From: Pseudomonas oryzihabitans
GTDB lineage: Bacteria > Pseudomonadota > Gammaproteobacteria > Pseudomonadales > Pseudomonadaceae
NCBI RefSeq assembly: GCF_006384975.1
Contig: NZ_CP021645.1
Coordinates: forward strand, 4,368,001-4,432,000
Direction: 5' to 3'
Length of the DNA: 64,000 nt
The notes below the pieces were generated by a model. It was not told where the DNA came from. It ran no database searches and worked only from the letters and a program-made list of their open reading frames with translations. Below are positions 1 to 64,000 of this stretch, piece after piece. The position numbers and the translations under genes are program-made. The stretch's first letter is position 1. The number at the start of each line of letters is the position of its first letter.

Positions 1-32
1 ACGAGCCAGTGTTTCCAGTCGAAGATACCCAT
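1..32 (-). CDS. tatA: TatA, twin-arginine translocase subunit (5' end only, runs off the window)
   Basis: Only the first eleven codons are present. They read MGIFDWKHWLV, the standard N-terminus of Pseudomonas TatA just before its single membrane helix. TatA forms the pore of the Tat system, which exports folded proteins across the inner membrane. A GAGGAAA ribosome-binding site lies just upstream of the ATG. The gene starts 27 bases after the hisE stop on the same strand, matching the usual hisI-hisE-tatABC order. The rest of the gene lies beyond position 1. Confidence 0.85.
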   Translation of the reverse strand, partial: MGIFDWKHWL

Positions 33-59
33 GGTTTTTCCTCGTTGCGAAGCTTGTGG

Positions 60-392
60 TCAGGATTGAGTGCGGGCCGCCTTCTCGGCGTGCCCGGAGA
101 GGCCGAAGCGGCGGTCCAGCTCGTCCAGCACGGCCTGCGGGTGCTGGCCAAGCGCCGAGAGCATGATCAGGCTGTGGAACCAGAGGTCGGCGGTCTCGTA
201 GATGAGATCGTCGCACTGACCACTGACGGCAGCGTCCTTGGCGGCAAGAATGGTCTCGACGCTTTCCTCGCCGACCTTTTCCAGGATCTTGTTCAGACCC
301 TTGTGATAGAGGCTGGCCACGTAGGAGGAGTCCGGAGCGGCCTGCTTGCGTTCTTCCAGCACCTGCGCCAGGCGCGCGAGGGTGTCAGTCAT
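60..392 (-). CDS. hisE: Phosphoribosyl-ATP pyrophosphatase
   Basis: 110-residue HisE, which hydrolyses phosphoribosyl-ATP to phosphoribosyl-AMP in the second step of histidine synthesis. The family helices carry the acidic metal-binding pattern [14 protein letters not shown] near residues 39-52 and [12 protein letters not shown] near 62-73. The ATG at 392 is chosen because it gives the normal family length. A longer open frame upstream only overlaps hisI. It overlaps the end of hisI by 8 bases, so the two are translationally coupled, and tatA follows. In enterobacteria hisI and hisE are fused; here they are separate, as usual in Pseudomonas. Confidence 0.95.
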
Positions 393-786
393 GGCCGTGA
401 CCTCCGGCATAGATGGCGCTGGGGTCCTTGCGCACGGGATCGACGATTTCCCACTGGCCGTCGCGCAGTACACGATAGAAGCAGCTTTCCCGGCCCGTGT
501 GGCAGGCGATGCCACCGAGCTGTTCGACCTGCAGCACCACCACATCGGCATCACAATCCAGGCGCAGCTCGAGGACGCGCTGGATATGCCCGGATTCCTC
601 GCCCTTGCGCCACAGTCGGTTGCGCGAACGCGACCAGTAGACGGCACGGCCTTCGGCGGCGGTCAGGGCCAGGGATTCCCGGTTCATCCAGGCCATCATC
701 AGGATACGCCCCGTGGCGGGGTCCTGGGCAATGGCCGGTACCAGGCCATCGCTGTTCCAGTGGATCTCGTCTAACCAGTTGCTCAT
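385..786 (-). CDS. hisI: Phosphoribosyl-AMP cyclohydrolase
   Basis: 133-residue HisI, which opens the adenine ring of phosphoribosyl-AMP in the third step of histidine synthesis. Visible signatures are [20 protein letters not shown] (about residues 47-66), the Mg-binding acidic run DCDAD near 78-82, and the Zn-ligand cysteines including [13 protein letters not shown] near 91-103. It is first in the hisI-hisE-tatA run. Its promoter should lie between 787 and 1060, a gap largely filled by a dispersed repeat. Length and motifs are normal. Confidence 0.96.
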
Positions 787-818
787 GTGTCTGTTCGATA
801 CTACGAATTAGGGTACTG

Positions 819-960
819 GGCTCTGTCTGAAAAATGCCTGCGCTCGGTCATGCGGCGTTAAAAATCCGTTCGGAATGCTCATTTACCACTCGTAAACTCC
901 GCTTCCTCACGGATTTTTGCCTTGCCTGACCTTCGCTCGGCGACTTTTCAGACAGGCCCT
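819..960. repeat. Dispersed structured repeat, copy A
   Basis: A ~140-bp element between ubiB and hisI. The outer ends are inverted repeats (CTGTCTGAAAA at 823-833 against TTTTCAGACAG near 945-955). Perfect 10-bp inner arms lie at 860-869 (AAAAATCCGT) and 909-918 (ACGGATTTTT). Between them is the core shared with two other copies in this window. On the minus strand it reads GAGGAAGCGGAGTTTAC, a 5-nt spacer, then GTAAATGAGCATTCCGAA. A third partial arm pairs GTCATGC (847-853) with GCCTGAC (924-930), 6 of 7 positions. No coding capacity. The family name is unknown to me. Confidence 0.8.
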
Positions 961-1060
961 AGCCTCGCACAAGACGCGGTCCGAATACAGCGGCAAGGCA
1001 CCAGTGGCTAAGGGGTTGTATGTCGCCCGATGAACAGGGCGGGTGACAGCTTAAAGGAGT

Positions 1061-2659
1061 TCAGCGCCTGATCACCAGAACCAGGCCGCCGACCAGCATG
1101 GCCCAGGCGGGCCAGGCCTGAGCGTGGGGTTCCAGGCCCAGCTGGGTGGCGCCGACCAGCAATACGGCACCTATCACCCGGACGATCCAGTCGTCGTTGC
1201 GGCTGCCCCAAGGATTGGGCGGGTCCTTGCGGTGCGGTTGGGTGATCCGTTCCAGGGTATCGCGAGCCATCTGCGCCAGGTGCGGGATCTGCTCCAGTTG
1301 CTGCTGGATATTGCGGGCGATCTGCGGCGGGCTGAGCCGCTTGCGCATCCACTTTTCCAGATAGGGCTTGGCGGTGGACCAGAGGTCCAGGTCCGGATAG
1401 AGCTGGCGACCCAGGCCTTCGATGTTGAGCAGGGTCTTCTGCAGGAGCACCAGCTGGGGCTGGATCTCCATGTTGAAGCGGCGGGCCACCTGGAACAGCC
1501 GCAGCAGCAGCTGGCCGAAGGAGATGTCCTTCAGCGGCTTCTCGAAGATGGGCTCGCAGACGGTACGGATGGCCGCCTCGAGCTCGTTGACCTGGGTATT
1601 GGCCGGCACCCAGCCGGAGTCGATGTGCAGCTGGGCGACCTTGCGGTAGTCGCGCTGGAAGAAGGCCCAGAGGTTACGCGCCAGGTAGTCCTGATCCTCG
1701 GGGGTCAGGCTGCCGATGATGCCGCAGTCCACCGCGATATAGAGCGGGTCCCAGGGCTTGGCGGTGCTGACGAAGATGTTGCCGGGGTGCATGTCGGCAT
1801 GGAAGAAGCTGTCGCGGAATACCTGGGTGAAGAAGATTTCCACCCCACGCTCGGCCAGCAGCTTGAAGTCGGTCCCCTGGTCGCGCAGCGCGGCCAGATC
1901 GGTCACCGGAATGCCGTAGATGCGCTCCATGACCAGCACCCGCTCGCGGCACCAGTCCCAGTAGATCTGCGGCACATAGAGGCGCTCGGAGCCCTCGAAG
2001 TTGCGCCGCAGCTGGCTGGAGTTGGCGGCTTCGCGCAGCAGGTCGAGTTCGTCGTAGATGGTTTTCTCGTAGTCACTGACCACGTCCATCGGATGCAGCC
2101 GGCGCGCTTCCGCGGAGAGCTTTTCAGCGGTGCGGGCCAGCAGGAACAGCCAGGCGATGTCCTGGCTGATGATGCCTTTCAGACCGGGGCGTACCACCTT
2201 GACCACCACTTCCTCGCCGGTACGCAGCTGGGCGGCATGCACCTGGGCCACCGAGGCCGAGGCCAGCGGCTGATGGTCGAAGCGGGCGAAGGCCTGTTGC
2301 AATGGCACCCCGAGCTGGGACTCGATGAGTGCCACGGCTTTTTCCGGAGGAAAGGGTGGAACCTTGTCCTGCAGGAACATCAGCTCGTCGGCGATATCCT
2401 CGGGCATCAGGTCGCGCCGGGTGGAGAGGATTTGGCCGAACTTGATGAACACCGGCCCCAGGCCTTCCAGGGCCAGACGCAGCCGGGCGCCGCGCGGCAG
2501 GGTCTTGCTCGGGCGCGGCAGCCAGCGCCAGGGCATGAAGTAGCGGGTGGCGCGCAGGTACCAGGGCAGCGGCAGGGCGAAGACGATATCGTCGAGCCGA
2601 TAGCGGATGACCACGAAGAGGATCCGCAGCAGGCGGCTGAGAGCAGCGAACAGCTTCAT
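1061..2659 (-). CDS. ubiB: UbiB, ubiquinone biosynthesis atypical kinase/ATPase
   Basis: 532-residue ABC1/UbiB family protein needed for the hydroxylation stage of ubiquinone synthesis, probably as a membrane-bound ATPase supporting the Ubi protein complex. Family marks are visible: the KxGQ motif ([12 protein letters not shown], about residue 73), the alanine-rich loop variant ASASVAQVH near 133, the catalytic-loop-like [10 protein letters not shown] near 290, and DCG in place of DFG shortly after. One or two C-terminal membrane segments ([15 protein letters not shown] and [13 protein letters not shown]) anchor it. The start overlaps the ubiJ stop by 4 bases (ATGA), so ubiE-ubiJ-ubiB form an operon. 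Confidence 0.96.
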
Positions 2660-3291
2660 TCGTCGGGGTTATCCCTGGCGTTGCGGGCGGCGCCCAGGCG
2701 GTCGAGACGGGCTTCGAGGCGGTCCACGTCCAGGCGCAGGGCGTCGATCTCGGCGAAGCGCGCTTCGCCTTCGAGACGACCGACGAGATGGCGGCTTTCC
2801 TCGTTCAGCCAGTTGGACAGCGTCAGTTGCAGACTGTCACGACCCTGCTGGCCGAGTGCCTGACCGCGGCGTGCCAGATCACCCAGCAGCGCTGCCGGTA
2901 GCGGACCCAGCCAACGGCTGACCTCGTGCTGCCAATCCAACTCCAGGTTTTGCAGGATGTCGGCCAGCTCGATCAACAGGGTGCTGTCGCCTTCCAGGCG
3001 TACGTCCGGCTGGTGCAATACGCGCTGCTTGTCCCGGGCGAGAGCCAGTTCGGCCAGGCGCGTCGCCGGGGCGCTCAGGGTGCAGTCGATGTCACCCTCG
3101 TGATGGGCGGCAAAGTGCAGGCCGTCACCCGCTGGCAGGACATAGAGGCGCAGGCTGGGCTGCCGGGCCTGCACGGCTATGACGCGCCCCGTCAGGCCTG
3201 CCAGGCGCGGCAGGGCCACCGGATCGAGTGCCAGCAAGGGATTCAGGCCACGCTCGAGCGCGGCGAGCAACGCCTGGGTGACGAGCGCCAT
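2656..3291 (-). CDS. ubiJ: UbiJ, ubiquinone biosynthesis accessory factor
   Basis: 211-residue UbiJ. The N-terminal two thirds resemble an SCP2 lipid-binding domain, and the C-terminus is a charged helix (about residues 165-205, [20 protein letters not shown]) likely to be a coiled coil. UbiJ works with UbiK and binds ubiquinone intermediates for the soluble Ubi complex. Its ATG overlaps the last base of the ubiE stop (TGATG), and its own stop overlaps the ubiB start. Assignment rests on length, composition and the invariant ubiE-ubiJ-ubiB order. Confidence 0.9.
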
Positions 3292-4061
3292 CAGGGTTTG
3301 ATACCGCGATGCAGGGCGACCACGCCACCGGTCATGTTGTGGTAGGAGACACGGGCGAAGCCGGTCTCTTCCATCATGGCCTTGAGGGTCTGCTGGTCGG
3401 GGTGCATGCGGATGGATTCCGCCAGGTAGCGATAGCTGTCGGCGTCACCGGCCACCAGCTTGCCCATCAGCGGCAGGAAGCCGAAGGAGTAGGCGTCATA
3501 GGCCTTGGAGACCAGCGGATTGGTCGGCTTGGAGAACTCCAGCACCAGCAGCCGGCCACCGGGCTTGAGCACGCGCAGCATGGAAGCCAGGGCCTGGTCC
3601 TTGTGGGTGACGTTGCGCAGGCCGAAGGCGATGGTGATGCAGTCGAAGTGGTTGTCGGGGAAGGGCAGCTTCTCGGCGTCCGCCTGGACGAAGCGCACGT
3701 TGCTGGCCACGCCTTCGTCGAGCAGGCGATCGCGGCCGACCTTGAGCATGGAGTCATTGATGTCGGCCAGGACCACCTCGCCGGTGGGGCCGACCAGGCG
3801 GGCGAACTGCTTGGTCAGGTCGCCGGTACCGCCAGCGATGTCCAGCACCCGATTGCCCCGGCGCACGCCGGAGAGTTCGATGGTGAATCTCTTCCACAGC
3901 CGGTGGATGCCCGCCGACATCAGGTCGTTCATCACATCGTACTTGGCGGCCACCGAATGGAAGACTTCCGCGACCTTGTAAGCCTTCTGGCTTTCCGGAA
4001 CGCTCTGGTAGCCGAAGTGGGTCTGGGATTCGGCCTCGGGGCCTTTGCGCGGATCGCTCAT
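3291..4061 (-). CDS. ubiE: UbiE, ubiquinone/menaquinone C-methyltransferase
   Basis: 256-residue class I SAM-dependent methyltransferase that C-methylates the demethoxy-quinol intermediate of ubiquinone. Motif I is [14 protein letters not shown] (about residues 73-86). The family signature [16 protein letters not shown] is near 43-58, and [14 protein letters not shown] is near 144-157. I chose the ATG at 4061 (MSDPRKGP) rather than a start 11 codons upstream because it gives the normal 256-residue length. First gene of ubiE-ubiJ-ubiB; divergent from the PHA-system gene at 4212. Confidence 0.96.
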
Positions 4062-4156
4062 GGGGCTACACCTGGGACAGGGACAAGAGGGCATTCTAGC
4101 AGGGGGATCGCCCGGCTTGCCTGGCTAAAACCTGGCTGACCGCTCGGTTCTCGCGA

Positions 4157-4185
4157 TTGGCGACGTGGCGGGCCCTCGCTATAGT
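4157..4185 (+). promoter_or_regulatory. Predicted sigma-70 promoter for the PHA-system gene
   Basis: TTGGCG (4157-4162), a 17-base spacer, then TATAGT (4180-4185), 26 bases before the start at 4212. Spacing is ideal and both hexamers are close to consensus. Confidence 0.55.
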
Positions 4186-4211
4186 CATGGCCCTTTATCC
4201 GGAGTTCCCCG

Positions 4212-4490
4212 ATGTCCCAGATCACCATCGAACGCAGTCATTCGCTCGGCCTGGAAAGCGTGCGGCAAAAGGCCAACCAACTGGCCGAGAAACTCACGAG
4301 TGACTATGGCGTTGCCTGTACCTGGGAAGGCGATACCCTGAAGTTCGCCCGCAGTGGCGTGGATGGCCGGATCGAGGTGGCGGAAGACCGCGTGCGGGTC
4401 GCGGCCACCCTGGGGATGATGTTCTCGATGCTCAGCGGCCAGATCGAGAAAGAGATCGAGCGCAAGCTGGACAAGGCGCTGGCGAGCTGA
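4212..4490 (+). CDS. Polyhydroxyalkanoic acid system family protein (orphan)
   Basis: 92-residue protein matching the small PHA-granule-region family found beside pha genes in pseudomonads (MSQITIERSHSLG start, TSDYGVACTWEGDTLKFARSGVDGR middle split over residues 29-53, lysine/glutamate-rich C-terminal helix). Its molecular role is not known to me. In P. aeruginosa and P. putida the equivalent gene lies between ubiE and the phaC-Z-C-D/phaFI cluster. Here ubiE is present, but the gene converges directly on the DUF971 gene with only 9 bases between stops, and no synthase, depolymerase or phasin gene is seen. Confidence 0.8.
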   Translation: MSQITIERSHSLGLESVRQKANQLAEKLTSDYGVACTWEGDTLKFARSGVDGRIEVAEDRVRVAATLGMMFSMLSGQIEKEIERKLDKALAS

Positions 4491-4499
4491 TCCGGGGGC

Positions 4500-4871
4500 T
4501 CAGAGCATCAGCTTGACCGCGCTGACATGCGGATCCCGCGTCTTGCCGGCGCGGGCTAGTTTTTCCAGGTAGTCGGCCCAGAGCTGGTCGCGGCGGCTGC
4601 CGAGTTCGTAGAGATAGTCCCAACTGAACAGACCGCTGTCGTGGCCATCGTCGAAGGTCAGCTTGATGGCGTAGCGTCCGGCCGGTTCCACGGCGGTGAT
4701 ACCGACGTTTTGTTTGCCGAATTGCAGCACTGGATTGCCGTGCCCCTGGACCTCGGCTGAAGGCGAATGCACCCGCAGGAATTCGGCGGGCAGGTCGAAG
4801 GCTTCCGCGCCATAGCTGACGCTAAGGGTCTTCGAGGCCTTGTGGAGCTGGATGGCGGTGGGGGTGCGCAT
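4500..4871 (-). CDS. DUF971 (GBBH-like N-terminal domain) protein
   Basis: 123-residue protein consisting of one DUF971 domain, the fold of the N-terminal part of gamma-butyrobetaine hydroxylase. Recognisable parts are LSVSYGAEAFDLPAEFLRV (about residues 16-34), VGITAVEPAGRYAIKLTFDDGHDSG (53-77, partly shown) and LFSWDYLYELG (78-88). Function is unproven; related domains bind metal or act in Fe-S assembly. It normally follows hslVU in Pseudomonas, as here. Upstream, 4872-5052 is filled with REP repeats, so any promoter must lie within or beyond them. Confidence 0.85.
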   Translation of the reverse strand: MRTPTAIQLHKASKTLSVSYGAEAFDLPAEFLRVHSPSAEVQGHGNPVLQFGKQNVGITAVEPAGRYAIKLTFDDGHDSGLFSWDYLYELGSRRDQLWADYLEKLARAGKTRDPHVSAVKLML

Positions 4872-4915
4872 ATTGGGTTCTCTTGGCGGCGTTTTGGCCC
4901 TGCCCGGGCAGAGCC

Positions 4916-5038
4916 ATCGCGGCCATGGGCCGCTCCTACAGCAGCGTCATTCCCCGTAGGAGCGGCCCATGGCCGCGATCAGGTAAGTATCGGGGCCCTT
5001 AGGAGCGGCCGCATCGGCGGACCGCCATGGCCGCGATC
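4916..5038. repeat. REP/REPIN-type palindromic repeats
   Basis: Three copies of a Pseudomonas REP-like unit. A perfect 24-base inverted pair lies at 4916-4939 and 4956-4979 (unit begins GTAGGAGCGGCCCATGGCC, ends GCGAT) with 16 bases between, forming a REPIN. A third unit at 4999-5038 has the same ends (TTAGGAGCGGCC and GCCATGGCCGCGATC) with a 13-base insertion at 5011-5023. It lies between DUF971 and hslU, both on the minus strand. Such units are usually spread by a chromosomal RAYT transposase, and none is encoded here. Confidence 0.85.
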
Positions 5039-5052
5039 AACCAGGCCTACCG

Positions 5053-6402
5053 TCACAGTATATAGCGCGACAGGTCTTCGTCCTGGGCCAGTTCGCCGAG
5101 ATGGCCGTTCACATAGGCCGCATCGATGACGATGGGCTCGCCATTCTGCTGACCGGCCAGATCCGCGGCGCTGAAGGACACCTCTTCCAGCAGGCGCTCC
5201 AGCAGGGTGTGCAGGCGCCGGGCACCGATGTTCTCGGTCTTCTCGTTGACCTGCCAGGCGATCTCGGCGATGCGGGTGATGCCGTCGGCGGCGAAGTCCA
5301 CGTGCAGCCCTTCGGTCTTGAGCAATTCGCGATACTGCTCGGTGAGGGAGGCATGGGGCTCGGTGAGGATGCGCTCGAAGTCGTGCGGGGTCAGCGCCTT
5401 GAGTTCGACGCGGATCGGCAGGCGGCCCTGCAGTTCCGGCACCAGATCGCTGGGCTTGGACAGGTGGAAGGCGCCCGAGGCAATGAACAGGATGTGGTCG
5501 GTCTTGACCATGCCCAGCTTGGTGTTGACGGTGCAGCCTTCGATCAGCGGCAGCAGGTCGCGCTGCACGCCTTCGCGGGAGACGTCGGCACCACTGGTGT
5601 TGCCACGCTTGGCCACCTTGTCGATCTCGTCGATGAAGACGATGCCGTGCTGCTCGACAGCCTCCAGGGCCCGGCCCTTGAGTTCTTCCTCGTTGACCAG
5701 GCGCGCGGCTTCTTCGTCGCGGACCAGCTTGAGGGCTTCCTTGACCTTGAGCTTGCGCTGCTTGGTCTTGCCCTTGTTCATGCCGGCGAAGAGACTCTGC
5801 AACTGGCTGGTCATCTCCTCCATGCCGGGCGGGGTCATGATCTCGACACCGGCCGGGGTATCGGCCACCTCGATCTCGATGTCCTTGTCGTCCAACTGGC
5901 CTTCGCGCAGGCGCTTGCGGAACAGCTGACGGGTATTGCTATCGGTCGCGGCCGGCTGGGGCTCGTTGCTGAAGCCCACCGAGGGCCGGGCGGCGGGCAG
6001 CAGGGCATCGAGGATGCGCTCTTCGGCGGCGTCTTCGGCACGGTGGCGATTGCGCACCATTTCCTGCTCGCGCAGCATCTTCACGGCCGCGTCGGCGAGG
6101 TCACGGATGATGGACTCGACGTCACGGCCGACATAGCCGACCTCGGTGAACTTGGTGGCTTCCACCTTGAGGAAGGGCGCGTTGGCCAGCTTGGCCAGGC
6201 GTCGGGCGATCTCGGTCTTGCCCACGCCCGTGGGGCCGATCATCAGGATGTTCTTGGGCGTCACCTCGGGGCGCAGCTCGGCGGGCAGCTGCATGCGCCG
6301 CCAGCGGTTGCGCAGGGCGATTGCCACGGCGCGCTTGGCGTCGTCCTGGCCGATGATGTGGCGATTGAGCTCGTGGACGATCTCGCGGGGGGTCATGGAC
6401 AT
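5053..6402 (-). CDS. hslU: HslU, ATPase subunit of the HslVU protease
   Basis: 449-residue AAA+ unfoldase (ClpY) that feeds substrates to the HslV peptidase. Walker [14 protein letters not shown] near residues 55-67, pore motif GYVGRDVES near 90-98, Walker B IVFIDEID near 256-263, and C-terminal SRYIL, which inserts into HslV. The family intermediate (I) domain fills roughly 110-240. It follows hslV by 19 bases in one operon, which has a heat-shock promoter upstream. Full length and all ATPase motifs present. Confidence 0.98.
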
Positions 6403-6421
6403 GGTCGGTCTCTAAACCGGA

Positions 6422-6955
6422 TCACGCCTGGGGCGCGTCCAGCTCCTCGATGGTCAGGTTGCGGTTGGTGAACACGCAGATGTCACCGGCGATGTTCAGG
6501 GCGGTCTCGGCGATCTCGCGGGCACTCAGCTCGGTGTGCATGAGCAGGGCGCGGGCGGCGGCTTGGGCATAGGCGCCACCGGAGCCCATGGCGATCAGGC
6601 CCTCTTCGGGCTCCACCACGTCGCCGTTGCCGGTGATGATCAGGGAGGCGTCCTTGTTGGCCACGGCCAGCATGGCTTCCAGGCGGCGCAGGGCACGATC
6701 GGTGCGCCAGTCCTTGGCCAGCTCCACGGCGGCGCGGACCAGATGACCCTGGTGCTTCTCGAGTTGCGCCTCGAAGCGCTCGAAGAGGGTGAAGGCATCG
6801 GCGGTACCGCCGGCGAAACCGGCCAGCACCTCGCCCCGGTACAGCCGCCGGACTTTCTTGGCGTTGCCTTTCATGACGGTATTGCCCAGGGAAACCTGGC
6901 CGTCGCCGCCGATCACGACCTTGCCGTTGCGGCGTACAGAAACGATGGTGGTCAA
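6422..6955 (-). CDS. hslV: HslV, peptidase subunit of the HslVU protease
   Basis: 177-residue proteasome-beta-like threonine peptidase. The start codon is TTG at 6955, preceded by GGAGA. After Met removal the chain begins [10 protein letters not shown], placing the catalytic N-terminal threonine first. This is why the unusual TTG start is accepted. Further family features are [23 protein letters not shown] and [14 protein letters not shown]. The hslV-hslU operon degrades misfolded and regulatory proteins under heat shock, and its upstream region carries an RpoH-type promoter. Confidence 0.97.
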
Positions 6956-7003
6956 GGGAATCTCTCCGCGTTGCTTGGGGCCGTCAGCCCCGGTTACGCG
7001 GAG

Positions 7004-7032
7004 ATATGGGGATGGCCGCGACGCCCTTCAAG
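7004..7032 (-). promoter_or_regulatory. Predicted sigma-32 (RpoH) heat-shock promoter of hslVU
   Basis: On the minus strand, CTTGAA (7027-7032), 15 bases, then CCCCATAT (7004-7011), close to the RpoH consensus CTTGAA-N(13-15)-CCCCATnT. It lies 49 bases upstream of the hslV start. The -35 element falls in the loop of a perfect 9-bp hairpin at 7016-7040. The rpoH gene itself is at 50270 in this window. Confidence 0.8.
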
Positions 7033-7040
7033 CGTCGCGG
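7016..7040. other. Hairpin over the hslV heat-shock promoter
   Basis: Perfect 9-bp stem CCGCGACGC / GCGTCGCGG with a 7-base loop CCTTCAA. It lies 16 bases past the stop of the SPOR gene and could slow read-through from argS, but there is no T-tract. The loop carries most of the -35 hexamer of the hslV promoter. Confidence 0.6.
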
Positions 7041-7056
7041 GGGGTGATTCGCCGAA

Positions 7057-7800
7057 TCAGTGACCGCGGCGCTGTTGCAGCAACAAATTCTTGAAGCCGC
7101 TGCCGGCGAGTTGCTTCTGCGCCTGGGTCAGTTGGTCGCGATCGCTGTAGGGGCCGACCAATACCCGATACCAGGTGTCGTCCTTGACCTTGCCCGACTC
7201 CACGCGCACGTCCTGGCCGAGCATGATGATCTGGGCGCGGACCCGGTCGGCATCGGCCTGGGTACGGAAGGAGCCAGCCTGCAGGAAGAACAGGGTCACC
7301 GGCGGCTGGGCCTTGGTGGTCGCTTCCTTGGCTGGGGTGGCCGCGGTCTGGCCTGGGGCGGTACCCGGCGTGGCCGGGGTCGCGGTGGTGGACTGGCCCG
7401 GCTGTCCGGGTTGGGCTGTCGCCGTCGCGGCATCGGGTTTCGCCGGGGTGGTCGGCTTGGCGGCTGGCGCGCGCGGCACGGCGTCCGGCGGCACTATCAC
7501 CTCGGATTCCGGCAGCAGGGTGTAGAAGTCGTACTTGGGCTTAATCGGCGTCGGCGGCGTGCCTTCGGTCTTGGCTGCGGCAGCCGGCGTCTTGCCATTG
7601 CCCGCGCTGGCCGCGGGGCGACCTTCTTCCGGCTTGGCGCGCTGCACCGCCTTGTTGCCCGGTTCCAGCTTCATCAAGAAGACCACGAAGGCGCCGATGG
7701 CCAGGCCCGACGCGAGCCAGACCCAGCCGGGCAGCGGCTGCTTCTTGGGGGCCGAGGTATTGCGACTGGCGCCGCGCTTGGGTGGGGCTTTCTTGGCCAT
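7057..7800 (-). CDS. SPOR-domain membrane protein (FtsN-like)
   Basis: 247-residue single-pass inner-membrane protein. A lysine-rich cytoplasmic head (residues 1-22) is followed by one helix (WVWLASGLAIGAFVVFLM, about 26-43). Next comes a long Ala/Pro/Thr linker with low-complexity stretches, then a C-terminal SPOR domain (about 170-245: VTLFFLQAGSFRTQADADR start, YRVLVGPYSDRDQL middle). SPOR domains bind denuded septal glycan strands, so a cell-division role is likely. The order argS - SPOR gene - hslV is the usual Pseudomonas one. Whether it is a true FtsN cannot be decided here. Confidence 0.88.
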   Translation of the reverse strand: MAKKAPPKRGASRNTSAPKKQPLPGWVWLASGLAIGAFVVFLMKLEPGNKAVQRAKPEEGRPAASAGNGKTPAAAAKTEGTPPTPIKPKYDFYTLLPESEVIVPPDAVPRAPAAKPTTPAKPDAATATAQPGQPGQSTTATPATPGTAPGQTAATPAKEATTKAQPPVTLFFLQAGSFRTQADADRVRAQIIMLGQDVRVESGKVKDDTWYRVLVGPYSDRDQLTQAQKQLAGSGFKNLLLQQRRGH

Positions 7801-7818
7801 CGGGCGGTGATCCGTCTC

Positions 7819-9576
7819 TTACATGCGGTCCAGGGTGTGCAGGCCGAGGAGCTCGAGGCCCTGCTTGAGGGTGCGTCCGGTAAGGGCGGCCAGGCGCAGA
7901 CGGCTCTGGCGCAGCGCCTGATCCTCGGCGGTCAGGATCGGGCAGTTCTCGTAGAAGCTGGAGAACAGGCCGGCCAGGTCGTAGAGGTAGCTGCACAGCA
8001 GGTGCGGGGTGCCCTTGTCGCCGACGCTGGCGAGGATCTCGCCGAATTGTGCTAGACGCCCGCCGAGGTCCTGCTCCTGGGGGGCATCCAGGCGGATGCT
8101 GCCGGCGGGTTCGCTCTGCCCGGCCTTGCGCAGCACGCTGGCGACGCGGGTGTAGGCGTACAGCAGATAGGGCGCGGTATTGCCCTCGAAGCTGAGCATC
8201 TGCTCGAAGTTGAAGCTGTAGTCACTGGTACGGTGCTTGGAGAGGTCGGCGTACTTGACCGAGGCGATGCCCACCACGCGACCGATGTGGCGCAGTTCCT
8301 CTTCGCTGAAGGGTGTCTCGCCGCGCTCGGCGCGTCCGGCGTTGCGCTCCTTGACCAGTTGGTAGGCACGCTCCTCAGCTTCGTCGAGCAGGTCGACCAG
8401 CTTGACGGTGCCGCCGTCACGGGTCTTGAACGGGCGGCCGTCGGCGCCGTTCATGGTGCCAAAGCCCATGTGCTCCAGGTCCATGGCCGGATCGACGAAG
8501 CCGGCGCGGCGCGCCACCTCGAAGGCCATCTGGAAGTGCAGGGCCTGGCGCTGGTCGACGAAGTAGAGCGCCCGGTCGGCATGCAGCTGGCGGCTGCGAT
8601 AGCGCATGGCGGCGAGGTCGGTGGTGGAGTAGAGATAGCCGCCACCAGCCTTCTGCACGATCACCGGCAGGGGGTTGCCCTCGGCGTTCTTGAATTCATC
8701 GAGGAAGACGCAGCGGGCGCCATCGCTCTCGGTGAGCAGACCGGCGGCGTCCAGATCGGCCACCACCTGGGCCAGGTCATCGTTGTAGGCGCTCTCGCCC
8801 TTGACGTCGGCCGGGGTCAGCTTGACGTTGAGGCGGTCGTAGACCTCCTGGCAGTGGGACAGGGAAACGGCGTTGAATCTCTCCCACAGGCGCAGGCAGT
8901 GAGCATCGCCGGCCTGCAGCGCCACCACCAGCTCGCGGGCGCGGGCGGCGAATTCCGGCGAGGCATCGAAGCGGCCCTTGGCGGCGCGATAGAACACCTC
9001 CAGGTCAGCCAGTTCGCCCTCGGCGGCCTGGGGCTGCTCTTCCATGTAGGCCAGCAGCATGCCGAACTGGGTGCCCCAGTCGCCGACGTGGTTCTGGCGA
9101 ATCACCTCGTCGCCGAGGAATTCCAGCACCCGTGCCACGGCATCGCCGATGATGGTGGATCTCAGGTGGCCGACGTGCATCTCCTTGGCCAAATTCGGCG
9201 AGGACAGGTCCACCACCACGCGCTGCCGCGGATCGTGCTTGGGCACGCCCAGGTGCGGATCGGCAAAGGCTGCGTCCAGCCGCGCGGCCAGTTGCGCGTG
9301 ATTCTGGAAGAAATTGAGGAAGCCGGGGCCGGCGATCTCCACCTTGCTCACCGCCGGATCGGCGGGGAGGGCGGCCAGCAGTTTCTCGGCCAGGTCGCGC
9401 GGCTTGGCCCGGGCCGGCTTGGCCAGCAGCAGGGCGACGTTGCTGGCGAAGTCGCCGTGGCTCTTGTCCTTGGTGTTCTCGACCTGGATGGCCGGGGCGA
9501 CGTCGGCCGGCAGGGTGCCGTCGGCGATCAGGCGGTCGAGGGCGTGCTGGATGAGCTGGCGGATGCTGTCTTTCAT
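7819..9576 (-). CDS. argS: Arginyl-tRNA synthetase
   Basis: 585-residue class Ia synthetase. The N-terminal ArgRS additional domain binds the tRNA D-loop. The HIGH motif appears as [12 protein letters not shown] (about residues 130-141). In place of KMSK there is the [11 protein letters not shown] region, typical of one ArgRS subgroup. The DALR anticodon-binding domain occupies the last ~120 residues and ends LHTLDRM. It starts 18 bases upstream of the SPOR gene, so they are probably co-transcribed from the promoter at 9628-9656. Confidence 0.97.
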
Positions 9577-9627
9577 GGTCGTTGGCCTTCGGCGTGCGCC
9601 GAGCGCGCACTGCGATGAAAACCCGGC

Positions 9628-9656
9628 ATTATCCGTGGCTGGCCCGGCCTTGCCAA
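9628..9656 (-). promoter_or_regulatory. Predicted sigma-70 promoter of argS
   Basis: Minus strand TTGGCA (9651-9656), 17 bases, GATAAT (9628-9633). Both hexamers differ from consensus by one base and the spacing is ideal. It sits in the gap between priA and argS. Confidence 0.65.
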
Positions 9657-9672
9657 TGGTAAGCCGAAATCG

Positions 9673-11886
9673 CTAGAACAGATCGATGGGATCGACGTCC
9701 AGTGACCAGCGCACCTGGCGCGCTTCCGGCAGGCTTTCGAGCTGGACCACCCAGATCCCCAGCAGTCGATGCAAGGGCGCGCGGCTACTGCTTTGCAGCA
9801 GCAACTGGGCTCTATGACGCCCCGCGCGCCGCTCCATCGGTGCCGGCACCGGGCCGAGCAATTCCACCTGGGGCAGGGCGAGATTCACCGCCAGTCCCTC
9901 GGCGACGTGGTAGGCCGCTTCCAGGAAGTTTTCCACCTGATCCTGGCGATGCGCATCGGCGCGCAGCAGCGCCAAATAGGCGAAGGGTGGCAGGCCGGCG
10001 GCGCGACGCTCCTGCAGGGCCTGGCGGGCAAAGGCCGGATAGCCTTCCTCGGCCAGTTGCACCATCAGCGGATGATCGGCCAGGTGGGTCTGGATCAGCA
10101 CCTGGCCGGGTTCCTCGGCACGACCCGCGCGGCCGGCCACCTGGACGATCTGCTGCGCCATGCGCTCGCTGGCGCGGAAGTCGGCGGAGAACAGGCCGCT
10201 ATCGGCATCGAGCACGGCCACCAGGGTCACCTTCGGAAAGTGATGCCCCTTGGCGAGCATCTGGGTGCCGACCAGGATGCAGGGCGCACCGCTGTGGATG
10301 GTGCGCAGCAGTTTGCCCAGGGCGTCCTTGCGCGCCGTGGTGTCGCGGTCGATGCGCAGCACCGGAATATCCGGAAACAGCAGTTGCAAGCGCTCCTCGG
10401 CGCGCTCGGTGCCAGCCCCCACCGGGCGCAGGTCGAGCTTGCCGCAGGACGGGCAATGCCGCGGCGGTGCCTGGCGGTGATCGCAATGATGGCAACGCAA
10501 TTCGCCGGAGCCGCGATGATAGGTCATGCGCGCATCGCAGCGCGGACACTGGGCCAGCCAGCCACAGTCGTGGCAGAGCAGGGTAGGGGCGAAACCGCGG
10601 CGATTGAGGAAGACCAGTACCTGCTGGCCGCGCTCCAGGGTCGCGCCTATGGCTTTCAGCAGCGGCTGCGACAGGCCACTGTCCAGCGGACGGCTGCGCA
10701 CGTCCAGTCGCTCGAAGCGCGGCGGTTGGGCCCCGCCGGCACGCAGCGACAGGCGCAGATGGGCGTAGCGCCCCTGGTCGGCGTTGTGCAGGCTTTCCAG
10801 CGAGGGCGTGGCCGACCCCAGGACCACCGGCAGATTCTCGAAGCGGGCGCGGACCACCGCCAGATCGCGGGCGTGATACCTCAGGCCTTCCTGCTGTTTA
10901 TAGGAGGCGTCGTGTTCTTCGTCGACGATGAGCAGGCCGGGGTGCTTGAGTGGGGTGAACAGCGCCGAGCGGGTACCCACTACTATGTCCAGTTCGCCAT
11001 CGCGGGCGGCCAGCCAGATGTCCATTCGCTCGCGATCGGTCAGCGCCGAGTGCAGCAGGGCGATGCGGGCGTTGAAGCGCTGCTCGAAGCGGCCCAGGGT
11101 CTGGGGCCCCAGGTTGATCTCCGGGATCAAGAGCAGCGCCTGGCGGCCCGCCTCCAGGGTGGCGCGGATCAATTGCAGATAGACCTCGGTCTTGCCGCTA
11201 CCCGTCACGCCCTCCAATAGATAGCAATGAAAGCCGCTGCCGGCGCGAACCGCCTCGTAGGCCAGGCGCTGTTCGCTGTTGAGCGGCAATTCGGCCTGGG
11301 CCAGCCAGGCGCCCTGATGGCGAGTCGGCTGGTGATAGCGGGTCTCCACCTTGACCAGACCCTTGGCCTGTAGGAGGTCGAGACTATCCTTGACCAGCCC
11401 GAGCTGGCCGAGCAATTCATGCAGCACGCCATGGGGGTGCTGGCGCAGGGTCTTGAGCGCCTCGCGCTGTCGCGGTGCCCGGGCCAGGCGCGGGTCTTCC
11501 GGACGGGCATCGGGCTGGGCGATCCAGAAGCGCTGGAGACGCCGCTCCGCCGGTTCCCCCTGACGCAAAAGGGCAGGAAGTGCCCAGCTCAAGGTGTCAC
11601 CGAGGCTGTGCTGATAGTACTGGGCGGACCACTGGCAGAGTTCGAACAGGGCGCTCGGCAGCGGCGGACGCTCATCGAGCAGCTGCAGGGCCTTGCGCAG
11701 CTTGTCCGGCGGTACCTCGGTCTCCTGGGCGACCTCGATCAGCACCCCGACCACCTCGCGGCGGCCGAAGGGTACCCGCAGCCGCACGCCCGGACGCAAC
11801 TGCTCCTCGGCCGCACCCTTGGGCGGCAGGTAGTCGAACAGGCGACGCAGCGGGGAAGGCAGCGCCAGGCGCAGGATCAGGGGCAC
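9673..11886 (-). CDS. priA: PriA, primosomal replication-restart helicase
   Basis: 737-residue superfamily 2 helicase that reloads the replisome at collapsed forks. Seen in order: N-terminal DNA-binding domain ([18 protein letters not shown] start), Walker [13 protein letters not shown], Walker B box [10 protein letters not shown], a zinc-binding block with four CxxC-type pairs ([13 protein letters not shown] and CHHC...CPSCG), and helicase motif [13 protein letters not shown]. The open frame extends 84 codons further upstream, but that part is unlike any PriA. The GTG at 11886 gives the usual ~738 residues. Divergent from rpmE. Confidence 0.94.
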
Positions 11887-11942
11887 GGCAAGGCTCGCAG
11901 GGCTAAAGCCCGATGGTAGCAGACGGGCGGTGTGGGGGTTGC

Positions 11943-11970
11943 TTGCACGTCCTACCTGCTCTGGTATGAT
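11943..11970 (+). promoter_or_regulatory. Predicted sigma-70 promoter of rpmE
   Basis: TTGCAC (11943-11948), 16 bases, TATGAT (11965-11970). It lies 73 bases upstream of rpmE, leaving a leader that could hold autoregulatory structure. Confidence 0.6.
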
Positions 11971-12043
11971 TCGCAGCCCAAATCTGTGCGGTATCCGGCA
12001 ATGGCGCCGGGTGGCGGCACAGCTAGACCCCGAGGATAGTTCC

Positions 12044-12259
12044 ATGAAAGCTGATATCCATCCGCAGTACGATGCCATCGAAGCCAACTGCAGCTGCGGC
12101 AACGTCATCAAGACCCGCTCTACCCTGAGCAAGAACATTCACCTGGACGTCTGCTCCGAATGCCACCCGTTCTACACCGGCAAGCAGAAGGTCCTGGACG
12201 CTGGCGGCCGTATCGACCGCTTCAAGCAGCGCTTCGGCGTGTTCGGCAGCAGCAAGTAA
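12044..12259 (+). CDS. rpmE: 50S ribosomal protein bL31
   Basis: 71-residue bL31 of the zinc-containing type: CSCG at about residues 16-19 and CSEC at 37-40 are the four-cysteine metal site. The N-terminus [16 protein letters not shown] is the family signature. ATG at 12044 chosen for length; the open frame runs further upstream without family similarity. Its stop overlaps the start of the nuclease gene by one base (TAATG). A strong terminator-like hairpin follows at 12303. Confidence 0.97.
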
Positions 12260-13086
12260 TGCGCTGCCGTCGACCATCTCAGTATGGCTCGACACTGAAG
12301 AAGGCGTCCCTCTGGGGCGCCTTTTTCGTTTCGGCCCTGGTAACCGCACCTTTGGCCCTGGCCGCGGAGTGCCCCCTGCTGCCCGGCGGACAGGAGGTCG
12401 AGGTCCGGCAGGTGGTGGACGGTGATACCCTGCGCCTGGTCGATGGTCGCTCCGTGCGCCTGATCGGGGTCAATGCCCCCGAGCTGGGCAAGTCCGGCGG
12501 TACGGCGCAGCCCTATGCCGAGGCTGCGCGTCGACGCCTGCAGGCGCTGGTCGATGCCAGCGATGACCGCCTGCGGCTGGTGCCGGGCGTTGAGGACGCC
12601 GACCGCTTCGGACGCACCCTGGCGCATGTCTATGACCGACAGGGGCATAATCTCGAAGCACAACTGATCGCCGAGGGTTTGGGCTACGCCGTCGCCATCG
12701 CGCCCAACACCCGGCTGGCCGCCTGTCAGGCGGTAGCGGAAGGCGTGGCGCGCAAGGCGCGACTGGGTGTCTGGAAGCAGGATCCGGCCATTGCTTCCAC
12801 CGCTATCGTGGAGGGTGGTTTCGCCGTGGTGCACGGCCGTCTGCAAGACGTCGAGCGCAATCGGGGTGGGCTCTGGCTGCAGCTCGACGGCGATCTGGTG
12901 GTCAGGGTGCCAGAGCGCTTCGCGGATGCCTTCGAGGGCGTGCCGCTACGGCAATGGATCGGCCGCACCGTCGAGGCGCGGGGCTGGATTTCCGATCGCA
13001 GCAGAGGCAAGGAGGCGGGTCGGGCGCGCTGGCAGATGACCCTGAGCGACCCGCACATGCTGGGTTTGCGAGTTGAATCGTTTTAG
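12259..13086 (+). CDS. Secreted thermonuclease-like (SNase-domain) protein
   Basis: 275-residue exported protein. Residues ~1-36 form a signal peptide (basic start, then LWGAFFVSALVTAPLALA with cleavage likely before AECPLL). A staphylococcal-nuclease domain follows. VVDGDTLRLVDGRSVRLIGV (about 49-68) carries the Ca-binding aspartates and catalytic arginine, and DADRFGRTLAHVY (about 113-125) the second arginine. The C-terminal ~85 residues are an OB-like extension. I take ATG 12259, coupled to rpmE by TAATG. The terminator hairpin at 12303-12326 lies inside the signal-peptide codons. The same gene follows rpmE in other pseudomonads. Confidence 0.85.
   Translation: MRCRRPSQYGSTLKKASLWGAFFVSALVTAPLALAAECPLLPGGQEVEVRQVVDGDTLRLVDGRSVRLIGVNAPELGKSGGTAQPYAEAARRRLQALVDASDDRLRLVPGVEDADRFGRTLAHVYDRQGHNLEAQLIAEGLGYAVAIAPNTRLAACQAVAEGVARKARLGVWKQDPAIASTAIVEGGFAVVHGRLQDVERNRGGLWLQLDGDLVVRVPERFADAFEGVPLRQWIGRTVEARGWISDRSRGKEAGRARWQMTLSDPHMLGLRVESF
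12303..12326 (+). terminator. Intrinsic terminator/attenuator inside the nuclease signal-peptide codons
   Basis: Stem GGCGTCCC / GGGGCGCC (8 pairs, one G-U), loop TCT, followed by five T. It has the full form of a rho-independent terminator for rpmE, yet its bases also encode KKASLWGAFF of the downstream signal peptide. Confidence 0.75.
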
Positions 13087-13130
13087 CCGAAAGTCGTATT
13101 GCGATTGATTTCAGGCATGTGGGCGATTGC

Positions 13131-13159
13131 TTGTGGCACCTTGAGTCTTTGCGTATTCT
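13131..13159 (+). promoter_or_regulatory. Predicted sigma-70 promoter of the malic enzyme gene
   Basis: TTGTGG (13131-13136), 17 bases, TATTCT (13154-13159), 39 bases before the ATG at 13199. Confidence 0.45.
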
Positions 13160-13198
13160 CGCCCGACCCAAGACCCACACCACGCGGATATACCAATA

Positions 13199-14467
13199 AT
13201 GTCTGATCTCAAAACCGCCGCCCTCGAATACCACGCTCAGCCGCGCCCCGGCAAACTCAGCGTCGAGCTGACCAAGCCCACCGCGACCGCCCGCGACCTG
13301 TCCCTGGCCTACAGCCCCGGCGTCGCCGAACCGGTCCGCGAGATCGGCCGCGATCCCGAGTTGGCCTATCGCTACACCGGCAAGGGCAACCTGGTCGCCG
13401 TGATTTCCGATGGCACCGCCATCCTCGGCCTGGGCAACCTCGGCCCGCTGGCCTCCAAGCCGGTGATGGAAGGCAAGGGCGTGCTGTTCAAGCGCTTCGC
13501 GGGTGTGGACGTCTTCGACATCGAGGTGGACGCCGAGAGCCCCCAGGCCTTCATCGATACCGTCAAGCGTATCTCCATCACCTTCGGCGGCATCAACCTG
13601 GAAGACATCAAGGCACCCGAGTGCTTCGAGATCGAGCGCGCCCTGATCGAGCAGTGCGACATCCCGGTGTTCCACGATGACCAGCACGGTACCGCCATCG
13701 TCACCGCCGCCGGCATGCTCAATGCCCTGGAAATCGCCGGTAAGCGTCTGGAAGAGGCCAAGATCGTCTGCCTGGGTGCCGGTGCTGCCGCCATCTCCTG
13801 CATGCGCCTGCTGGTCAGCATGGGGGCCAAGGTCGAGAACATCTACATGGTCGACCGTCAGGGTGTGGTCCACAGCGGCCGCAACGACCTGAACCAGTAC
13901 AAGGCGACCTTCGCCACCGAGACCGAAAAGCGCACCCTGGACGATGCCCTCGACGGCGCCGACGTCTTCGTCGGTCTGTCCGGCCCCAACCTGCTGTCGG
14001 CCGAAGGCCTCAAGCGCATGGCGGCCAACCCCATCGTCTTCGCCTGCTCCAACCCGGATCCGGAAATCACTCCCGAGCTGGCCCACGCCACCCGCGATGA
14101 CGTGATCATGGCCACCGGTCGTTCGGACTATCCGAATCAGGTCAACAACGTCCTGGGCTTCCCTTTCATCTTCCGTGGTGCCCTGGACGTACGCGCCCGG
14201 GTCATCAACGAAGAGATGAAAATCGCCGCCGCCCTGGCCCTGCGCGATCTGACCAAGCTGCCAGTACCCAAGGAAGTCTGCGAGGCCTACAAGGTCGACA
14301 GCCTGAGCTTCGGTCGCGAGTACATCATTCCCAAGCCGATGGATGCCCGTCTGATCACCCTGGTGTCCGATGCCGTGGCCAAGGCCGCCATCGAAACCGG
14401 CGTGGCCACGCTGCCCTATCCGGCGAACTACCCGCTGAAGTCGGTAGACGACGTCTTCGCCAAGTAA
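13199..14467 (+). CDS. maeB: Malic enzyme (short form)
   Basis: 422-residue malate dehydrogenase (decarboxylating), converting malate to pyruvate, CO2 and NAD(P)H. Motifs: AYSPGVAEP near residues 38-46, FHDDQHGTAIV near 160-170, and Rossmann segment VCLGAGAAAISC near 191-202. It has only the catalytic and NAD-binding domains. The phosphotransacetylase-like C-terminal domain of the long E. coli MaeB type is absent. That is normal for this Pseudomonas orthologue, so it is not a truncation. Cofactor choice cannot be read safely. Monocistronic, with its own promoter and terminator. Confidence 0.92.
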   Translation: MSDLKTAALEYHAQPRPGKLSVELTKPTATARDLSLAYSPGVAEPVREIGRDPELAYRYTGKGNLVAVISDGTAILGLGNLGPLASKPVMEGKGVLFKRFAGVDVFDIEVDAESPQAFIDTVKRISITFGGINLEDIKAPECFEIERALIEQCDIPVFHDDQHGTAIVTAAGMLNALEIAGKRLEEAKIVCLGAGAAAISCMRLLVSMGAKVENIYMVDRQGVVHSGRNDLNQYKATFATETEKRTLDDALDGADVFVGLSGPNLLSAEGLKRMAANPIVFACSNPDPEITPELAHATRDDVIMATGRSDYPNQVNNVLGFPFIFRGALDVRARVINEEMKIAAALALRDLTKLPVPKEVCEAYKVDSLSFGREYIIPKPMDARLITLVSDAVAKAAIETGVATLPYPANYPLKSVDDVFAK

Positions 14468-14474
14468 GGCGATA

Positions 14475-14512
14475 CCCAATAAAAACCCCGCCGCGGCGGG
14501 GTTTTTATTGGG
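14475..14512. terminator. Bidirectional intrinsic terminator after malic enzyme
   Basis: A 17-bp stem CCAATAAAAACCCCGCC-type with A-tract on one side and T-tract on the other (14475-14491 / 14496-14512), loop CGCG. It begins 8 bases after the maeB stop. Confidence 0.9.
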
Positions 14513-14520
14513 CCGAGAAT

Positions 14521-14668
14521 CTCAGAGGCTGTCCAGAATATCGCGAGCTAGAGCCAAACAAGGCGAAAATGCCTGAGGAAGCGGAGTTTACAGATAGTAA
14601 ATGAGCATTCCGAAGGCATTTTCAACGCGGTTTGGCCGACGCGCAGCGGATTATGGGCAGCCTCTCAG
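14521..14668. repeat. Dispersed structured repeat, copy B
   Basis: Same family as copies at 819 and 60292. Outer arms: CTCAGAGGCTGTCCAGAAT (14521-14539) against the complement of 14650-14668, 16 of 19 matching. Middle arms: GCCAAAC (14553-14559) / GTTTGGC (14630-14636), perfect. Inner arms: GAAAATGCCT (14565-14574) / AGGCATTTTC (14614-14623), perfect. The shared core is GAGGAAGCGGAGTTTAC (14575-14591), a 5-base spacer and GTAAATGAGCATTCCGAA (14597-14614). The right end covers the ponA stop codon. Confidence 0.85.
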
Positions 14669-17091
14669 AAGAGATCCATCGGCGCCGTCTCACTCGAGGG
14701 CAACGGCGTGCCCGGGGCAGTGCCACGGGGCAGTTCGTCCAGGCTCGGCGGGGTGTCCTCGCTCTTGAACAGTTCAAAGTAGGCGTTCGGCGTGCCGGGT
14801 GGTGCGGCGCGTCCGGTGACCGGATCGATCCGTACCGAGACGATGCCGTCCGGTTCCTTGAGCTGATGCGCCGGTTTGCCCTTGAGCGCAGCGCCCATGT
14901 ACTTCATCCAGATCGGCAGGGCCACGGTGCCACCGAATTCCTGGCGGCCCAGGGTCTCCGGCTGGTCGAAGCCGGCCCAGACGGTGGTCACGTAGTCGCC
15001 GTTGTAGCCGGAGAACCAGGTGTCCTTGGATTCGTTGGTGGTACCGGTCTTGCCGGCCAGGTCGGTCCGGCCCAGCTCCAGTGCCTTGCGGCCGGTGCCG
15101 CGCTTGATCACGTCCTGCAGCATGCTGTTCATGATGTAGGCATTGCGCGGGTCGATGATCTGGGGTGCGAACACCGGCGCGGGATTGGCCGGATCGGCAT
15201 TGATGCCATCGGTGGTCGGCGCGGCCGAGACCTCGACGCCAGCGTTGGGCTTGGCTTCGGCCTGTTGTGGTACCCGCGGCGGATTGGCGCGATAGACCAC
15301 CTTGCCGTCGCGATCGACCACGTGGTCCACCACATAGGGCGTGACCTTGTAGCCTTCGTTGGCGAACGCCGACCAGCCGGTGGCCACTTCCAGGGGCGTC
15401 AGGCCCGGTGTGCCCAGTGCCAGCGACAGATTGCGTGGCAACTGATCGCGCTCGAAGCCGAAGCGGCTGACGTAGTCCAGCGCATAGTCGATGCCGATGG
15501 CCTGCAGCACCCGGATCGACACCAGGTTGCGCGAGCGATAGAGCGCCTCGCGCAGGCTGATGGGGCCGAGGAAGGTGTTGTTGTCGTTCTTCGGTCGCCA
15601 GGCTTCGTCCGGATTCTCGTCCATGAACACGATGGGGGCGTCGTTGACCAGGCTGGCCGCGGTGAAGCCCTTTTCCAGCGCCGCACTGTAGATGAACGGC
15701 TTGAAGCTGGAGCCCGGCTGGCGGCGTGCCTGGGTGGCGCGGTTGTAATTGCTCTGTTCGAAGGAGAAACCGCCGACCAGGGCGCGGATGGCGCCGTCCT
15801 GCGGATCCAGGGAGACCAGGGCGCTCTGGGCTTTGGGGATCTGCGAGAACTTCAGACTGCCATCGTCCTGCCGCTCGACGCGGATCAGGTCGCCGACCTT
15901 GACCACGTCCGCCGGTCCATTGGGACGCGGGCCCATGCTGTTGGCGCTGAGATAGGGGCGGGCCCACTTCATGCTGTCCCAGGGCACGGCTTCTTCCTTG
16001 CCATCGCGGGTCAGGACCAGGATGCCGCTCTTCTCCACCTGGGTGACGATGGCCGGGTCCTGGCCGCCGACCGTGCGCTGCTTCTGCAACTCGGCGAGCC
16101 AGTCGCTGCGGCTGCGGCCGGGGAAGCGGGCTTCCGGGCCGCGATAGCCGTGGCGCTGGTCGTAGTCGGTCAGGCCGTCACGTACCGCTTCGAAGGCGTC
16201 CGTCTGCAGGTGGCTGTCGACGGTGGTGTAGACCTGGTAGCCGTCGGTATAGGCGTCGCTGCCATAACGGCCGACCATCTCGGCGCGGGCCATCTCGGCG
16301 ATGTAAGGTGCGTTGAGCTCCGGCACGGCCACGTGATGGTAGGCCTCCAGGGGCTCCTTGACGCTCTCCTGATAGGTAGCCTGGTTGATATAGCCGAGCT
16401 TGAGCATGCGCTCGAGAATCCAGTTGCGTCTTTCCAGGCTGCGCTCGGGGTTGGCCACCGGGTTGTAGCGCGAAGGCGCCTTGGGCAGGCCGGCGATCAT
16501 CGCCATCTGGGCTATGCTCAAGTCCTTGATGGACTTGCCGTAGTACACCTGGGCGGCGGCCTCGATGCCGTAGGCCCGGTTGCCCAGGTAGATCTTGTTG
16601 ACGTAGAGCTCGAGGATCTCGTCCTTGGTCAGGTGGCGCTCTATTTGCAGGGCGAGCAGGATCTCGGTGAATTTGCGCGAGAAACTGCGTTCGCTGGTGA
16701 GGAAGTAGTTCTTGGCGACCTGCATGGTGATGGTGCTGCCGCCGGTTTGTATATGTCCGGTGGTGACCAGTTGGCTCAGGGCGCGCGCCAGGCTTTTCAG
16801 GTCCACGCCATAGTGATTGGCGAAGTTGTCATCCTCGGCGGAGAGCAGGGCATGGATGAAGTCAGGGGGGATTTCATTGAAACGCAGCGGCGAGCGGCGC
16901 ATTTCGCCAAATTCGGCGATGAGTTTGCCATCCGAGCTGTACACCCGCAGCGGGATCTGCAGTTGCACGTTACGCAGGGCATCGATGGAGGGCAGGCTGG
17001 GGCTGAGGTAGAGGAAGGTGCCGCTCAGGCCCAGTAACAGGCTGCAAATCAGGGCGACCAACGACCACCAGAAAAATTTCAGAACACGCAT
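14665..17091 (-). CDS. ponA: Penicillin-binding protein 1A (bifunctional glycosyltransferase/transpeptidase)
   Basis: 808-residue class A PBP (MrcA) that polymerises and cross-links peptidoglycan. One N-terminal membrane anchor (WWSLVALICSLLLGLSGTFLYL). The GT51 domain has catalytic Glu in HALLSAEDDNF (about residue 87), TGGSTITMQ and the EILLALQIER region. An OB-like insert follows. The transpeptidase domain has SxxK in PGSSFKPF, SxN in YRSRNL and KTG in AGKTGTT. ATG at 17091 taken; a TTG lies one codon upstream. Divergent from pilM, as in other pseudomonads. The stop codon lies inside a repeat. Confidence 0.96.
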   Translation of the reverse strand: MRVLKFFWWSLVALICSLLLGLSGTFLYLSPSLPSIDALRNVQLQIPLRVYSSDGKLIAEFGEMRRSPLRFNEIPPDFIHALLSAEDDNFANHYGVDLKSLARALSQLVTTGHIQTGGSTITMQVAKNYFLTSERSFSRKFTEILLALQIERHLTKDEILELYVNKIYLGNRAYGIEAAAQVYYGKSIKDLSIAQMAMIAGLPKAPSRYNPVANPERSLERRNWILERMLKLGYINQATYQESVKEPLEAYHHVAVPELNAPYIAEMARAEMVGRYGSDAYTDGYQVYTTVDSHLQTDAFEAVRDGLTDYDQRHGYRGPEARFPGRSRSDWLAELQKQRTVGGQDPAIVTQVEKSGILVLTRDGKEEAVPWDSMKWARPYLSANSMGPRPNGPADVVKVGDLIRVERQDDGSLKFSQIPKAQSALVSLDPQDGAIRALVGGFSFEQSNYNRATQARRQPGSSFKPFIYSAALEKGFTAASLVNDAPIVFMDENPDEAWRPKNDNNTFLGPISLREALYRSRNLVSIRVLQAIGIDYALDYVSRFGFERDQLPRNLSLALGTPGLTPLEVATGWSAFANEGYKVTPYVVDHVVDRDGKVVYRANPPRVPQQAEAKPNAGVEVSAAPTTDGINADPANPAPVFAPQIIDPRNAYIMNSMLQDVIKRGTGRKALELGRTDLAGKTGTTNESKDTWFSGYNGDYVTTVWAGFDQPETLGRQEFGGTVALPIWMKYMGAALKGKPAHQLKEPDGIVSVRIDPVTGRAAPPGTPNAYFELFKSEDTPPSLDELPRGTAPGTPLPSSETAPMDLF

Positions 17092-17157
17092 CAAGAGACT
17101 TTTCGAATGGAAAGAGGGAAAAGGCGACAGGTGACGGTCAGCCTACACGGCGTCGCC

Positions 17158-17163
17158 ATTATA
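17158..17163 (-). promoter_or_regulatory. Possible -10 element of ponA
   Basis: Perfect TATAAT on the minus strand, 67 bases upstream of the ponA ATG. No convincing -35 hexamer is seen at 16-18 bases. Confidence 0.35.
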
Positions 17164-17188
17164 GGCGCGTTTGGCGGTTGGCCGCTAT

Positions 17189-17217
17189 TTGCTCGGGTGT
17201 CAAGTCTGTTATCTAAT
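17189..17217 (+). promoter_or_regulatory. Predicted sigma-70 promoter of pilMNOPQ
   Basis: TTGCTC (17189-17194), 17 bases, TCTAAT (17212-17217), 42 bases before the pilM GTG. Confidence 0.5.
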
Positions 17218-17249
17218 GCCCGTCCGCGGAAAACCACCGTCGCTCATAG

Positions 17250-18323
<1,074 letters not shown>

Positions 18324-18917
18324 ATGGCCCGCATCAACCTCTTGCCCTGGCGGGAACAGCTGCGCGAAGAACGACGCAAGCAGTTCCTGGTGATCCTGGG
18401 CGGTATCTTCGTGTTGTCGTGCGGCGCCGTGTTCCTGGGGGACCAGTACCTGTCCGGGGAAATCGCTCGTCAGGAGGCGCGCAACGCCTTTATCCAGCAG
18501 AACATCGCCCAATTGGACGTGCGCATCAAGGAAATCAGCGAACTCAAGACCCGGCGGCAACAGCTGCTGGCGCGCATGAAGATCATCCAGGACCTGCAGG
18601 GCAACCGGCCGGTCATCGGTCATGTCTTCGATCAACTGGTGCGAACATTGCCGGATGGCGTCTATTTCCGCGAAGTGAAGATGCTCGGCGACACCCTGTC
18701 GATCAGCGGCGAGGCGGAATCCAACAATCGGGTCTCCAATCTGATGCGTAATCTGGATGCCTCGGATTGGTTCGCGTCGCCTACGCTGATCGAGGTGAAG
18801 GCGACTACGGCCGGTGCCGTGGATCAGGCCAATACCTTCCAGCTCACCGTCAAACAGACCCAGCCCGGTGCGCCCACGGCCACACCTGCACCGGTCGCCA
18901 CGGGAGACAAGCCATGA
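18324..18917 (+). CDS. pilN: PilN, type IV pilus inner-membrane protein
   Basis: 197-residue bitopic protein. MARINLLPWREQLREERR at the extreme N-terminus is the conserved INLLPWR motif that docks into PilM. One membrane helix follows (QFLVILGGIFVLSCGAVFLG, about 20-39), then a periplasmic coiled coil and ferredoxin-like fold. It pairs with PilO and links PilM to the lipoprotein PilP. It starts on the base after the pilM stop and overlaps pilO by 4 bases. Confidence 0.97.
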   Translation: MARINLLPWREQLREERRKQFLVILGGIFVLSCGAVFLGDQYLSGEIARQEARNAFIQQNIAQLDVRIKEISELKTRRQQLLARMKIIQDLQGNRPVIGHVFDQLVRTLPDGVYFREVKMLGDTLSISGEAESNNRVSNLMRNLDASDWFASPTLIEVKATTAGAVDQANTFQLTVKQTQPGAPTATPAPVATGDKP

Positions 18918-19564
18918 GTCTCGCCGATTCCCTGGCCAGTCTGCGCAAGATCGACATCAACGAACTCAGCCTTGAGAACCTGGGCTCCTGGCCCAAGCCG
19001 GTCAAGGTTATCGCCTGCCTGTTGATCGTGCTGGTGGTACTGCTGCTTGGCTACCAGTTCCACCTCAGCGACATGGAGGCGCAACTGGAAAGTCAAAGAT
19101 CCCAGGAAGAAACCCTCAAGCAGCAATATTCCAGCAAAGCCTTCCAGGCGGCCAATCTGGACGCCTACAAGCAGCAGATGGTGGAAATGGAGGAATCCTT
19201 CGGTGCGTTGCTGCGGCAGTTGCCGGGCGATACCGAGGTGCCGGCGCTGCTCGAAGACATCACCCGCACCGGGCTCGGCAGTGGGCTGGAGTTCGAGCAG
19301 ATCAAGCTGCTGCCGGAAGTGACGCAGCAGTTCTATGTGGAGCTGCCGATCCAGATCACCGTGGTGGGCAGCTATCATGACCTGGCGACCTTCGTCAGCA
19401 GCGTCTCCAGCCTGCCGCGGATCGTCACCCTGCACGACTTCGACCTCAAGCCGGTGGACGACAAGACCGGGAATGGCGGTTCGGTGTCCGGTGTCGGTGG
19501 CAAGCTGCGCATGAACGTGCTGGCCAAGACCTACCGCTACAACGACAAGGGGCTCGGCAAATGA
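18914..19564 (+). CDS. pilO: PilO, type IV pilus inner-membrane protein
   Basis: 216-residue bitopic protein, heterodimer partner of PilN. Short cytoplasmic part (MSLADSLASLRKIDINELSL), one membrane helix (VIACLLIVLVVLLLGYQF, about 34-51), coiled coil (about 55-100) and a periplasmic domain ending in a V/T-rich core. ATG at 18914 (ATGA overlap with pilN) is chosen over an open extension upstream that only reads pilN out of frame. Its own stop overlaps the pilP start. Confidence 0.96.
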   Translation: MSLADSLASLRKIDINELSLENLGSWPKPVKVIACLLIVLVVLLLGYQFHLSDMEAQLESQRSQEETLKQQYSSKAFQAANLDAYKQQMVEMEESFGALLRQLPGDTEVPALLEDITRTGLGSGLEFEQIKLLPEVTQQFYVELPIQITVVGSYHDLATFVSSVSSLPRIVTLHDFDLKPVDDKTGNGGSVSGVGGKLRMNVLAKTYRYNDKGLGK

Positions 19565-20079
19565 GAAAGCCCCTGCTGTTTTGCCTCCTGACCACTGTAC
19601 TGACCGGTTGCGGGTCCGGTGATACCAGCGATCTGCAGGCCTTCATGGACGAGACGCGCGCCAAGCCGCGCGGTTCCATCGAACCGCTGCCGCAGTTCCG
19701 GGCCTACGAACCTTTCACCTATGCCGCAGCCGCGCTGCGCAGCCCCTTCCAGGCGCCGGTGCGGATCGATCCCACAGCGCGACAGCGGGGAAATGGCAAT
19801 ATCAAGCCGGACGTGAATCGGCCCAAGCAATTCCTCGAAGGCTTCAACATCGAAACCTTCAATATGGTCGGCACCTTGGCCAACGCCGAGGGGCGCTACG
19901 CGCTGGTCAGCGGCGCGGGCGGCGTGCATCGCGTCAAGGTGGGGGATTACCTGGGGCGTAACGACGGCCGCATTACCAAGATCACCGACGGTGAGATCGA
20001 CGTGATCGAAATCGTCCCGGATGGCGAGGGTGGCTGGCTGGAACGGCCGCGCACCATCACCTTGAAGGAAAAGACTTAA
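19561..20079 (+). CDS. pilP: PilP, type IV pilus lipoprotein
   Basis: 172-residue inner-membrane lipoprotein. Lipobox LTGC gives lipidated Cys at about residue 18. The proline-rich unstructured N-half binds PilNO, and the C-terminal beta domain (FNMVGTLANAEGRYALV, VKVGDYLGRNDGRI) contacts the N0 domain of the secretin PilQ. Overlaps pilO by 4 bases and pilQ by 1 base (TAATG). Confidence 0.96.
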   Translation: MRKPLLFCLLTTVLTGCGSGDTSDLQAFMDETRAKPRGSIEPLPQFRAYEPFTYAAAALRSPFQAPVRIDPTARQRGNGNIKPDVNRPKQFLEGFNIETFNMVGTLANAEGRYALVSGAGGVHRVKVGDYLGRNDGRITKITDGEIDVIEIVPDGEGGWLERPRTITLKEKT

Positions 20080-22319
20080 TGGGCAGGGCGAGCACTGTGA
20101 ACACTACTATCGCGCGACTGGGGCTGGGCTTGGCCATGCTGCTGAGCAGTCTGGCCGGCCAAGCCATGGCCGCGGATCTGCAATCCTTGAACGTCGCTTC
20201 CTTGCCTGGCGATCGCGTCGAACTCAAGCTGACCTTCGATCAGCCGGTTGCCGCGCCCAAGGGCTATACCATCGAGCAACCGGCGCGGATTGCGCTGGAC
20301 CTGCCGGGGGTGGCCAACAAGCTGGGCACCAAGAGCCGCGAGCTGGGCAATGGTAATGCCCGCAGCGTGACCGTGGTCGAGGCGGGCAATCGTACCCGGC
20401 TGATCATCAATCTCACCTCCCTGGCCGATTACAGCACCCGCGTCGATGGGCGTAACCTGTTCGTCACCATTGGTGGGTCGGTAGCTCGTCAGGTGACCAA
20501 TGCCCAGGCCAGCTTGACGCCGGATTTACCGCGTTCCCCAGCGCCCGCTACCGTGAGCGCGACGAACGTCATGTCCGCTAACGCGGCGCGGACGACCCTG
20601 CCACCTACCCCGGCTGCCTCGACCGTGGCGGCCATGACCGCGGCTCGTCCGCAATTGCGCGGCAAGGCGATCCGCCACATCGACTTCCAGCGTGGCCCCC
20701 AGGGCGAGGGCAACGTGGTCATCGACCTGAGCGAGACCGGCATCAATCCCGATATCCAGGAGCTGGGCGGCAAGATCCGCCTGGCCTTCGCCGGTACCCA
20801 GCTGCCCGAAGAGTTGCGCGTACGGCTGGACGTCAAGGACTTCGCCACGCCGGTGCAGTTCGTCAATGCCTCGGCCGACAACGGCGGTGCGACCATCGTC
20901 ATCGAGCCGACCGGCACCTACGACTACCTGGCCTACCAGACCAACAATCGGCTGACCTTGAGCGTCAAACCGCTTACCACCGAAGAAAAGGAAAAGCGCG
21001 CGGCTGATCGTTTCACCTACACCGGTGAAAAGCTGTCGCTGAATTTCCAAGACATCGATGTCCGCTCGGTACTGCAGCTGATCGCCGATTTCACCAACCT
21101 CAACCTGGTGGCGAGTGACACCGTACAGGGCAACATTACCCTGCGCCTGCAAAACGTACCCTGGGACCAGGCGCTGGATCTGATCCTCAAGACCAAGGGC
21201 CTCGACAAGCGCCAGATCGGCAACGTGCTGCTGGTGGCGCCGGCCGACGAGATCGCCGCTCGCGAACGTCAGGAGCTGGAGTCGCAAAAGCAGATCCAGC
21301 AACTGGCTCCGCTGCGGCGTGACCTGATCCAGGTCAATTACGCCAAGGCCGCCGACATCGCCAAGCTGTTCCAGTCGGTGACCAGTGCCGACAAGACCGC
21401 CGACGAGCGCGGGTCAATCTCGGTGGACGAGCGGACCAACAGCATCATCGCCTACCAGACCCAGAATCGCCTGGACGAGCTGCGCCGTATCGTCTCGCAA
21501 CTGGATATCCCGGTGCGCCAGGTGATGATCGAGGCGCGTCTGGTGGAAGCCAACGTCGACTACAGCAAGCAGTTGGGGGTTCGTTGGGGAGGTGCAGCTA
21601 CCTCAGGTAACTTCGCCGTTTACGGTAAGGATGGTGCCACTACGGTTGATTCGACCACGGGCAAGGTCTACCTCCCGGGCACCACCACCATCGGCAACTA
21701 CACCGCGACCAGTGGCGTGGCGCCGACGCCCTTCGTCGACATGGGTGTCAGCGGCAGCACTTCGGGCATCGGTGTCGGCTTCATGGTCGGTGGCAAGATG
21801 CTGGACCTGCAGCTATCCGCCCTCCAGGCGAGCGGTAACGGCGAGATCATCTCCCAGCCCAAGGTCGTCACCTCGGACAAGGAGACCGCCAAGATCCTGC
21901 GCGGTACCGAGATTCCCTATCAGGAAGCCAGCTCCAGTGGCGCCACCAGCACCAGCTTCAAGCAGGCGGCGCTGTCGCTGGAAGTCACGCCGCAGATCAC
22001 GCCGGACAACCGCATCATCATGGAGGTCAAGGTCAACAAGGATGCGCCTGACTACCAGAACGCCCTGAATGGCGTGCCGCCGATCAGCAAGAACGAAGTG
22101 AATGCCAAGGTGCTGGTGAGCGATGGCGAGACCATCGTACTGGGTGGGGTATTCTCTAATACTCAGACTCGATCTACTACCAAGGTACCGATGCTGGGCG
22201 ATATTCCCTATATAGGTCGCCTGTTCCGCCGTGATGCTGTCACCGACAGCAAAGTGGAGCTGCTGATCTTCCTCACGCCGCGTATCATGAACAACCAGGC
22301 GATAGCGGTTGGTCGATGA
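20079..22319 (+). CDS. pilQ: PilQ, type IV pilus outer-membrane secretin
   Basis: 746-residue secretin forming the outer-membrane channel for the pilus. Signal peptide to about residue 31 (AMLLSSLAGQAMA). Two AMIN domains that bind peptidoglycan (about 35-135 and 200-300), N0 and N1 domains (LSLNFQDIDVRSVLQLIADF; LIQVNYAKAADIAKLFQS), then the secretin core ending VPMLGDIPYIGRLFRR and LLIFLTPRI. The ATG at 20079 couples to the pilP stop; a GTG 18 bases later is also possible. Confidence 0.97.
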   Translation: MGRASTVNTTIARLGLGLAMLLSSLAGQAMAADLQSLNVASLPGDRVELKLTFDQPVAAPKGYTIEQPARIALDLPGVANKLGTKSRELGNGNARSVTVVEAGNRTRLIINLTSLADYSTRVDGRNLFVTIGGSVARQVTNAQASLTPDLPRSPAPATVSATNVMSANAARTTLPPTPAASTVAAMTAARPQLRGKAIRHIDFQRGPQGEGNVVIDLSETGINPDIQELGGKIRLAFAGTQLPEELRVRLDVKDFATPVQFVNASADNGGATIVIEPTGTYDYLAYQTNNRLTLSVKPLTTEEKEKRAADRFTYTGEKLSLNFQDIDVRSVLQLIADFTNLNLVASDTVQGNITLRLQNVPWDQALDLILKTKGLDKRQIGNVLLVAPADEIAARERQELESQKQIQQLAPLRRDLIQVNYAKAADIAKLFQSVTSADKTADERGSISVDERTNSIIAYQTQNRLDELRRIVSQLDIPVRQVMIEARLVEANVDYSKQLGVRWGGAATSGNFAVYGKDGATTVDSTTGKVYLPGTTTIGNYTATSGVAPTPFVDMGVSGSTSGIGVGFMVGGKMLDLQLSALQASGNGEIISQPKVVTSDKETAKILRGTEIPYQEASSSGATSTSFKQAALSLEVTPQITPDNRIIMEVKVNKDAPDYQNALNGVPPISKNEVNAKVLVSDGETIVLGGVFSNTQTRSTTKVPMLGDIPYIGRLFRRDAVTDSKVELLIFLTPRIMNNQAIAVGR

Positions 22320-22324
22320 CATAA

Positions 22325-22843
22325 GTGCGTAATCTGTTTCTCGTAGGACCGATGGGCTCGGGCAAGAGCACCATCGGTCGGCTCCTGGCAAAGGAATTGC
22401 GGCTGCCGTTCAAGGATTCCGACAAGGTAATCGAAGAACGCACCGGTGCCGCTATTCCCTGGATCTTCGATATGGAAGGCGAGCAAGGCTTTCGCGAGCG
22501 TGAGCGCGCCGCGATAGCCGAGCTGTGCGCCGAGAACGGCCTGGTCATGGCGACCGGAGGCGGTGCCGTGCTGCGCGAAGACAACCGCCGGGCGCTCAAG
22601 CGCGGCGGACGGGTCATCTATCTGCATGCCTCCATCGAGCAGCAGATCGAACGGACCGCCCGGGATCGCAATCGGCCGCTGTTGCAGACAGCGGATCCGG
22701 CCGCGGTGCTGCGCACACTCATGACCATGCGTGATCCTCTGTATCGCGAGATCGCTGACATCATCGTCGAAACCGACGAGCGGCCACCGCGGCTGGTGGT
22801 GCTGCAGATACTCGACCGTCTGAAAGCCCTGGCGCCGCATTAA
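22325..22843 (+). CDS. aroK: Shikimate kinase
   Basis: 172-residue kinase that phosphorylates shikimate at O3. Walker [13 protein letters not shown] near residues 8-19, shikimate-binding [11 protein letters not shown] near 32-42, GGGAVLR near 79-85, and the lid RDRNRPLL near 117-124. Start GTG, five bases after pilQ. The pilQ-aroK-aroB-damX order is widely conserved in gamma-proteobacteria. Confidence 0.97.
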
Positions 22844-22895
22844 AGCCTTGGGCGTTCTGCGCTATGCTAGGCGCCCTTTGAATCAAGGTGACGGC

Positions 22896-23990
22896 ATGCG
22901 GACTCTTCACGTCGAGCTCGGTGAGCGCAGCTACCCGATCTACATCGGTCAGGGCCTTCTGGATCGGCCGGAATGCTTCCTGCCCCATCTCGCCGGGCGC
23001 AAGGTGGCCATCGTCACCAACGAAACCATCGCGCCGCTCTATCTGGAGCGCCTGATCAAGACCCTGGGCGACCGCTCCATCAGCGCCATCGTGCTGCCCG
23101 ATGGCGAGGCGCACAAGAATTGGGAAACCCTGCAACTGATCTTCGACGGTCTGTTGCAGGACCGCCATGATCGCAAGACCACCCTGATCGCCTTGGGCGG
23201 CGGAGTGATCGGCGACATGGCTGGTTTTGCCGCGGCCTGCTATCAGCGCGGGGTGGACTTCATCCAGGTGCCGACCACGCTGCTGTCCCAGGTGGATTCC
23301 TCGGTCGGCGGCAAGACCGGCATCAACCATCCCCTCGGCAAGAACATGATCGGCGCCTTCTATCAACCGCAGGCCGTGGTGATAGATACCGACAGCCTCG
23401 CCAGTCTGCCGCCCCGCGAGTTGTCGGCCGGGCTGGCCGAGGTCATCAAATACGGCCTGATCTGTGACGAACCCTTCCTCGGTTGGCTCGAGGAGCACGT
23501 CGAGGCGCTGCTGGCGTTGGATCAGCTGGCGCTCACCGAGGCAATCGAACGCTCCTGTGCGGCCAAGGCCCAGGTAGTGGGTAGCGACGAGCGGGAGTCT
23601 GGGCTGCGCGCCATTCTCAACCTGGGCCATACCTTCGGCCATGCCATCGAAACCCACCAGGGTTATGGTGTCTGGCTACACGGCGAAGCCGTTTCCGCCG
23701 GGATGGTGATGGCGTTGCAGATGTCCCTGCTGCTCGGCTGGCTGAGCCCGGAGCAGCGTGATCGCGCGATACGGCTACTGCTGCGGGCCAAGCTGCCCGT
23801 GGTGCCGCCGGCGGATATGCTGCCGGCTGATTTCGAACGCCTCATGGCGGTGGACAAGAAGGTCCTGGACGGACAACTCCGGCTGGTATTGCTCAGTGAC
23901 CTGGGCCAGGCCGTGGTCACCGCCGACTTCGCCCGCGACATTCTCGAGCAGACGCTGCGTACCGATTACCAAGCGCTGACCGCCCAGTAA
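22896..23990 (+). CDS. aroB: 3-Dehydroquinate synthase
   Basis: 364-residue NAD- and zinc-dependent enzyme that cyclises DAHP to dehydroquinate, the second step of the shikimate pathway. NAD loop [13 protein letters not shown] (about residues 99-111), [19 protein letters not shown], zinc ligands in EVIKYGLI (Glu), [12 protein letters not shown] and HGEAVSAGM (His). ATG at 22896 starts [15 protein letters not shown], the family N-terminus; the upstream 16 codons are not family-like. Confidence 0.97.
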
Positions 23991-24008
23991 GGAGAGCAAG
24001 AGAGTCCC

Positions 24009-25604
24009 ATGTCCAATCTGCACGCCGATGAAGCCTTTCTCGGTCACTACCAGTTCACCCACGATCCCTTCGCCCCGCGCGTTCCCGGTTTCAAGTTCTT
24101 CCCGGCGCAACGCAAGCCGGTCCTGGGCCAACTGCACCACCTGGCGCGTTACAGTCAGCTGCTGCTGGTGGTCACCGGCCCCGAGGGCAGTGGCAAGACG
24201 CTGCTGCGCCAGGCGCTGGCGGCCAGCACCAAGAAGGAAGCCGTGCATTGCGTGGTGATTTCCGCGCAGAACGGCGGCGACGCCCGTACCGTGCTGGCGC
24301 AGGTCGCCAAAGGCGTAGGGGCGAGTAGCCAGACGCCCGCCGCCATCCTCGAACAGGCGGCAGAGGTGCGCCTGGCCGGTCAGGAGGTCTACATCCTGGT
24401 CGATGACGCCGAGGCGTTGGCGACTCCCGCCCTGGAGGCCCTGCTGGAGTTGGCCGGTGGCGCCGAGCGGGAGCGCCTGCACGTCTTCCTGTTCGGAGAG
24501 GCGGAAGTGGTCATGCGGCTCGAAGACATCGCCCAGGGCGAAGAGCGCTACCACGCCATCGAATTGCTGCCCTACAGCGAAAGCGAGGCCGAGGAGTATC
24601 TGGCCCAGCGTCTGGAAGGTGCCGGTCAGGGCCTGGAGATTTTCACCGACGAGCAGCTCGCGACCATTCATGAGCGCTCCGAAGGTTGGCCCGGGCGTCT
24701 CAACGAAGAAGCGCGCGACGTGCTGGTGGCGGGCATGAGCGCCCGCCGCAAGAAGGCGGCCGCTCCGGCGAAAGCCTCGCGCAATCTGCTGGCGGCCCTG
24801 CCGCGCAAGCACCTGGTCATCCTCGGCGTCGTGGTGCTGGCCGTAGGCGCTGCCGCCCTGTCGCTCAAGGGTGGCAAGAGCGAAGCGCCGGCCACCACCG
24901 CCAGTGGTCAGGATCTACCCATGAGTGGTCAGAACGCCGCTGCTACTGGCAAGGATGCCCAGAGCGCCCCCATTCAGTTCGACGGTTCTTCCAAGCCGTT
25001 GCCCTTGCCGTTGGTAGGGGAGTCGCAACCGGTGATCCGCGAACCGCTCGCCGAAGCGGCGGGTGGGCGCCAGGCCGGTACGGCCACGGGTAATGACGCG
25101 GGCGCAGGTGGTGTGCCTCCGACCGTCACGTCCGAGGCACCGCCCATCAGTGACGAAGACGAACTACCCAGCCGCACGCCGTCCCGGGCTCCGGCGCCCA
25201 GCGCACCCGCCGTCGCGGCACCCACCACCCGGCATACGGCACCCGCTGCGACGCCAGCTCCGGCTCCGGCCAAGCCGGCACCGGCTGCAGCCCCCACTCA
25301 TGCTGCAGGGGGGGCTGGTTGGTACGGTACCCAGTCCGGTAGCAAGTATGCGTTGCAGGTAGTGGGGACCAGCACGGAGAAGGCCGCTCAAGCCTTCATC
25401 GCCGGGCAGGCCGACAGTGGCGAGTTCCACTACTTCAAGAAGATCCACCAGGGCAAACCCCTGTACGTGGTGACCTACGGCGACTTCGCCAACCGCGCAG
25501 CGGCCGAGGCGGCGGTAAAGCGACTGCCGGCCAAGGTACAGGCCAGCAAGCCCTGGCCGCGGACCTTCGCCAGCATTCAGCAGGACATAGCTACCAGCCG
25601 CTGA
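24009..25604 (+). CDS. DamX-like AAA+/SPOR cell-division protein
   Basis: 531 residues. The N-terminal ATPase domain of the ExeA/GspA type (about 1-250) has Walker A GPEGSGKTLLRQAL and Walker B VYILVDDAEAL. One membrane helix follows (LVILGVVVLAVGAAALSL, about 267-284), then an Ala/Pro-rich periplasmic linker (about 285-430) and a C-terminal SPOR domain (YALQVVGTSTEKAAQAFIA, YVVTYGDFANRAAAEA). E. coli DamX keeps TM-linker-SPOR without an active ATPase; pseudomonads have this longer form. Likely septal. It follows aroB by 18 bases and ends at a strong terminator. Confidence 0.87.
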   Translation: MSNLHADEAFLGHYQFTHDPFAPRVPGFKFFPAQRKPVLGQLHHLARYSQLLLVVTGPEGSGKTLLRQALAASTKKEAVHCVVISAQNGGDARTVLAQVAKGVGASSQTPAAILEQAAEVRLAGQEVYILVDDAEALATPALEALLELAGGAERERLHVFLFGEAEVVMRLEDIAQGEERYHAIELLPYSESEAEEYLAQRLEGAGQGLEIFTDEQLATIHERSEGWPGRLNEEARDVLVAGMSARRKKAAAPAKASRNLLAALPRKHLVILGVVVLAVGAAALSLKGGKSEAPATTASGQDLPMSGQNAAATGKDAQSAPIQFDGSSKPLPLPLVGESQPVIREPLAEAAGGRQAGTATGNDAGAGGVPPTVTSEAPPISDEDELPSRTPSRAPAPSAPAVAAPTTRHTAPAATPAPAPAKPAPAAAPTHAAGGAGWYGTQSGSKYALQVVGTSTEKAAQAFIAGQADSGEFHYFKKIHQGKPLYVVTYGDFANRAAAEAAVKRLPAKVQASKPWPRTFASIQQDIATSR

Positions 25605-25623
25605 TTGTTGTCTGGCAGGAAAA

Positions 25624-25666
25624 GAAAGCCCCGGCGCTATCACGAGAGTGGCGCCGGGGCTTTCTG
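25624..25666 (+). terminator. Intrinsic terminator after the pilM-damX run
   Basis: 15-bp perfect stem AGAAAGCCCCGGCGC / GCGCCGGGGCTTTCT, 13-base loop, followed by GTTTTG. Confidence 0.88.
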
Positions 25667-25704
25667 TTTTGCGTCATCGAATTTTCATCAGGTGTCATCG
25701 GTAT

Positions 25705-25732
25705 TTGTCGCAAACGATTTTTTCGATACACT
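25705..25732 (+). promoter_or_regulatory. Predicted sigma-70 promoter of gltB
   Basis: TTGTCG (25705-25710), 16 bases, TACACT (25727-25732), 88 bases upstream of gltB. The leader is AT-rich compared with its surroundings. Confidence 0.45.
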
Positions 25733-25820
25733 GGTCAGCCTTTGACTGTCCGAAAAAAGTTCAAATAAACGTACAGTTTTGTGATGCCTTCGCAATAACC
25801 TGATTGCCGGTGAGAGCGCT

Positions 25821-30269
<4,449 letters not shown>

Positions 30270-30280
30270 CGACTTCGATA

Positions 30281-30303
30281 CCGGCTCCCGAGGGAGCCGG
30301 TTT
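30281..30303 (+). terminator. Hairpin between gltB and gltD, possible attenuator
   Basis: 8-bp perfect GC-rich stem CCGGCTCC / GGAGCCGG, loop CGAG, then TTTC. The U-tract is short, so it may be a partial terminator or an mRNA-stability element adjusting GltB:GltD ratio. Confidence 0.5.
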
Positions 30304-30332
30304 CACCGTGCTAGCTCGTGGCGCCCAGCTGA

Positions 30333-31778
<1,446 letters not shown>

Positions 31779-31798
31779 GCCGCCGCGGGTGGACAAGA

Positions 31799-31829
31799 GC
31801 CGACCGGCGCCAAGCCGGTCGGCTTTTTT
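31799..31829 (+). terminator. Intrinsic terminator after gltD
   Basis: 10-bp perfect stem GCCGACCGGC / GCCGGTCGGC, 5-base loop, six T. Confidence 0.92.
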
Positions 31830-31861
31830 CTTGGGCGTCGTTCAGGGGTGGGGCTGCTTTC

Positions 31862-31868
31862 TGGTGCA
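31862..31868 (+). promoter_or_regulatory. Possible NtrC half-site upstream of cynS
   Basis: TGGTGCA matches the right half of the NtrC consensus TGCACC-N4-TGGTGCA. It lies about 58 bases before the -24 box. The left half is poor, so this is weak. Confidence 0.25.
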
Positions 31869-31919
31869 GTGACAGGTGGGGTGGACGCTGAGAGGCACGT
31901 GCTAGAGCCCTCGTCGCCG

Positions 31920-31936
31920 CTGGCACAGGGTCTGCA
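31920..31936 (+). promoter_or_regulatory. Predicted sigma-54 (RpoN) promoter of cynS
   Basis: CTGGCACAGGGTCTGCA: perfect -24 block TGGCAC, exactly 10 bases between the GG and GC dinucleotides, and CTGCA for TTGCA at -12. It lies 33 bases before the cynS ATG, leaving room for a short leader with GAGG. Confidence 0.7.
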
Positions 31937-31969
31937 AAGATCCCGGCTCTCTCCCTGTGAGGTACTGCC

Positions 31970-32410
31970 ATGAACAAGCCCGAAATGACCGCCGCCATTC
32001 TCGCCGCCAAGCAGCGCCTGGGCCTGAGCTGGGCCGCGATCGCCGCCAGCCTGGAAATGTCGCCGGTCTGGACCACCTCCGCCTGCCTGGGCATGAACAG
32101 CATGGCGCCCGAGGTGGCGGAGCGCCTGTGCCAGGTACTGGAGTTGCCGGCCGAGGTGTCCCTGGCCCTGCAAGCCTTCCCGCACAAGCACTGGGACAAG
32201 GCCGTGCCGACCGATCCGCTGATCTATCGCTTCTACGAGATGATCAACGTCTACGGCGATACCATCAAAACCCTGATCCACGAAGAGTTCGGCGACGGCA
32301 TCATGAGCGCCATCGACTTCAGCATGGACATCTCGCGGGTGGCCGATCCCAAGGGCGACCGGGTGCAGATCGTCCTCAACGGCAAGTTCCTGCCCTACAA
32401 GAGCTGGTAA
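31970..32410 (+). CDS. cynS: Cyanate hydratase (cyanase)
   Basis: 146-residue decameric enzyme that splits cyanate with bicarbonate to ammonia and CO2. The N-terminal helical domain is followed by the catalytic C-domain with PLIYRFYEMINVYG (catalytic Arg and Glu) and SAIDFSMDI (catalytic Ser), then LNGKFLPYKSW at the end. Full length. No cynT carbonic anhydrase or cynABD transporter is adjacent. It sits between gltD and hemE, with a likely sigma-54 promoter and its own terminator, so it is probably a nitrogen-scavenging gene under nitrogen control. Confidence 0.96.
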   Translation: MNKPEMTAAILAAKQRLGLSWAAIAASLEMSPVWTTSACLGMNSMAPEVAERLCQVLELPAEVSLALQAFPHKHWDKAVPTDPLIYRFYEMINVYGDTIKTLIHEEFGDGIMSAIDFSMDISRVADPKGDRVQIVLNGKFLPYKSW

Positions 32411-32429
32411 GCCGATCGCCGCGATAGAC

Positions 32430-32458
32430 AAAAGGCACGCGCTGGCGCCGTGCCTTTT
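32430..32458 (+). terminator. Intrinsic terminator after cynS
   Basis: 10-bp stem AAAAGGCACG / CGTGCCTTTT with a 9-base loop; the right arm supplies the T-run. Confidence 0.8.
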
Positions 32459-32506
32459 GCCAGCCGCTTTGCGACAATGCCGGCACTTTTGCTGCCGGAT
32501 GTCGCC

Positions 32507-33574
32507 ATGACCGCCCTGAAGAACGACCGTTTCCTGCGTGCCCTGCTCAAGCAGCCGGTGGATGTCACCCCGGTGTGGATGATGCGCCAGGCCGGGCGTT
32601 ACCTGCCCGAGTACCGCGCCAGCCGGGCCCGTGCCGGGGACTTCATGAGCCTGTGCAAGAACCCGCAGTTCGCCTGCGAGGTGACCCTGCAGCCGCTGGA
32701 GCGCTATCCGCTGGATGCGGCCATCCTCTTCTCCGACATCCTCACCATCCCCGATGCCATGGGCCAGGGTCTGTATTTCGAGACCGGCGAAGGACCGCGC
32801 TTTCGCAAGGTGATCGATACCCCGGCCGACATCGAGGCGCTGCCGATTCCCGATGCCGAAAGCGATCTGGGCTACGTGATGGACGCCGTGCGTACCATCC
32901 GCACCGCGCTGGATGGGCGGGTGCCGCTGATCGGCTTTTCCGGCAGCCCCTGGACCCTGGCGACCTACATGATCGAAGGCGGCTCCAGCAAGGACTTCCG
33001 CAAGGCCAAGGCCATGCTCTACGACACCCCCGCGGCCCTGCACCTGCTGCTGGACAAGCTGGCCCAGGCGGTCACCGCCTACCTCAACGGCCAGATCCGC
33101 GCCGGCGCCCAGGCGGTACAGATCTTCGATACCTGGGGCGGCAACCTCTCGGCGGCGGCCTACCAGGAATTCTCCCTGGCCTATATGCGCAAGATCGTCA
33201 CCGGCCTGATCCGCGAGTACGAGGGGCGCCGGGTACCGGTGATCCTCTTCACCAAGAACGGCGGACTCTGGCTGGAAAGCCTGGCCGACAGCGGCGCCGA
33301 AGCCCTGGGCCTGGACTGGACGTGCGATATCGGCGACGCCCGCCGGCGGGTGGGCACCAAGGTCGCCCTGCAGGGCAACATGGACCCCAGCGTGCTCTAT
33401 GCCAAGCCAGCGGCCATCCGCGCCGAGGTCGGGCGCATCCTGGCAAGCTACGGCCAGGGCAGCGGCCACGTCTTCAACCTGGGCCACGGCATCACTCCCG
33501 AGGTGGATCCGGCCCACGCGGGCGCCTTCATCGCAGCGGTCCACGAACTGTCGGCACGCTACCACCAGGGTTGA
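32507..33574 (+). CDS. hemE: Uroporphyrinogen decarboxylase
   Basis: 355-residue cytosolic enzyme that decarboxylates the four acetates of uroporphyrinogen III to give coproporphyrinogen III in haem synthesis. N-terminal signature [15 protein letters not shown] (substrate arginines), [15 protein letters not shown] with the key aspartate, [13 protein letters not shown], and C-terminal [15 protein letters not shown] at 32507 gives [14 protein letters not shown], the family start; upstream frame is terminator sequence. Last gene of the block resembling PA5068-PA5034. Confidence 0.97.
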
Positions 33575-33666
33575 TTGTGCCGGAATCGGCACTACCGCTC
33601 CCAGGTCGGGCAAGCGGGGCGCTAGCGATTGCGGCATAGTCGGGGTTTTCCCGACGGAGCGCCGCC

Positions 33667-34680
33667 ATGGCCCAGATGACCCCGGAAGACCTGCAGCACC
33701 TGGCCGAGGAGGTGCTCGCGGCCCATGGCTTCAGCCCGGCCCAGGGAGCGGCCATCGCCACTACCATGGTGGCCGGCCAGCGTGACGACTGCGCCTCCCA
33801 CAGCATCTATCGGCTGCTGGGCATCATCAAGACGCTCAAGGCCGGCAAGGTGGTGCCGGATGCCGAACCCCAGGTCGAGGACGTGGCCCCGGCCATCGTC
33901 CGTGTCGATGCCCACGGCGGCTTCTCGCCGCTGGCCTTCGCTGCCGGTCTGCCACTGCTCGAAGCCAAGGCGCGTGCCTGCGGCCTGGCGGCGATGGCGA
34001 TCAACCGTTGCGTACATTTCTCGGCGCTCTGGGTGGAAATGGAAGCCCTCACCGCTCGGGGGCTGGTGGCCCTGGCCTGCAATCCGACCCAGGCCTATGT
34101 CGCTCCGGCAGGTGGTCGCCGCCCGCTGTTCGGCACCAATCCCATCGCCTTCGGCTGGCCGCGACCGGAAGGACAACCCTTCGTCTTCGATTTCGCCACC
34201 AGTGCGGTAGCCCGCGGCGAGATCGAGCTGCACCGCCGCGCCGGCCAGGCGTTGCCGGAAGGCTGGGGAGTGGATGCCGAGGGTACTCCCAGCACCGATG
34301 CCCAAACCGTGCTGGAGGAGGGCGCCATGCTCACCTTCGGTGGGCACAAGGGCTCAGCCCTGGCGGCCATGATCGAGTTGCTCGCCGGTCCGCTGATCGG
34401 CGATCTGACCAGCCCCGAATCCTCCGACTTCGACGCTGGAGCGGGTGGGCTGCCCTATCACGGCGAACTCATCCTGGCGTTCGATCCCCAGCGTTTTCTC
34501 GGCGGCGCGGTGGCCGAGTACCAGCAGCGCGCCGAAGCCCTGTTCGCTGGCATCGAGGCCCAGGGCGCGCGCCTGCCCTCGCAGCGGCGCTATCAGGCGC
34601 GAGCGCGCAACGAGGCGCGCGGCTGGATAGAGGTGCCGGATAGCCTACTGAGCGACGTTCGGGCGCTCCTGCCCAACTGA
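33667..34680 (+). CDS. Malate/L-lactate dehydrogenase-family cyclic imine reductase (DpkA/LhpD-like)
   Basis: 337-residue protein of the LDH2/MDG2 family. SHSIYRL (about residue 45) carries the conserved His, NRCVHFSALW (about 116-125) the active-site region, and GTNPIAFGWP and DFATSAVARGEI the NADPH-binding part. The pattern is nearest to delta1-piperideine-2-carboxylate/delta1-pyrroline-2-carboxylate reductase, which acts in D-lysine, pipecolate and hydroxyproline catabolism. Other family members reduce ureidoglycolate, sulfolactate or malate, so the substrate is inferred. An MFS exporter/permease gene follows on the same strand after 112 bases. Confidence 0.72.
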   Translation: MAQMTPEDLQHLAEEVLAAHGFSPAQGAAIATTMVAGQRDDCASHSIYRLLGIIKTLKAGKVVPDAEPQVEDVAPAIVRVDAHGGFSPLAFAAGLPLLEAKARACGLAAMAINRCVHFSALWVEMEALTARGLVALACNPTQAYVAPAGGRRPLFGTNPIAFGWPRPEGQPFVFDFATSAVARGEIELHRRAGQALPEGWGVDAEGTPSTDAQTVLEEGAMLTFGGHKGSALAAMIELLAGPLIGDLTSPESSDFDAGAGGLPYHGELILAFDPQRFLGGAVAEYQQRAEALFAGIEAQGARLPSQRRYQARARNEARGWIEVPDSLLSDVRALLPN

Positions 34681-34792
34681 CCGGTGAAGGCGACCGGGTT
34701 CACCTCGACGACATTGCAACCACGAGGGCGCTGAACCCCGCCGCCGGCTCAGGGGTCCACGGCTGGCTACTTCCGTGCCAGCCTGGGTCTCC

Positions 34793-36316
34793 ATGTACGC
34801 CGACGATACCGACCGCCCTCATCATCGAGGCCTGCTCCTGCTGAGCATCACCCTCATGGTGCTGGTGTACTTTCTCGACAACCTGTCCATCGCCCTGGCC
34901 AATCGCTACGTCTACGGCGGCCTGGGCATCGACCAGCGCAGCTATAGCCTGGCCACGGCCTGCTACAGCGCCGCGGTGATCCTGACCAGCGCGCCGCACC
35001 AGTGGTTCGCCCAGCGCCTGGGCTATCGCAACCTGATCTTCGCCGCGGTCGGCATTCACCTCGTCGGCCAGGTGTTCTGCCTGATCGCCACCGACCTGCC
35101 GCTCTTCATCGCCGGCCGCGCCCTGATGGGCGCCGGTGCCGCCACCTTTTTCGCCGGCGCGCGGGTACTGGTGCAGATGTACTTTTCCGGCCCCCAATTG
35201 CCGACCGGCATCCGTGCCTTCGCCTCGGGTGTGCCCCTGGGCGGGGCGCTGGCCTCCTTCACCACCGCGGAGCTGCTGGAAGGGCATCAGTGGCGTGCCA
35301 TCTTCATGGTGCCGGCCCTGGCCTGCCTGCTGGTGGCGGTGTGCGTCTGGCTGTCCCTGCCACGGCGCTCCCATCCGCTGCAGAATTCCGGGGCGCCTTC
35401 ATTGCTTTCCATGGTGCTGCTCGCCGCCGGTAGCCTGCTGCTCACCACCACCACCCAACGGCTGGCCTTCGATTTCTTCAGCGATGGCCTGCGGCTGGCC
35501 CTGGAGCTACTGCTGGGGGCGGCCATCCTCGGCCTGTACGTCTACTACGAACGCGGACTGGCGCGGCCGACCCTGGATTTCAAGAACGCCATCACCCCCG
35601 GCTTTCTCGCCGGCATGCTGTTCATGATGCTCAACTACTTCCTGCTGGGGGCCTACAACTTCGTCATCCCCCAGTATGTGGTCAACGGCCTGCAACTGCC
35701 GGTCTACACCGCCGGCGGCGTCATGGCGCTCGGCTGGCTATGCGGCCTGGTACCGCTGTTGATGATCACCTCGGTCTGGCTACGCGACCGCTTTCCCTGG
35801 GGCGGCTTTCGCAAATACCTGGTGGCCGGCTATCTGCTGCTGGCCGGCTATGGCTTCTGGATGGTGCGCCAGCACGCCGACGTGCCTCTCCATCAGCAAC
35901 TGGTCCCCGGCCTGATGATGCACGGCACCTACCTGATCGGTACCTTCGCGGTGATCATCATGTACACCTTCATGCGCGTGGAACCGGCCTATTTCAGCCA
36001 GGCCTACCAGATCAAGAACATGACCCAGCAACTGGTCATGCCCATGGGCATCGTGCTGTCCAATGTCTTCCTGCAATGGCGCGACGCCTTTCACGCCGCA
36101 GTCCTCAGTGCCTCGGTCAATCCCTATGCCCAGGCCTACCAGGCCTATGGCGAGCGCTATCGGCAGGCCACCGGCGCGGACAACGCCCTGGCACAGATTT
36201 CCAGCCTGGTCACCCGGCAGAGTCAGGTGCTGGGCTATCTCGACTATTTCTGGCTGGTGGGCTGGATCGGCCTGGCCCTGGCCGGCTACATGGCGCTGCA
36301 GCGGCATTTCCGCTAG
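34793..36316 (+). CDS. MFS transporter, probably 14-helix (DHA2-like)
   Basis: 507-residue polytopic membrane protein with about 14 hydrophobic segments, beginning [22 protein letters not shown] and ending [13 protein letters not shown]. The helix-4 region reads [19 protein letters not shown]. It resembles the DHA2 branch, but no HlyD/EmrA adaptor or outer-membrane factor gene is adjacent. ATG at 34793 chosen; a GTG six codons upstream is possible. Substrate unknown. Pairing with the imine reductase could mean transport of a cyclic amino acid, or may be chance. Confidence 0.75.
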
Positions 36317-36507
36317 TTCACGACGATTGCCCGTCCTTAAGCCCGTGTTCAGCAAGCACTCACCATAATGCGGGCCTTTGCCAGCACTATCGCCTGCCTG
36401 GAGACGGCGCCGGTCGGCCGCCGCTTAGTCGGTCCGGAGCTTGCATTGCTGGGCTGTCGGGCTTTGTGGAACAATGCGGGCAACGACATTTTTCAAGGGT
36501 GGCAGCC

Positions 36508-36981
36508 GTGATCGACGCTGATGGTTTTCGCCCCAATGTCGGCATCATTCTCGCCAACGATGCCGGCCAAGTACTGTGGGCCCGTCGCATCAACCAAGAT
36601 GCCTGGCAATTCCCTCAGGGTGGAATCGATGACCGGGAAACGCCGGAAGAGGCACTGTACCGGGAGCTGAACGAAGAGGTGGGGCTGAGCCCCGATGACG
36701 TCCGTATCCTGGCCTGTACTCGGGGCTGGCTGCGCTATCGTCTACCGCAGCGCATGGTGCGCACGCACAGCCGTCCGCTGTGCATCGGCCAGAAGCAGAA
36801 GTGGTTCCTGCTGCGGCTGACGGCGGAAGAGCAGCGTGTACGGATGGATGTCACGGGCAAGCCGGAATTCGATGGCTGGCGCTGGGTGAGCTACTGGTAT
36901 CCGCTGGGCCAGGTAGTGACCTTCAAGCGCGAGGTCTATCGGCGGGCGCTCAAGGAGTTGGCACCCCGCTTGCTGGCCTGA
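36508..36981 (+). CDS. rppH: RppH, RNA pyrophosphohydrolase (Nudix)
   Basis: 157-residue Nudix hydrolase that removes pyrophosphate from mRNA 5' ends and so triggers RNase E decay. The Nudix box GG-x5-E-x7-REU-x-EE-x-G-U is complete, from [14 protein letters not shown] to [10 protein letters not shown], at about residues 36-58. Start is GTG at 36508 ([17 protein letters not shown]). A long open frame upstream overlaps the MFS gene and is not real. First gene of the second syntenic block, and ptsP follows as in other pseudomonads. Confidence 0.96.
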
Positions 36982-37092
36982 CTGCCGGCACAGCCGGTGC
37001 GAAAGAGGTGAGGAGAAGCTGTGGTCATGCAGGATGAACGACACGTGATGCACGCCGGCGGACCCGCCGGGTGTCAGCTGCGGAGGCTCTAG

Positions 37093-39372
37093 ATGCTGGG
37101 AGTCCTGCGCAAGATCGTCCAAGAGGTCAATGCCGCCAAGGACCTGCGGTCGGCATTGTCCATCATCGTGCAGCGCGTCCGCGCGGCCATGCAGTCGCAG
37201 GTCTGCTCCGTCTATCTGCTCGACCCGGACACCAATCGTTTCGTGCTCATGGCCACCGAAGGCCTGAACAAGAAGTCCATCGGTCGGGTCAGCATGGCGC
37301 CCAACGAGGGCCTGGTCGGCCTGGTCGGCACGCGCGAAGAGCCGCTCAATCTCGAAGACGCCGCCAGCCATCCCCGCTTCCGTTATTTTGCCGAGACCGG
37401 CGAGGAGCGCTATGCGTCTTTCCTCGGTGCCCCCATCATCCACCACCGGCGCGTCATGGGCGTGCTGGTGGTGCAGCAGAAGGAACGTCGTCAGTTCGAC
37501 GAAGGCGAGGAAGCCTTTCTGGTCACCATGAGCGCCCAGCTCGCGGGAGTGATCGCCCACGCCGAGGCCACCGGGACCATCCGCGGTCTGGATCGGCAGG
37601 GCAAGGGCATCCAGGAAGCACGCTTCGTCGGTATTCCCGGTTCGCCAGGGGTCGGTGTCGGCAAGGCGGTGGTGGTATTGCCGCCCGCCGATCTCGAGGT
37701 GGTCCCCGACAAGACCGTGACCGACATCGAAGCCGAGCTGCAGCTGTTCCGCTCCGCGCTGGAAGGCGTGCGGGCGGACATGAAGGCGCTGTCCAAGCGG
37801 CTGTCCACCCAGCTGCGCAAGGAAGAGCGGGCGCTGTTCGACGTCTACCTGATGATGCTCGACGACGCCGCCCTCGGTAACGAGGTGACCACCATCATCA
37901 AGAGTGGCCAGTGGGCCCAGGGCGCGCTGCGCCAGGTGGTGATGGAGCATGTCCAGCGCTTCGAGCTGATGGACGACGCCTATCTGCGTGAACGCGCCGC
38001 CGATGTCCGTGACCTCGGCCGCCGGTTGCTGGCCTATCTGCAACAGGCCCACCAGGCCTGTCTGATCTATCCGGAAAACACCATCCTGGTCAGCGAGGAA
38101 CTCTCGCCGGCCATGCTCGGCGAGGTCCCGGAAGGGCGCCTGGTCGGCCTGATCTCGGTACTCGGCTCGGGCAACTCCCACGTCGCCATCCTGGCGCGCG
38201 CCATGGGCATCCCGACCGTCATGGGCGCGGTGGACCTGCCGTATTCCAAAGTGGACGGCATCGACCTCATCGTCGATGGCTACCACGGCGAGATCTTCAC
38301 CAATCCGTCGCCGACGCTGATCAAGCAGTACGGCGACGTGGTGGAGGAGGAGCGCCAGCTCACCCAGGGCCTCGACGCCCTGCGCAGCCTGCCCTGCGAG
38401 ACCCTCGACGGCCATCGCATGCCGCTGTGGGTCAACACCGGCCTCATGGCCGACGTGGCCCGCGCCCAGCAGCGTGGCGCCGAAGGGGTAGGGCTGTACC
38501 GCACCGAAGTCCCCTTCATGGTCAACGAGCGCTTCCCCAGCGAGAAGGAGCAGCTCTCCATCTATCGCGAGCAACTGGCGGCCTTCCATCCGGCGCCGGT
38601 GACCATGAGAACGCTGGATGTGGGCGGCGACAAGGCGCTGTCCTATTTCCCGATCAAGGAAGACAACCCCTTCCTCGGCTGGCGCGGCATCCGCGTCACC
38701 CTGGATCACCCGGAAATCTTCCTGGTGCAGACCCGCGCCATGCTCAAGGCCAGCGAAGGGCTGAACAACCTGCGCATCATGCTGCCGATGATCTCCGGCG
38801 TGCATGAGGTGGAGGAATCCCAACACCTGTTGCACCGCGCCTGGTGCGAGGTGCGCGACGAAGGCGTCGACATCCCCATGCCGCCGGTAGGCGTCATGGT
38901 CGAGGTGCCTTCGGCGGTCTACCAGGCCCGCGATCTGGCGCGCCAGGTGGATTTCATCTCGGTGGGCTCCAACGACCTCACCCAGTATCTGCTGGCTGTG
39001 GATCGCAACAACCCGCGGGTGGCCGACCTCTACGATTATTTCCATCCGGCAGTGCTGCAGGCCCTGCAGCAGGTGGTGGACGGGGCCCACGCCGAAGGGG
39101 TGCCGGTCAGTATCTGCGGTGAGATGGCCGGCGATCCGGCGGCGGCGGTGCTGCTCATGGGCATGGGTTTCGACACCCTGTCGATGAATGCCACCAACCT
39201 GCCCAAGGTGAAGTGGCTGCTACGCCAGGTCACCCTGGAAAAGGCCAAGGAACTGGTGCAGCAGATGCGCCAGATCGACAATCCCCAAGTCATCCATAGC
39301 GCCCTGCACCTGGCCTTGCGCAACCTCGGACTGGGCCGGGTGATCAATCCGGCAGCCAGCGTCCAGAGCTGA
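37093..39372 (+). CDS. ptsP: PtsP, enzyme I of the nitrogen phosphotransferase system
   Basis: 759 residues. N-terminal GAF domain (about 1-165: CSVYLLDPDTNRFVLMATEG, APIIHHRRVMGVLVVQ), then an EI-like phosphotransferase. The phospho-His lies in LGSGNSHVAILARAMGIP (about residue 356), and the PEP-binding barrel has FMVNERFPSE, GGDKALSYFP and SVGSNDLTQYLLAVDRNN with the active Cys in SICGEMAGDP. It passes phosphate from PEP to NPr (PtsO) and PtsN, linking carbon, nitrogen and potassium control. ATG preceded by GGAGG. Full length. Confidence 0.96.
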   Translation: MLGVLRKIVQEVNAAKDLRSALSIIVQRVRAAMQSQVCSVYLLDPDTNRFVLMATEGLNKKSIGRVSMAPNEGLVGLVGTREEPLNLEDAASHPRFRYFAETGEERYASFLGAPIIHHRRVMGVLVVQQKERRQFDEGEEAFLVTMSAQLAGVIAHAEATGTIRGLDRQGKGIQEARFVGIPGSPGVGVGKAVVVLPPADLEVVPDKTVTDIEAELQLFRSALEGVRADMKALSKRLSTQLRKEERALFDVYLMMLDDAALGNEVTTIIKSGQWAQGALRQVVMEHVQRFELMDDAYLRERAADVRDLGRRLLAYLQQAHQACLIYPENTILVSEELSPAMLGEVPEGRLVGLISVLGSGNSHVAILARAMGIPTVMGAVDLPYSKVDGIDLIVDGYHGEIFTNPSPTLIKQYGDVVEEERQLTQGLDALRSLPCETLDGHRMPLWVNTGLMADVARAQQRGAEGVGLYRTEVPFMVNERFPSEKEQLSIYREQLAAFHPAPVTMRTLDVGGDKALSYFPIKEDNPFLGWRGIRVTLDHPEIFLVQTRAMLKASEGLNNLRIMLPMISGVHEVEESQHLLHRAWCEVRDEGVDIPMPPVGVMVEVPSAVYQARDLARQVDFISVGSNDLTQYLLAVDRNNPRVADLYDYFHPAVLQALQQVVDGAHAEGVPVSICGEMAGDPAAAVLLMGMGFDTLSMNATNLPKVKWLLRQVTLEKAKELVQQMRQIDNPQVIHSALHLALRNLGLGRVINPAASVQS

Positions 39373-39375
39373 GCG

Positions 39376-39407
39376 TGCCGGGCGGGAAGGTCGCTTCCCG
39401 CCCGGCA
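39376..39407 (+). terminator. Strong hairpin after ptsP
   Basis: 14-bp perfect stem TGCCGGGCGGGAAG / CTTCCCGCCCGGCA with a 4-base loop, three bases after the ptsP stop. There is no T-tract, so it may stabilise the 3' end rather than terminate. Confidence 0.55.
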
Positions 39408-39448
39408 GGTAGCGGCGTACCATGCCGCTTCTTTCGCCCGAGGTGATG

Positions 39449-40231
39449 ATGGATCTCTTGCTCTTCCTGGTTCTCGGCGCCTGCGCCGGGGTATTGGCCG
39501 GTCTGTTCGGGGTCGGTGGTGGCCTCATCATCGTGCCGGCGCTGGTCTACAGCTTCACCGCCAAGGGGCTCGATCCGGACATCCTCACCCATCTGGCGGT
39601 GGGCACGTCGTTGGCCACCATCGTCTTCACCTCGCTCAATTCGGTCTGGGCCCATCACCGCCGCGGCGCCGTGCGTTGGCGGCTGTTCCTCTGGATGGCG
39701 CTGGGTATCGTTTTCGGTAGCGCCCTGGGCGCGGTGACCGCGGCGGCCATCCAGGGTCCGCTGTTGCAGAAGATCATCGGTACCTTCGCCATCTTGATCG
39801 CCATCCAGATGGCGCTGGATCTGCGGCCCAAGGCCCAGGCCCGCGAGCCGGGCAAGCCGACGCTGAGCGTGGCGGGCGTGGTGATCGGCTGGGCTTCGGC
39901 CATCTTCGGTATCGGCGGCGGCTCGCTCACCGTGCCCTTCCTGGTCTGGCGCAGCGTGCCGATGCAGCAGGCAGTGGCCACCTCGGCGGCCTGTGGCCTG
40001 CCCATTGCCGTTTCCGGTGCACTGTCGTTCATCGTCGTCGGCTGGCAGGAGCCCGGTCTACCGGCCTGGAGTCTGGGCTATGTCTATCTGCCGGCGCTGC
40101 TCGGCATCGCCCTGACCAGTACCTTTTTCGCCCCCCTTGGCGTCTGGCTGGCCCATCGCCTTTCGCCCCGGCTGCTCAAGCGGCTGTTCGCCCTGCTGCT
40201 ATTCGGCGTCGGGCTCAACTTCCTACTCTGA
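39449..40231 (+). CDS. TSUP/TauE-SafE family permease
   Basis: 260-residue inner-membrane protein with about 8 helices and the duplicated TSUP pattern: [20 protein letters not shown] (about 10-29) and [20 protein letters not shown] (about 144-163). The family moves sulfite, sulfonates or other anions; the substrate here is unknown. Of two adjacent ATGs, the one at 39449 is better spaced from GAGG at 39440. It lies between ptsP and lgt as in other pseudomonads, with lgt 19 bases downstream. Confidence 0.88.
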
Positions 40232-40250
40232 CCCTCTTCAAGGAGGCACC

Positions 40251-41063
40251 ATGCTGCCGTATCCGCAAATAGACCCGGTGGCCCTGTCACTGGGCCCGCT
40301 GAAGATCCACTGGTACGGCCTCATGTACCTGGTGGGGATCGGTGGCGCCTGGTGGCTGGCCAAGCGCCGGCTGAATCGCTTCGATCCGAGCTGGACCAGC
40401 GAGACGCTTTCCGACCTGGTGTTCTGGGTGGCGTTGGGGGTCATCGCCGGGGGACGGTTAGGCTATGTGCTGTTCTACAACCTGGAGGAGTACATCGCCA
40501 ATCCGACGTTGATCTTCGAGGTCTGGAAGGGCGGCATGTCCTTCCACGGCGGCCTGATCGGGGTGATCCTGGCGGTCTGGTGGTTCGGCAAACGCCACAA
40601 CAAGGGCTTCTTCGAGCTGATGGACTTCATCGCGCCGCTGGTACCCATCGGCCTCGGTGCGGGGCGTATCGGTAACTTCATCAACGCCGAACTCTGGGGC
40701 AAACCCACCGATCTGCCCTGGGCGATGATCTTCCCGCCCTACAGCGATCCGGCCCAGCTGCCGCGCCATCCCTCGCAGCTCTATCAATTCGCTCTGGAAG
40801 GGGTGGCGCTGTTCGTCATCCTCTGGCTCTACTCGCGCAAGCCGCGGCCGACCATGGCCGTGTCCGGCCTGTTCGTGCTCTGCTACGGCATCTTCCGCTT
40901 CCTGGTGGAGTTCGTCCGGGTGCCCGATGCCCAGCTCGGTTATCTGGCCTGGGGTTGGCTGACCATGGGCCAGGTGCTTTGCGTACCCATGGTGCTGGGC
41001 GGTATAGCGCTGATGATCTGCGCCTATCGTCGCGCGCCGCAGCCGGTCGTCCGCGCCGAATGA
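40251..41063 (+). CDS. lgt: Prolipoprotein diacylglyceryl transferase
   Basis: 270-residue, seven-helix inner-membrane enzyme that transfers diacylglycerol from phosphatidylglycerol to the lipobox cysteine of prolipoproteins. Essential signatures: MSFHGGLIG (about residue 98) and [17 protein letters not shown] (about 136-152). ATG at 40251 with AAGGAGG. In P. aeruginosa thyA follows lgt; here it does not, and a small exported protein comes next. Confidence 0.96.
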
Positions 41064-41071
41064 CGTCTGGG

Positions 41072-41100
41072 GGCCACCCGCATGACAAGTGCGGGTGGCC
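41072..41100 (+). terminator. Terminator-like hairpin after lgt
   Basis: 11-bp perfect stem GGCCACCCGCA / TGCGGGTGGCC, 7-base loop, weakly T-rich tail TGTTAT. Confidence 0.6.
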
Positions 41101-41148
41101 TGTTATAGTTCAGGGACCCCCACAACCATCGCGCAAGGGATCAGCCGT

Positions 41149-41508
41149 ATGAATCCGTTCCGTAGCCTGGCGGCCATGCTGGCCCTGGCGCTGACCTTCC
41201 AGGTCTTGCCGGCGCAGGCGCAGCAGGCTCAGGGTGAAGTCACCGAGTATCAGACCGCCGACCAGGCGTTCGGTGAGGCCCAGGCGCCCGCTGCCTTTTC
41301 CATGATCGGTGATCTGTTGATCGCGCGACCATTACTGATCGCCGCCACGGTGATCGGCGCGGGCGCCTTCGTAGTGAGCCTGCCGTTCACCGCGGCGGGA
41401 GGCAATATCGGCAAGGCCGGCAAGGCGCTGGTGGTCGAGCCGGGCAAGGCGGCCTTCGTGCGCTGCCTGGGTTGCACCCAAAGCGGCTACGGTCGTACCA
41501 ACGACTAG
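41149..41508 (+). CDS. Small exported/membrane protein of unknown function
   Basis: 119 residues. A signal peptide ([24 protein letters not shown], cleavage near 24) is followed by one hydrophobic segment ([19 protein letters not shown], about 63-81). A Gly/Lys stretch and a C-terminal tail [17 protein letters not shown] containing a CxxC pair close the protein. Similar Pseudomonas proteins are often labelled multidrug transporter, but nothing in this length or topology supports transport. AAGGGA precedes the ATG. It converges on the ferredoxin gene with 16 bases between. Confidence 0.7.
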
Positions 41509-41524
41509 GGCGTGAGGCCGGGGG

Positions 41525-41809
<285 letters not shown>

Positions 41810-41875
41810 TCAAAAGTCAGGCGCGCATTTTGCCCCATCCGCGCGCCGGCTGCACCCGACAGTCCTTGGGGTTAA

Positions 41876-42460
<585 letters not shown>

Positions 42461-43465
42461 TTATCGGCCGGATGGCCGCGGCAGCTGGCTGACCAGCCAG
42501 TCGGGGATGCGCCGCTCCAGGTAGTAGTCCGGGTTGCGGAAGGCGCCGCCGACGAAGCCCACATGGCCGCCATGGGGCAGGCGCTCGAAGAGGGTGCCGG
42601 GGGCCAGTTCGGCTCGCGTCGGCAGGGCGTCCGGGCCGATGAAGGGATCGTCTTCGGCCTGGATCAGCAGGGTGGGGATGCGGATGTCGCCCAGGTAGTA
42701 GCGGCTGGAGGCCTGGCGGTAATAGTCGCGGGCATCGCGAAAGCCGTGCAGCGGCGCGGTGTATCTGTCGTCGAAGTCCCAGAACGTCTTGAGGCCTAGC
42801 GGCGGGCCCAGGCGCGCGAGGATCTCATGCTGCTCGGGATGCCGCTCGCGGTCGAATAGCGCCTGCTTGTCGCGCACGTAGCGCGCCAGTTCGCGGATGA
42901 AGTGCCGTTGGTAGATGCGCGAGAAGCCGATGCCGATGCGATCGGCACAGAGATCCAGGCGAAAGGGCACCGACACCGCCGCCGCGGCGCTTAGGCCGCA
43001 GTCCGCACCGCGCTCGCCCAGGTACTTGAGCAGCACGTTGCCGCCGAGAGAAAAGCCCACGGCGAACAGCGGGGCCTGCGGGCGACTGGCCTGCAGATGG
43101 CGGACCACCGCAGCCAGGTCGTCGCTGACGCCGGAGTGATAGCCGCGCGGTAGGCGGTTGGGCTCACCGGAGCAGCCGCGCCAATTGAGGCCGACACTGG
43201 CCCAGCCGCGGGCGGCGAGGGCGAATTGCAGGCCGAGCACATAGTGCGAACCGGAGCTGCCGGTGAGGCCGTGGGCGATCAGCACCAGGGGCGCCCGCGG
43301 GTCCTCGGCGTGGTACCAGTCGAGATCGAGGAAATCGCCATCCTCCAGCCACAGCCGTTCCCGCGGGCGGGTGATGGGCGGCAGCCGGCGCCACAGCGAA
43401 CCCCAGAGGGTCTGCAGGTGCGGGCCGGGCAGCCAGCGTGCCGGCTTGAAGGGCGCGCTGGTCAC
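42461..43465 (-). CDS. YheT-type alpha/beta hydrolase
   Basis: 334-residue alpha/beta hydrolase. Oxyanion region LIAHGLTGSSGSHY (about 62-75), nucleophile elbow VGFSLGGNVLLKYLG (Ser near 145), acid in QAEDDPFIGPDALP (Asp near 275) and His in LPHGGHVGFVGG (near 305). Physiological substrate unknown. The GTG start at 43465 overlaps the rsmD stop by 4 bases (GTGA), which decides the start. The longer upstream open frame is the wrong frame of rsmD. Confidence 0.9.
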   Translation of the reverse strand: MTSAPFKPARWLPGPHLQTLWGSLWRRLPPITRPRERLWLEDGDFLDLDWYHAEDPRAPLVLIAHGLTGSSGSHYVLGLQFALAARGWASVGLNWRGCSGEPNRLPRGYHSGVSDDLAAVVRHLQASRPQAPLFAVGFSLGGNVLLKYLGERGADCGLSAAAAVSVPFRLDLCADRIGIGFSRIYQRHFIRELARYVRDKQALFDRERHPEQHEILARLGPPLGLKTFWDFDDRYTAPLHGFRDARDYYRQASSRYYLGDIRIPTLLIQAEDDPFIGPDALPTRAELAPGTLFERLPHGGHVGFVGGAFRNPDYYLERRIPDWLVSQLPRPSGR

Positions 43466-44031
43466 GCCTGGCGGTGCCAGAGGGCGTAGTGGACGTTGCC
43501 GGTCTTCTTCTCGCGGTGCAGTTGCCAGGTCGCCGGCAGGGCAAGGCGTGAAGGCTGGGTTTCGCTCTCGGTGTAGATCCAGGCGTCCGCGGCCAGCCAG
43601 CCATGGTCTTCCAGCGCCTGGCAGGCCGGCTCCAGCAGCGCCTTGCCGAAGGGCGGGTCGAGAAAGACCAGGTCGAAGGTCGCCTCGACCGGCTTGGCCA
43701 GGGCCTGCAGGGCATCGGTCTGGCGCACCTCGGCCCGGGTGCAGTCGAGCGCCTGCAAATGGCTGCGCAAGGCATTGGCCGCCTGGGCGTTGAGGTCGAA
43801 GGCCAGCGCCTGGCTGGCACCGCGCGAGAGGGCTTCCAGCAACAGGGCGCCACTGCCGGCGAAGGGATCGAGTACCCGGGCGCCGGGGGTGACGGGAGCC
43901 AGCCAATTGAACAGGGTCTCGCGGACCCGGTCCGGCGTGGGCCTCAGACCCAGGGCATCGGGAAAGACGAAGCGCCGGCTGCGCCAGTCGCCACCGATGA
44001 TGCGCAATTGGTTGGCGGTCTTCTGGGCCAT
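43462..44031 (-). CDS. rsmD: RsmD, 16S rRNA m2G966 methyltransferase
   Basis: 189-residue SAM-dependent methyltransferase that modifies G966 of 16S rRNA. RIIGGDWRSRRFVFP near the N-terminus, RPTPDRVRETLFNWL, motif I VLDPFAGSGALLLEAL (about 53-68) and catalytic DPPF in LVFLDPPFGKALL (about 122-134). Located between an M16 peptidase gene and yheT, one base after the M16 start region on the same strand. Confidence 0.95.
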   Translation of the reverse strand: MAQKTANQLRIIGGDWRSRRFVFPDALGLRPTPDRVRETLFNWLAPVTPGARVLDPFAGSGALLLEALSRGASQALAFDLNAQAANALRSHLQALDCTRAEVRQTDALQALAKPVEATFDLVFLDPPFGKALLEPACQALEDHGWLAADAWIYTESETQPSRLALPATWQLHREKKTGNVHYALWHRQA

Positions 44032-44032
44032 G

Positions 44033-45472
44033 CTAGTGCTCCGGAATGCCGCGGGGCGGCAGGGTGGAAAGAGGGCGAGGTGGCGGCAGCGGCTGCTGGG
44101 CGACCCGCGGGCCGGCGCTGACCACGACGAATGTCGTCGGGTCCAGGTGGCGCTGCAGGGCGCTGTGAACCTGGTCGACCGTTAGGCTGCGGACCTGCTG
44201 GAGGAAGTCGTCCAGGTAGCTGCTCGGCAGGTCGTAGAAGCCGATGTTGCCCAGTTGGGCGACGATGGCGCCGTTGCTGGCGTTGGCCAGCGGGAAGCTG
44301 CCTTCGATCTGCCGCTTGGCGCGGTCCAGTTCGGCCTGGGTGGGGCCCTGGGCCAGGTAGTCGCGCAGCAGTTCGCGCACCAGCACAAGGGTGGCGTCGC
44401 CCAGTTCGGCGCGGGTCTGCAGGCTGATGGTGAAGGGGCCCGGTTGGCGCATGGGCGTGAAACCCGAGCTGACGCCATAGGTGAGGCCACGGCGCTCGCG
44501 CAGCTCAGTCATCAGGCGACTGCCGAAGCCGCCGCCACCAAGGATCTGATTGCCGACGAACAGCGCAGCATAGTCGGGATCGCTGCGGGTAATGCCAAGC
44601 TGGCCAAGCAGCAGGCGCGTCTGCTGGGCCGGCACCTCCAGTTGCACGAGCTCCGGTGCGGCGGGGGTAGGCGCCGGCAATGGCGGCAGGGCTGGGCCGC
44701 GCGGCAGAGCGCGGGACAACTGGGCGGCGATGCGCTCGGCGCGGGCGCGATCCAGGTCGCCGGTGATGGCGATCACGGCATTGCCGGCGGCATAGGCGCG
44801 GGCATGGAAGGCCTGGAGGGTCGCGGCATCGATGCGTGCCAGGCCGGCCGCCGTACCGCGCGGCGAGTGGGCATAGGGATGCTGGCCATACAGCCGTTCC
44901 TGCAGGGCGTCGCCGGCCAGGCTGGCCGGTTCGCGCCGGCTGGCGGCGATCAGGGTCAGCAACTGGTCGCGGATGCGCTGGATGGCTTCGGCAGGAAAGG
45001 TGGGCCGGCCGACGACGTCGGCGAGCAGGGCCAGGGCGGGTTCGCTGATCGCCGGATCGGCGAGGGTGCGTAACCCCGCCACCGCCTGGTCGCGATAGGC
45101 GCCGTTGCTGAAATCGGCGCCCAGGCGCTCGAAGCCGTCGGCGATGGCGCCGGCATCGCGGCCCGGCGTGCCTTCGTTGAGCAGGCCGTTGGTCAGCATC
45201 GCCAGGCCCGGGGTGGCGCCATCCTGGCTGCTGCCGGCGGCAAAGATCAGGCGCACGTCGAACATCGGCAATTCCGGCGCCGGCACGAACAGCACCTGGG
45301 CACCCTCGGCGGTGCGCCAGCGCTGGATGTCCAGCTGGCGGCCCAGGGGTGGCGCGTCCTTGAGTGTTTTCAGGCTATCGACGGCGGGATAGGCGCGGGC
45401 CAGCTCATTGACCGGCGAAGTGGACTGGCAGCCGGCGAGCAGGCACAGCGATAGACAGAGCAGGCGCTTCAT
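44033..45472 (-). CDS. M16-family peptidase-like lipoprotein (no zinc site)
   Basis: 479-residue lipoprotein with lipobox LLAGC (Cys near 15). Both M16 halves are present, but the HxxEH zinc motif is replaced by TNGLLNEGT. The C-half keeps the Arg-Tyr pair region ERRGLTYGVSSGF. It is therefore the substrate-binding partner of the active M16 protein encoded just upstream, with which it overlaps by 4 bases. Such alpha/beta pairs act in the periplasm or envelope; the substrate is unknown. Confidence 0.88.
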   Translation of the reverse strand: MKRLLCLSLCLLAGCQSTSPVNELARAYPAVDSLKTLKDAPPLGRQLDIQRWRTAEGAQVLFVPAPELPMFDVRLIFAAGSSQDGATPGLAMLTNGLLNEGTPGRDAGAIADGFERLGADFSNGAYRDQAVAGLRTLADPAISEPALALLADVVGRPTFPAEAIQRIRDQLLTLIAASRREPASLAGDALQERLYGQHPYAHSPRGTAAGLARIDAATLQAFHARAYAAGNAVIAITGDLDRARAERIAAQLSRALPRGPALPPLPAPTPAAPELVQLEVPAQQTRLLLGQLGITRSDPDYAALFVGNQILGGGGFGSRLMTELRERRGLTYGVSSGFTPMRQPGPFTISLQTRAELGDATLVLVRELLRDYLAQGPTQAELDRAKRQIEGSFPLANASNGAIVAQLGNIGFYDLPSSYLDDFLQQVRSLTVDQVHSALQRHLDPTTFVVVSAGPRVAQQPLPPPRPLSTLPPRGIPEH

Positions 45473-46830
45473 CGACTGGCCTCCGCAGCGGGTTCTGGCC
45501 GCAGCTGGGCCAGGGTCAGGCGCTCGCGGGTGAAGTAGGTACGGGCCACGCGACGCAGGTCGTCCGGGGTGACCTTGCCCAGCTCGTCGAGCAGCCGGTC
45601 GCCCTGGCGCCAGCCGAGGTCGATGCTTTCCAACTGACCGATGCTGCTGGCCTGGGCGGTGATGGAGTCGCGGCCGTAGACCAGGCCGGCCACCAGCAGC
45701 GCGCGGACCCGCGCCAGTTCCGCGGCGCTGGGCGCCTCGCGCTTGAGCAGCTCGAGTTGCTCCCAGAAGGCCGCCTCCAGTTGCTCGAGGGTCTTGCCAC
45801 GCTGGGCGTTGGGAATGCCGCTGAGCAAGAAGAGGCTGTCGCCATTGGTATAGGCGCCGTAGGCGGAGCGGACGCTGGTGGCCAGTTCCTGGCCGCGTTC
45901 GAGACGACTGGGCAGGCGCGCCCCCGCGCCACCACCGAGCAGGGCGGCGAGCAGTTGCAGGGCGTAGGCGTCGCGGGGGTTCGCGGCAGTAGCTAGGCCC
46001 GGTACGTTGAAGCCCATCAACAGACTGGGCACCTCGCGGGCCTGCAGCGCCAAGCGGCGCTCACCCGGTGCGGGCAACTCCAGCGGCCGTTTGGACGCGG
46101 GCAGGTCGCTACGGGGGATGGCGCCGAACCAGCGCTGCACCTCGGCCTTGACTGCCTCGGGCGCGACATCGCCCACCACCACCAGGGTGGCGTTGTTGGG
46201 GGCGTACCAGGTCTGGTACCAGCGCTGGAGTTCTGCCGCACTCAGACGCTGCAGATCCTGGGGCCAGCCGATGGTGGGGTTGCGATAGCCGCTGGCGGGA
46301 TAGGCCGCCGCCTTGAAACGTTCGAAGGACAGCGCCTCCGGCCTATCGTCGGTGCGCAGCCGGCGTTCCTCCTTGATCACCTCGAGTTCGCGGGTGACCT
46401 CATCTGGCGCCAGGCGCAGATGGGCCATGCGATCGGCTTCCAGCTCCAGGGCGACCGGCAGCCGGTCGCGGGCGAGCAGTTGGTAGTAGACGGTGTAGTC
46501 GTCGGTGGTGAAGGCGTTTTCCTCGGCGCCCAGGTCGCGCAAGAGATGCGAGGCCTCGCCGGCGCCGAGTTTGCGGCTGCCCTTGAACATCAGGTGTTCC
46601 AGGGCATGGGAGAGCCCGGTGGCACCCGGTGCCTCCTGGCTCGAACCCACGCGATACCAGAGCTGCACCACGGCGACCGGCGCCCGGTGATCTTCACGGA
46701 CCACCAGCTTCAGACCGTTGTCGAGGGTGAACTCCTCGGTGTTCTGCCGGCTGGCCTCGGCCAGGGCTACGGCGGGGAGCAGACAGAGCAGGCCGATCAG
46801 GGGGGCACGCAGGGAGCGGGGGGCGGGCAT
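45469..46830 (-). CDS. M16-family zinc metallopeptidase (active subunit)
   Basis: 453 residues. Signal peptide (LIGLLCLLPAVALA, cleavage near 25). Inverted zinc motif HxxEH in LSHALEHLMFKGS (about 74-86), with the distal Glu in the EVTRELEVIKEERRL region (about 143-157). The C-half is inactive, as usual. Insulinase/PqqL-like family; it probably degrades peptides in the periplasm together with the partner encoded downstream. Divergent from ftsY. Confidence 0.92.
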   Translation of the reverse strand: MPAPRSLRAPLIGLLCLLPAVALAEASRQNTEEFTLDNGLKLVVREDHRAPVAVVQLWYRVGSSQEAPGATGLSHALEHLMFKGSRKLGAGEASHLLRDLGAEENAFTTDDYTVYYQLLARDRLPVALELEADRMAHLRLAPDEVTRELEVIKEERRLRTDDRPEALSFERFKAAAYPASGYRNPTIGWPQDLQRLSAAELQRWYQTWYAPNNATLVVVGDVAPEAVKAEVQRWFGAIPRSDLPASKRPLELPAPGERRLALQAREVPSLLMGFNVPGLATAANPRDAYALQLLAALLGGGAGARLPSRLERGQELATSVRSAYGAYTNGDSLFLLSGIPNAQRGKTLEQLEAAFWEQLELLKREAPSAAELARVRALLVAGLVYGRDSITAQASSIGQLESIDLGWRQGDRLLDELGKVTPDDLRRVARTYFTRERLTLAQLRPEPAAEASR

Positions 46831-47032
46831 CGCGAGAGCAGGCCTTGGGACGCGGTAGAGGACGAAGCGGTGGCGTCCTGGGGACGGCCGCGCGTTTTTC
46901 GCCGACGGGGAGGTCTTCCGCCCGGCAGGCTGCTAGGATACGCATCCCTTTTCCCGACGGCCATGCCTGACGGTCGAGCGCCGCCTGGCGGAGCTCCCGC
47001 AGCTGGCTCGTCCGTTCGATACAGAGTCCTGC

Positions 47033-48430
47033 ATGTTTGGATCCGACGACAAGAAGTCTCCCGCCACGGAGAAGAAAGGCCTGTTCGGCTGGTTCCGCAA
47101 GAAGACCGCCGAACCCGTAGAGACGCCAACCGAAGCCCCGGCGGCCGCTCCTGAGGAGCACACGCCCGAGCCAACGGCCAGCGAGCCGGTGCGACATCCG
47201 GAGCCGGTGCCCGAGCCGCCCGAGGCCATCCCCTCGCTGACGCCGGTACCGGCGCCCGAGGAAGAGGCGCCGTCGCCGGTCGCCCTCACGGCGCTGGTCG
47301 AGCCACTGGTGATAGATCCCATCGTGCCGCCGGTCGAGATCGAACCCGAGCTGGAGCCCGAGCCGCAACCTGCGCCCGAGCCCGAGCCCGAGCCAGTCGC
47401 ACCTGTTGCGCCCGTTGCTCCGGTTCGTCCGGAGCCAGTAGTGGCAGCGCCCGAGCCCGCTCCGCAACCGGTCGCCGCCGCTGCGGCCGAGCCGGCCAAG
47501 CTGGGTTTCTTCGCCCGCCTGCGCCAGGGCCTGTCCAAGACCAGCGCCAGCCTCGGCGAGGGCATGGCCAGTCTGTTCCTCGGCAAGAAGGCCATCGATG
47601 ATGACCTGCTCGAAGAGCTGGAAACCCGCCTGCTGACCGCCGACGTCGGGGTCGAGGCGACTGGCGTGATCATGCGCAACCTGACCCAGAAGGTGGCGCG
47701 CAAGCAGCTGGCCGACAGCGAAGCGCTGTACCAGGCGCTGCAACAGGAACTCACCGAGATGCTGCTGCCGGTGGAGCAGCCGCTGGTGATAGATACCTCG
47801 CACAAGCCCTATGTCATCCTGGTGGTCGGCGTGAACGGCGCCGGCAAGACCACCACCATTGGCAAGCTGGCCAAGCGGCTGCAGAACGAAGGCAAGAAGG
47901 TCATGCTGGCCGCCGGTGACACCTTCCGCGCCGCTGCCGTGGAGCAACTACAGGTCTGGGGCGAGCGCAACCGTATCCCGGTGATCGCCCAGCACACCGG
48001 CGCCGATTCCGCCTCGGTGATCTTCGATGCCGTCCAGGCGGCCAAGGCCCGCGGTATCGATGTGCTGATCGCCGACACCGCCGGCCGCCTGCACACCAAG
48101 GACAACCTCATGGAGGAGCTGCGCAAGGTGCGCCGGGTGATCGGCAAGCTGGACGAGGCGGCGCCCCACGAGACCCTGCTGGTCCTGGACGCCGGCACCG
48201 GCCAGAACGCCCTCAACCAGGCCAAGCAGTTCCACAATGCGGTGCCCCTGACCGGCCTGGCCCTGACCAAGCTCGACGGCACCGCCAAGGGTGGGGTGAT
48301 CTTCGCCCTGGCCAAGCAGAGCGCCCTGCCGATCCGCTACGTCGGCGTCGGCGAAAGCATCGATGACCTGCGCCCGTTCGAGGCGCGGCCCTTCGTCCAG
48401 GCCTTGTTCGCGGAGCGTGGTGTCTCATGA
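47033..48430 (+). CDS. ftsY: FtsY, signal-recognition-particle receptor
   Basis: 465-residue SRP GTPase receptor that delivers ribosome-nascent chains to the translocon. KKGLFGWFRKK near the start is a membrane-binding amphipathic patch. The acidic A-domain (about 25-150) is rich in Pro-Glu repeats, followed by the N-domain helices and G-domain: GVNGAGKTTTIGKLA (G1), DTFRAAAVEQL, DTAGRLHTKDNLMEEL (G3), TKLDGTAKGG (G4) and the closing GVGESIDDLRPF. It overlaps ftsE by 4 bases. Confidence 0.97.
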   Translation: MFGSDDKKSPATEKKGLFGWFRKKTAEPVETPTEAPAAAPEEHTPEPTASEPVRHPEPVPEPPEAIPSLTPVPAPEEEAPSPVALTALVEPLVIDPIVPPVEIEPELEPEPQPAPEPEPEPVAPVAPVAPVRPEPVVAAPEPAPQPVAAAAAEPAKLGFFARLRQGLSKTSASLGEGMASLFLGKKAIDDDLLEELETRLLTADVGVEATGVIMRNLTQKVARKQLADSEALYQALQQELTEMLLPVEQPLVIDTSHKPYVILVVGVNGAGKTTTIGKLAKRLQNEGKKVMLAAGDTFRAAAVEQLQVWGERNRIPVIAQHTGADSASVIFDAVQAAKARGIDVLIADTAGRLHTKDNLMEELRKVRRVIGKLDEAAPHETLLVLDAGTGQNALNQAKQFHNAVPLTGLALTKLDGTAKGGVIFALAKQSALPIRYVGVGESIDDLRPFEARPFVQALFAERGVS

Positions 48431-49101
48431 TCCAGTTCGACCGCGTCTCCAAGCGCTATCCCAACGGTCACGTCGGCCTGCAGGAACTGAGCTTCCGTGC
48501 CGAACGCGGCGAGATCCTCTTCGTCACCGGCCACTCCGGTGCCGGCAAGAGCACCCTGATGCGGCTGATCCTGGCCATGGAAAGGCCCACCGGCGGCAAG
48601 CTGACCCTGGCCGGCCAGGACATCTCGCGCATCACCAATGCGCAGATTCCCTTCCTGCGCCGGCAGATCGGCGTGGTCTTCCAGAACCACCAACTGCTGT
48701 ACGACCGCACCGTGTTCGACAACGTCGCCCTGCCGCTGCAGATCCTCGGCCTGTCCAAACCCGAGATCGCCAAGCGGGTGGCTGCGGCGCTGGAGCGCGT
48801 CAGCCTCAAGGACAAGCTCGACGACTACCCGGCCGAGCTCTCCACCGGCCAGCAGCAGCGGGTTGGTATCGCCCGCGCCGTGGTGCATCGTCCGGCCCTG
48901 CTGCTGGCCGACGAACCCACCGGTAACCTCGATCCCCGGCTGGCCTCGGAAATCATGGGTGTCTTCGAAGACATCAACAGCCTCGGCACCACGGTGCTGA
49001 TCGCCAGCCACGACCATGCCCTCATCGCCCGGCTGCGCCATCGCATGCTCACCCTGCAGCGCGGCCGCCTGATCGGCGACGAAGAGGAGAGCCAGCCATG
49101 A
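48427..49101 (+). CDS. ftsE: FtsE, cell-division ABC ATPase
   Basis: 224-residue ATPase partner of FtsX; the complex activates septal amidases through EnvC-type proteins. Walker A GHSGAGKSTL (about 36-45), Q-loop FQNHQLLYD, signature STGQQQRVGIARA (LSGGQ variant), Walker B LLADEPTGNLD and switch His in ASHDH. It overlaps ftsY upstream and ftsX downstream by 4 bases each. Confidence 0.97.
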   Translation: MIQFDRVSKRYPNGHVGLQELSFRAERGEILFVTGHSGAGKSTLMRLILAMERPTGGKLTLAGQDISRITNAQIPFLRRQIGVVFQNHQLLYDRTVFDNVALPLQILGLSKPEIAKRVAAALERVSLKDKLDDYPAELSTGQQQRVGIARAVVHRPALLLADEPTGNLDPRLASEIMGVFEDINSLGTTVLIASHDHALIARLRHRMLTLQRGRLIGDEEESQP

Positions 49102-50108
49102 GTGCCAACGAACTCCCGCGCGGCCAGGAGCAGGGCGGCAAGCCCCAGCGTCCGCAACGCCAGGCCCCGAAGAAACCCAAGAGCGACTGGCGCGGTCCGC
49201 TGCACGCCTACCTCGAAGCCCACCGTACCGGCCTGAGGGACAGCCTCAGACGCATGGTGCAGCAACCCATAGGCACCTTCCTCACCTGCCTGGTGATGGG
49301 CATCGCCCTGGCCCTGCCCATGGGGGTGTCGCTGCTGCTGAAGAACGTCGAGCGCCTTGGCGGCTCCTGGCAGCGCGCGGCGCAGATCTCGGTATTCCTC
49401 GACCTGCGCACCGGCCAGGACCAGGCCGAGGTGCTGATGAGCCAGATCAAGGTGCTGCCGGATGTGGCCGAGGCGCGCTGGATCAGTCCGGACGATGCCC
49501 TGAAGGAATTGCAGCAAGACGCCGGTATCGGCGAGGCGCTGCGCGAATTGCCGCAAAATCCGCTGCCCGGGGTCATCGCCGTGACGCCCAAGGAAATCGA
49601 CAAGAGTCGCCTCGACATGCTGCGCAGCCAACTGGCCGAGATGAACGGCGTGCAGCAGGTACAGCTGGACATGCAATGGGTCGAGCGCCTCACCGCCATC
49701 CTCAAGCTGGGCGAGCGGTTCGTCTTCGGCCTGACCGTGGTGCTGGTGATCGCCCTGCTGCTGGTGATTGGCAACACCATCCGCCTGGCCATCGAGAACC
49801 GCCGTACCGAGATCGAGGTGGTCAAGCTGGTGGGTGGCACCGATGGCTACGTGCGCCGTCCCTTCCTCTACATGGGTGCGCTGTTCGGCCTGGGCGCCGG
49901 CATCGCCGCCTGGGCACTGCTGGTCTTCGGCCTGAACTGGCTCAACGCGGCGGTGATCGACCTGGCCGGTCTCTACGGCAGTGATTTCGCCCTGGGCAGC
50001 GTCGCTGTGGAAGACGGTCTACAACTGCTGATCGGCGCTGTGCTGCTCGGTTACATCGGCGCCTGGCTGGCGGTCGCCCGCCATTTGCGCGAACTCGCCC
50101 CGCGCTGA
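49098..50108 (+). CDS. ftsX: FtsX, cell-division membrane protein
   Basis: 336 residues with a long basic cytoplasmic tail (about 1-50, KPQRPQRQAPKKPK), then helix 1 (FLTCLVMGIALALPMGVSLL), the periplasmic loop that contacts amidase activators, and three further helices (VFGLTVVLVIALLLVIGNTI; GALFGLGAGIAAWALLVFGL; LLIGAVLLGYIGAWLAV). MacB-like fold with FtsE. Last gene of ftsYEX; rpoH follows after 161 bases. Confidence 0.96.
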   Translation: MSANELPRGQEQGGKPQRPQRQAPKKPKSDWRGPLHAYLEAHRTGLRDSLRRMVQQPIGTFLTCLVMGIALALPMGVSLLLKNVERLGGSWQRAAQISVFLDLRTGQDQAEVLMSQIKVLPDVAEARWISPDDALKELQQDAGIGEALRELPQNPLPGVIAVTPKEIDKSRLDMLRSQLAEMNGVQQVQLDMQWVERLTAILKLGERFVFGLTVVLVIALLLVIGNTIRLAIENRRTEIEVVKLVGGTDGYVRRPFLYMGALFGLGAGIAAWALLVFGLNWLNAAVIDLAGLYGSDFALGSVAVEDGLQLLIGAVLLGYIGAWLAVARHLRELAPR

Positions 50109-50194
50109 CGAACGGCCGTTTCCGACACCTTTGGAAACGGTCTAAACCCCTGATGAAACAAGCCTTTCGCGGGCATTTTCAGCTGGGGTTAAGG

Positions 50195-50223
50195 GAACCT
50201 CGGCTAGTCTAGCGCTGTCCAAA
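50195..50223 (+). promoter_or_regulatory. Possible AlgU/RpoE-type promoter of rpoH
   Basis: GAACCT (50195-50200), 17 bases, TCCAAA (50218-50223), similar to the envelope-stress consensus GAACTT-N16/17-TCaAA. P. aeruginosa rpoH is known to have an AlgU promoter; the match here is partial. Confidence 0.35.
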
Positions 50224-50269
50224 AAATCAGTGTTAGACTGCCCAGTGCTTAGTGAATCGGAGGATTCGC

Positions 50270-51124
50270 ATGACCACTTCGTTGCAACCTGTTCCTACAT
50301 TGGTTCCCGGCGCCAGCCTGGAAGCCTATGTGCACTCGGTGAACAGCATTCCGCTGCTCACTCCGGAGCGGGAGCGTGAACTGGCTGAGCGCCTCTTCTA
50401 CAAGGAAGACGTCGAGGCCGCCCGGCAGTTGGTACTCGCGCACCTGCGTTTCGTGGTGCATATCGCCAAGAGTTATTCCGGCTATGGCCTGGCCCAGGCC
50501 GATCTGATCCAAGAAGGCAACGTCGGCCTGATGAAGGCCGTGAAGCGCTTCAACCCCGAGATGGGCGTGCGCCTGGTGTCCTTTGCCGTGCATTGGATCA
50601 AGGCCGAGATCCATGAATTCATCCTGCGCAACTGGCGCATCGTCAAGGTGGCCACCACCAAGGCCCAGCGCAAGCTGTTCTTCAACCTGCGCAGCCAGAA
50701 GAAGCGGCTGGCCTGGCTGAACAACGACGAAGTCCATCGCGTAGCCGAAACCCTGGGCGTCGAGCCACGGGAAGTGCGCGAGATGGAAAGCCGCCTGACC
50801 GGTCAGGACATGGCCTTCGATCCGGCCAGCGATGCCGATGACGATACCGCCTACCAGTCGCCGGCCCAGTACCTGGAAGACAGCCGCTATGATCCGGCCC
50901 GCCAGTTGGAAGAAGCCGACTGGAGCGACAGTTCCACGGCCAATCTGCACGAGGCCCTGGAGCGTCTGGACGACCGCAGCCGTGACATCCTCTACCAGCG
51001 CTGGCTGGCCGAGGAAAAGGCCACGCTGCACGAGCTGGCGGCCAAGTACAACGTCTCGGCGGAGCGTATCCGCCAGCTGGAAAAGAACGCGATGAACAAG
51101 CTCAAGGGCAACATCGCTGCCTGA
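50270..51124 (+). CDS. rpoH: RpoH, heat-shock sigma factor sigma-32
   Basis: 284-residue sigma-70-family factor. Region 2 ([34 protein letters not shown]), the RpoH box QRKLFFNLR (about 128-136) that marks sigma-32, and region 4 helix-turn-helix [23 protein letters not shown] at 50270 with CGGAGGA six bases upstream is chosen over an ATG-like start six codons earlier. It directs heat-shock genes, here including hslVU. Followed by a strong terminator. Confidence 0.98.
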
Positions 51125-51143
51125 TCCAGACGTTGATCGAGAA

Positions 51144-51169
51144 GCCGCGCCTTAGGGCGCGGTTTTTTT
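51144..51169 (+). terminator. Intrinsic terminator of rpoH
   Basis: Stem CCGCGCC / GGCGCGG, loop TTAG, seven T, 20 bases past the rpoH stop. Confidence 0.93.
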
Positions 51170-51249
51170 ATGTCCGCAAGTTCGTGTGCTGTGGTCCAGG
51201 GCGCAGGTTTCAGGCTAGCGCGGCCATGGCTGCGATAATCTGGGAAAGA

Positions 51250-51365
51250 CCCAACCCGGTAGGGTGGAAAACCGCCCAGCGTTTTCCACGCGTGAGTGCT
51301 TCAGATCGCGAGGGTCGTGTTGGGCCGAATAGCTCAGTGGAAAAGGCTGCGCCGTTTTCCACGCT
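51250..51365. repeat. Pair of inverted hairpin repeats (REP-like) between rpoH and mtgA
   Basis: The ends are inverted: GTAGGGTGGAAAAC (51259-51272) against the complement of GTTTTCCACGCTAC (51352-51365), 13 of 14. Each end is itself half of a hairpin: TGGAAAAC / GTTTTCCA around 51265-51288 and TGGAAAA / TTTTCCA around 51338-51360. CCCAAC at 51250 and GTTGGG at 51319 add another pairing. No coding potential. Looks like a second REPIN-type family, different from the one at 4916. Confidence 0.7.
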
Positions 51366-51378
51366 ACGTCGCCTTGCT

Positions 51379-52080
51379 CTACTGCCCGGTCATCCGCCGC
51401 AAATACTCGCTGCCGCCCAGCTGGCGTTCCTGCTGGCGGATCCAGGCGGCGCGTTCGGCGACGTAGGCGCTGGGGCGGCTCGGGCTCCATTCGCGCGGAT
51501 TGGGCAGCACCGCGGCCAGCAGGCTGGCCTGGCGTTCCGATAGCGCATCGGCGTCCACGCCGAAATAGTGGCGCGCCGCGGCCTCGGCGCCGAACACGCC
51601 GTCGCCCCATTCCACGCTGTTGAGATAGACCTCGAGGATGCGTTGCTTGGACCAGAAGGTTTCCAGCAGCACGGTGAACCAGGCCTCGAAGGCCTTGCGC
51701 AGGTAGCTGCGACCGCTCCAGAGAAAGAGATTCTTGGCGGTCTGCTGGCTGATGGTGCTGGCGCCGCGCAAGGAACCGCCCGCCTCGTTATGGTCGAAGG
51801 CCTGGCGGATCGCGGTGAAGTCGAAACCCCAGTGCTCGGCGAAATGCTGGTCTTCGCCGGCGATGACCGCCATCTTCAGATCGTCCGGTAACTCCTTCCA
51901 GGGGCGCCAGTCGCGCTGCAGGTCGATGGGCTTGCCATCGATCCAGGATTCGATCTTGCGTTCCACCATCAGCATGCTGCCCGGCGGCGGCACCCAGCGC
52001 AGGACCAGCACCACGGCGGCGCTGAGGGCGGCGAACCAGAGGGCAACACGCAGGAGACGGCGGAGGAGGGTACGCAGCAT
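51379..52080 (-). CDS. mtgA: Monofunctional peptidoglycan glycosyltransferase
   Basis: 233-residue GT51 enzyme with one N-terminal anchor (VALWFAALSAAVVLVL). Catalytic Glu in MAVIAGEDQHFAEHWGFD (about 70-87), GASTISQQTAKNLFLW, and the second Glu in LEVYLNSVEWGDGVFGAEAAARHYF. It makes glycan strands from lipid II without transpeptidation. Divergent from the DUF423 gene. Confidence 0.96.
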   Translation of the reverse strand: MLRTLLRRLLRVALWFAALSAAVVLVLRWVPPPGSMLMVERKIESWIDGKPIDLQRDWRPWKELPDDLKMAVIAGEDQHFAEHWGFDFTAIRQAFDHNEAGGSLRGASTISQQTAKNLFLWSGRSYLRKAFEAWFTVLLETFWSKQRILEVYLNSVEWGDGVFGAEAAARHYFGVDADALSERQASLLAAVLPNPREWSPSRPSAYVAERAAWIRQQERQLGGSEYLRRMTGQ

Positions 52081-52148
52081 CGGCTTGGTCTTTGGCGATT
52101 AGCGGGCCATTATAACCAACGCTTGCCTTCCATCGCCCGGGAAAACCC

Positions 52149-52526
52149 ATGTTGCGTCTCTTCCTGCTGTTCGCCGCTCTGGCCAGTTTCACCGGTGTCG
52201 GCCTGGGGGCCTTCGCCGCCCATGGTCTAAAGGAGCGTCTGTCCGCCGAGTATCTGGCCGTCTTCCAGACCGGTGTGCTCTATCAGCTCATTCACGCCCT
52301 GGCGCTGTTCGGCGTCGCCCTGTTGTCACTGCATTTCCAGGGGCGCCTGGTGGCCTGGGCAGGGGGCTTCTTCATCGCCGGCATCCTGTTGTTTTCCGGC
52401 AGTCTCTATCTGCTGACGCTCACGGGAGTGTCTCGGCTGGGCATCGTCACGCCCTTCGGTGGACTGTGCTTCCTGCTGGGCTGGGCCTGCCTGGCCTTGC
52501 TCGCCTGGAGACTCAATAGTCTCTGA
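52149..52526 (+). CDS. DUF423 (YgdD-type) membrane protein
   Basis: 125-residue, four-helix inner-membrane protein. Signature GAFAAHGLKERLSAEYLAVFQTG near 20-42 (first part GAFAAHGL, last part VFQTGVLYQLIHALAL) and GGLCFLLGWACLALL at the end. Function unknown. Typically sits near thiS/thiG in Pseudomonas, as here. Confidence 0.9.
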   Translation: MLRLFLLFAALASFTGVGLGAFAAHGLKERLSAEYLAVFQTGVLYQLIHALALFGVALLSLHFQGRLVAWAGGFFIAGILLFSGSLYLLTLTGVSRLGIVTPFGGLCFLLGWACLALLAWRLNSL

Positions 52527-52619
52527 GCGGTGACAGGCCGTCGTCTGCGCTTGGTCGCCGCTGCAATGCACGGCCGACCGGCGTAGAATGCCGGCTCACC
52601 CCGCGACGATGCTTTTTCC

Positions 52620-52820
52620 ATGCAGATCCTGTTGAACGGCGAATCCCTTGAGTTGCCGGACGGTACCACCGTCGCCGACCTGCTCGTGCGTCTCGAATTG
52701 ACCGGGCGGCGGGTAGCGGTGGAGCGCAACCTCGACATCGTGCCGCGCAGCCAGCACGCCACCACCGCCCTGGCGGACGGCGACCGGCTGGAAGTGGTCC
52801 ACGCCATTGGCGGCGGCTAG
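52620..52820 (+). CDS. thiS: ThiS, sulfur-carrier protein for thiazole synthesis
   Basis: 66-residue ubiquitin-like protein. [22 protein letters not shown] start and the C-terminal HAIGGG: the final Gly-Gly is adenylated and thiocarboxylated, then donates sulfur to ThiG. 19 bases upstream of thiG. No TPP riboswitch is recognisable in the 93-base leader. Confidence 0.95.
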
Positions 52821-52839
52821 CCGCGAAAGAGGAATCCAG

Positions 52840-53622
52840 ATGAAAGACACTCCCTTTACCCTGGCCGGGCGCACCTATGAGTCGCGCCTGCTGGTCGGCA
52901 CCGGCAAGTATCGTGATCTCGAAGAGACCCGCGTGGCCATCGAGGCCTCGGGTGCCGAGATCGTCACCGTGGCGGTGCGCCGTACCAACCTCGGCCAGAA
53001 TCCCGGCGAGCCCAATCTGCTCGACGTGATCTCGCCCGAGCGCTACACCATCCTGCCCAATACCGCCGGCTGCTATGACGCCGTGGAGGCGGTACGTACC
53101 TGCCGTCTGGCCCGCGAGCTGCTCGACGGTCACAACCTGGTCAAGCTGGAAGTCCTGGCCGACCAGAAGACCCTGTTCCCCAATGTCATCGAGACCCTCA
53201 AGGCGGCCGAGACCCTGGTGGCCGACGGCTTCGACGTCATGGTCTACACCAGCGACGACCCCATCGTCGCACGCCAGCTGGAAGCCATCGGCTGCATCGC
53301 CGTGATGCCGCTGGCCGGCCTGATCGGCTCGGGCCTGGGCATCTGCAACCCCTACAACCTGCGCATCATCCTCGAAGAGGCCAAGGTGCCGGTGCTGGTG
53401 GATGCCGGCGTGGGCACCGCGTCGGACGCCACCATCGCCATGGAGCTGGGTTGCGAGGCAGTGCTGATGAACAGCGCCATCGCCCATGCCCGCGAGCCGG
53501 TGTTGATGGCCGAGGCCATGAAGCACGCCATCGTCGCCGGCCGCCTGGCCTATCTGGCCGGCCGCATGCCGCGCAAGCTCTATGCCACGGCCTCCTCGCC
53601 GCTGGACGGCCTGGTCAACTAA
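52840..53622 (+). CDS. thiG: ThiG, thiazole synthase
   Basis: 260-residue TIM-barrel enzyme that builds the thiazole phosphate of thiamine from DXP, dehydroglycine and ThiS-thiocarboxylate. Schiff-base Lys in [15 protein letters not shown] (about 100), [16 protein letters not shown] phosphate loop, and [23 protein letters not shown] at 52840 with AAAGAGG is chosen; an earlier ATG overlaps thiS. Confidence 0.96.
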
Positions 53623-53643
53623 GACCTGGCGCCCTCTATCACG

Positions 53644-53670
53644 CGCCCGGCTTTGCCGGGCGTCTCTTTT
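53644..53670 (+). terminator. Intrinsic terminator after thiG
   Basis: 8-bp stem CGCCCGGC / GCCGGGCG with TTT loop (53644-53662) and a T-rich tail. Confidence 0.8.
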
Positions 53671-53689
53671 TCTCACTATCGATAACACC

Positions 53690-54400
53690 ATGACCGATCA
53701 TCAAGACGACCAGACTCCCGACCGCCCCCTGCGCACCATCAAGAGCTTCGTGATGCGGGCCGGCCGCATGACCGAGGGCCAGCAACGCGGTCTCGACCAA
53801 GGCTGGCCGCGCTTCGGTCTGGAATTGTCCGACGGCCCCCGGGATTTCGACCAGGTATTCGGACGCCAGGCGCCGCGCACCTTCGAGATCGGTTTCGGCA
53901 TGGGCCATTCCACCCTGGAAATGGCTGCCGCCGCGCCGGAGCAGGATTTCATCGGTGTCGAGGTGCATCGTCCTGGCGTGGGGGCACTGCTCAACGGCGC
54001 CATGACCCAGGGGCTGACCAACCTGCGGGTCTACAGCTGCGATGCCCTGGAAGTACTGCGCCACAGCGTTGCCGACGCCAGTCTGGACCGGGTGTTGCTG
54101 TTCTTCCCCGATCCCTGGCACAAGAGCCGCCACCACAAGCGGCGGATCGTGCAGCCGGCCTTCGCCGAACTGGTCCGGCAGAAGCTCAAGGTCGGCGGCG
54201 TGCTGCACATGGCCACCGATTGGCAGGCCTATGCCGAACACATGCTCGAGATCATGAGCGCCGCGCCCGGTTACCGTAATCTGGGCGACGCTTCGGGCTA
54301 CGTACCCCGCCCCGAAGAGCGCCCCATCACCAAGTTCGAGCGGCGTGGCGAGCGCCTGGGGCATGGCGTCTGGGATTTGAAATTCGAGCGGCTGGACTGA
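53690..54400 (+). CDS. trmB: TrmB, tRNA m7G46 methyltransferase
   Basis: 236-residue SAM-dependent methyltransferase making 7-methylguanosine at tRNA position 46. [15 protein letters not shown] (about 15-29), motif [16 protein letters not shown] (about 64-78), catalytic [18 protein letters not shown] (about 142-159) and C-terminal [20 protein letters not shown] at 53690, just past the thiG terminator. Confidence 0.96.
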
Positions 54401-54509
54401 CCGCGCGTCGCGGATGAGCAGTGGTTGAGCTGTAAATAGCCTATTGGCATGATGGCAGTTTGCCGTGATGGACCCTCACCATCGGGGTACGTACGTAGGG
54501 ACGAGCACC

Positions 54510-54566
54510 ATGTCTGCCGACCACCACAGTGAACCAGGGCGCCGTTCGCCAGGTACCGCTCAGTGA
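54510..54566 (+). CDS. Putative 18-codon leader ORF coupled to the GGDEF/EAL gene
   Basis: ATG at 54510 with GGGACGAG upstream opens an 18-residue frame, MSADHHSEPGRRSPGTAQ, whose TGA overlaps the GTG start of the next gene (GTGA at 54563-54566). The following GTG has no clear ribosome-binding site of its own, so translation of the leader may deliver ribosomes to it. The peptide matches nothing I know. It could also be the true N-terminus lost by a frameshift, or chance. Confidence 0.4.
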   Translation: MSADHHSEPGRRSPGTAQ

Positions 54567-56287
54567 CTCTGGGCGCGGACAGCGAGCTGGACGCCCTCCG
54601 TCAGCTGGAAGCCGAGCGTAGCGCTCGCCAGCGTACCGAGCGCTCGCTGGACCTGATGGCCTCGGCTTTCGCCCTGTGCCGTGATGCCATGGCCGTGTTG
54701 AGCGAGAATGGCCAGATCATCGAGGCCAACGAGGCGCTGTGCAAATTGATGCTGAGCGCTGGCAAGAGCGTTTCCGGCCAATACCTGTCGCATTATATCA
54801 AGCTGCCGGAGGCGGCGATCCAGGCCTTCGAGCGCCACGGCTATGCCTTGTCCGAGGCCAGTTTCCACGTTTCGGCCAAGCGCGTGACGCCGATGGAGAT
54901 CAGCCTCAGCCGTTTCGCTGGCGAAGGTGGCGCCGAGGGCTACGTCATCGCCAGCCTGCGTGACATCACCGATCGCAAGCGTGCCGAACAGGCGCTGGAG
55001 CGCCTGGCGCTGAGCGACGGCCTGACCCAGCTACCCAACCGCTCCGGTTTCTATCGCCGCTTCGAGGACTGCCTGCGGGACCTCGCCACGGGGCGCAACC
55101 TGGCCGTACTCTTCATCGATGTCGATGGTTTCAAGGAGGTCAATGACTCCCTGGGCCATGAGGCGGGCGATGAACTGCTCAGAGTCCTGGCCGCGTCCCT
55201 GCAGGACAGCCTGGGCGAGGGCGAACTCCTGGCGCGTTGGGGTGGCGATGAGTTCGTCGCCGCCATCGTGGTGGACAGTCGCAGCCAGGCCCGCCAGATT
55301 GCCGAGCGCCTGTTGCAGGTGATCGGCCGGCCGCGACGTATTGCCGAGCACGATATCCGGGTATCCGCCAGCATCGGTCTGAGCCTGACCCCCGAGGATG
55401 GCCAGAACGCCGAGACCCTGCTCAGCAATGCCGATGCCGCCATGTACGCGGCCAAGAGCGCCGGCAAGAGCCGAGCGCGCTTCTACGACCCAGAATTCAC
55501 CGCCGAGGCGCTGCGCAAGGTCACCCTGCTGGCCCACCTGCATGCCGCCATCGAGGCGGAAGACATCAAGTTCGTCCTGCAACCCAAGTTCGATGCCGAG
55601 CGCCGCCTGGTCAGTGCCGAACTGCTGGCGCGCTGGGAATGCCCCAATGTGGGAGCGGTACTGCCCAGCGTCTTCGTCGCCCTGGCCGAGCAGAACGGCA
55701 TGGCCTCGGCCCTGGGCCGCCTGGCGATCCGGCGCGCGGCGGCCTATGCCCGCGACCTGCAGCAGGCGGGGGTGAGCATCCCGGTGGCGGTGAACATTTC
55801 CGCGCGCCAGGTGGCGGATGATGAGCTGGGCCTGGTGCTGGAGCGTGCCTGCGCCGAATTCGGCGTGCGGCCGTGGGCGCTGGAGCTGGAGGTGACCGAA
55901 TCGGTGTTCCTGCAGCGCGGCGCGCCGGAGCGGCGCCTGGGCCGCCTGCGTGACCAGGGGTTCCGGGTGGCCATGGACGACTTCGGCACCGGTTATTCGT
56001 CCCTGAGCTATCTGCATCGCCTGTCCTTCGACACCATCAAGATCGACCGCAGCTTCCTGCTGTCGGTGGACCGCGACGCCCGCTCACGGCAACTGTTGGC
56101 AGGGATTGTCAGTCTGTGCCGGGCGCTGAACATGCAGATCGTCGCCGAGGGCGTGGAAACCCAGGCGCAATTCGAACTGCTCAAGAGCCTGGGGGTGGAT
56201 ACCTTTCAGGGCTTCCTGCTCGGTCGGCCGCAATCGCTGGAGAGCCTGTTGCTGCTGGCCGGCGTTGTGGACTACGCGCCGCTCTAG
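54563..56287 (+). CDS. PAS-GGDEF-EAL cyclic-di-GMP signalling protein
   Basis: 574 residues, no membrane segment. PAS domain (about 25-140: DAMAVLSENGQIIEANEAL, VIASLRDITDRKRAE), GGDEF domain (about 150-305) with intact RWGGDEFVA, and EAL domain (about 320-565). The EAL motif reads AELLAR (Leu for Ala), but the catalytic Glu, the Asn in VAVNISARQ, ELEVTES, DDFGTGYSSL, KIDRSF, VAEGVET and FQGFLLGRP are kept. It may therefore make and degrade c-di-GMP. GTG start. The stop overlaps the convergent DUF3392 gene. Confidence 0.9.
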   Translation: MTLGADSELDALRQLEAERSARQRTERSLDLMASAFALCRDAMAVLSENGQIIEANEALCKLMLSAGKSVSGQYLSHYIKLPEAAIQAFERHGYALSEASFHVSAKRVTPMEISLSRFAGEGGAEGYVIASLRDITDRKRAEQALERLALSDGLTQLPNRSGFYRRFEDCLRDLATGRNLAVLFIDVDGFKEVNDSLGHEAGDELLRVLAASLQDSLGEGELLARWGGDEFVAAIVVDSRSQARQIAERLLQVIGRPRRIAEHDIRVSASIGLSLTPEDGQNAETLLSNADAAMYAAKSAGKSRARFYDPEFTAEALRKVTLLAHLHAAIEAEDIKFVLQPKFDAERRLVSAELLARWECPNVGAVLPSVFVALAEQNGMASALGRLAIRRAAAYARDLQQAGVSIPVAVNISARQVADDELGLVLERACAEFGVRPWALELEVTESVFLQRGAPERRLGRLRDQGFRVAMDDFGTGYSSLSYLHRLSFDTIKIDRSFLLSVDRDARSRQLLAGIVSLCRALNMQIVAEGVETQAQFELLKSLGVDTFQGFLLGRPQSLESLLLLAGVVDYAPL

Positions 56288-56610
56288 CTGCGACGTTCGG
56301 CCAGGACACCCAGCAGGCAAACACCGATCAGCAAGACCGGCGCCAGGGCGTAGTTGTTGAACTGCGCCAGGCCCTTCACTACCCAGGGCGTGAGGAAGGT
56401 CATGGCGGCGCCGTAGATCGCCAGGCACGCCAGGGCGAAGGCCGGTACCCGGATGGCGGTGGGCAGGCTGCCGAGGCGCGCCTGGATGAAGGCGTTGACC
56501 TGGCTGCCGAACAGCACCAGCAGGGTGGCGGTGACCGCCAGGGCCACTTCGTCGAGATGGCTGCGGCTCCAGCGGGAGAGGTCGGCGATATGGTTGAGCA
56601 CGAAGTCCAA
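56284..56610 (-). CDS. DUF3392 membrane protein
   Basis: 108-residue protein with three hydrophobic helices (VALAVTATLLVLFGSQV; VPAFALACLAIYGAAMTFL; APVLLIGVCLLGVLA). The start is TTG at 56610 with GAGGAG upstream, giving MDFVLNHIADLSRWSR. Its stop overlaps the stop of the convergent GGDEF/EAL gene by 4 bases. It follows hemW by 14 bases, the usual Pseudomonas neighbour. Function unknown. Confidence 0.85.
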   Translation of the reverse strand: MDFVLNHIADLSRWSRSHLDEVALAVTATLLVLFGSQVNAFIQARLGSLPTAIRVPAFALACLAIYGAAMTFLTPWVVKGLAQFNNYALAPVLLIGVCLLGVLAERRS

Positions 56611-56624
56611 GGCAGAGCTCCTCG

Positions 56625-57776
56625 TCAGTCAGGCAGAAAGGATTGCAAGAGGTCGTTCAGGAACAGCTGGCCGCGGGCGGTGGGCCGCAGGCGCTCCGGG
56701 TCGTCCGCCAGCAGGCCGTCGCTCCGCGCCGCGGCCAGGGCGGGCGCCAGTTCGTCCAGCGATTGACCGGTCCGCTGCGGATACCAGGCGGCCGGTACCC
56801 CGTCCACCAGGCGCAAGGCGTTCATCATGAACTCGAAAGGCAGGTCGGCCGCTTCCAACCGCTTCTCGCCGGCCTGGAAGGGTTTGGCCGGGTCGAGGTA
56901 ATCCTTGGGTAGGCGGGTCTTCCAGCTGCGCAGCAGGCGGCCGTCCGGCGCGCTGAGCTTGGCGTGGGCACCGGCGCCGATGCCGAGGAAGTCACCGAAG
57001 CTCCAGTAGTTGAGATTGTGCCGCGCCTGGCGCCCGGGCTGGGCGTAGGCGGAGGTTTCGTACTGCCGATAGCCGGCGGCGGCCAGACGGGCCTGACCAG
57101 CTTCCTGGATGTCCCAGAGCACCTCGTCCTCGGGCAGTTCCGGTGGCTGGCTCCAGAACACCGTATTGGGTTCCATGGTCAACTGGTACCAGGACAGGTG
57201 CGTCGGCGCCAGGGCGATGGCTTGCTCCAGATCGCCCAGGGCATCGGCCAGGCTCTGCTCCGGCAGGCCGTGCATGAGGTCCAGGTTGAAGTTGTCGAAG
57301 CCGGCGGCGCGCGCCCGGTCGGCGGCGCGGATGGCTTCTTCACGCCCATGGATGCGCCCCAGCGCCTTGAGTTTTTCGTCCTGGAAACTCTGGATACCGA
57401 TGGACAGCCGATTGATGCCAAGCCCGCGATAGGCGACGAACTTGGCCTGCTCGAAGGTACCCGGATTGGCTTCCAGGGTGATCTCGATATCGGGCGCGAA
57501 GTCCAGGCGCCTGGCCACGCCTTCCAGCAGCCGACCCAGGGCCGTGGCCGAGAACAGGCTGGGGGTGCCGCCACCGAAGAAGATCGAGGTCAGCGTCCGG
57601 CCATGGACGTGGACCAGGTCGTTATCGAGGTCGGCCAGCAAGGCGTCGACATACTCCACTTCCGGCAGGTTCGGGCCGGCGGCGTGGGAGTTGAAGTCGC
57701 AATAGGGGCACTTGCGCACGCACCAGGGGATATGGATATAGAGCGCCAGCGGCGGTAGGGCGAAGGCGTGCGTCAC
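56625..57776 (-). CDS. hemW: HemW, radical-SAM haem chaperone
   Basis: 383-residue radical SAM protein related to HemN. Cluster motif [10 protein letters not shown] (CxxxCxxC, about 19-28), then [12 protein letters not shown] and LEANPGTFE. It lacks the extra HemN cysteine and is thought to insert haem into respiratory enzymes rather than oxidise coproporphyrinogen. GTG start overlapping the rdgB stop (GTGA). C-terminal HemN domain intact. Confidence 0.94.
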
Positions 57777-58366
57777 AGGCCGAGCCGTTGCTTGAGCTGG
57801 GCCATGGCGCGGGCGCGATGGCTGCGCTGGTTCTTTTCCGCGGGCGCCAGTTCGGCCGCGGAGACCGCCTCGCCGTCGGGCTGGAACAGCGGATCGTAGC
57901 CAAAGCCATGCTCGCCCTGGGCGGCATGCAGGATGCGCCCGGGCCAGAGGCCTTCGCAGAGGATCGGCAGCGGATCGTCGGCGTGACGTACCAGCGCCAG
58001 CACGCAGACGAACTGGCCGGTGCGTTCGGCGTCGGGGACGTCGCGCAGGGCGTCGAGTAACTTGGCGTTGTTGGCCGCATCGCCCTGGCCATCGGCGTAG
58101 CGCGCGGAATAGATGCCGGGGGCGCCGCCGAGGGCGTCCACTGCCAGCCCCGAATCGTCGGCCAGGGCCGGCAGGCCGGACAGACGCGCGGCGTTGCGTG
58201 CCTTGAGGATGGCGTTCTCGACGAAGGACAGGCCGGTTTCCTCGGGCTCCACCTGGCTGAACTCGCCCACTGAGCGCACCCGCACCTGGCCGCCGAGCAT
58301 GGCCTGGAGTTCCTTGAGCTTGCCGGCGTTGTGGCTGGCGAGGACCAGTTCGGTAAGGTCGGACAT
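57773..58366 (-). CDS. rdgB: RdgB, dITP/XTP pyrophosphatase
   Basis: 197-residue Ham1-family enzyme that hydrolyses dITP, XTP and ITP to keep deaminated purines out of [21 protein letters not shown] (about 7-24), [24 protein letters not shown] (about 69-92, first part [13 protein letters not shown]) and [10 protein letters not shown]. Member of the metX-metW-rdgB-hemW run; coupled to hemW by a 4-base overlap. Confidence 0.96.
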
Positions 58367-58439
58367 GAGGACACCGCGTCGCGTGATGAAGGGCGGCGTA
58401 TTGTACGCGAAGCCGGGGCTACGCTGGCCGCGCCGCCGG

Positions 58440-59060
58440 TCACACGGCGACGCGATGCTCCTGCAGGCGCGGCGCGCTGACCCGGTAGATGCCGATCTCG
58501 CCGAGCAGGTTGGGCCACAGCTTGCTGGCCCAGCCGTGGCGGTGCTGACGGTCCACGGCGAGGCGATCCAGCACCTGGGCGCGCTGCTCGCGGCAGAGGC
58601 GCTCGAAGTCCTCGAAGGTGCAGAAGTGGATGTTCGGCGTGTTGTACCAGGTGTAGGGCAGGAAGTCCGAGACCGGCATGCGGCCCTTGGTGCCCAGGTA
58701 CAGCCGGCAGCGCCAGTGGCCGAAGTTGGGGAAGGTGATGATGCACTGGCGACCGACCCGCAGCATCTCCTGGAGGATGCGGTCGGGGTATTGCAGGGCC
58801 TGCAGCGACTGGGTCATGACCACCACGTCGAAGCTGTCGCTGGCGAAGTTGGCCAGGCCACCGTCGAGATCCTGCTCGATGACATTGACGTCCTTGAGCA
58901 GGCATTCGGCGATCTTGTCCGGGTCGATCTCCAGGCCGTAACCGGTGACCTGCTTGTGGTCGCGCAGCCAGGCGAGCAACTCGCCGGTGCCGCAACCGAG
59001 GTCGAGCACCCGGCTGCCGGCGGGGATCCATTCCTGAATGATGTCCAGATCGGCGCGCAC
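58440..59060 (-). CDS. metW: MetW, methionine biosynthesis partner of MetX
   Basis: 206-residue methyltransferase-fold protein. Motif [18 protein letters not shown] (about 16-32), [34 protein letters not shown]. In Pseudomonas MetW is required with MetX for homoserine succinyltransferase activity. GTG start at 59060 ([15 protein letters not shown]), five bases after the metX stop. Confidence 0.94.
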
Positions 59061-59065
59061 GGCAG

Positions 59066-60205
59066 CTATACCTCGATACGGGTCATGTAGTGGGAGAAGG
59101 CCTGCAGATAGCGCGGGATGGGGATGAGGAAGGCGTCATGGCCCTGGGGCGCGTCCACCTCCAGGTAGCTGACGTCCTTGCGCGCGGCCATCAGGGCGTT
59201 GACGATCTCCTTGGAGCGCGCCGGCGAGAAGCGCCAGTCGGTGGTGAAGGAGACGATCAGGAAGCGCGCCTGCACCCCGGACAGGGTCTTGGCCAGGTTG
59301 CCGCCATGGGCGTGGGCCGGATCGAAGTAGTCCAGCGCCTTGGTCATCAGCAGATAGGTATTGGCGTCGAAGCGGCCGGAGAATTCCTCGCCCTGGTAGC
59401 GCAGGTAGCTCTCCACCTGGAATTCGACGCTGTGGAAGTCATAGTTGAGCTGGTCGGTCTTGAGTTCGCGACCGAATTTCTCGCCCATGGCCTCGTCGGA
59501 GAGGTAGGTGATGTGCCCGACCATGCGCGCCAGCATCAGGCCGCGCTTGGGGATCACGCCCTTTTCCTGGAAGTGGCCGGCATGAAAATCCGGGTCCGAG
59601 AGGATGGCCTGGCGCGCCACCTCGTTGAAGGCGATGTTTTCCGCCGACAGCTTGGGCGCCGAGGCGATGGCCAGGCAGTGGCGGATGCGCTCGGGGTAGC
59701 TGATGGCCCATTGCAGCGCCTGCATGCCGCCCAGGCTACCGCCGATCACCGCCGCCCACTGCGCGATGCCGAGGCGGTCAGCCAGGCGCGCCTGGCTGTG
59801 CACCCAGTCTTCCACGGTGAGTACCGGGAAGTCGGCGCCATAGGGGCGGCCGGTCGCGGGATTGGGACTGCTCGGTCCGGTGGAGCCATTGCAGCCGCCC
59901 AGGTTGTTGAGGGCGACGACGAAGAATTTGCGGGTATCGATGGGCTTGCCCGGGCCGATGCAACTGTCCCACCAACCCGGTTTGCGATCTTCGAGACTGT
60001 GGTAGCCCGCCGCGTGGTGATGGCCGGAAAGCGCGTGGCAGATCAGCACCGCGTTGCTGCGGCTGGCGTTGAGTTCGCCATAGGTCTCGACCATGAGGTC
60101 GTAGGCCGGCAGGGTGCGACCACAGGCCAGGGGCAGGGGCTCGCTGAAATGCAGCAGCTCGGGGGTGACCAGGCCGACGGAATCTTCGGGGATGACGCTG
60201 GGCAT
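59066..60205 (-). CDS. metX: MetX, homoserine O-succinyltransferase
   Basis: 379-residue alpha/beta hydrolase-fold acyltransferase opening methionine synthesis. [15 protein letters not shown] (about 52-66), [14 protein letters not shown], nucleophile [12 protein letters not shown] (Ser near 147), acid in [12 protein letters not shown] and His in GHDAFLIP (near 355). The family includes acetyl- and succinyl-transferases; the Pseudomonas type linked to MetW uses succinyl-CoA. ATG at 60205 gives the usual 379 residues. Confidence 0.95.
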
Positions 60206-60291
60206 TGACGGCTCGTCCGGTGCGGGGCTCGCCAGTCTAAAGAGCACCGCGAGGAGCGGCAAGGGCAGGCGCGCCGGCGCCGCCGCGCGCC

Positions 60292-60434
60292 AGGTTCTGT
60301 ACGAAAAATCGCCGAGCGAAGGTCAGGCGAGGCGAAAAAGGCTGAGGAAGCGGAGTTTACGCGTGGTAAATGAGCATTCCGAAGCCTTTTTCAACGAAGC
60401 ATCACCGAGCGCAGGTATTTTTCGTATAGAACCT
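60292..60434. repeat. Dispersed structured repeat, copy C
   Basis: Best-formed copy. Outer arms AGGTTCTGTACGAAAAAT (60292-60309) against the complement of 60417-60434, 17 of 18. Perfect inner arms GAAAAAGGCT (60334-60343) / AGCCTTTTTC (60383-60392). Core GAGGAAGCGGAGTTTAC (60344-60360), 5-base spacer, GTAAATGAGCATTCCGAA (60366-60383). Segments between outer and inner arms (CGCCGAGCGAAGGTCAGG and ACCGAGCGCAGG) are shared with copy A. The end lies 4 bases from the stop of the dynamin-like gene. Confidence 0.88.
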
Positions 60435-60438
60435 AGGC

Positions 60439-62397
60439 TCAGCTCACCCGCGCGAGGGGTAGGGGCACCACGTTGTCATGGCGCTGGGAGGGGGCTGGGC
60501 GCGCGATCTGCTTGAGCATGTCGCTGACTTCGCTGAGCTGCTTGTGCAGCACTTCCTCGTGCACCTGCAGGCGGCGCACCTGCTCCTGACTGTTGAGGTT
60601 CTGCTGGGTGAGTTGCTTGAGCGCCAGCATGCTGGTTTCCAGCAACTGCTTCTGCTCGCGGGTGTGCTGGACCAGCGGGGTCAGGGCGCCGTCGTTCCAG
60701 CGCAGCACCTGGGCATGGGCGCCTTCCTGCAGGGCCTGGACTTCCTGGGCGACGGTGGCGAAGAAGCGGCGGGCCAGGGCGCTCTGCTCGGTGAGCAGGG
60801 TCTTGACCTGGCGCTGCACTTCCTCGGTCTTGAGCTGCAACTGGCGCAACTCGCGCACATAGGGGCGAATGCGCAGGCGCGGCGCCTCCAGCGGATGCAG
60901 GGGATTCTCGGCATTGTGCCGCTGGTAGACGGCGCTTAGCACCTTGTTGGCGCGATCGGCCTCGTTGTCCAGGGCCAGCAGGTCGTGCTCGACCATGCGG
61001 AAGAACTGCGCGATGGACTGATTGATGCCAATTGTGGTGAGGCTGGTACGAAATTCGCGGCGGGCGGTTTCCAGGTGGCTGTCCAGGCGTTGCGGAGCGA
61101 CCAGGTCGACGAGCAGCTTGCGCTGGCCGGCCAGCATGTTCTGGGTGGTGCGCAGGTCCAGCAGGCGGCGGTGGTACTGATCGTATTCCTGACGCGTGCG
61201 GGCGGTCTGCAGTTCGAGACCGGCGCCGGGCATTTCCTCCTCGGCCAATTGCTCGTACTGGCCGCGGATGGCCTCCAGGCGCTGTTCGATGAGCGTCTGA
61301 CTGGCGCCCAGCAGGCTGCTGGCCTGCTGCACGATGCGCTGTTGCAGCAGTCGTTCGCGCGACCCGACAATGCGGTCGGCGAGCAGGTGCTCCAGGCTGT
61401 CCAACTGGCTGCGCGCCAGCAATTCCAGATCGCCGCGCACCTTGCCCAGCAGCGCCTGTTTGGCGGACAGCGGCAGGATATGCTCGGCCGGCAGTGCCAG
61501 CTGGCGGGCGCTGGCCTGGCGGACGTTTTCCAGGGATTGGGCGACGTGGGCGCTACCGCCGAGGTCGTCCCAGAGGCTGTCGATCTTGTTCATCACCGCG
61601 AACAGCCGCTCGGAGCTGTCGCCCAGCGCTGGCTTGACGCATTGCTCCCAGAGCGCTAGGTCCGAGGCGGTCACCCCGGTATCGGCGCCGATGAGAAAGA
61701 GCACGGCCTGGGCATGGGGCAGCAGCGACAGGGTCAACTCGGGCTCGGCGCCCAGGGCGTTGAGGCCGGGAGTGTCGAGGATGCGCAGGCCCTGGCGCAG
61801 CAGGGGGTGGTCGATGCTGATCAGCGCATGGCGCCAGGCCGGGACGCTGACCAGACCGGCCTCCCCGGTCTGCTCCAATTGCGCAGGATCGAAGCCCAGT
61901 TGCGTGGCGAAAGCCGGTTCGACGTCGCGGGTTTCGGTGACCTTGGCCAGCAGCGTGGCCATGGCATCCGGTTGCCGTTCATCGAGGGGCAGGCGTTGCC
62001 AGGCCTCCGGTGTCTTGCGCCAGGCGACCAGGCTGCGGTCGTCCAGCCGACTGTCGATGGGCAGCAACTGCAGGTAGGGGCCGTCGGCCTGAGCGTCGAA
62101 GAAGATCTCGGTGGGGCACATGGTGGTGCGCCCGGCCTGGGACGGCAGCATGCGCTGGCCGTAGTCGGCGAAGAAGAGGGCGTTGATCAGCTCGGTCTTG
62201 CCACGGGAGAACTCGCCGGCGAAGGCCAGGGTGATGCCGTCGGCCTGCAACTCGCTCTGGCAACTGGCCAGGGCGGCGTCCAGGGCTGGGGAGGCGAGAC
62301 GGTTACGCTGCAACCAGTCGCGGTAGCGGCCCAATTGGGTATCGAGCTCGGCTTTCCACGCGGCATAGGCATCGACGTGGCGGAACAGGCGTTCCAT
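60439..62397 (-). CDS. Dynamin-like GTPase
   Basis: 652-residue large GTPase. G1 GEFSRGKTEL (about 61-70), probable G2 threonines in AGRTTMCPTE, G3 LDTPGLNALG, G4 VMNKIDSLWDD; then a long helical region (about 310-640) predicted to form coiled coils. Bacterial dynamin-like proteins remodel or protect membranes, and some act in phage defence or stress. No second dynamin gene of a tandem pair and no strong membrane helix are seen. ATG at 62397 preferred; the 17 codons upstream look non-coding. It sits between metX and yggT. Confidence 0.85.
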   Translation of the reverse strand: MERLFRHVDAYAAWKAELDTQLGRYRDWLQRNRLASPALDAALASCQSELQADGITLAFAGEFSRGKTELINALFFADYGQRMLPSQAGRTTMCPTEIFFDAQADGPYLQLLPIDSRLDDRSLVAWRKTPEAWQRLPLDERQPDAMATLLAKVTETRDVEPAFATQLGFDPAQLEQTGEAGLVSVPAWRHALISIDHPLLRQGLRILDTPGLNALGAEPELTLSLLPHAQAVLFLIGADTGVTASDLALWEQCVKPALGDSSERLFAVMNKIDSLWDDLGGSAHVAQSLENVRQASARQLALPAEHILPLSAKQALLGKVRGDLELLARSQLDSLEHLLADRIVGSRERLLQQRIVQQASSLLGASQTLIEQRLEAIRGQYEQLAEEEMPGAGLELQTARTRQEYDQYHRRLLDLRTTQNMLAGQRKLLVDLVAPQRLDSHLETARREFRTSLTTIGINQSIAQFFRMVEHDLLALDNEADRANKVLSAVYQRHNAENPLHPLEAPRLRIRPYVRELRQLQLKTEEVQRQVKTLLTEQSALARRFFATVAQEVQALQEGAHAQVLRWNDGALTPLVQHTREQKQLLETSMLALKQLTQQNLNSQEQVRRLQVHEEVLHKQLSEVSDMLKQIARPAPSQRHDNVVPLPLARVS

Positions 62398-62467
62398 AGG
62401 TGGACTTCCTTGACCTGAACAGCTAAAGGCAGGACGTTGCCCCAGCATCCAGAGGAGGTCAATGCCA

Positions 62468-62503
62468 CCTCGGTCACGGCGCGGCGGGCGGTCGTGACCG
62501 AGG
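62468..62503. terminator. Long hairpin between yggT and the dynamin-like gene
   Basis: 11-bp perfect stem CCTCGGTCACG / CGTGACCGAGG with a 14-base GC-rich loop. It lies 26 bases past the yggT stop (minus strand) but lacks a T-tract. It could be a weak terminator, a transcript-stability element or a protein-binding palindrome. Confidence 0.5.
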
Positions 62504-62528
62504 GGCGAGTGGTGCTAATGATCGGATA

Positions 62529-63122
62529 TCAGAGGAAGGGCGCGAGGATCTGCGGCATGCCGGTGGCCGCGGCCAATTGGCCGATGACGAAGCGATCCAG
62601 CAGATTGATCACGATGAAGGCGAAGATCGGCGACAGGTCCAGGCCACCGAGGCTGGGCAGCAGGCGGCGGAAGGGCGCCAGCAGCGGCTCGCAGATCTGG
62701 TTGACCAGTTCGGCGGCGGGGTTGTGGGTCTGGGGCGCTACCCAGGAGAGGATGACGCTGATGATCAGGGCGAAGAAGAACACCTTGAGGAACAGCGAGG
62801 CCACGCCCAGCAGGGCCCAGATCAGCAGGGCGGGGAACAGGCCGGCGATGCTGGCGCCGAGCAGGACCACCACGATCATCATCAGCGCCAGCTGGACCAG
62901 GACGGCCAGCACCAGCGCCGCCAGATCGACGCCGCCGAAGCCGGGAATGATGCGCCGCACCGGCTTGAGCAGCGGCTGGGTGGCGCGCACGGTGAATTGC
63001 GAGAGCGGATTGTAGAAGTCGGCGCGGACCAGCTGCAGGATGAAGCGCAGCAGGATGATCAGCAAGTAGAGGCTGCCGAGGGTCTGGATGACGTAGACGA
63101 GAGCTTGCGCGAGAGCGGACAT
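62529..63122 (-). CDS. YggT-family membrane protein
   Basis: 197-residue protein with two tandem YggT repeats. Each repeat has two helices and the signature pattern DFYNPLSQFTVRATQPLLKPVRR..P / QICEPLLAPFRRLLPSLGGLDLSPI (seen about 35-60 and 140-165). Function unsettled: links to osmotic shock and membrane-protein organisation are reported for relatives. Ten bases downstream of proC; yggS-proC-yggT is a widespread order. Confidence 0.92.
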   Translation of the reverse strand: MSALAQALVYVIQTLGSLYLLIILLRFILQLVRADFYNPLSQFTVRATQPLLKPVRRIIPGFGGVDLAALVLAVLVQLALMMIVVVLLGASIAGLFPALLIWALLGVASLFLKVFFFALIISVILSWVAPQTHNPAAELVNQICEPLLAPFRRLLPSLGGLDLSPIFAFIVINLLDRFVIGQLAAATGMPQILAPFL

Positions 63123-63131
63123 GGATACTCC

Positions 63132-63950
63132 TTATCGATCCGGCAACTGGGCCAGTTCCGCGGCCCGGTCGGCCGCGGCAGTGAGGGCTTCCTCGACCAG
63201 GTCTTCAAAGGCCCCGGCTTGGAAGGTTTCGATGGCGCGCTCGGTGGTGCCCTTGGGGGACATCACCGAGCGGCGCAGTTGTTCGGGGGTGCGATCGCCC
63301 TGGCAGGCCATGGCGGCGGCGCCGCGGGCGGTGTGCAGGGTCAGTTGCTCGGCGACTTCGGCCGGCAGGCCCAGCTTGATGCCGGCCTGGGTCATGGCTT
63401 CCATCAGCAGGAAGAAATAGGCCGGACCGCTGCCGGAGACGGCGGTGACCGCATCCAGCTGCTGTTCTTCGTCGACCCAGAGCGCCAGGCCGACCGCGGC
63501 GAGGATCTCCTGGGCACGGGCGCGCTGTTGGTCGTTGACCTGCGCGTTGGCGAACAGGCCGCTGGCACCCAGGCGCAGTTGCGAGGGCACGTTGGGCATG
63601 CAGCGCACCAGGGGGCGCTCCCCCAGCCAGCGCGTCAGGCTGGCGCAGGTGATGCCGGCAGCGACCGAGACGATCAACTGGTCCGGACGCAGGTGCGGCG
63701 CCAGTTCCTGGCAGACCTCGCCCATCACCTGGGGCTTCACGCCCAGCACCACCACGTCGGCGTTATCCAGGACGGCGACATTGCTGGCTTCGACCCGGAT
63801 GCCATGCGCCTGGGCCAGCGCCTCGCGCTTGGCCGGATTGCGATTGCTGGCGCTGAGCTGCTGGGCCGGTACGCCCTGGGCGAGCAGCCCGCCGATGATG
63901 GCGCCGGCCATGTTGCCGGCACCGATGAAGGCGATGCGGGTGTCGTTCAT
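63132..63950 (-). CDS. proC: Pyrroline-5-carboxylate reductase
   Basis: 272-residue NAD(P)H-dependent enzyme, the last step of proline synthesis. Rossmann motif FIGAGNMAGAIIGGL (about 8-22), VVLGVKPQVM, RCMPNVPSQLRLG, and the C-terminal signature VSGSGPAYFFLLMEAM with the active-site region MSPKGTTERAIETF. Starts 9 bases after the yggS stop. Confidence 0.97.
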   Translation of the reverse strand: MNDTRIAFIGAGNMAGAIIGGLLAQGVPAQQLSASNRNPAKREALAQAHGIRVEASNVAVLDNADVVVLGVKPQVMGEVCQELAPHLRPDQLIVSVAAGITCASLTRWLGERPLVRCMPNVPSQLRLGASGLFANAQVNDQQRARAQEILAAVGLALWVDEEQQLDAVTAVSGSGPAYFFLLMEAMTQAGIKLGLPAEVAEQLTLHTARGAAAMACQGDRTPEQLRRSVMSPKGTTERAIETFQAGAFEDLVEEALTAAADRAAELAQLPDR

Positions 63951-63959
63951 CGAGACTTC

Positions 63960-64000
63960 CTAGGTTGAAGAGGCGGCGGCGCCATAGTCGCGGGCGCCAA
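63960..64000 (-). CDS. yggS: YggS, PLP homeostasis protein (3' end only)
   Basis: The last 13 codons read GARDYGAAASST then stop at 63960-63962. FGARDYG is the typical C-terminus of YggS/PLPBP proteins, and the gene precedes proC in most gamma-proteobacteria. The rest lies beyond the window. Confidence 0.75.
   Translation of the reverse strand, partial: GARDYGAAASST

Follow-up and report, generated by a model that had tools for sequence, protein, structure and literature searches.

What is the short palindromic element that occurs three times in this part of the Pseudomonas oryzihabitans genome, and how does it spread? By the window, we mean the whole 64,000-nucleotide stretch that was analysed. 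A preliminary description, which was made from the letters of the window, noticed three copies of about 140 bp with a fixed core and with arms that vary together, and suggested either a mobile DNA element or a structured RNA. We think it quite likely that this is a MITE that is moved in trans by IS5-family transposases and that carries a conserved folded module that helps the element to spread.

The three copies in the window

The near identity of the three cores is not what chance would give: the core pattern, GAGGAAGCGGAGTTTAC-N5-GTAAATGAGCATTCCGAA, has exactly three exact matches in the window and none in 100 shuffles of it. As the preliminary description had it, the inner and outer arms of each copy are self-complementary, with the sequences that it gave, and within each copy the arms pair with each other (arms that matched the flanking genes instead had been named as grounds for giving up the idea). 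Its bounds for the copies were right to within four bases, and we refined them by using empty sites in related genomes and the sequences of the ends (Table 1). The right-hand TCA of copy 2 is also the stop codon of ponA (TGA on the minus strand).

Table 1. Positions of the three copies and their parts, numbered from the first letter of the window.
Feature	Position	Strand	Basis
Copy 1, C-type (GGGCCTGTCTGAAAAGT on the core strand)	818..959	-	Sequence
Copy 1, location	between hisI and ubiB		Gene names read from ORFs
Copy 1, core	869..908	-	Exact pattern match
Copy 2, B-type (terminal repeat GAGGCTGTCC; family form GAGCCTGTTC)	14525..14664	+	Sequence
Copy 2, location	between malic-enzyme gene and ponA		Gene names read from ORFs
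Copy 2, core	14575..14614	+	Exact pattern match
Copy 2, left TCA target duplication	14522..14524		Empty site AATCTCAGAAGAG in G009
Copy 2, right TCA target duplication	14665..14667		Empty site in G009 and ORF 14665-17094 (-)
Copy 3, A-type (terminal repeat GGTTCTGTACGAAAAAT)	60293..60433	+	Sequence
Copy 3, location	between metX and dynamin-like gene		Gene names read from ORFs
Copy 3, core	60344..60383	+	Exact pattern match
Copy 3, left inner arm GAAAAAGGCT	60334..60343	+	Pairs with 60383-60392
Copy 3, right inner arm AGCCTTTTTC	60383..60392	+	Pairs with 60334-60343
Copy 3, probable TA target duplication, left copy	60291-60292		Now CA
Copy 3, probable TA target duplication, right copy	60434..60435		Empty site GCTAGG in G009

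Anatomy and end types

A copy begins on the outside with a terminal repeat, about 17-20 bases long, which is followed by a middle section that is paired in part. Further in, the conserved asymmetry AAGGC/AACGC precedes an inner stem with some ten pairs. On the core side of this stem are a short stem of the GGAA/TTCC type, a GC/GC step that has a bulged A, an internal loop (GGA/GA), and finally a GTTTAC/GTAAAT hairpin whose loop is five variable bases. The elements are 140-215 bp long with matching arms and, judged from length alone, have no coding gene, as is usual for a MITE. The genome has ends of three types, which we call A (GGTTCTGTACGAAAAAT), B (GAGCCTGTTCAAAATCT), and C (GGGCTTGTCTGAAAAGT); copies 3, 2, and 1, respectively, have these ends.

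Copies at the long end of the range, which reaches about 215 bp, have extra small hairpins at fixed positions. Between GCGGA and GTTTAC there is a 16-base unit, single or double; the others are the hairpin CTGG-N4-CCAG, right of the core, and the module GGCC-TAGGC-GGCC, on the left. The 16-base unit is itself compensated (CTCG/CGAG in some copies and CCCG/CGGG in others, by direct reading of interrupted copies). We considered a pseudoknot between CCTAGGCGGCCCC in the left module and GGGGCCGCCTAGG in the right module of the long copies; either module can fold on itself. We also considered whether the core had been inserted into pre-existing hairpins, and we rejected this because conserved bases stand both inside and outside the inner arms.

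A few copies have unusual structures. Eight of them (L072, L073, L074, L240, L242, L247, L283, and L284) have another module of about 60 bases (GGCTGGCCCG...GCGCCAGCGAATCAAA) in place of the left AAGGC section, and this module is found in several copies whose arms differ. L166 and L178 have A-type ends on a C-like interior, so that both outer arms are unlike the usual type for that interior. At L002 and L031, the element occupies the loop of what is probably a transcription terminator, and the arms of that hairpin extend beyond the element.

Copy number in the genome

The whole genome (5,364,174 bases) has 42 plain copies of the core with at most three mismatches, of which 31 are exact, while a reversed control pattern had no matches in the same genome at this threshold. 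Another 18 copies have 10-40 bases, an extra hairpin, interrupting the core, for a total of at least 60. By eye, the distribution of the copies between the strands of the chromosome shows no firm bias.

Because the core was the search key for our scans of the genome, the genus, the class, and the phylum, its constancy is partly by construction and is overstated, and copies with diverged cores will have been missed. Two observations are independent of the search key. One is the conservation of the AAGGC/AAC bases, which lie outside the pattern. The other is a search of the genome with the A-type end alone, which gave 35 matches at 22 places, one of which is an insertion sequence; 18 of the remaining 21 places contain the core, which in one of them is damaged. 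A recheck of these places with a simple core pattern missed L022 and L034, both of which have an exact core. The other three places (L214, L215, and L217) have an A-type end and lack the core, and are probably remnants.

Empty sites and target duplications

On the comparison of empty with occupied sites, which the preliminary description had proposed, the element is mobile, as had been suspected. The site of copy 2 is empty in the related genome G009 (AATCTCAGAAGAG), and the empty site shows the same TCA that flanks copy 2 on both sides. The site of copy 3 is empty in the same genome (GCTAGG), which makes TA the probable duplication there. Both copies are also absent from the eight further relatives displayed. 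The site of copy 1 is occupied in four relatives (G001, G003, G010, and G011) and empty in four others (G006, G007, G009, and G012), and G008 has a remnant of this copy from which the core has been deleted.

Target duplication is also apparent across the family. Among 56 B-type copies, orthologues included, 29 have TNA at both ends, and in 25 of these the two triplets are identical, as compared to about 10 expected. In the other 27 copies, TNA is missing at one or both ends. Predicted reading frames stop within six bases of an end of the element at 12 of the 30 loci examined, although this is partly trivial because TNA at the ends supplies stop codons, and the gene calls are approximate.

Transposases with matching ends

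The preliminary description saw no transposase nearby, and indeed none of the six matches to the one family we searched for (DDE_Tnp_1) lies within the window; transposases with matching ends are encoded elsewhere in the genome. The A-type insertion sequence (910 bp, positions 17557-18466 of the contig) has GGCTCTGTACGAAAAAT at both ends and one of the DDE_Tnp_1 matches. The B-type insertion sequence (about 848 bp) has the ends GAGCATGTTCAAAATCT and GAGCCTGTTCAAAATCT, lies between TTA triplets, and has two of the matches. Both transposases are read in more than one frame and were searched as pieces. The pieces from the A-type matched the NCBIfam model for IS5-family transposases (NF033580) at 126 and 140 bits, above the cut-off of 110, while those from the B-type scored 84 and 73 bits, below it. 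The pieces from both types also match the Pfam families DUF4096 and DDE_Tnp_1.

So the A-type and B-type elements share their terminal repeats with a full-length insertion sequence in the same genome. We did not find a partner for the C-type among the five transposase loci that we scanned. When compared by eye, the elements and the ends of the A-type and B-type insertion sequences are identical only for about 17-20 bases, and beyond these terminal repeats we saw no likeness that would suggest that the interior derives from a parent insertion sequence. Not all authors require such derivation for a MITE. The end AGGCTGTTGAAAAAG was found in three of four other genomes, which says nothing about a partner insertion sequence there. 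The genome also has three copies (L121, L122, and L123; 98-99% identical) of an insertion sequence of about 1.43 kb, whose ends do not match those of the element with up to two mismatches over 15 bases.

Covariation of the arms

To align copies from the genus, we extracted 124 elements. Filtering removed 12 with insertions, damage, or divergence, and two were duplicates; without L117, this left 109 distinct copies, of which 108 belong to the genus and one (L116) to a plasmid. L118 (from a plasmid) and L191 and L193 (from the genus) had been dropped for want of a recognisable core, and L120 was too near the end of its contig. The genus copies from outside the P. oryzihabitans genome came from 80 stretches that were chosen from among the matches listed. 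We also aligned 53 copies across lineages, nearly all of them from other genera or from other Pseudomonas.

In the genus alignment, 25 of the 40 predicted pairs are compensated, that is, they have changed on both sides. With the given structure, 95.8% of the cells are paired, as compared to 33.5-48.7% if the partners are slid by 1-3 columns, and none of 500 shuffles matched the real alignment on any of five measures. The helices of the core are almost invariant within the genus and hence are uninformative about covariation there. Across lineages, 21 of 28 pairs are compensated, and 92.8% of the cells are paired, as compared to 31.3-44.9% with slid partners; these percentages are biased towards well-formed copies because the 53 copies were hand-picked, for diversity and for the lack of large insertions, from 111 printed stretches. 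In this set, two of the eight core pairs have matched changes (in 3/53 and 1/53 copies), and the AAGGC/AACGC flanks are invariant or nearly so. Related sequences might beat shuffles even without any structure, an objection that is partly answered by the controls with slid partners and by the comparison across lineages. Thus, the covariation goes beyond chance on every measure that we counted, and the proposal that the folded shape is under selection is supported by this and by the asymmetry between the strands that is described below.

Several copies from Bacteroidota (in G381, G382, and G386) read ACCGCAG...TGAGGAT, which is a matched change in the GC step. This step hardly varies in Pseudomonas.

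Strand asymmetry and changes in orthologous copies

By parsimony on one approximate FastTree tree of the 109 copies, and reading along the core strand, we inferred that Watson-Crick pairs had changed to G·T 80 times and to A·C 42 times (p = 7e-4), with 16 returns from G·T and 2 from A·C. Since strand-symmetric mutation alone would give equal numbers, it seems that the strand that folds is the core strand, either as RNA or as single-stranded DNA. The asymmetry is modest. It is clear in the outer stem (48 G·T and 20 A·C) and in the inner stem (23 and 8), absent in the middle stem (6 and 5), and reversed in the core (3 and 9).

We also compared the inner stems of ten pairs of orthologous copies, whose flanks are 86-97% identical over 72-100 bases. 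Two pairs were excluded because of an insertion or shift (L039/L046 and L129/L150), which leaves eight. L132 and L152 differ at two fully compensated pairs; L007 and L141 differ by one compensated pair and one break; and between L034 and L062 there are two one-sided changes and a two-sided one that gives a T·G pair. In the other five, the inner stem has changed one-sidedly only. As matched changes are in the minority in resident copies, most of them must date from the spreading lineage or be due to conversion between copies.

Distribution across bacteria

Within the genus, plain copies with at most two mismatches are present in 11 of 13 genomes and the interrupted form is present in 10 of 13, including the P. 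oryzihabitans genome in each case. Within the class, 47 of 369 sampled genomes (again including this one) match the core with at most two mismatches, and reversed controls gave no matches. Many of the genomes that carry the element have tens of copies.

A scan of named genomes gave at least 119 stretches with the core. Among the matches listed (80), 44 are titled Pseudomonas, 17 are titled as Bacteroidota (12 Alistipes, 2 Rikenellaceae, and 1 each from Tidjanibacter, Pedobacter, and Lentimicrobiaceae), and 19 have other titles, including Nitrosomonadales, Nitrosomonas, Stutzerimonas, Vreelandella, Marinospirillum, and Rahnella. Phage records had no match to copy 3, and genomes of E. coli had no match to the copy from Rahnella. 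In IMG/VR, seven contigs have the core.

All 17 of the listed Bacteroidota records are metagenome-assembled, so errors in binning need to be considered. L299, which is titled Pedobacter, may be misbinned: it is 60% G+C and has Pseudomonas-like arms. L325, which is titled Alistipes, adjoins a gene that has relatives with 86-90% identity. Among the 120 relatives listed, 13 are named, and all 13 are from Alistipes or Rikenellaceae, which implies that at least this copy sits in the chromosome of a member of the Rikenellaceae. At L303, L325, and L327, nine proteins encoded next to the element were named with NCBIfam, and these names did not decide the host. Six genomes behind Bacteroidota-titled loci have 9 to 52 copies each, with at most three mismatches, yet among 296 genomes drawn from Bacteroidota there were matches only in the centre genome and in one other. 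A presence this patchy, with so many copies per genome, suggests that the element arrived horizontally and then multiplied in bursts.

Discussion

How would such an element move? We expect that its terminal repeats are recognised by IS5-family transposases from other parts of the genome and that these enzymes insert it at TNA or TA, so it is probably the resident transposases that move it. Copy 2 would have gone exactly into the stop codon of ponA, and the duplication would have restored the stop. Between the ends, the element would carry the covarying inner stem, the purine internal loop (GGA/GA), and the TTTAC/GTAAA hairpin with its variable five-base loop. The terminal repeats would change to fit different insertion sequences while the folded module persists. 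In ordinary MITEs, the ends are more conserved than the middle. Here the ends vary but the middle is kept, so mobilisation by the terminal repeats alone does not seem sufficient to explain the family. We infer that one folded strand, either of single-stranded DNA or of RNA, aids the spread of the element rather than the host. If this strand is exposed during replication or excision, or if it is a short RNA, it could recruit a factor that is common to both phyla.

We offer a broader account only tentatively, and as a single joint claim it is rather doubtful. The folded module could have spread between phyla by switching repeatedly to the terminal repeats of resident insertion sequences, as a parasite of many transposases, with a core that aids the spread in a strand-specific way via a factor that is shared by Pseudomonadota and Bacteroidota. 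This core would comprise the GGA/GA loop, the bulged A, the AAGGC/AACGC loop, and the optional peripheral hairpins.

Other explanations do account for parts of the evidence. Another recombinase, or a single-strand transposase, may use the folded core directly as its substrate (attC-like or HUH-like), with the IS5-like ends being secondary. The core does recur across phyla with different ends, and the conserved unpaired bases and the strand asymmetry fit a folded single-strand site. Nevertheless, duplications of TNA or TA, and terminal repeats that resemble those of the resident IS5 elements, are in keeping with a DDE transposase, and we consider the explanation by a folded substrate unlikely. 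The notion that the element is a structured regulatory RNA, or stabilises or terminates mRNAs, and serves host genes after being spread by chance, seems quite improbable to us. The cross-lineage covariation and the conserved internal loops do resemble those of a structured RNA, as does the preference of the core strand for G·T over A·C. However, a regulatory role in the host is spoken against by the even orientation of neighbouring genes: in 14 cases the gene to the left points into the core strand, and in 15 it points away (we examined 30 of the 42 plain copies, and both neighbours were called in 29; the calls used GC content by codon position and are approximate). This weighs against the structured RNA of the preliminary description as far as a role in the host is concerned. 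Also, none of the relatives examined has copy 2 or copy 3, orthologous copies mostly change one-sidedly, and no Rfam family matches.

Does the covariation reflect selection at all? Template switching or hairpin repair could copy one arm onto the other, in which case covariation would be a by-product with no selected function. The arms are often perfect palindromes, and L132 and L152 differ by two matched changes along with the loop, as conversion would give. On the other hand, the mismatched internal loop (which is within the search key) and the asymmetric AAGGC/AACGC flanks, which such a process could easily correct, have stayed uncorrected across lineages, one-sided changes are frequent between orthologous copies, and this process predicts no excess of G·T. 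We think it very improbable, and we prefer a MITE whose folded module is maintained because it helps the element to spread. That the ends change while the middle stays the same across phyla, with compensated arms, points to a hitherto unrecognised job that folded DNA or RNA does for mobile elements as they spread.

We looked for this family among known ones. At the gathering score, no Rfam family lies over the element in the window or at 12 other loci, and at a permissive threshold there were weak matches only (the best had 19 bits, against a cut-off of 44). In the window, Rfam does identify the anti-ponA RNA asponA (RF02812; 145.9 bits at 16822-17113 on the plus strand), at the ponA gene next to copy 2. 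Text searches of the literature with the letters of the core or with a longer core string gave no relevant paper, and searches by description gave no such named family; the coverage was mostly of journals other than subscription ones. As far as the available text goes, PMC4666352 concerns a different, G/C-rich triplex motif. So the family is common in the class but is without a match in Rfam or in the literature searched, and a name for it would account for a large class of repeats between genes.

Among the known systems, the REP sequences and REPINs, which are moved by RAYT transposases, are also dispersed palindromes in Pseudomonas. According to the available part of PMC3733652, REPs are tagged with GTAG or CGTC at one end. 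We found no such tag at the foot of the hairpin in our elements, which instead end in IS5-type repeats that read GGTTC, GAGCC, or GGGCT or near forms of these. The ERIC and YPAL elements of enterobacteria are, by description, similar in being intergenic, about 100-170 bp, and able to form long stem-loops (YPAL is marked +++ in the structure table of PMC2267715), whereas that paper lists them for other genera.

MITEPsy1 of Pseudomonas syringae shares several features with our element. In the portion of PMC3189936 that was available, it is short and non-autonomous, it transposes in vivo, its terminal repeats closely resemble the ends of ISPsy2 (listed as "IS5?"), and a short target that contains TA is duplicated. 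It has close copies in some lineages of P. syringae and similar sequences in other bacteria. Unlike our element, MITEPsy1 is 100 bp long, duplicates four nucleotides (CTAG or YTAA), and has the ends GGAAGGTCTGAAAAAGCC; we compared the two by description, and that portion of the paper mentions no conserved folded core. Finally, R178 of P. fluorescens is intergenic and 101 bp long and has internal inverted repeats of 11 bp, with 18, 28, and 9 copies in three strains (PMC2718517, in the part available). Judging by this description, R178 may be an early report of the same family.
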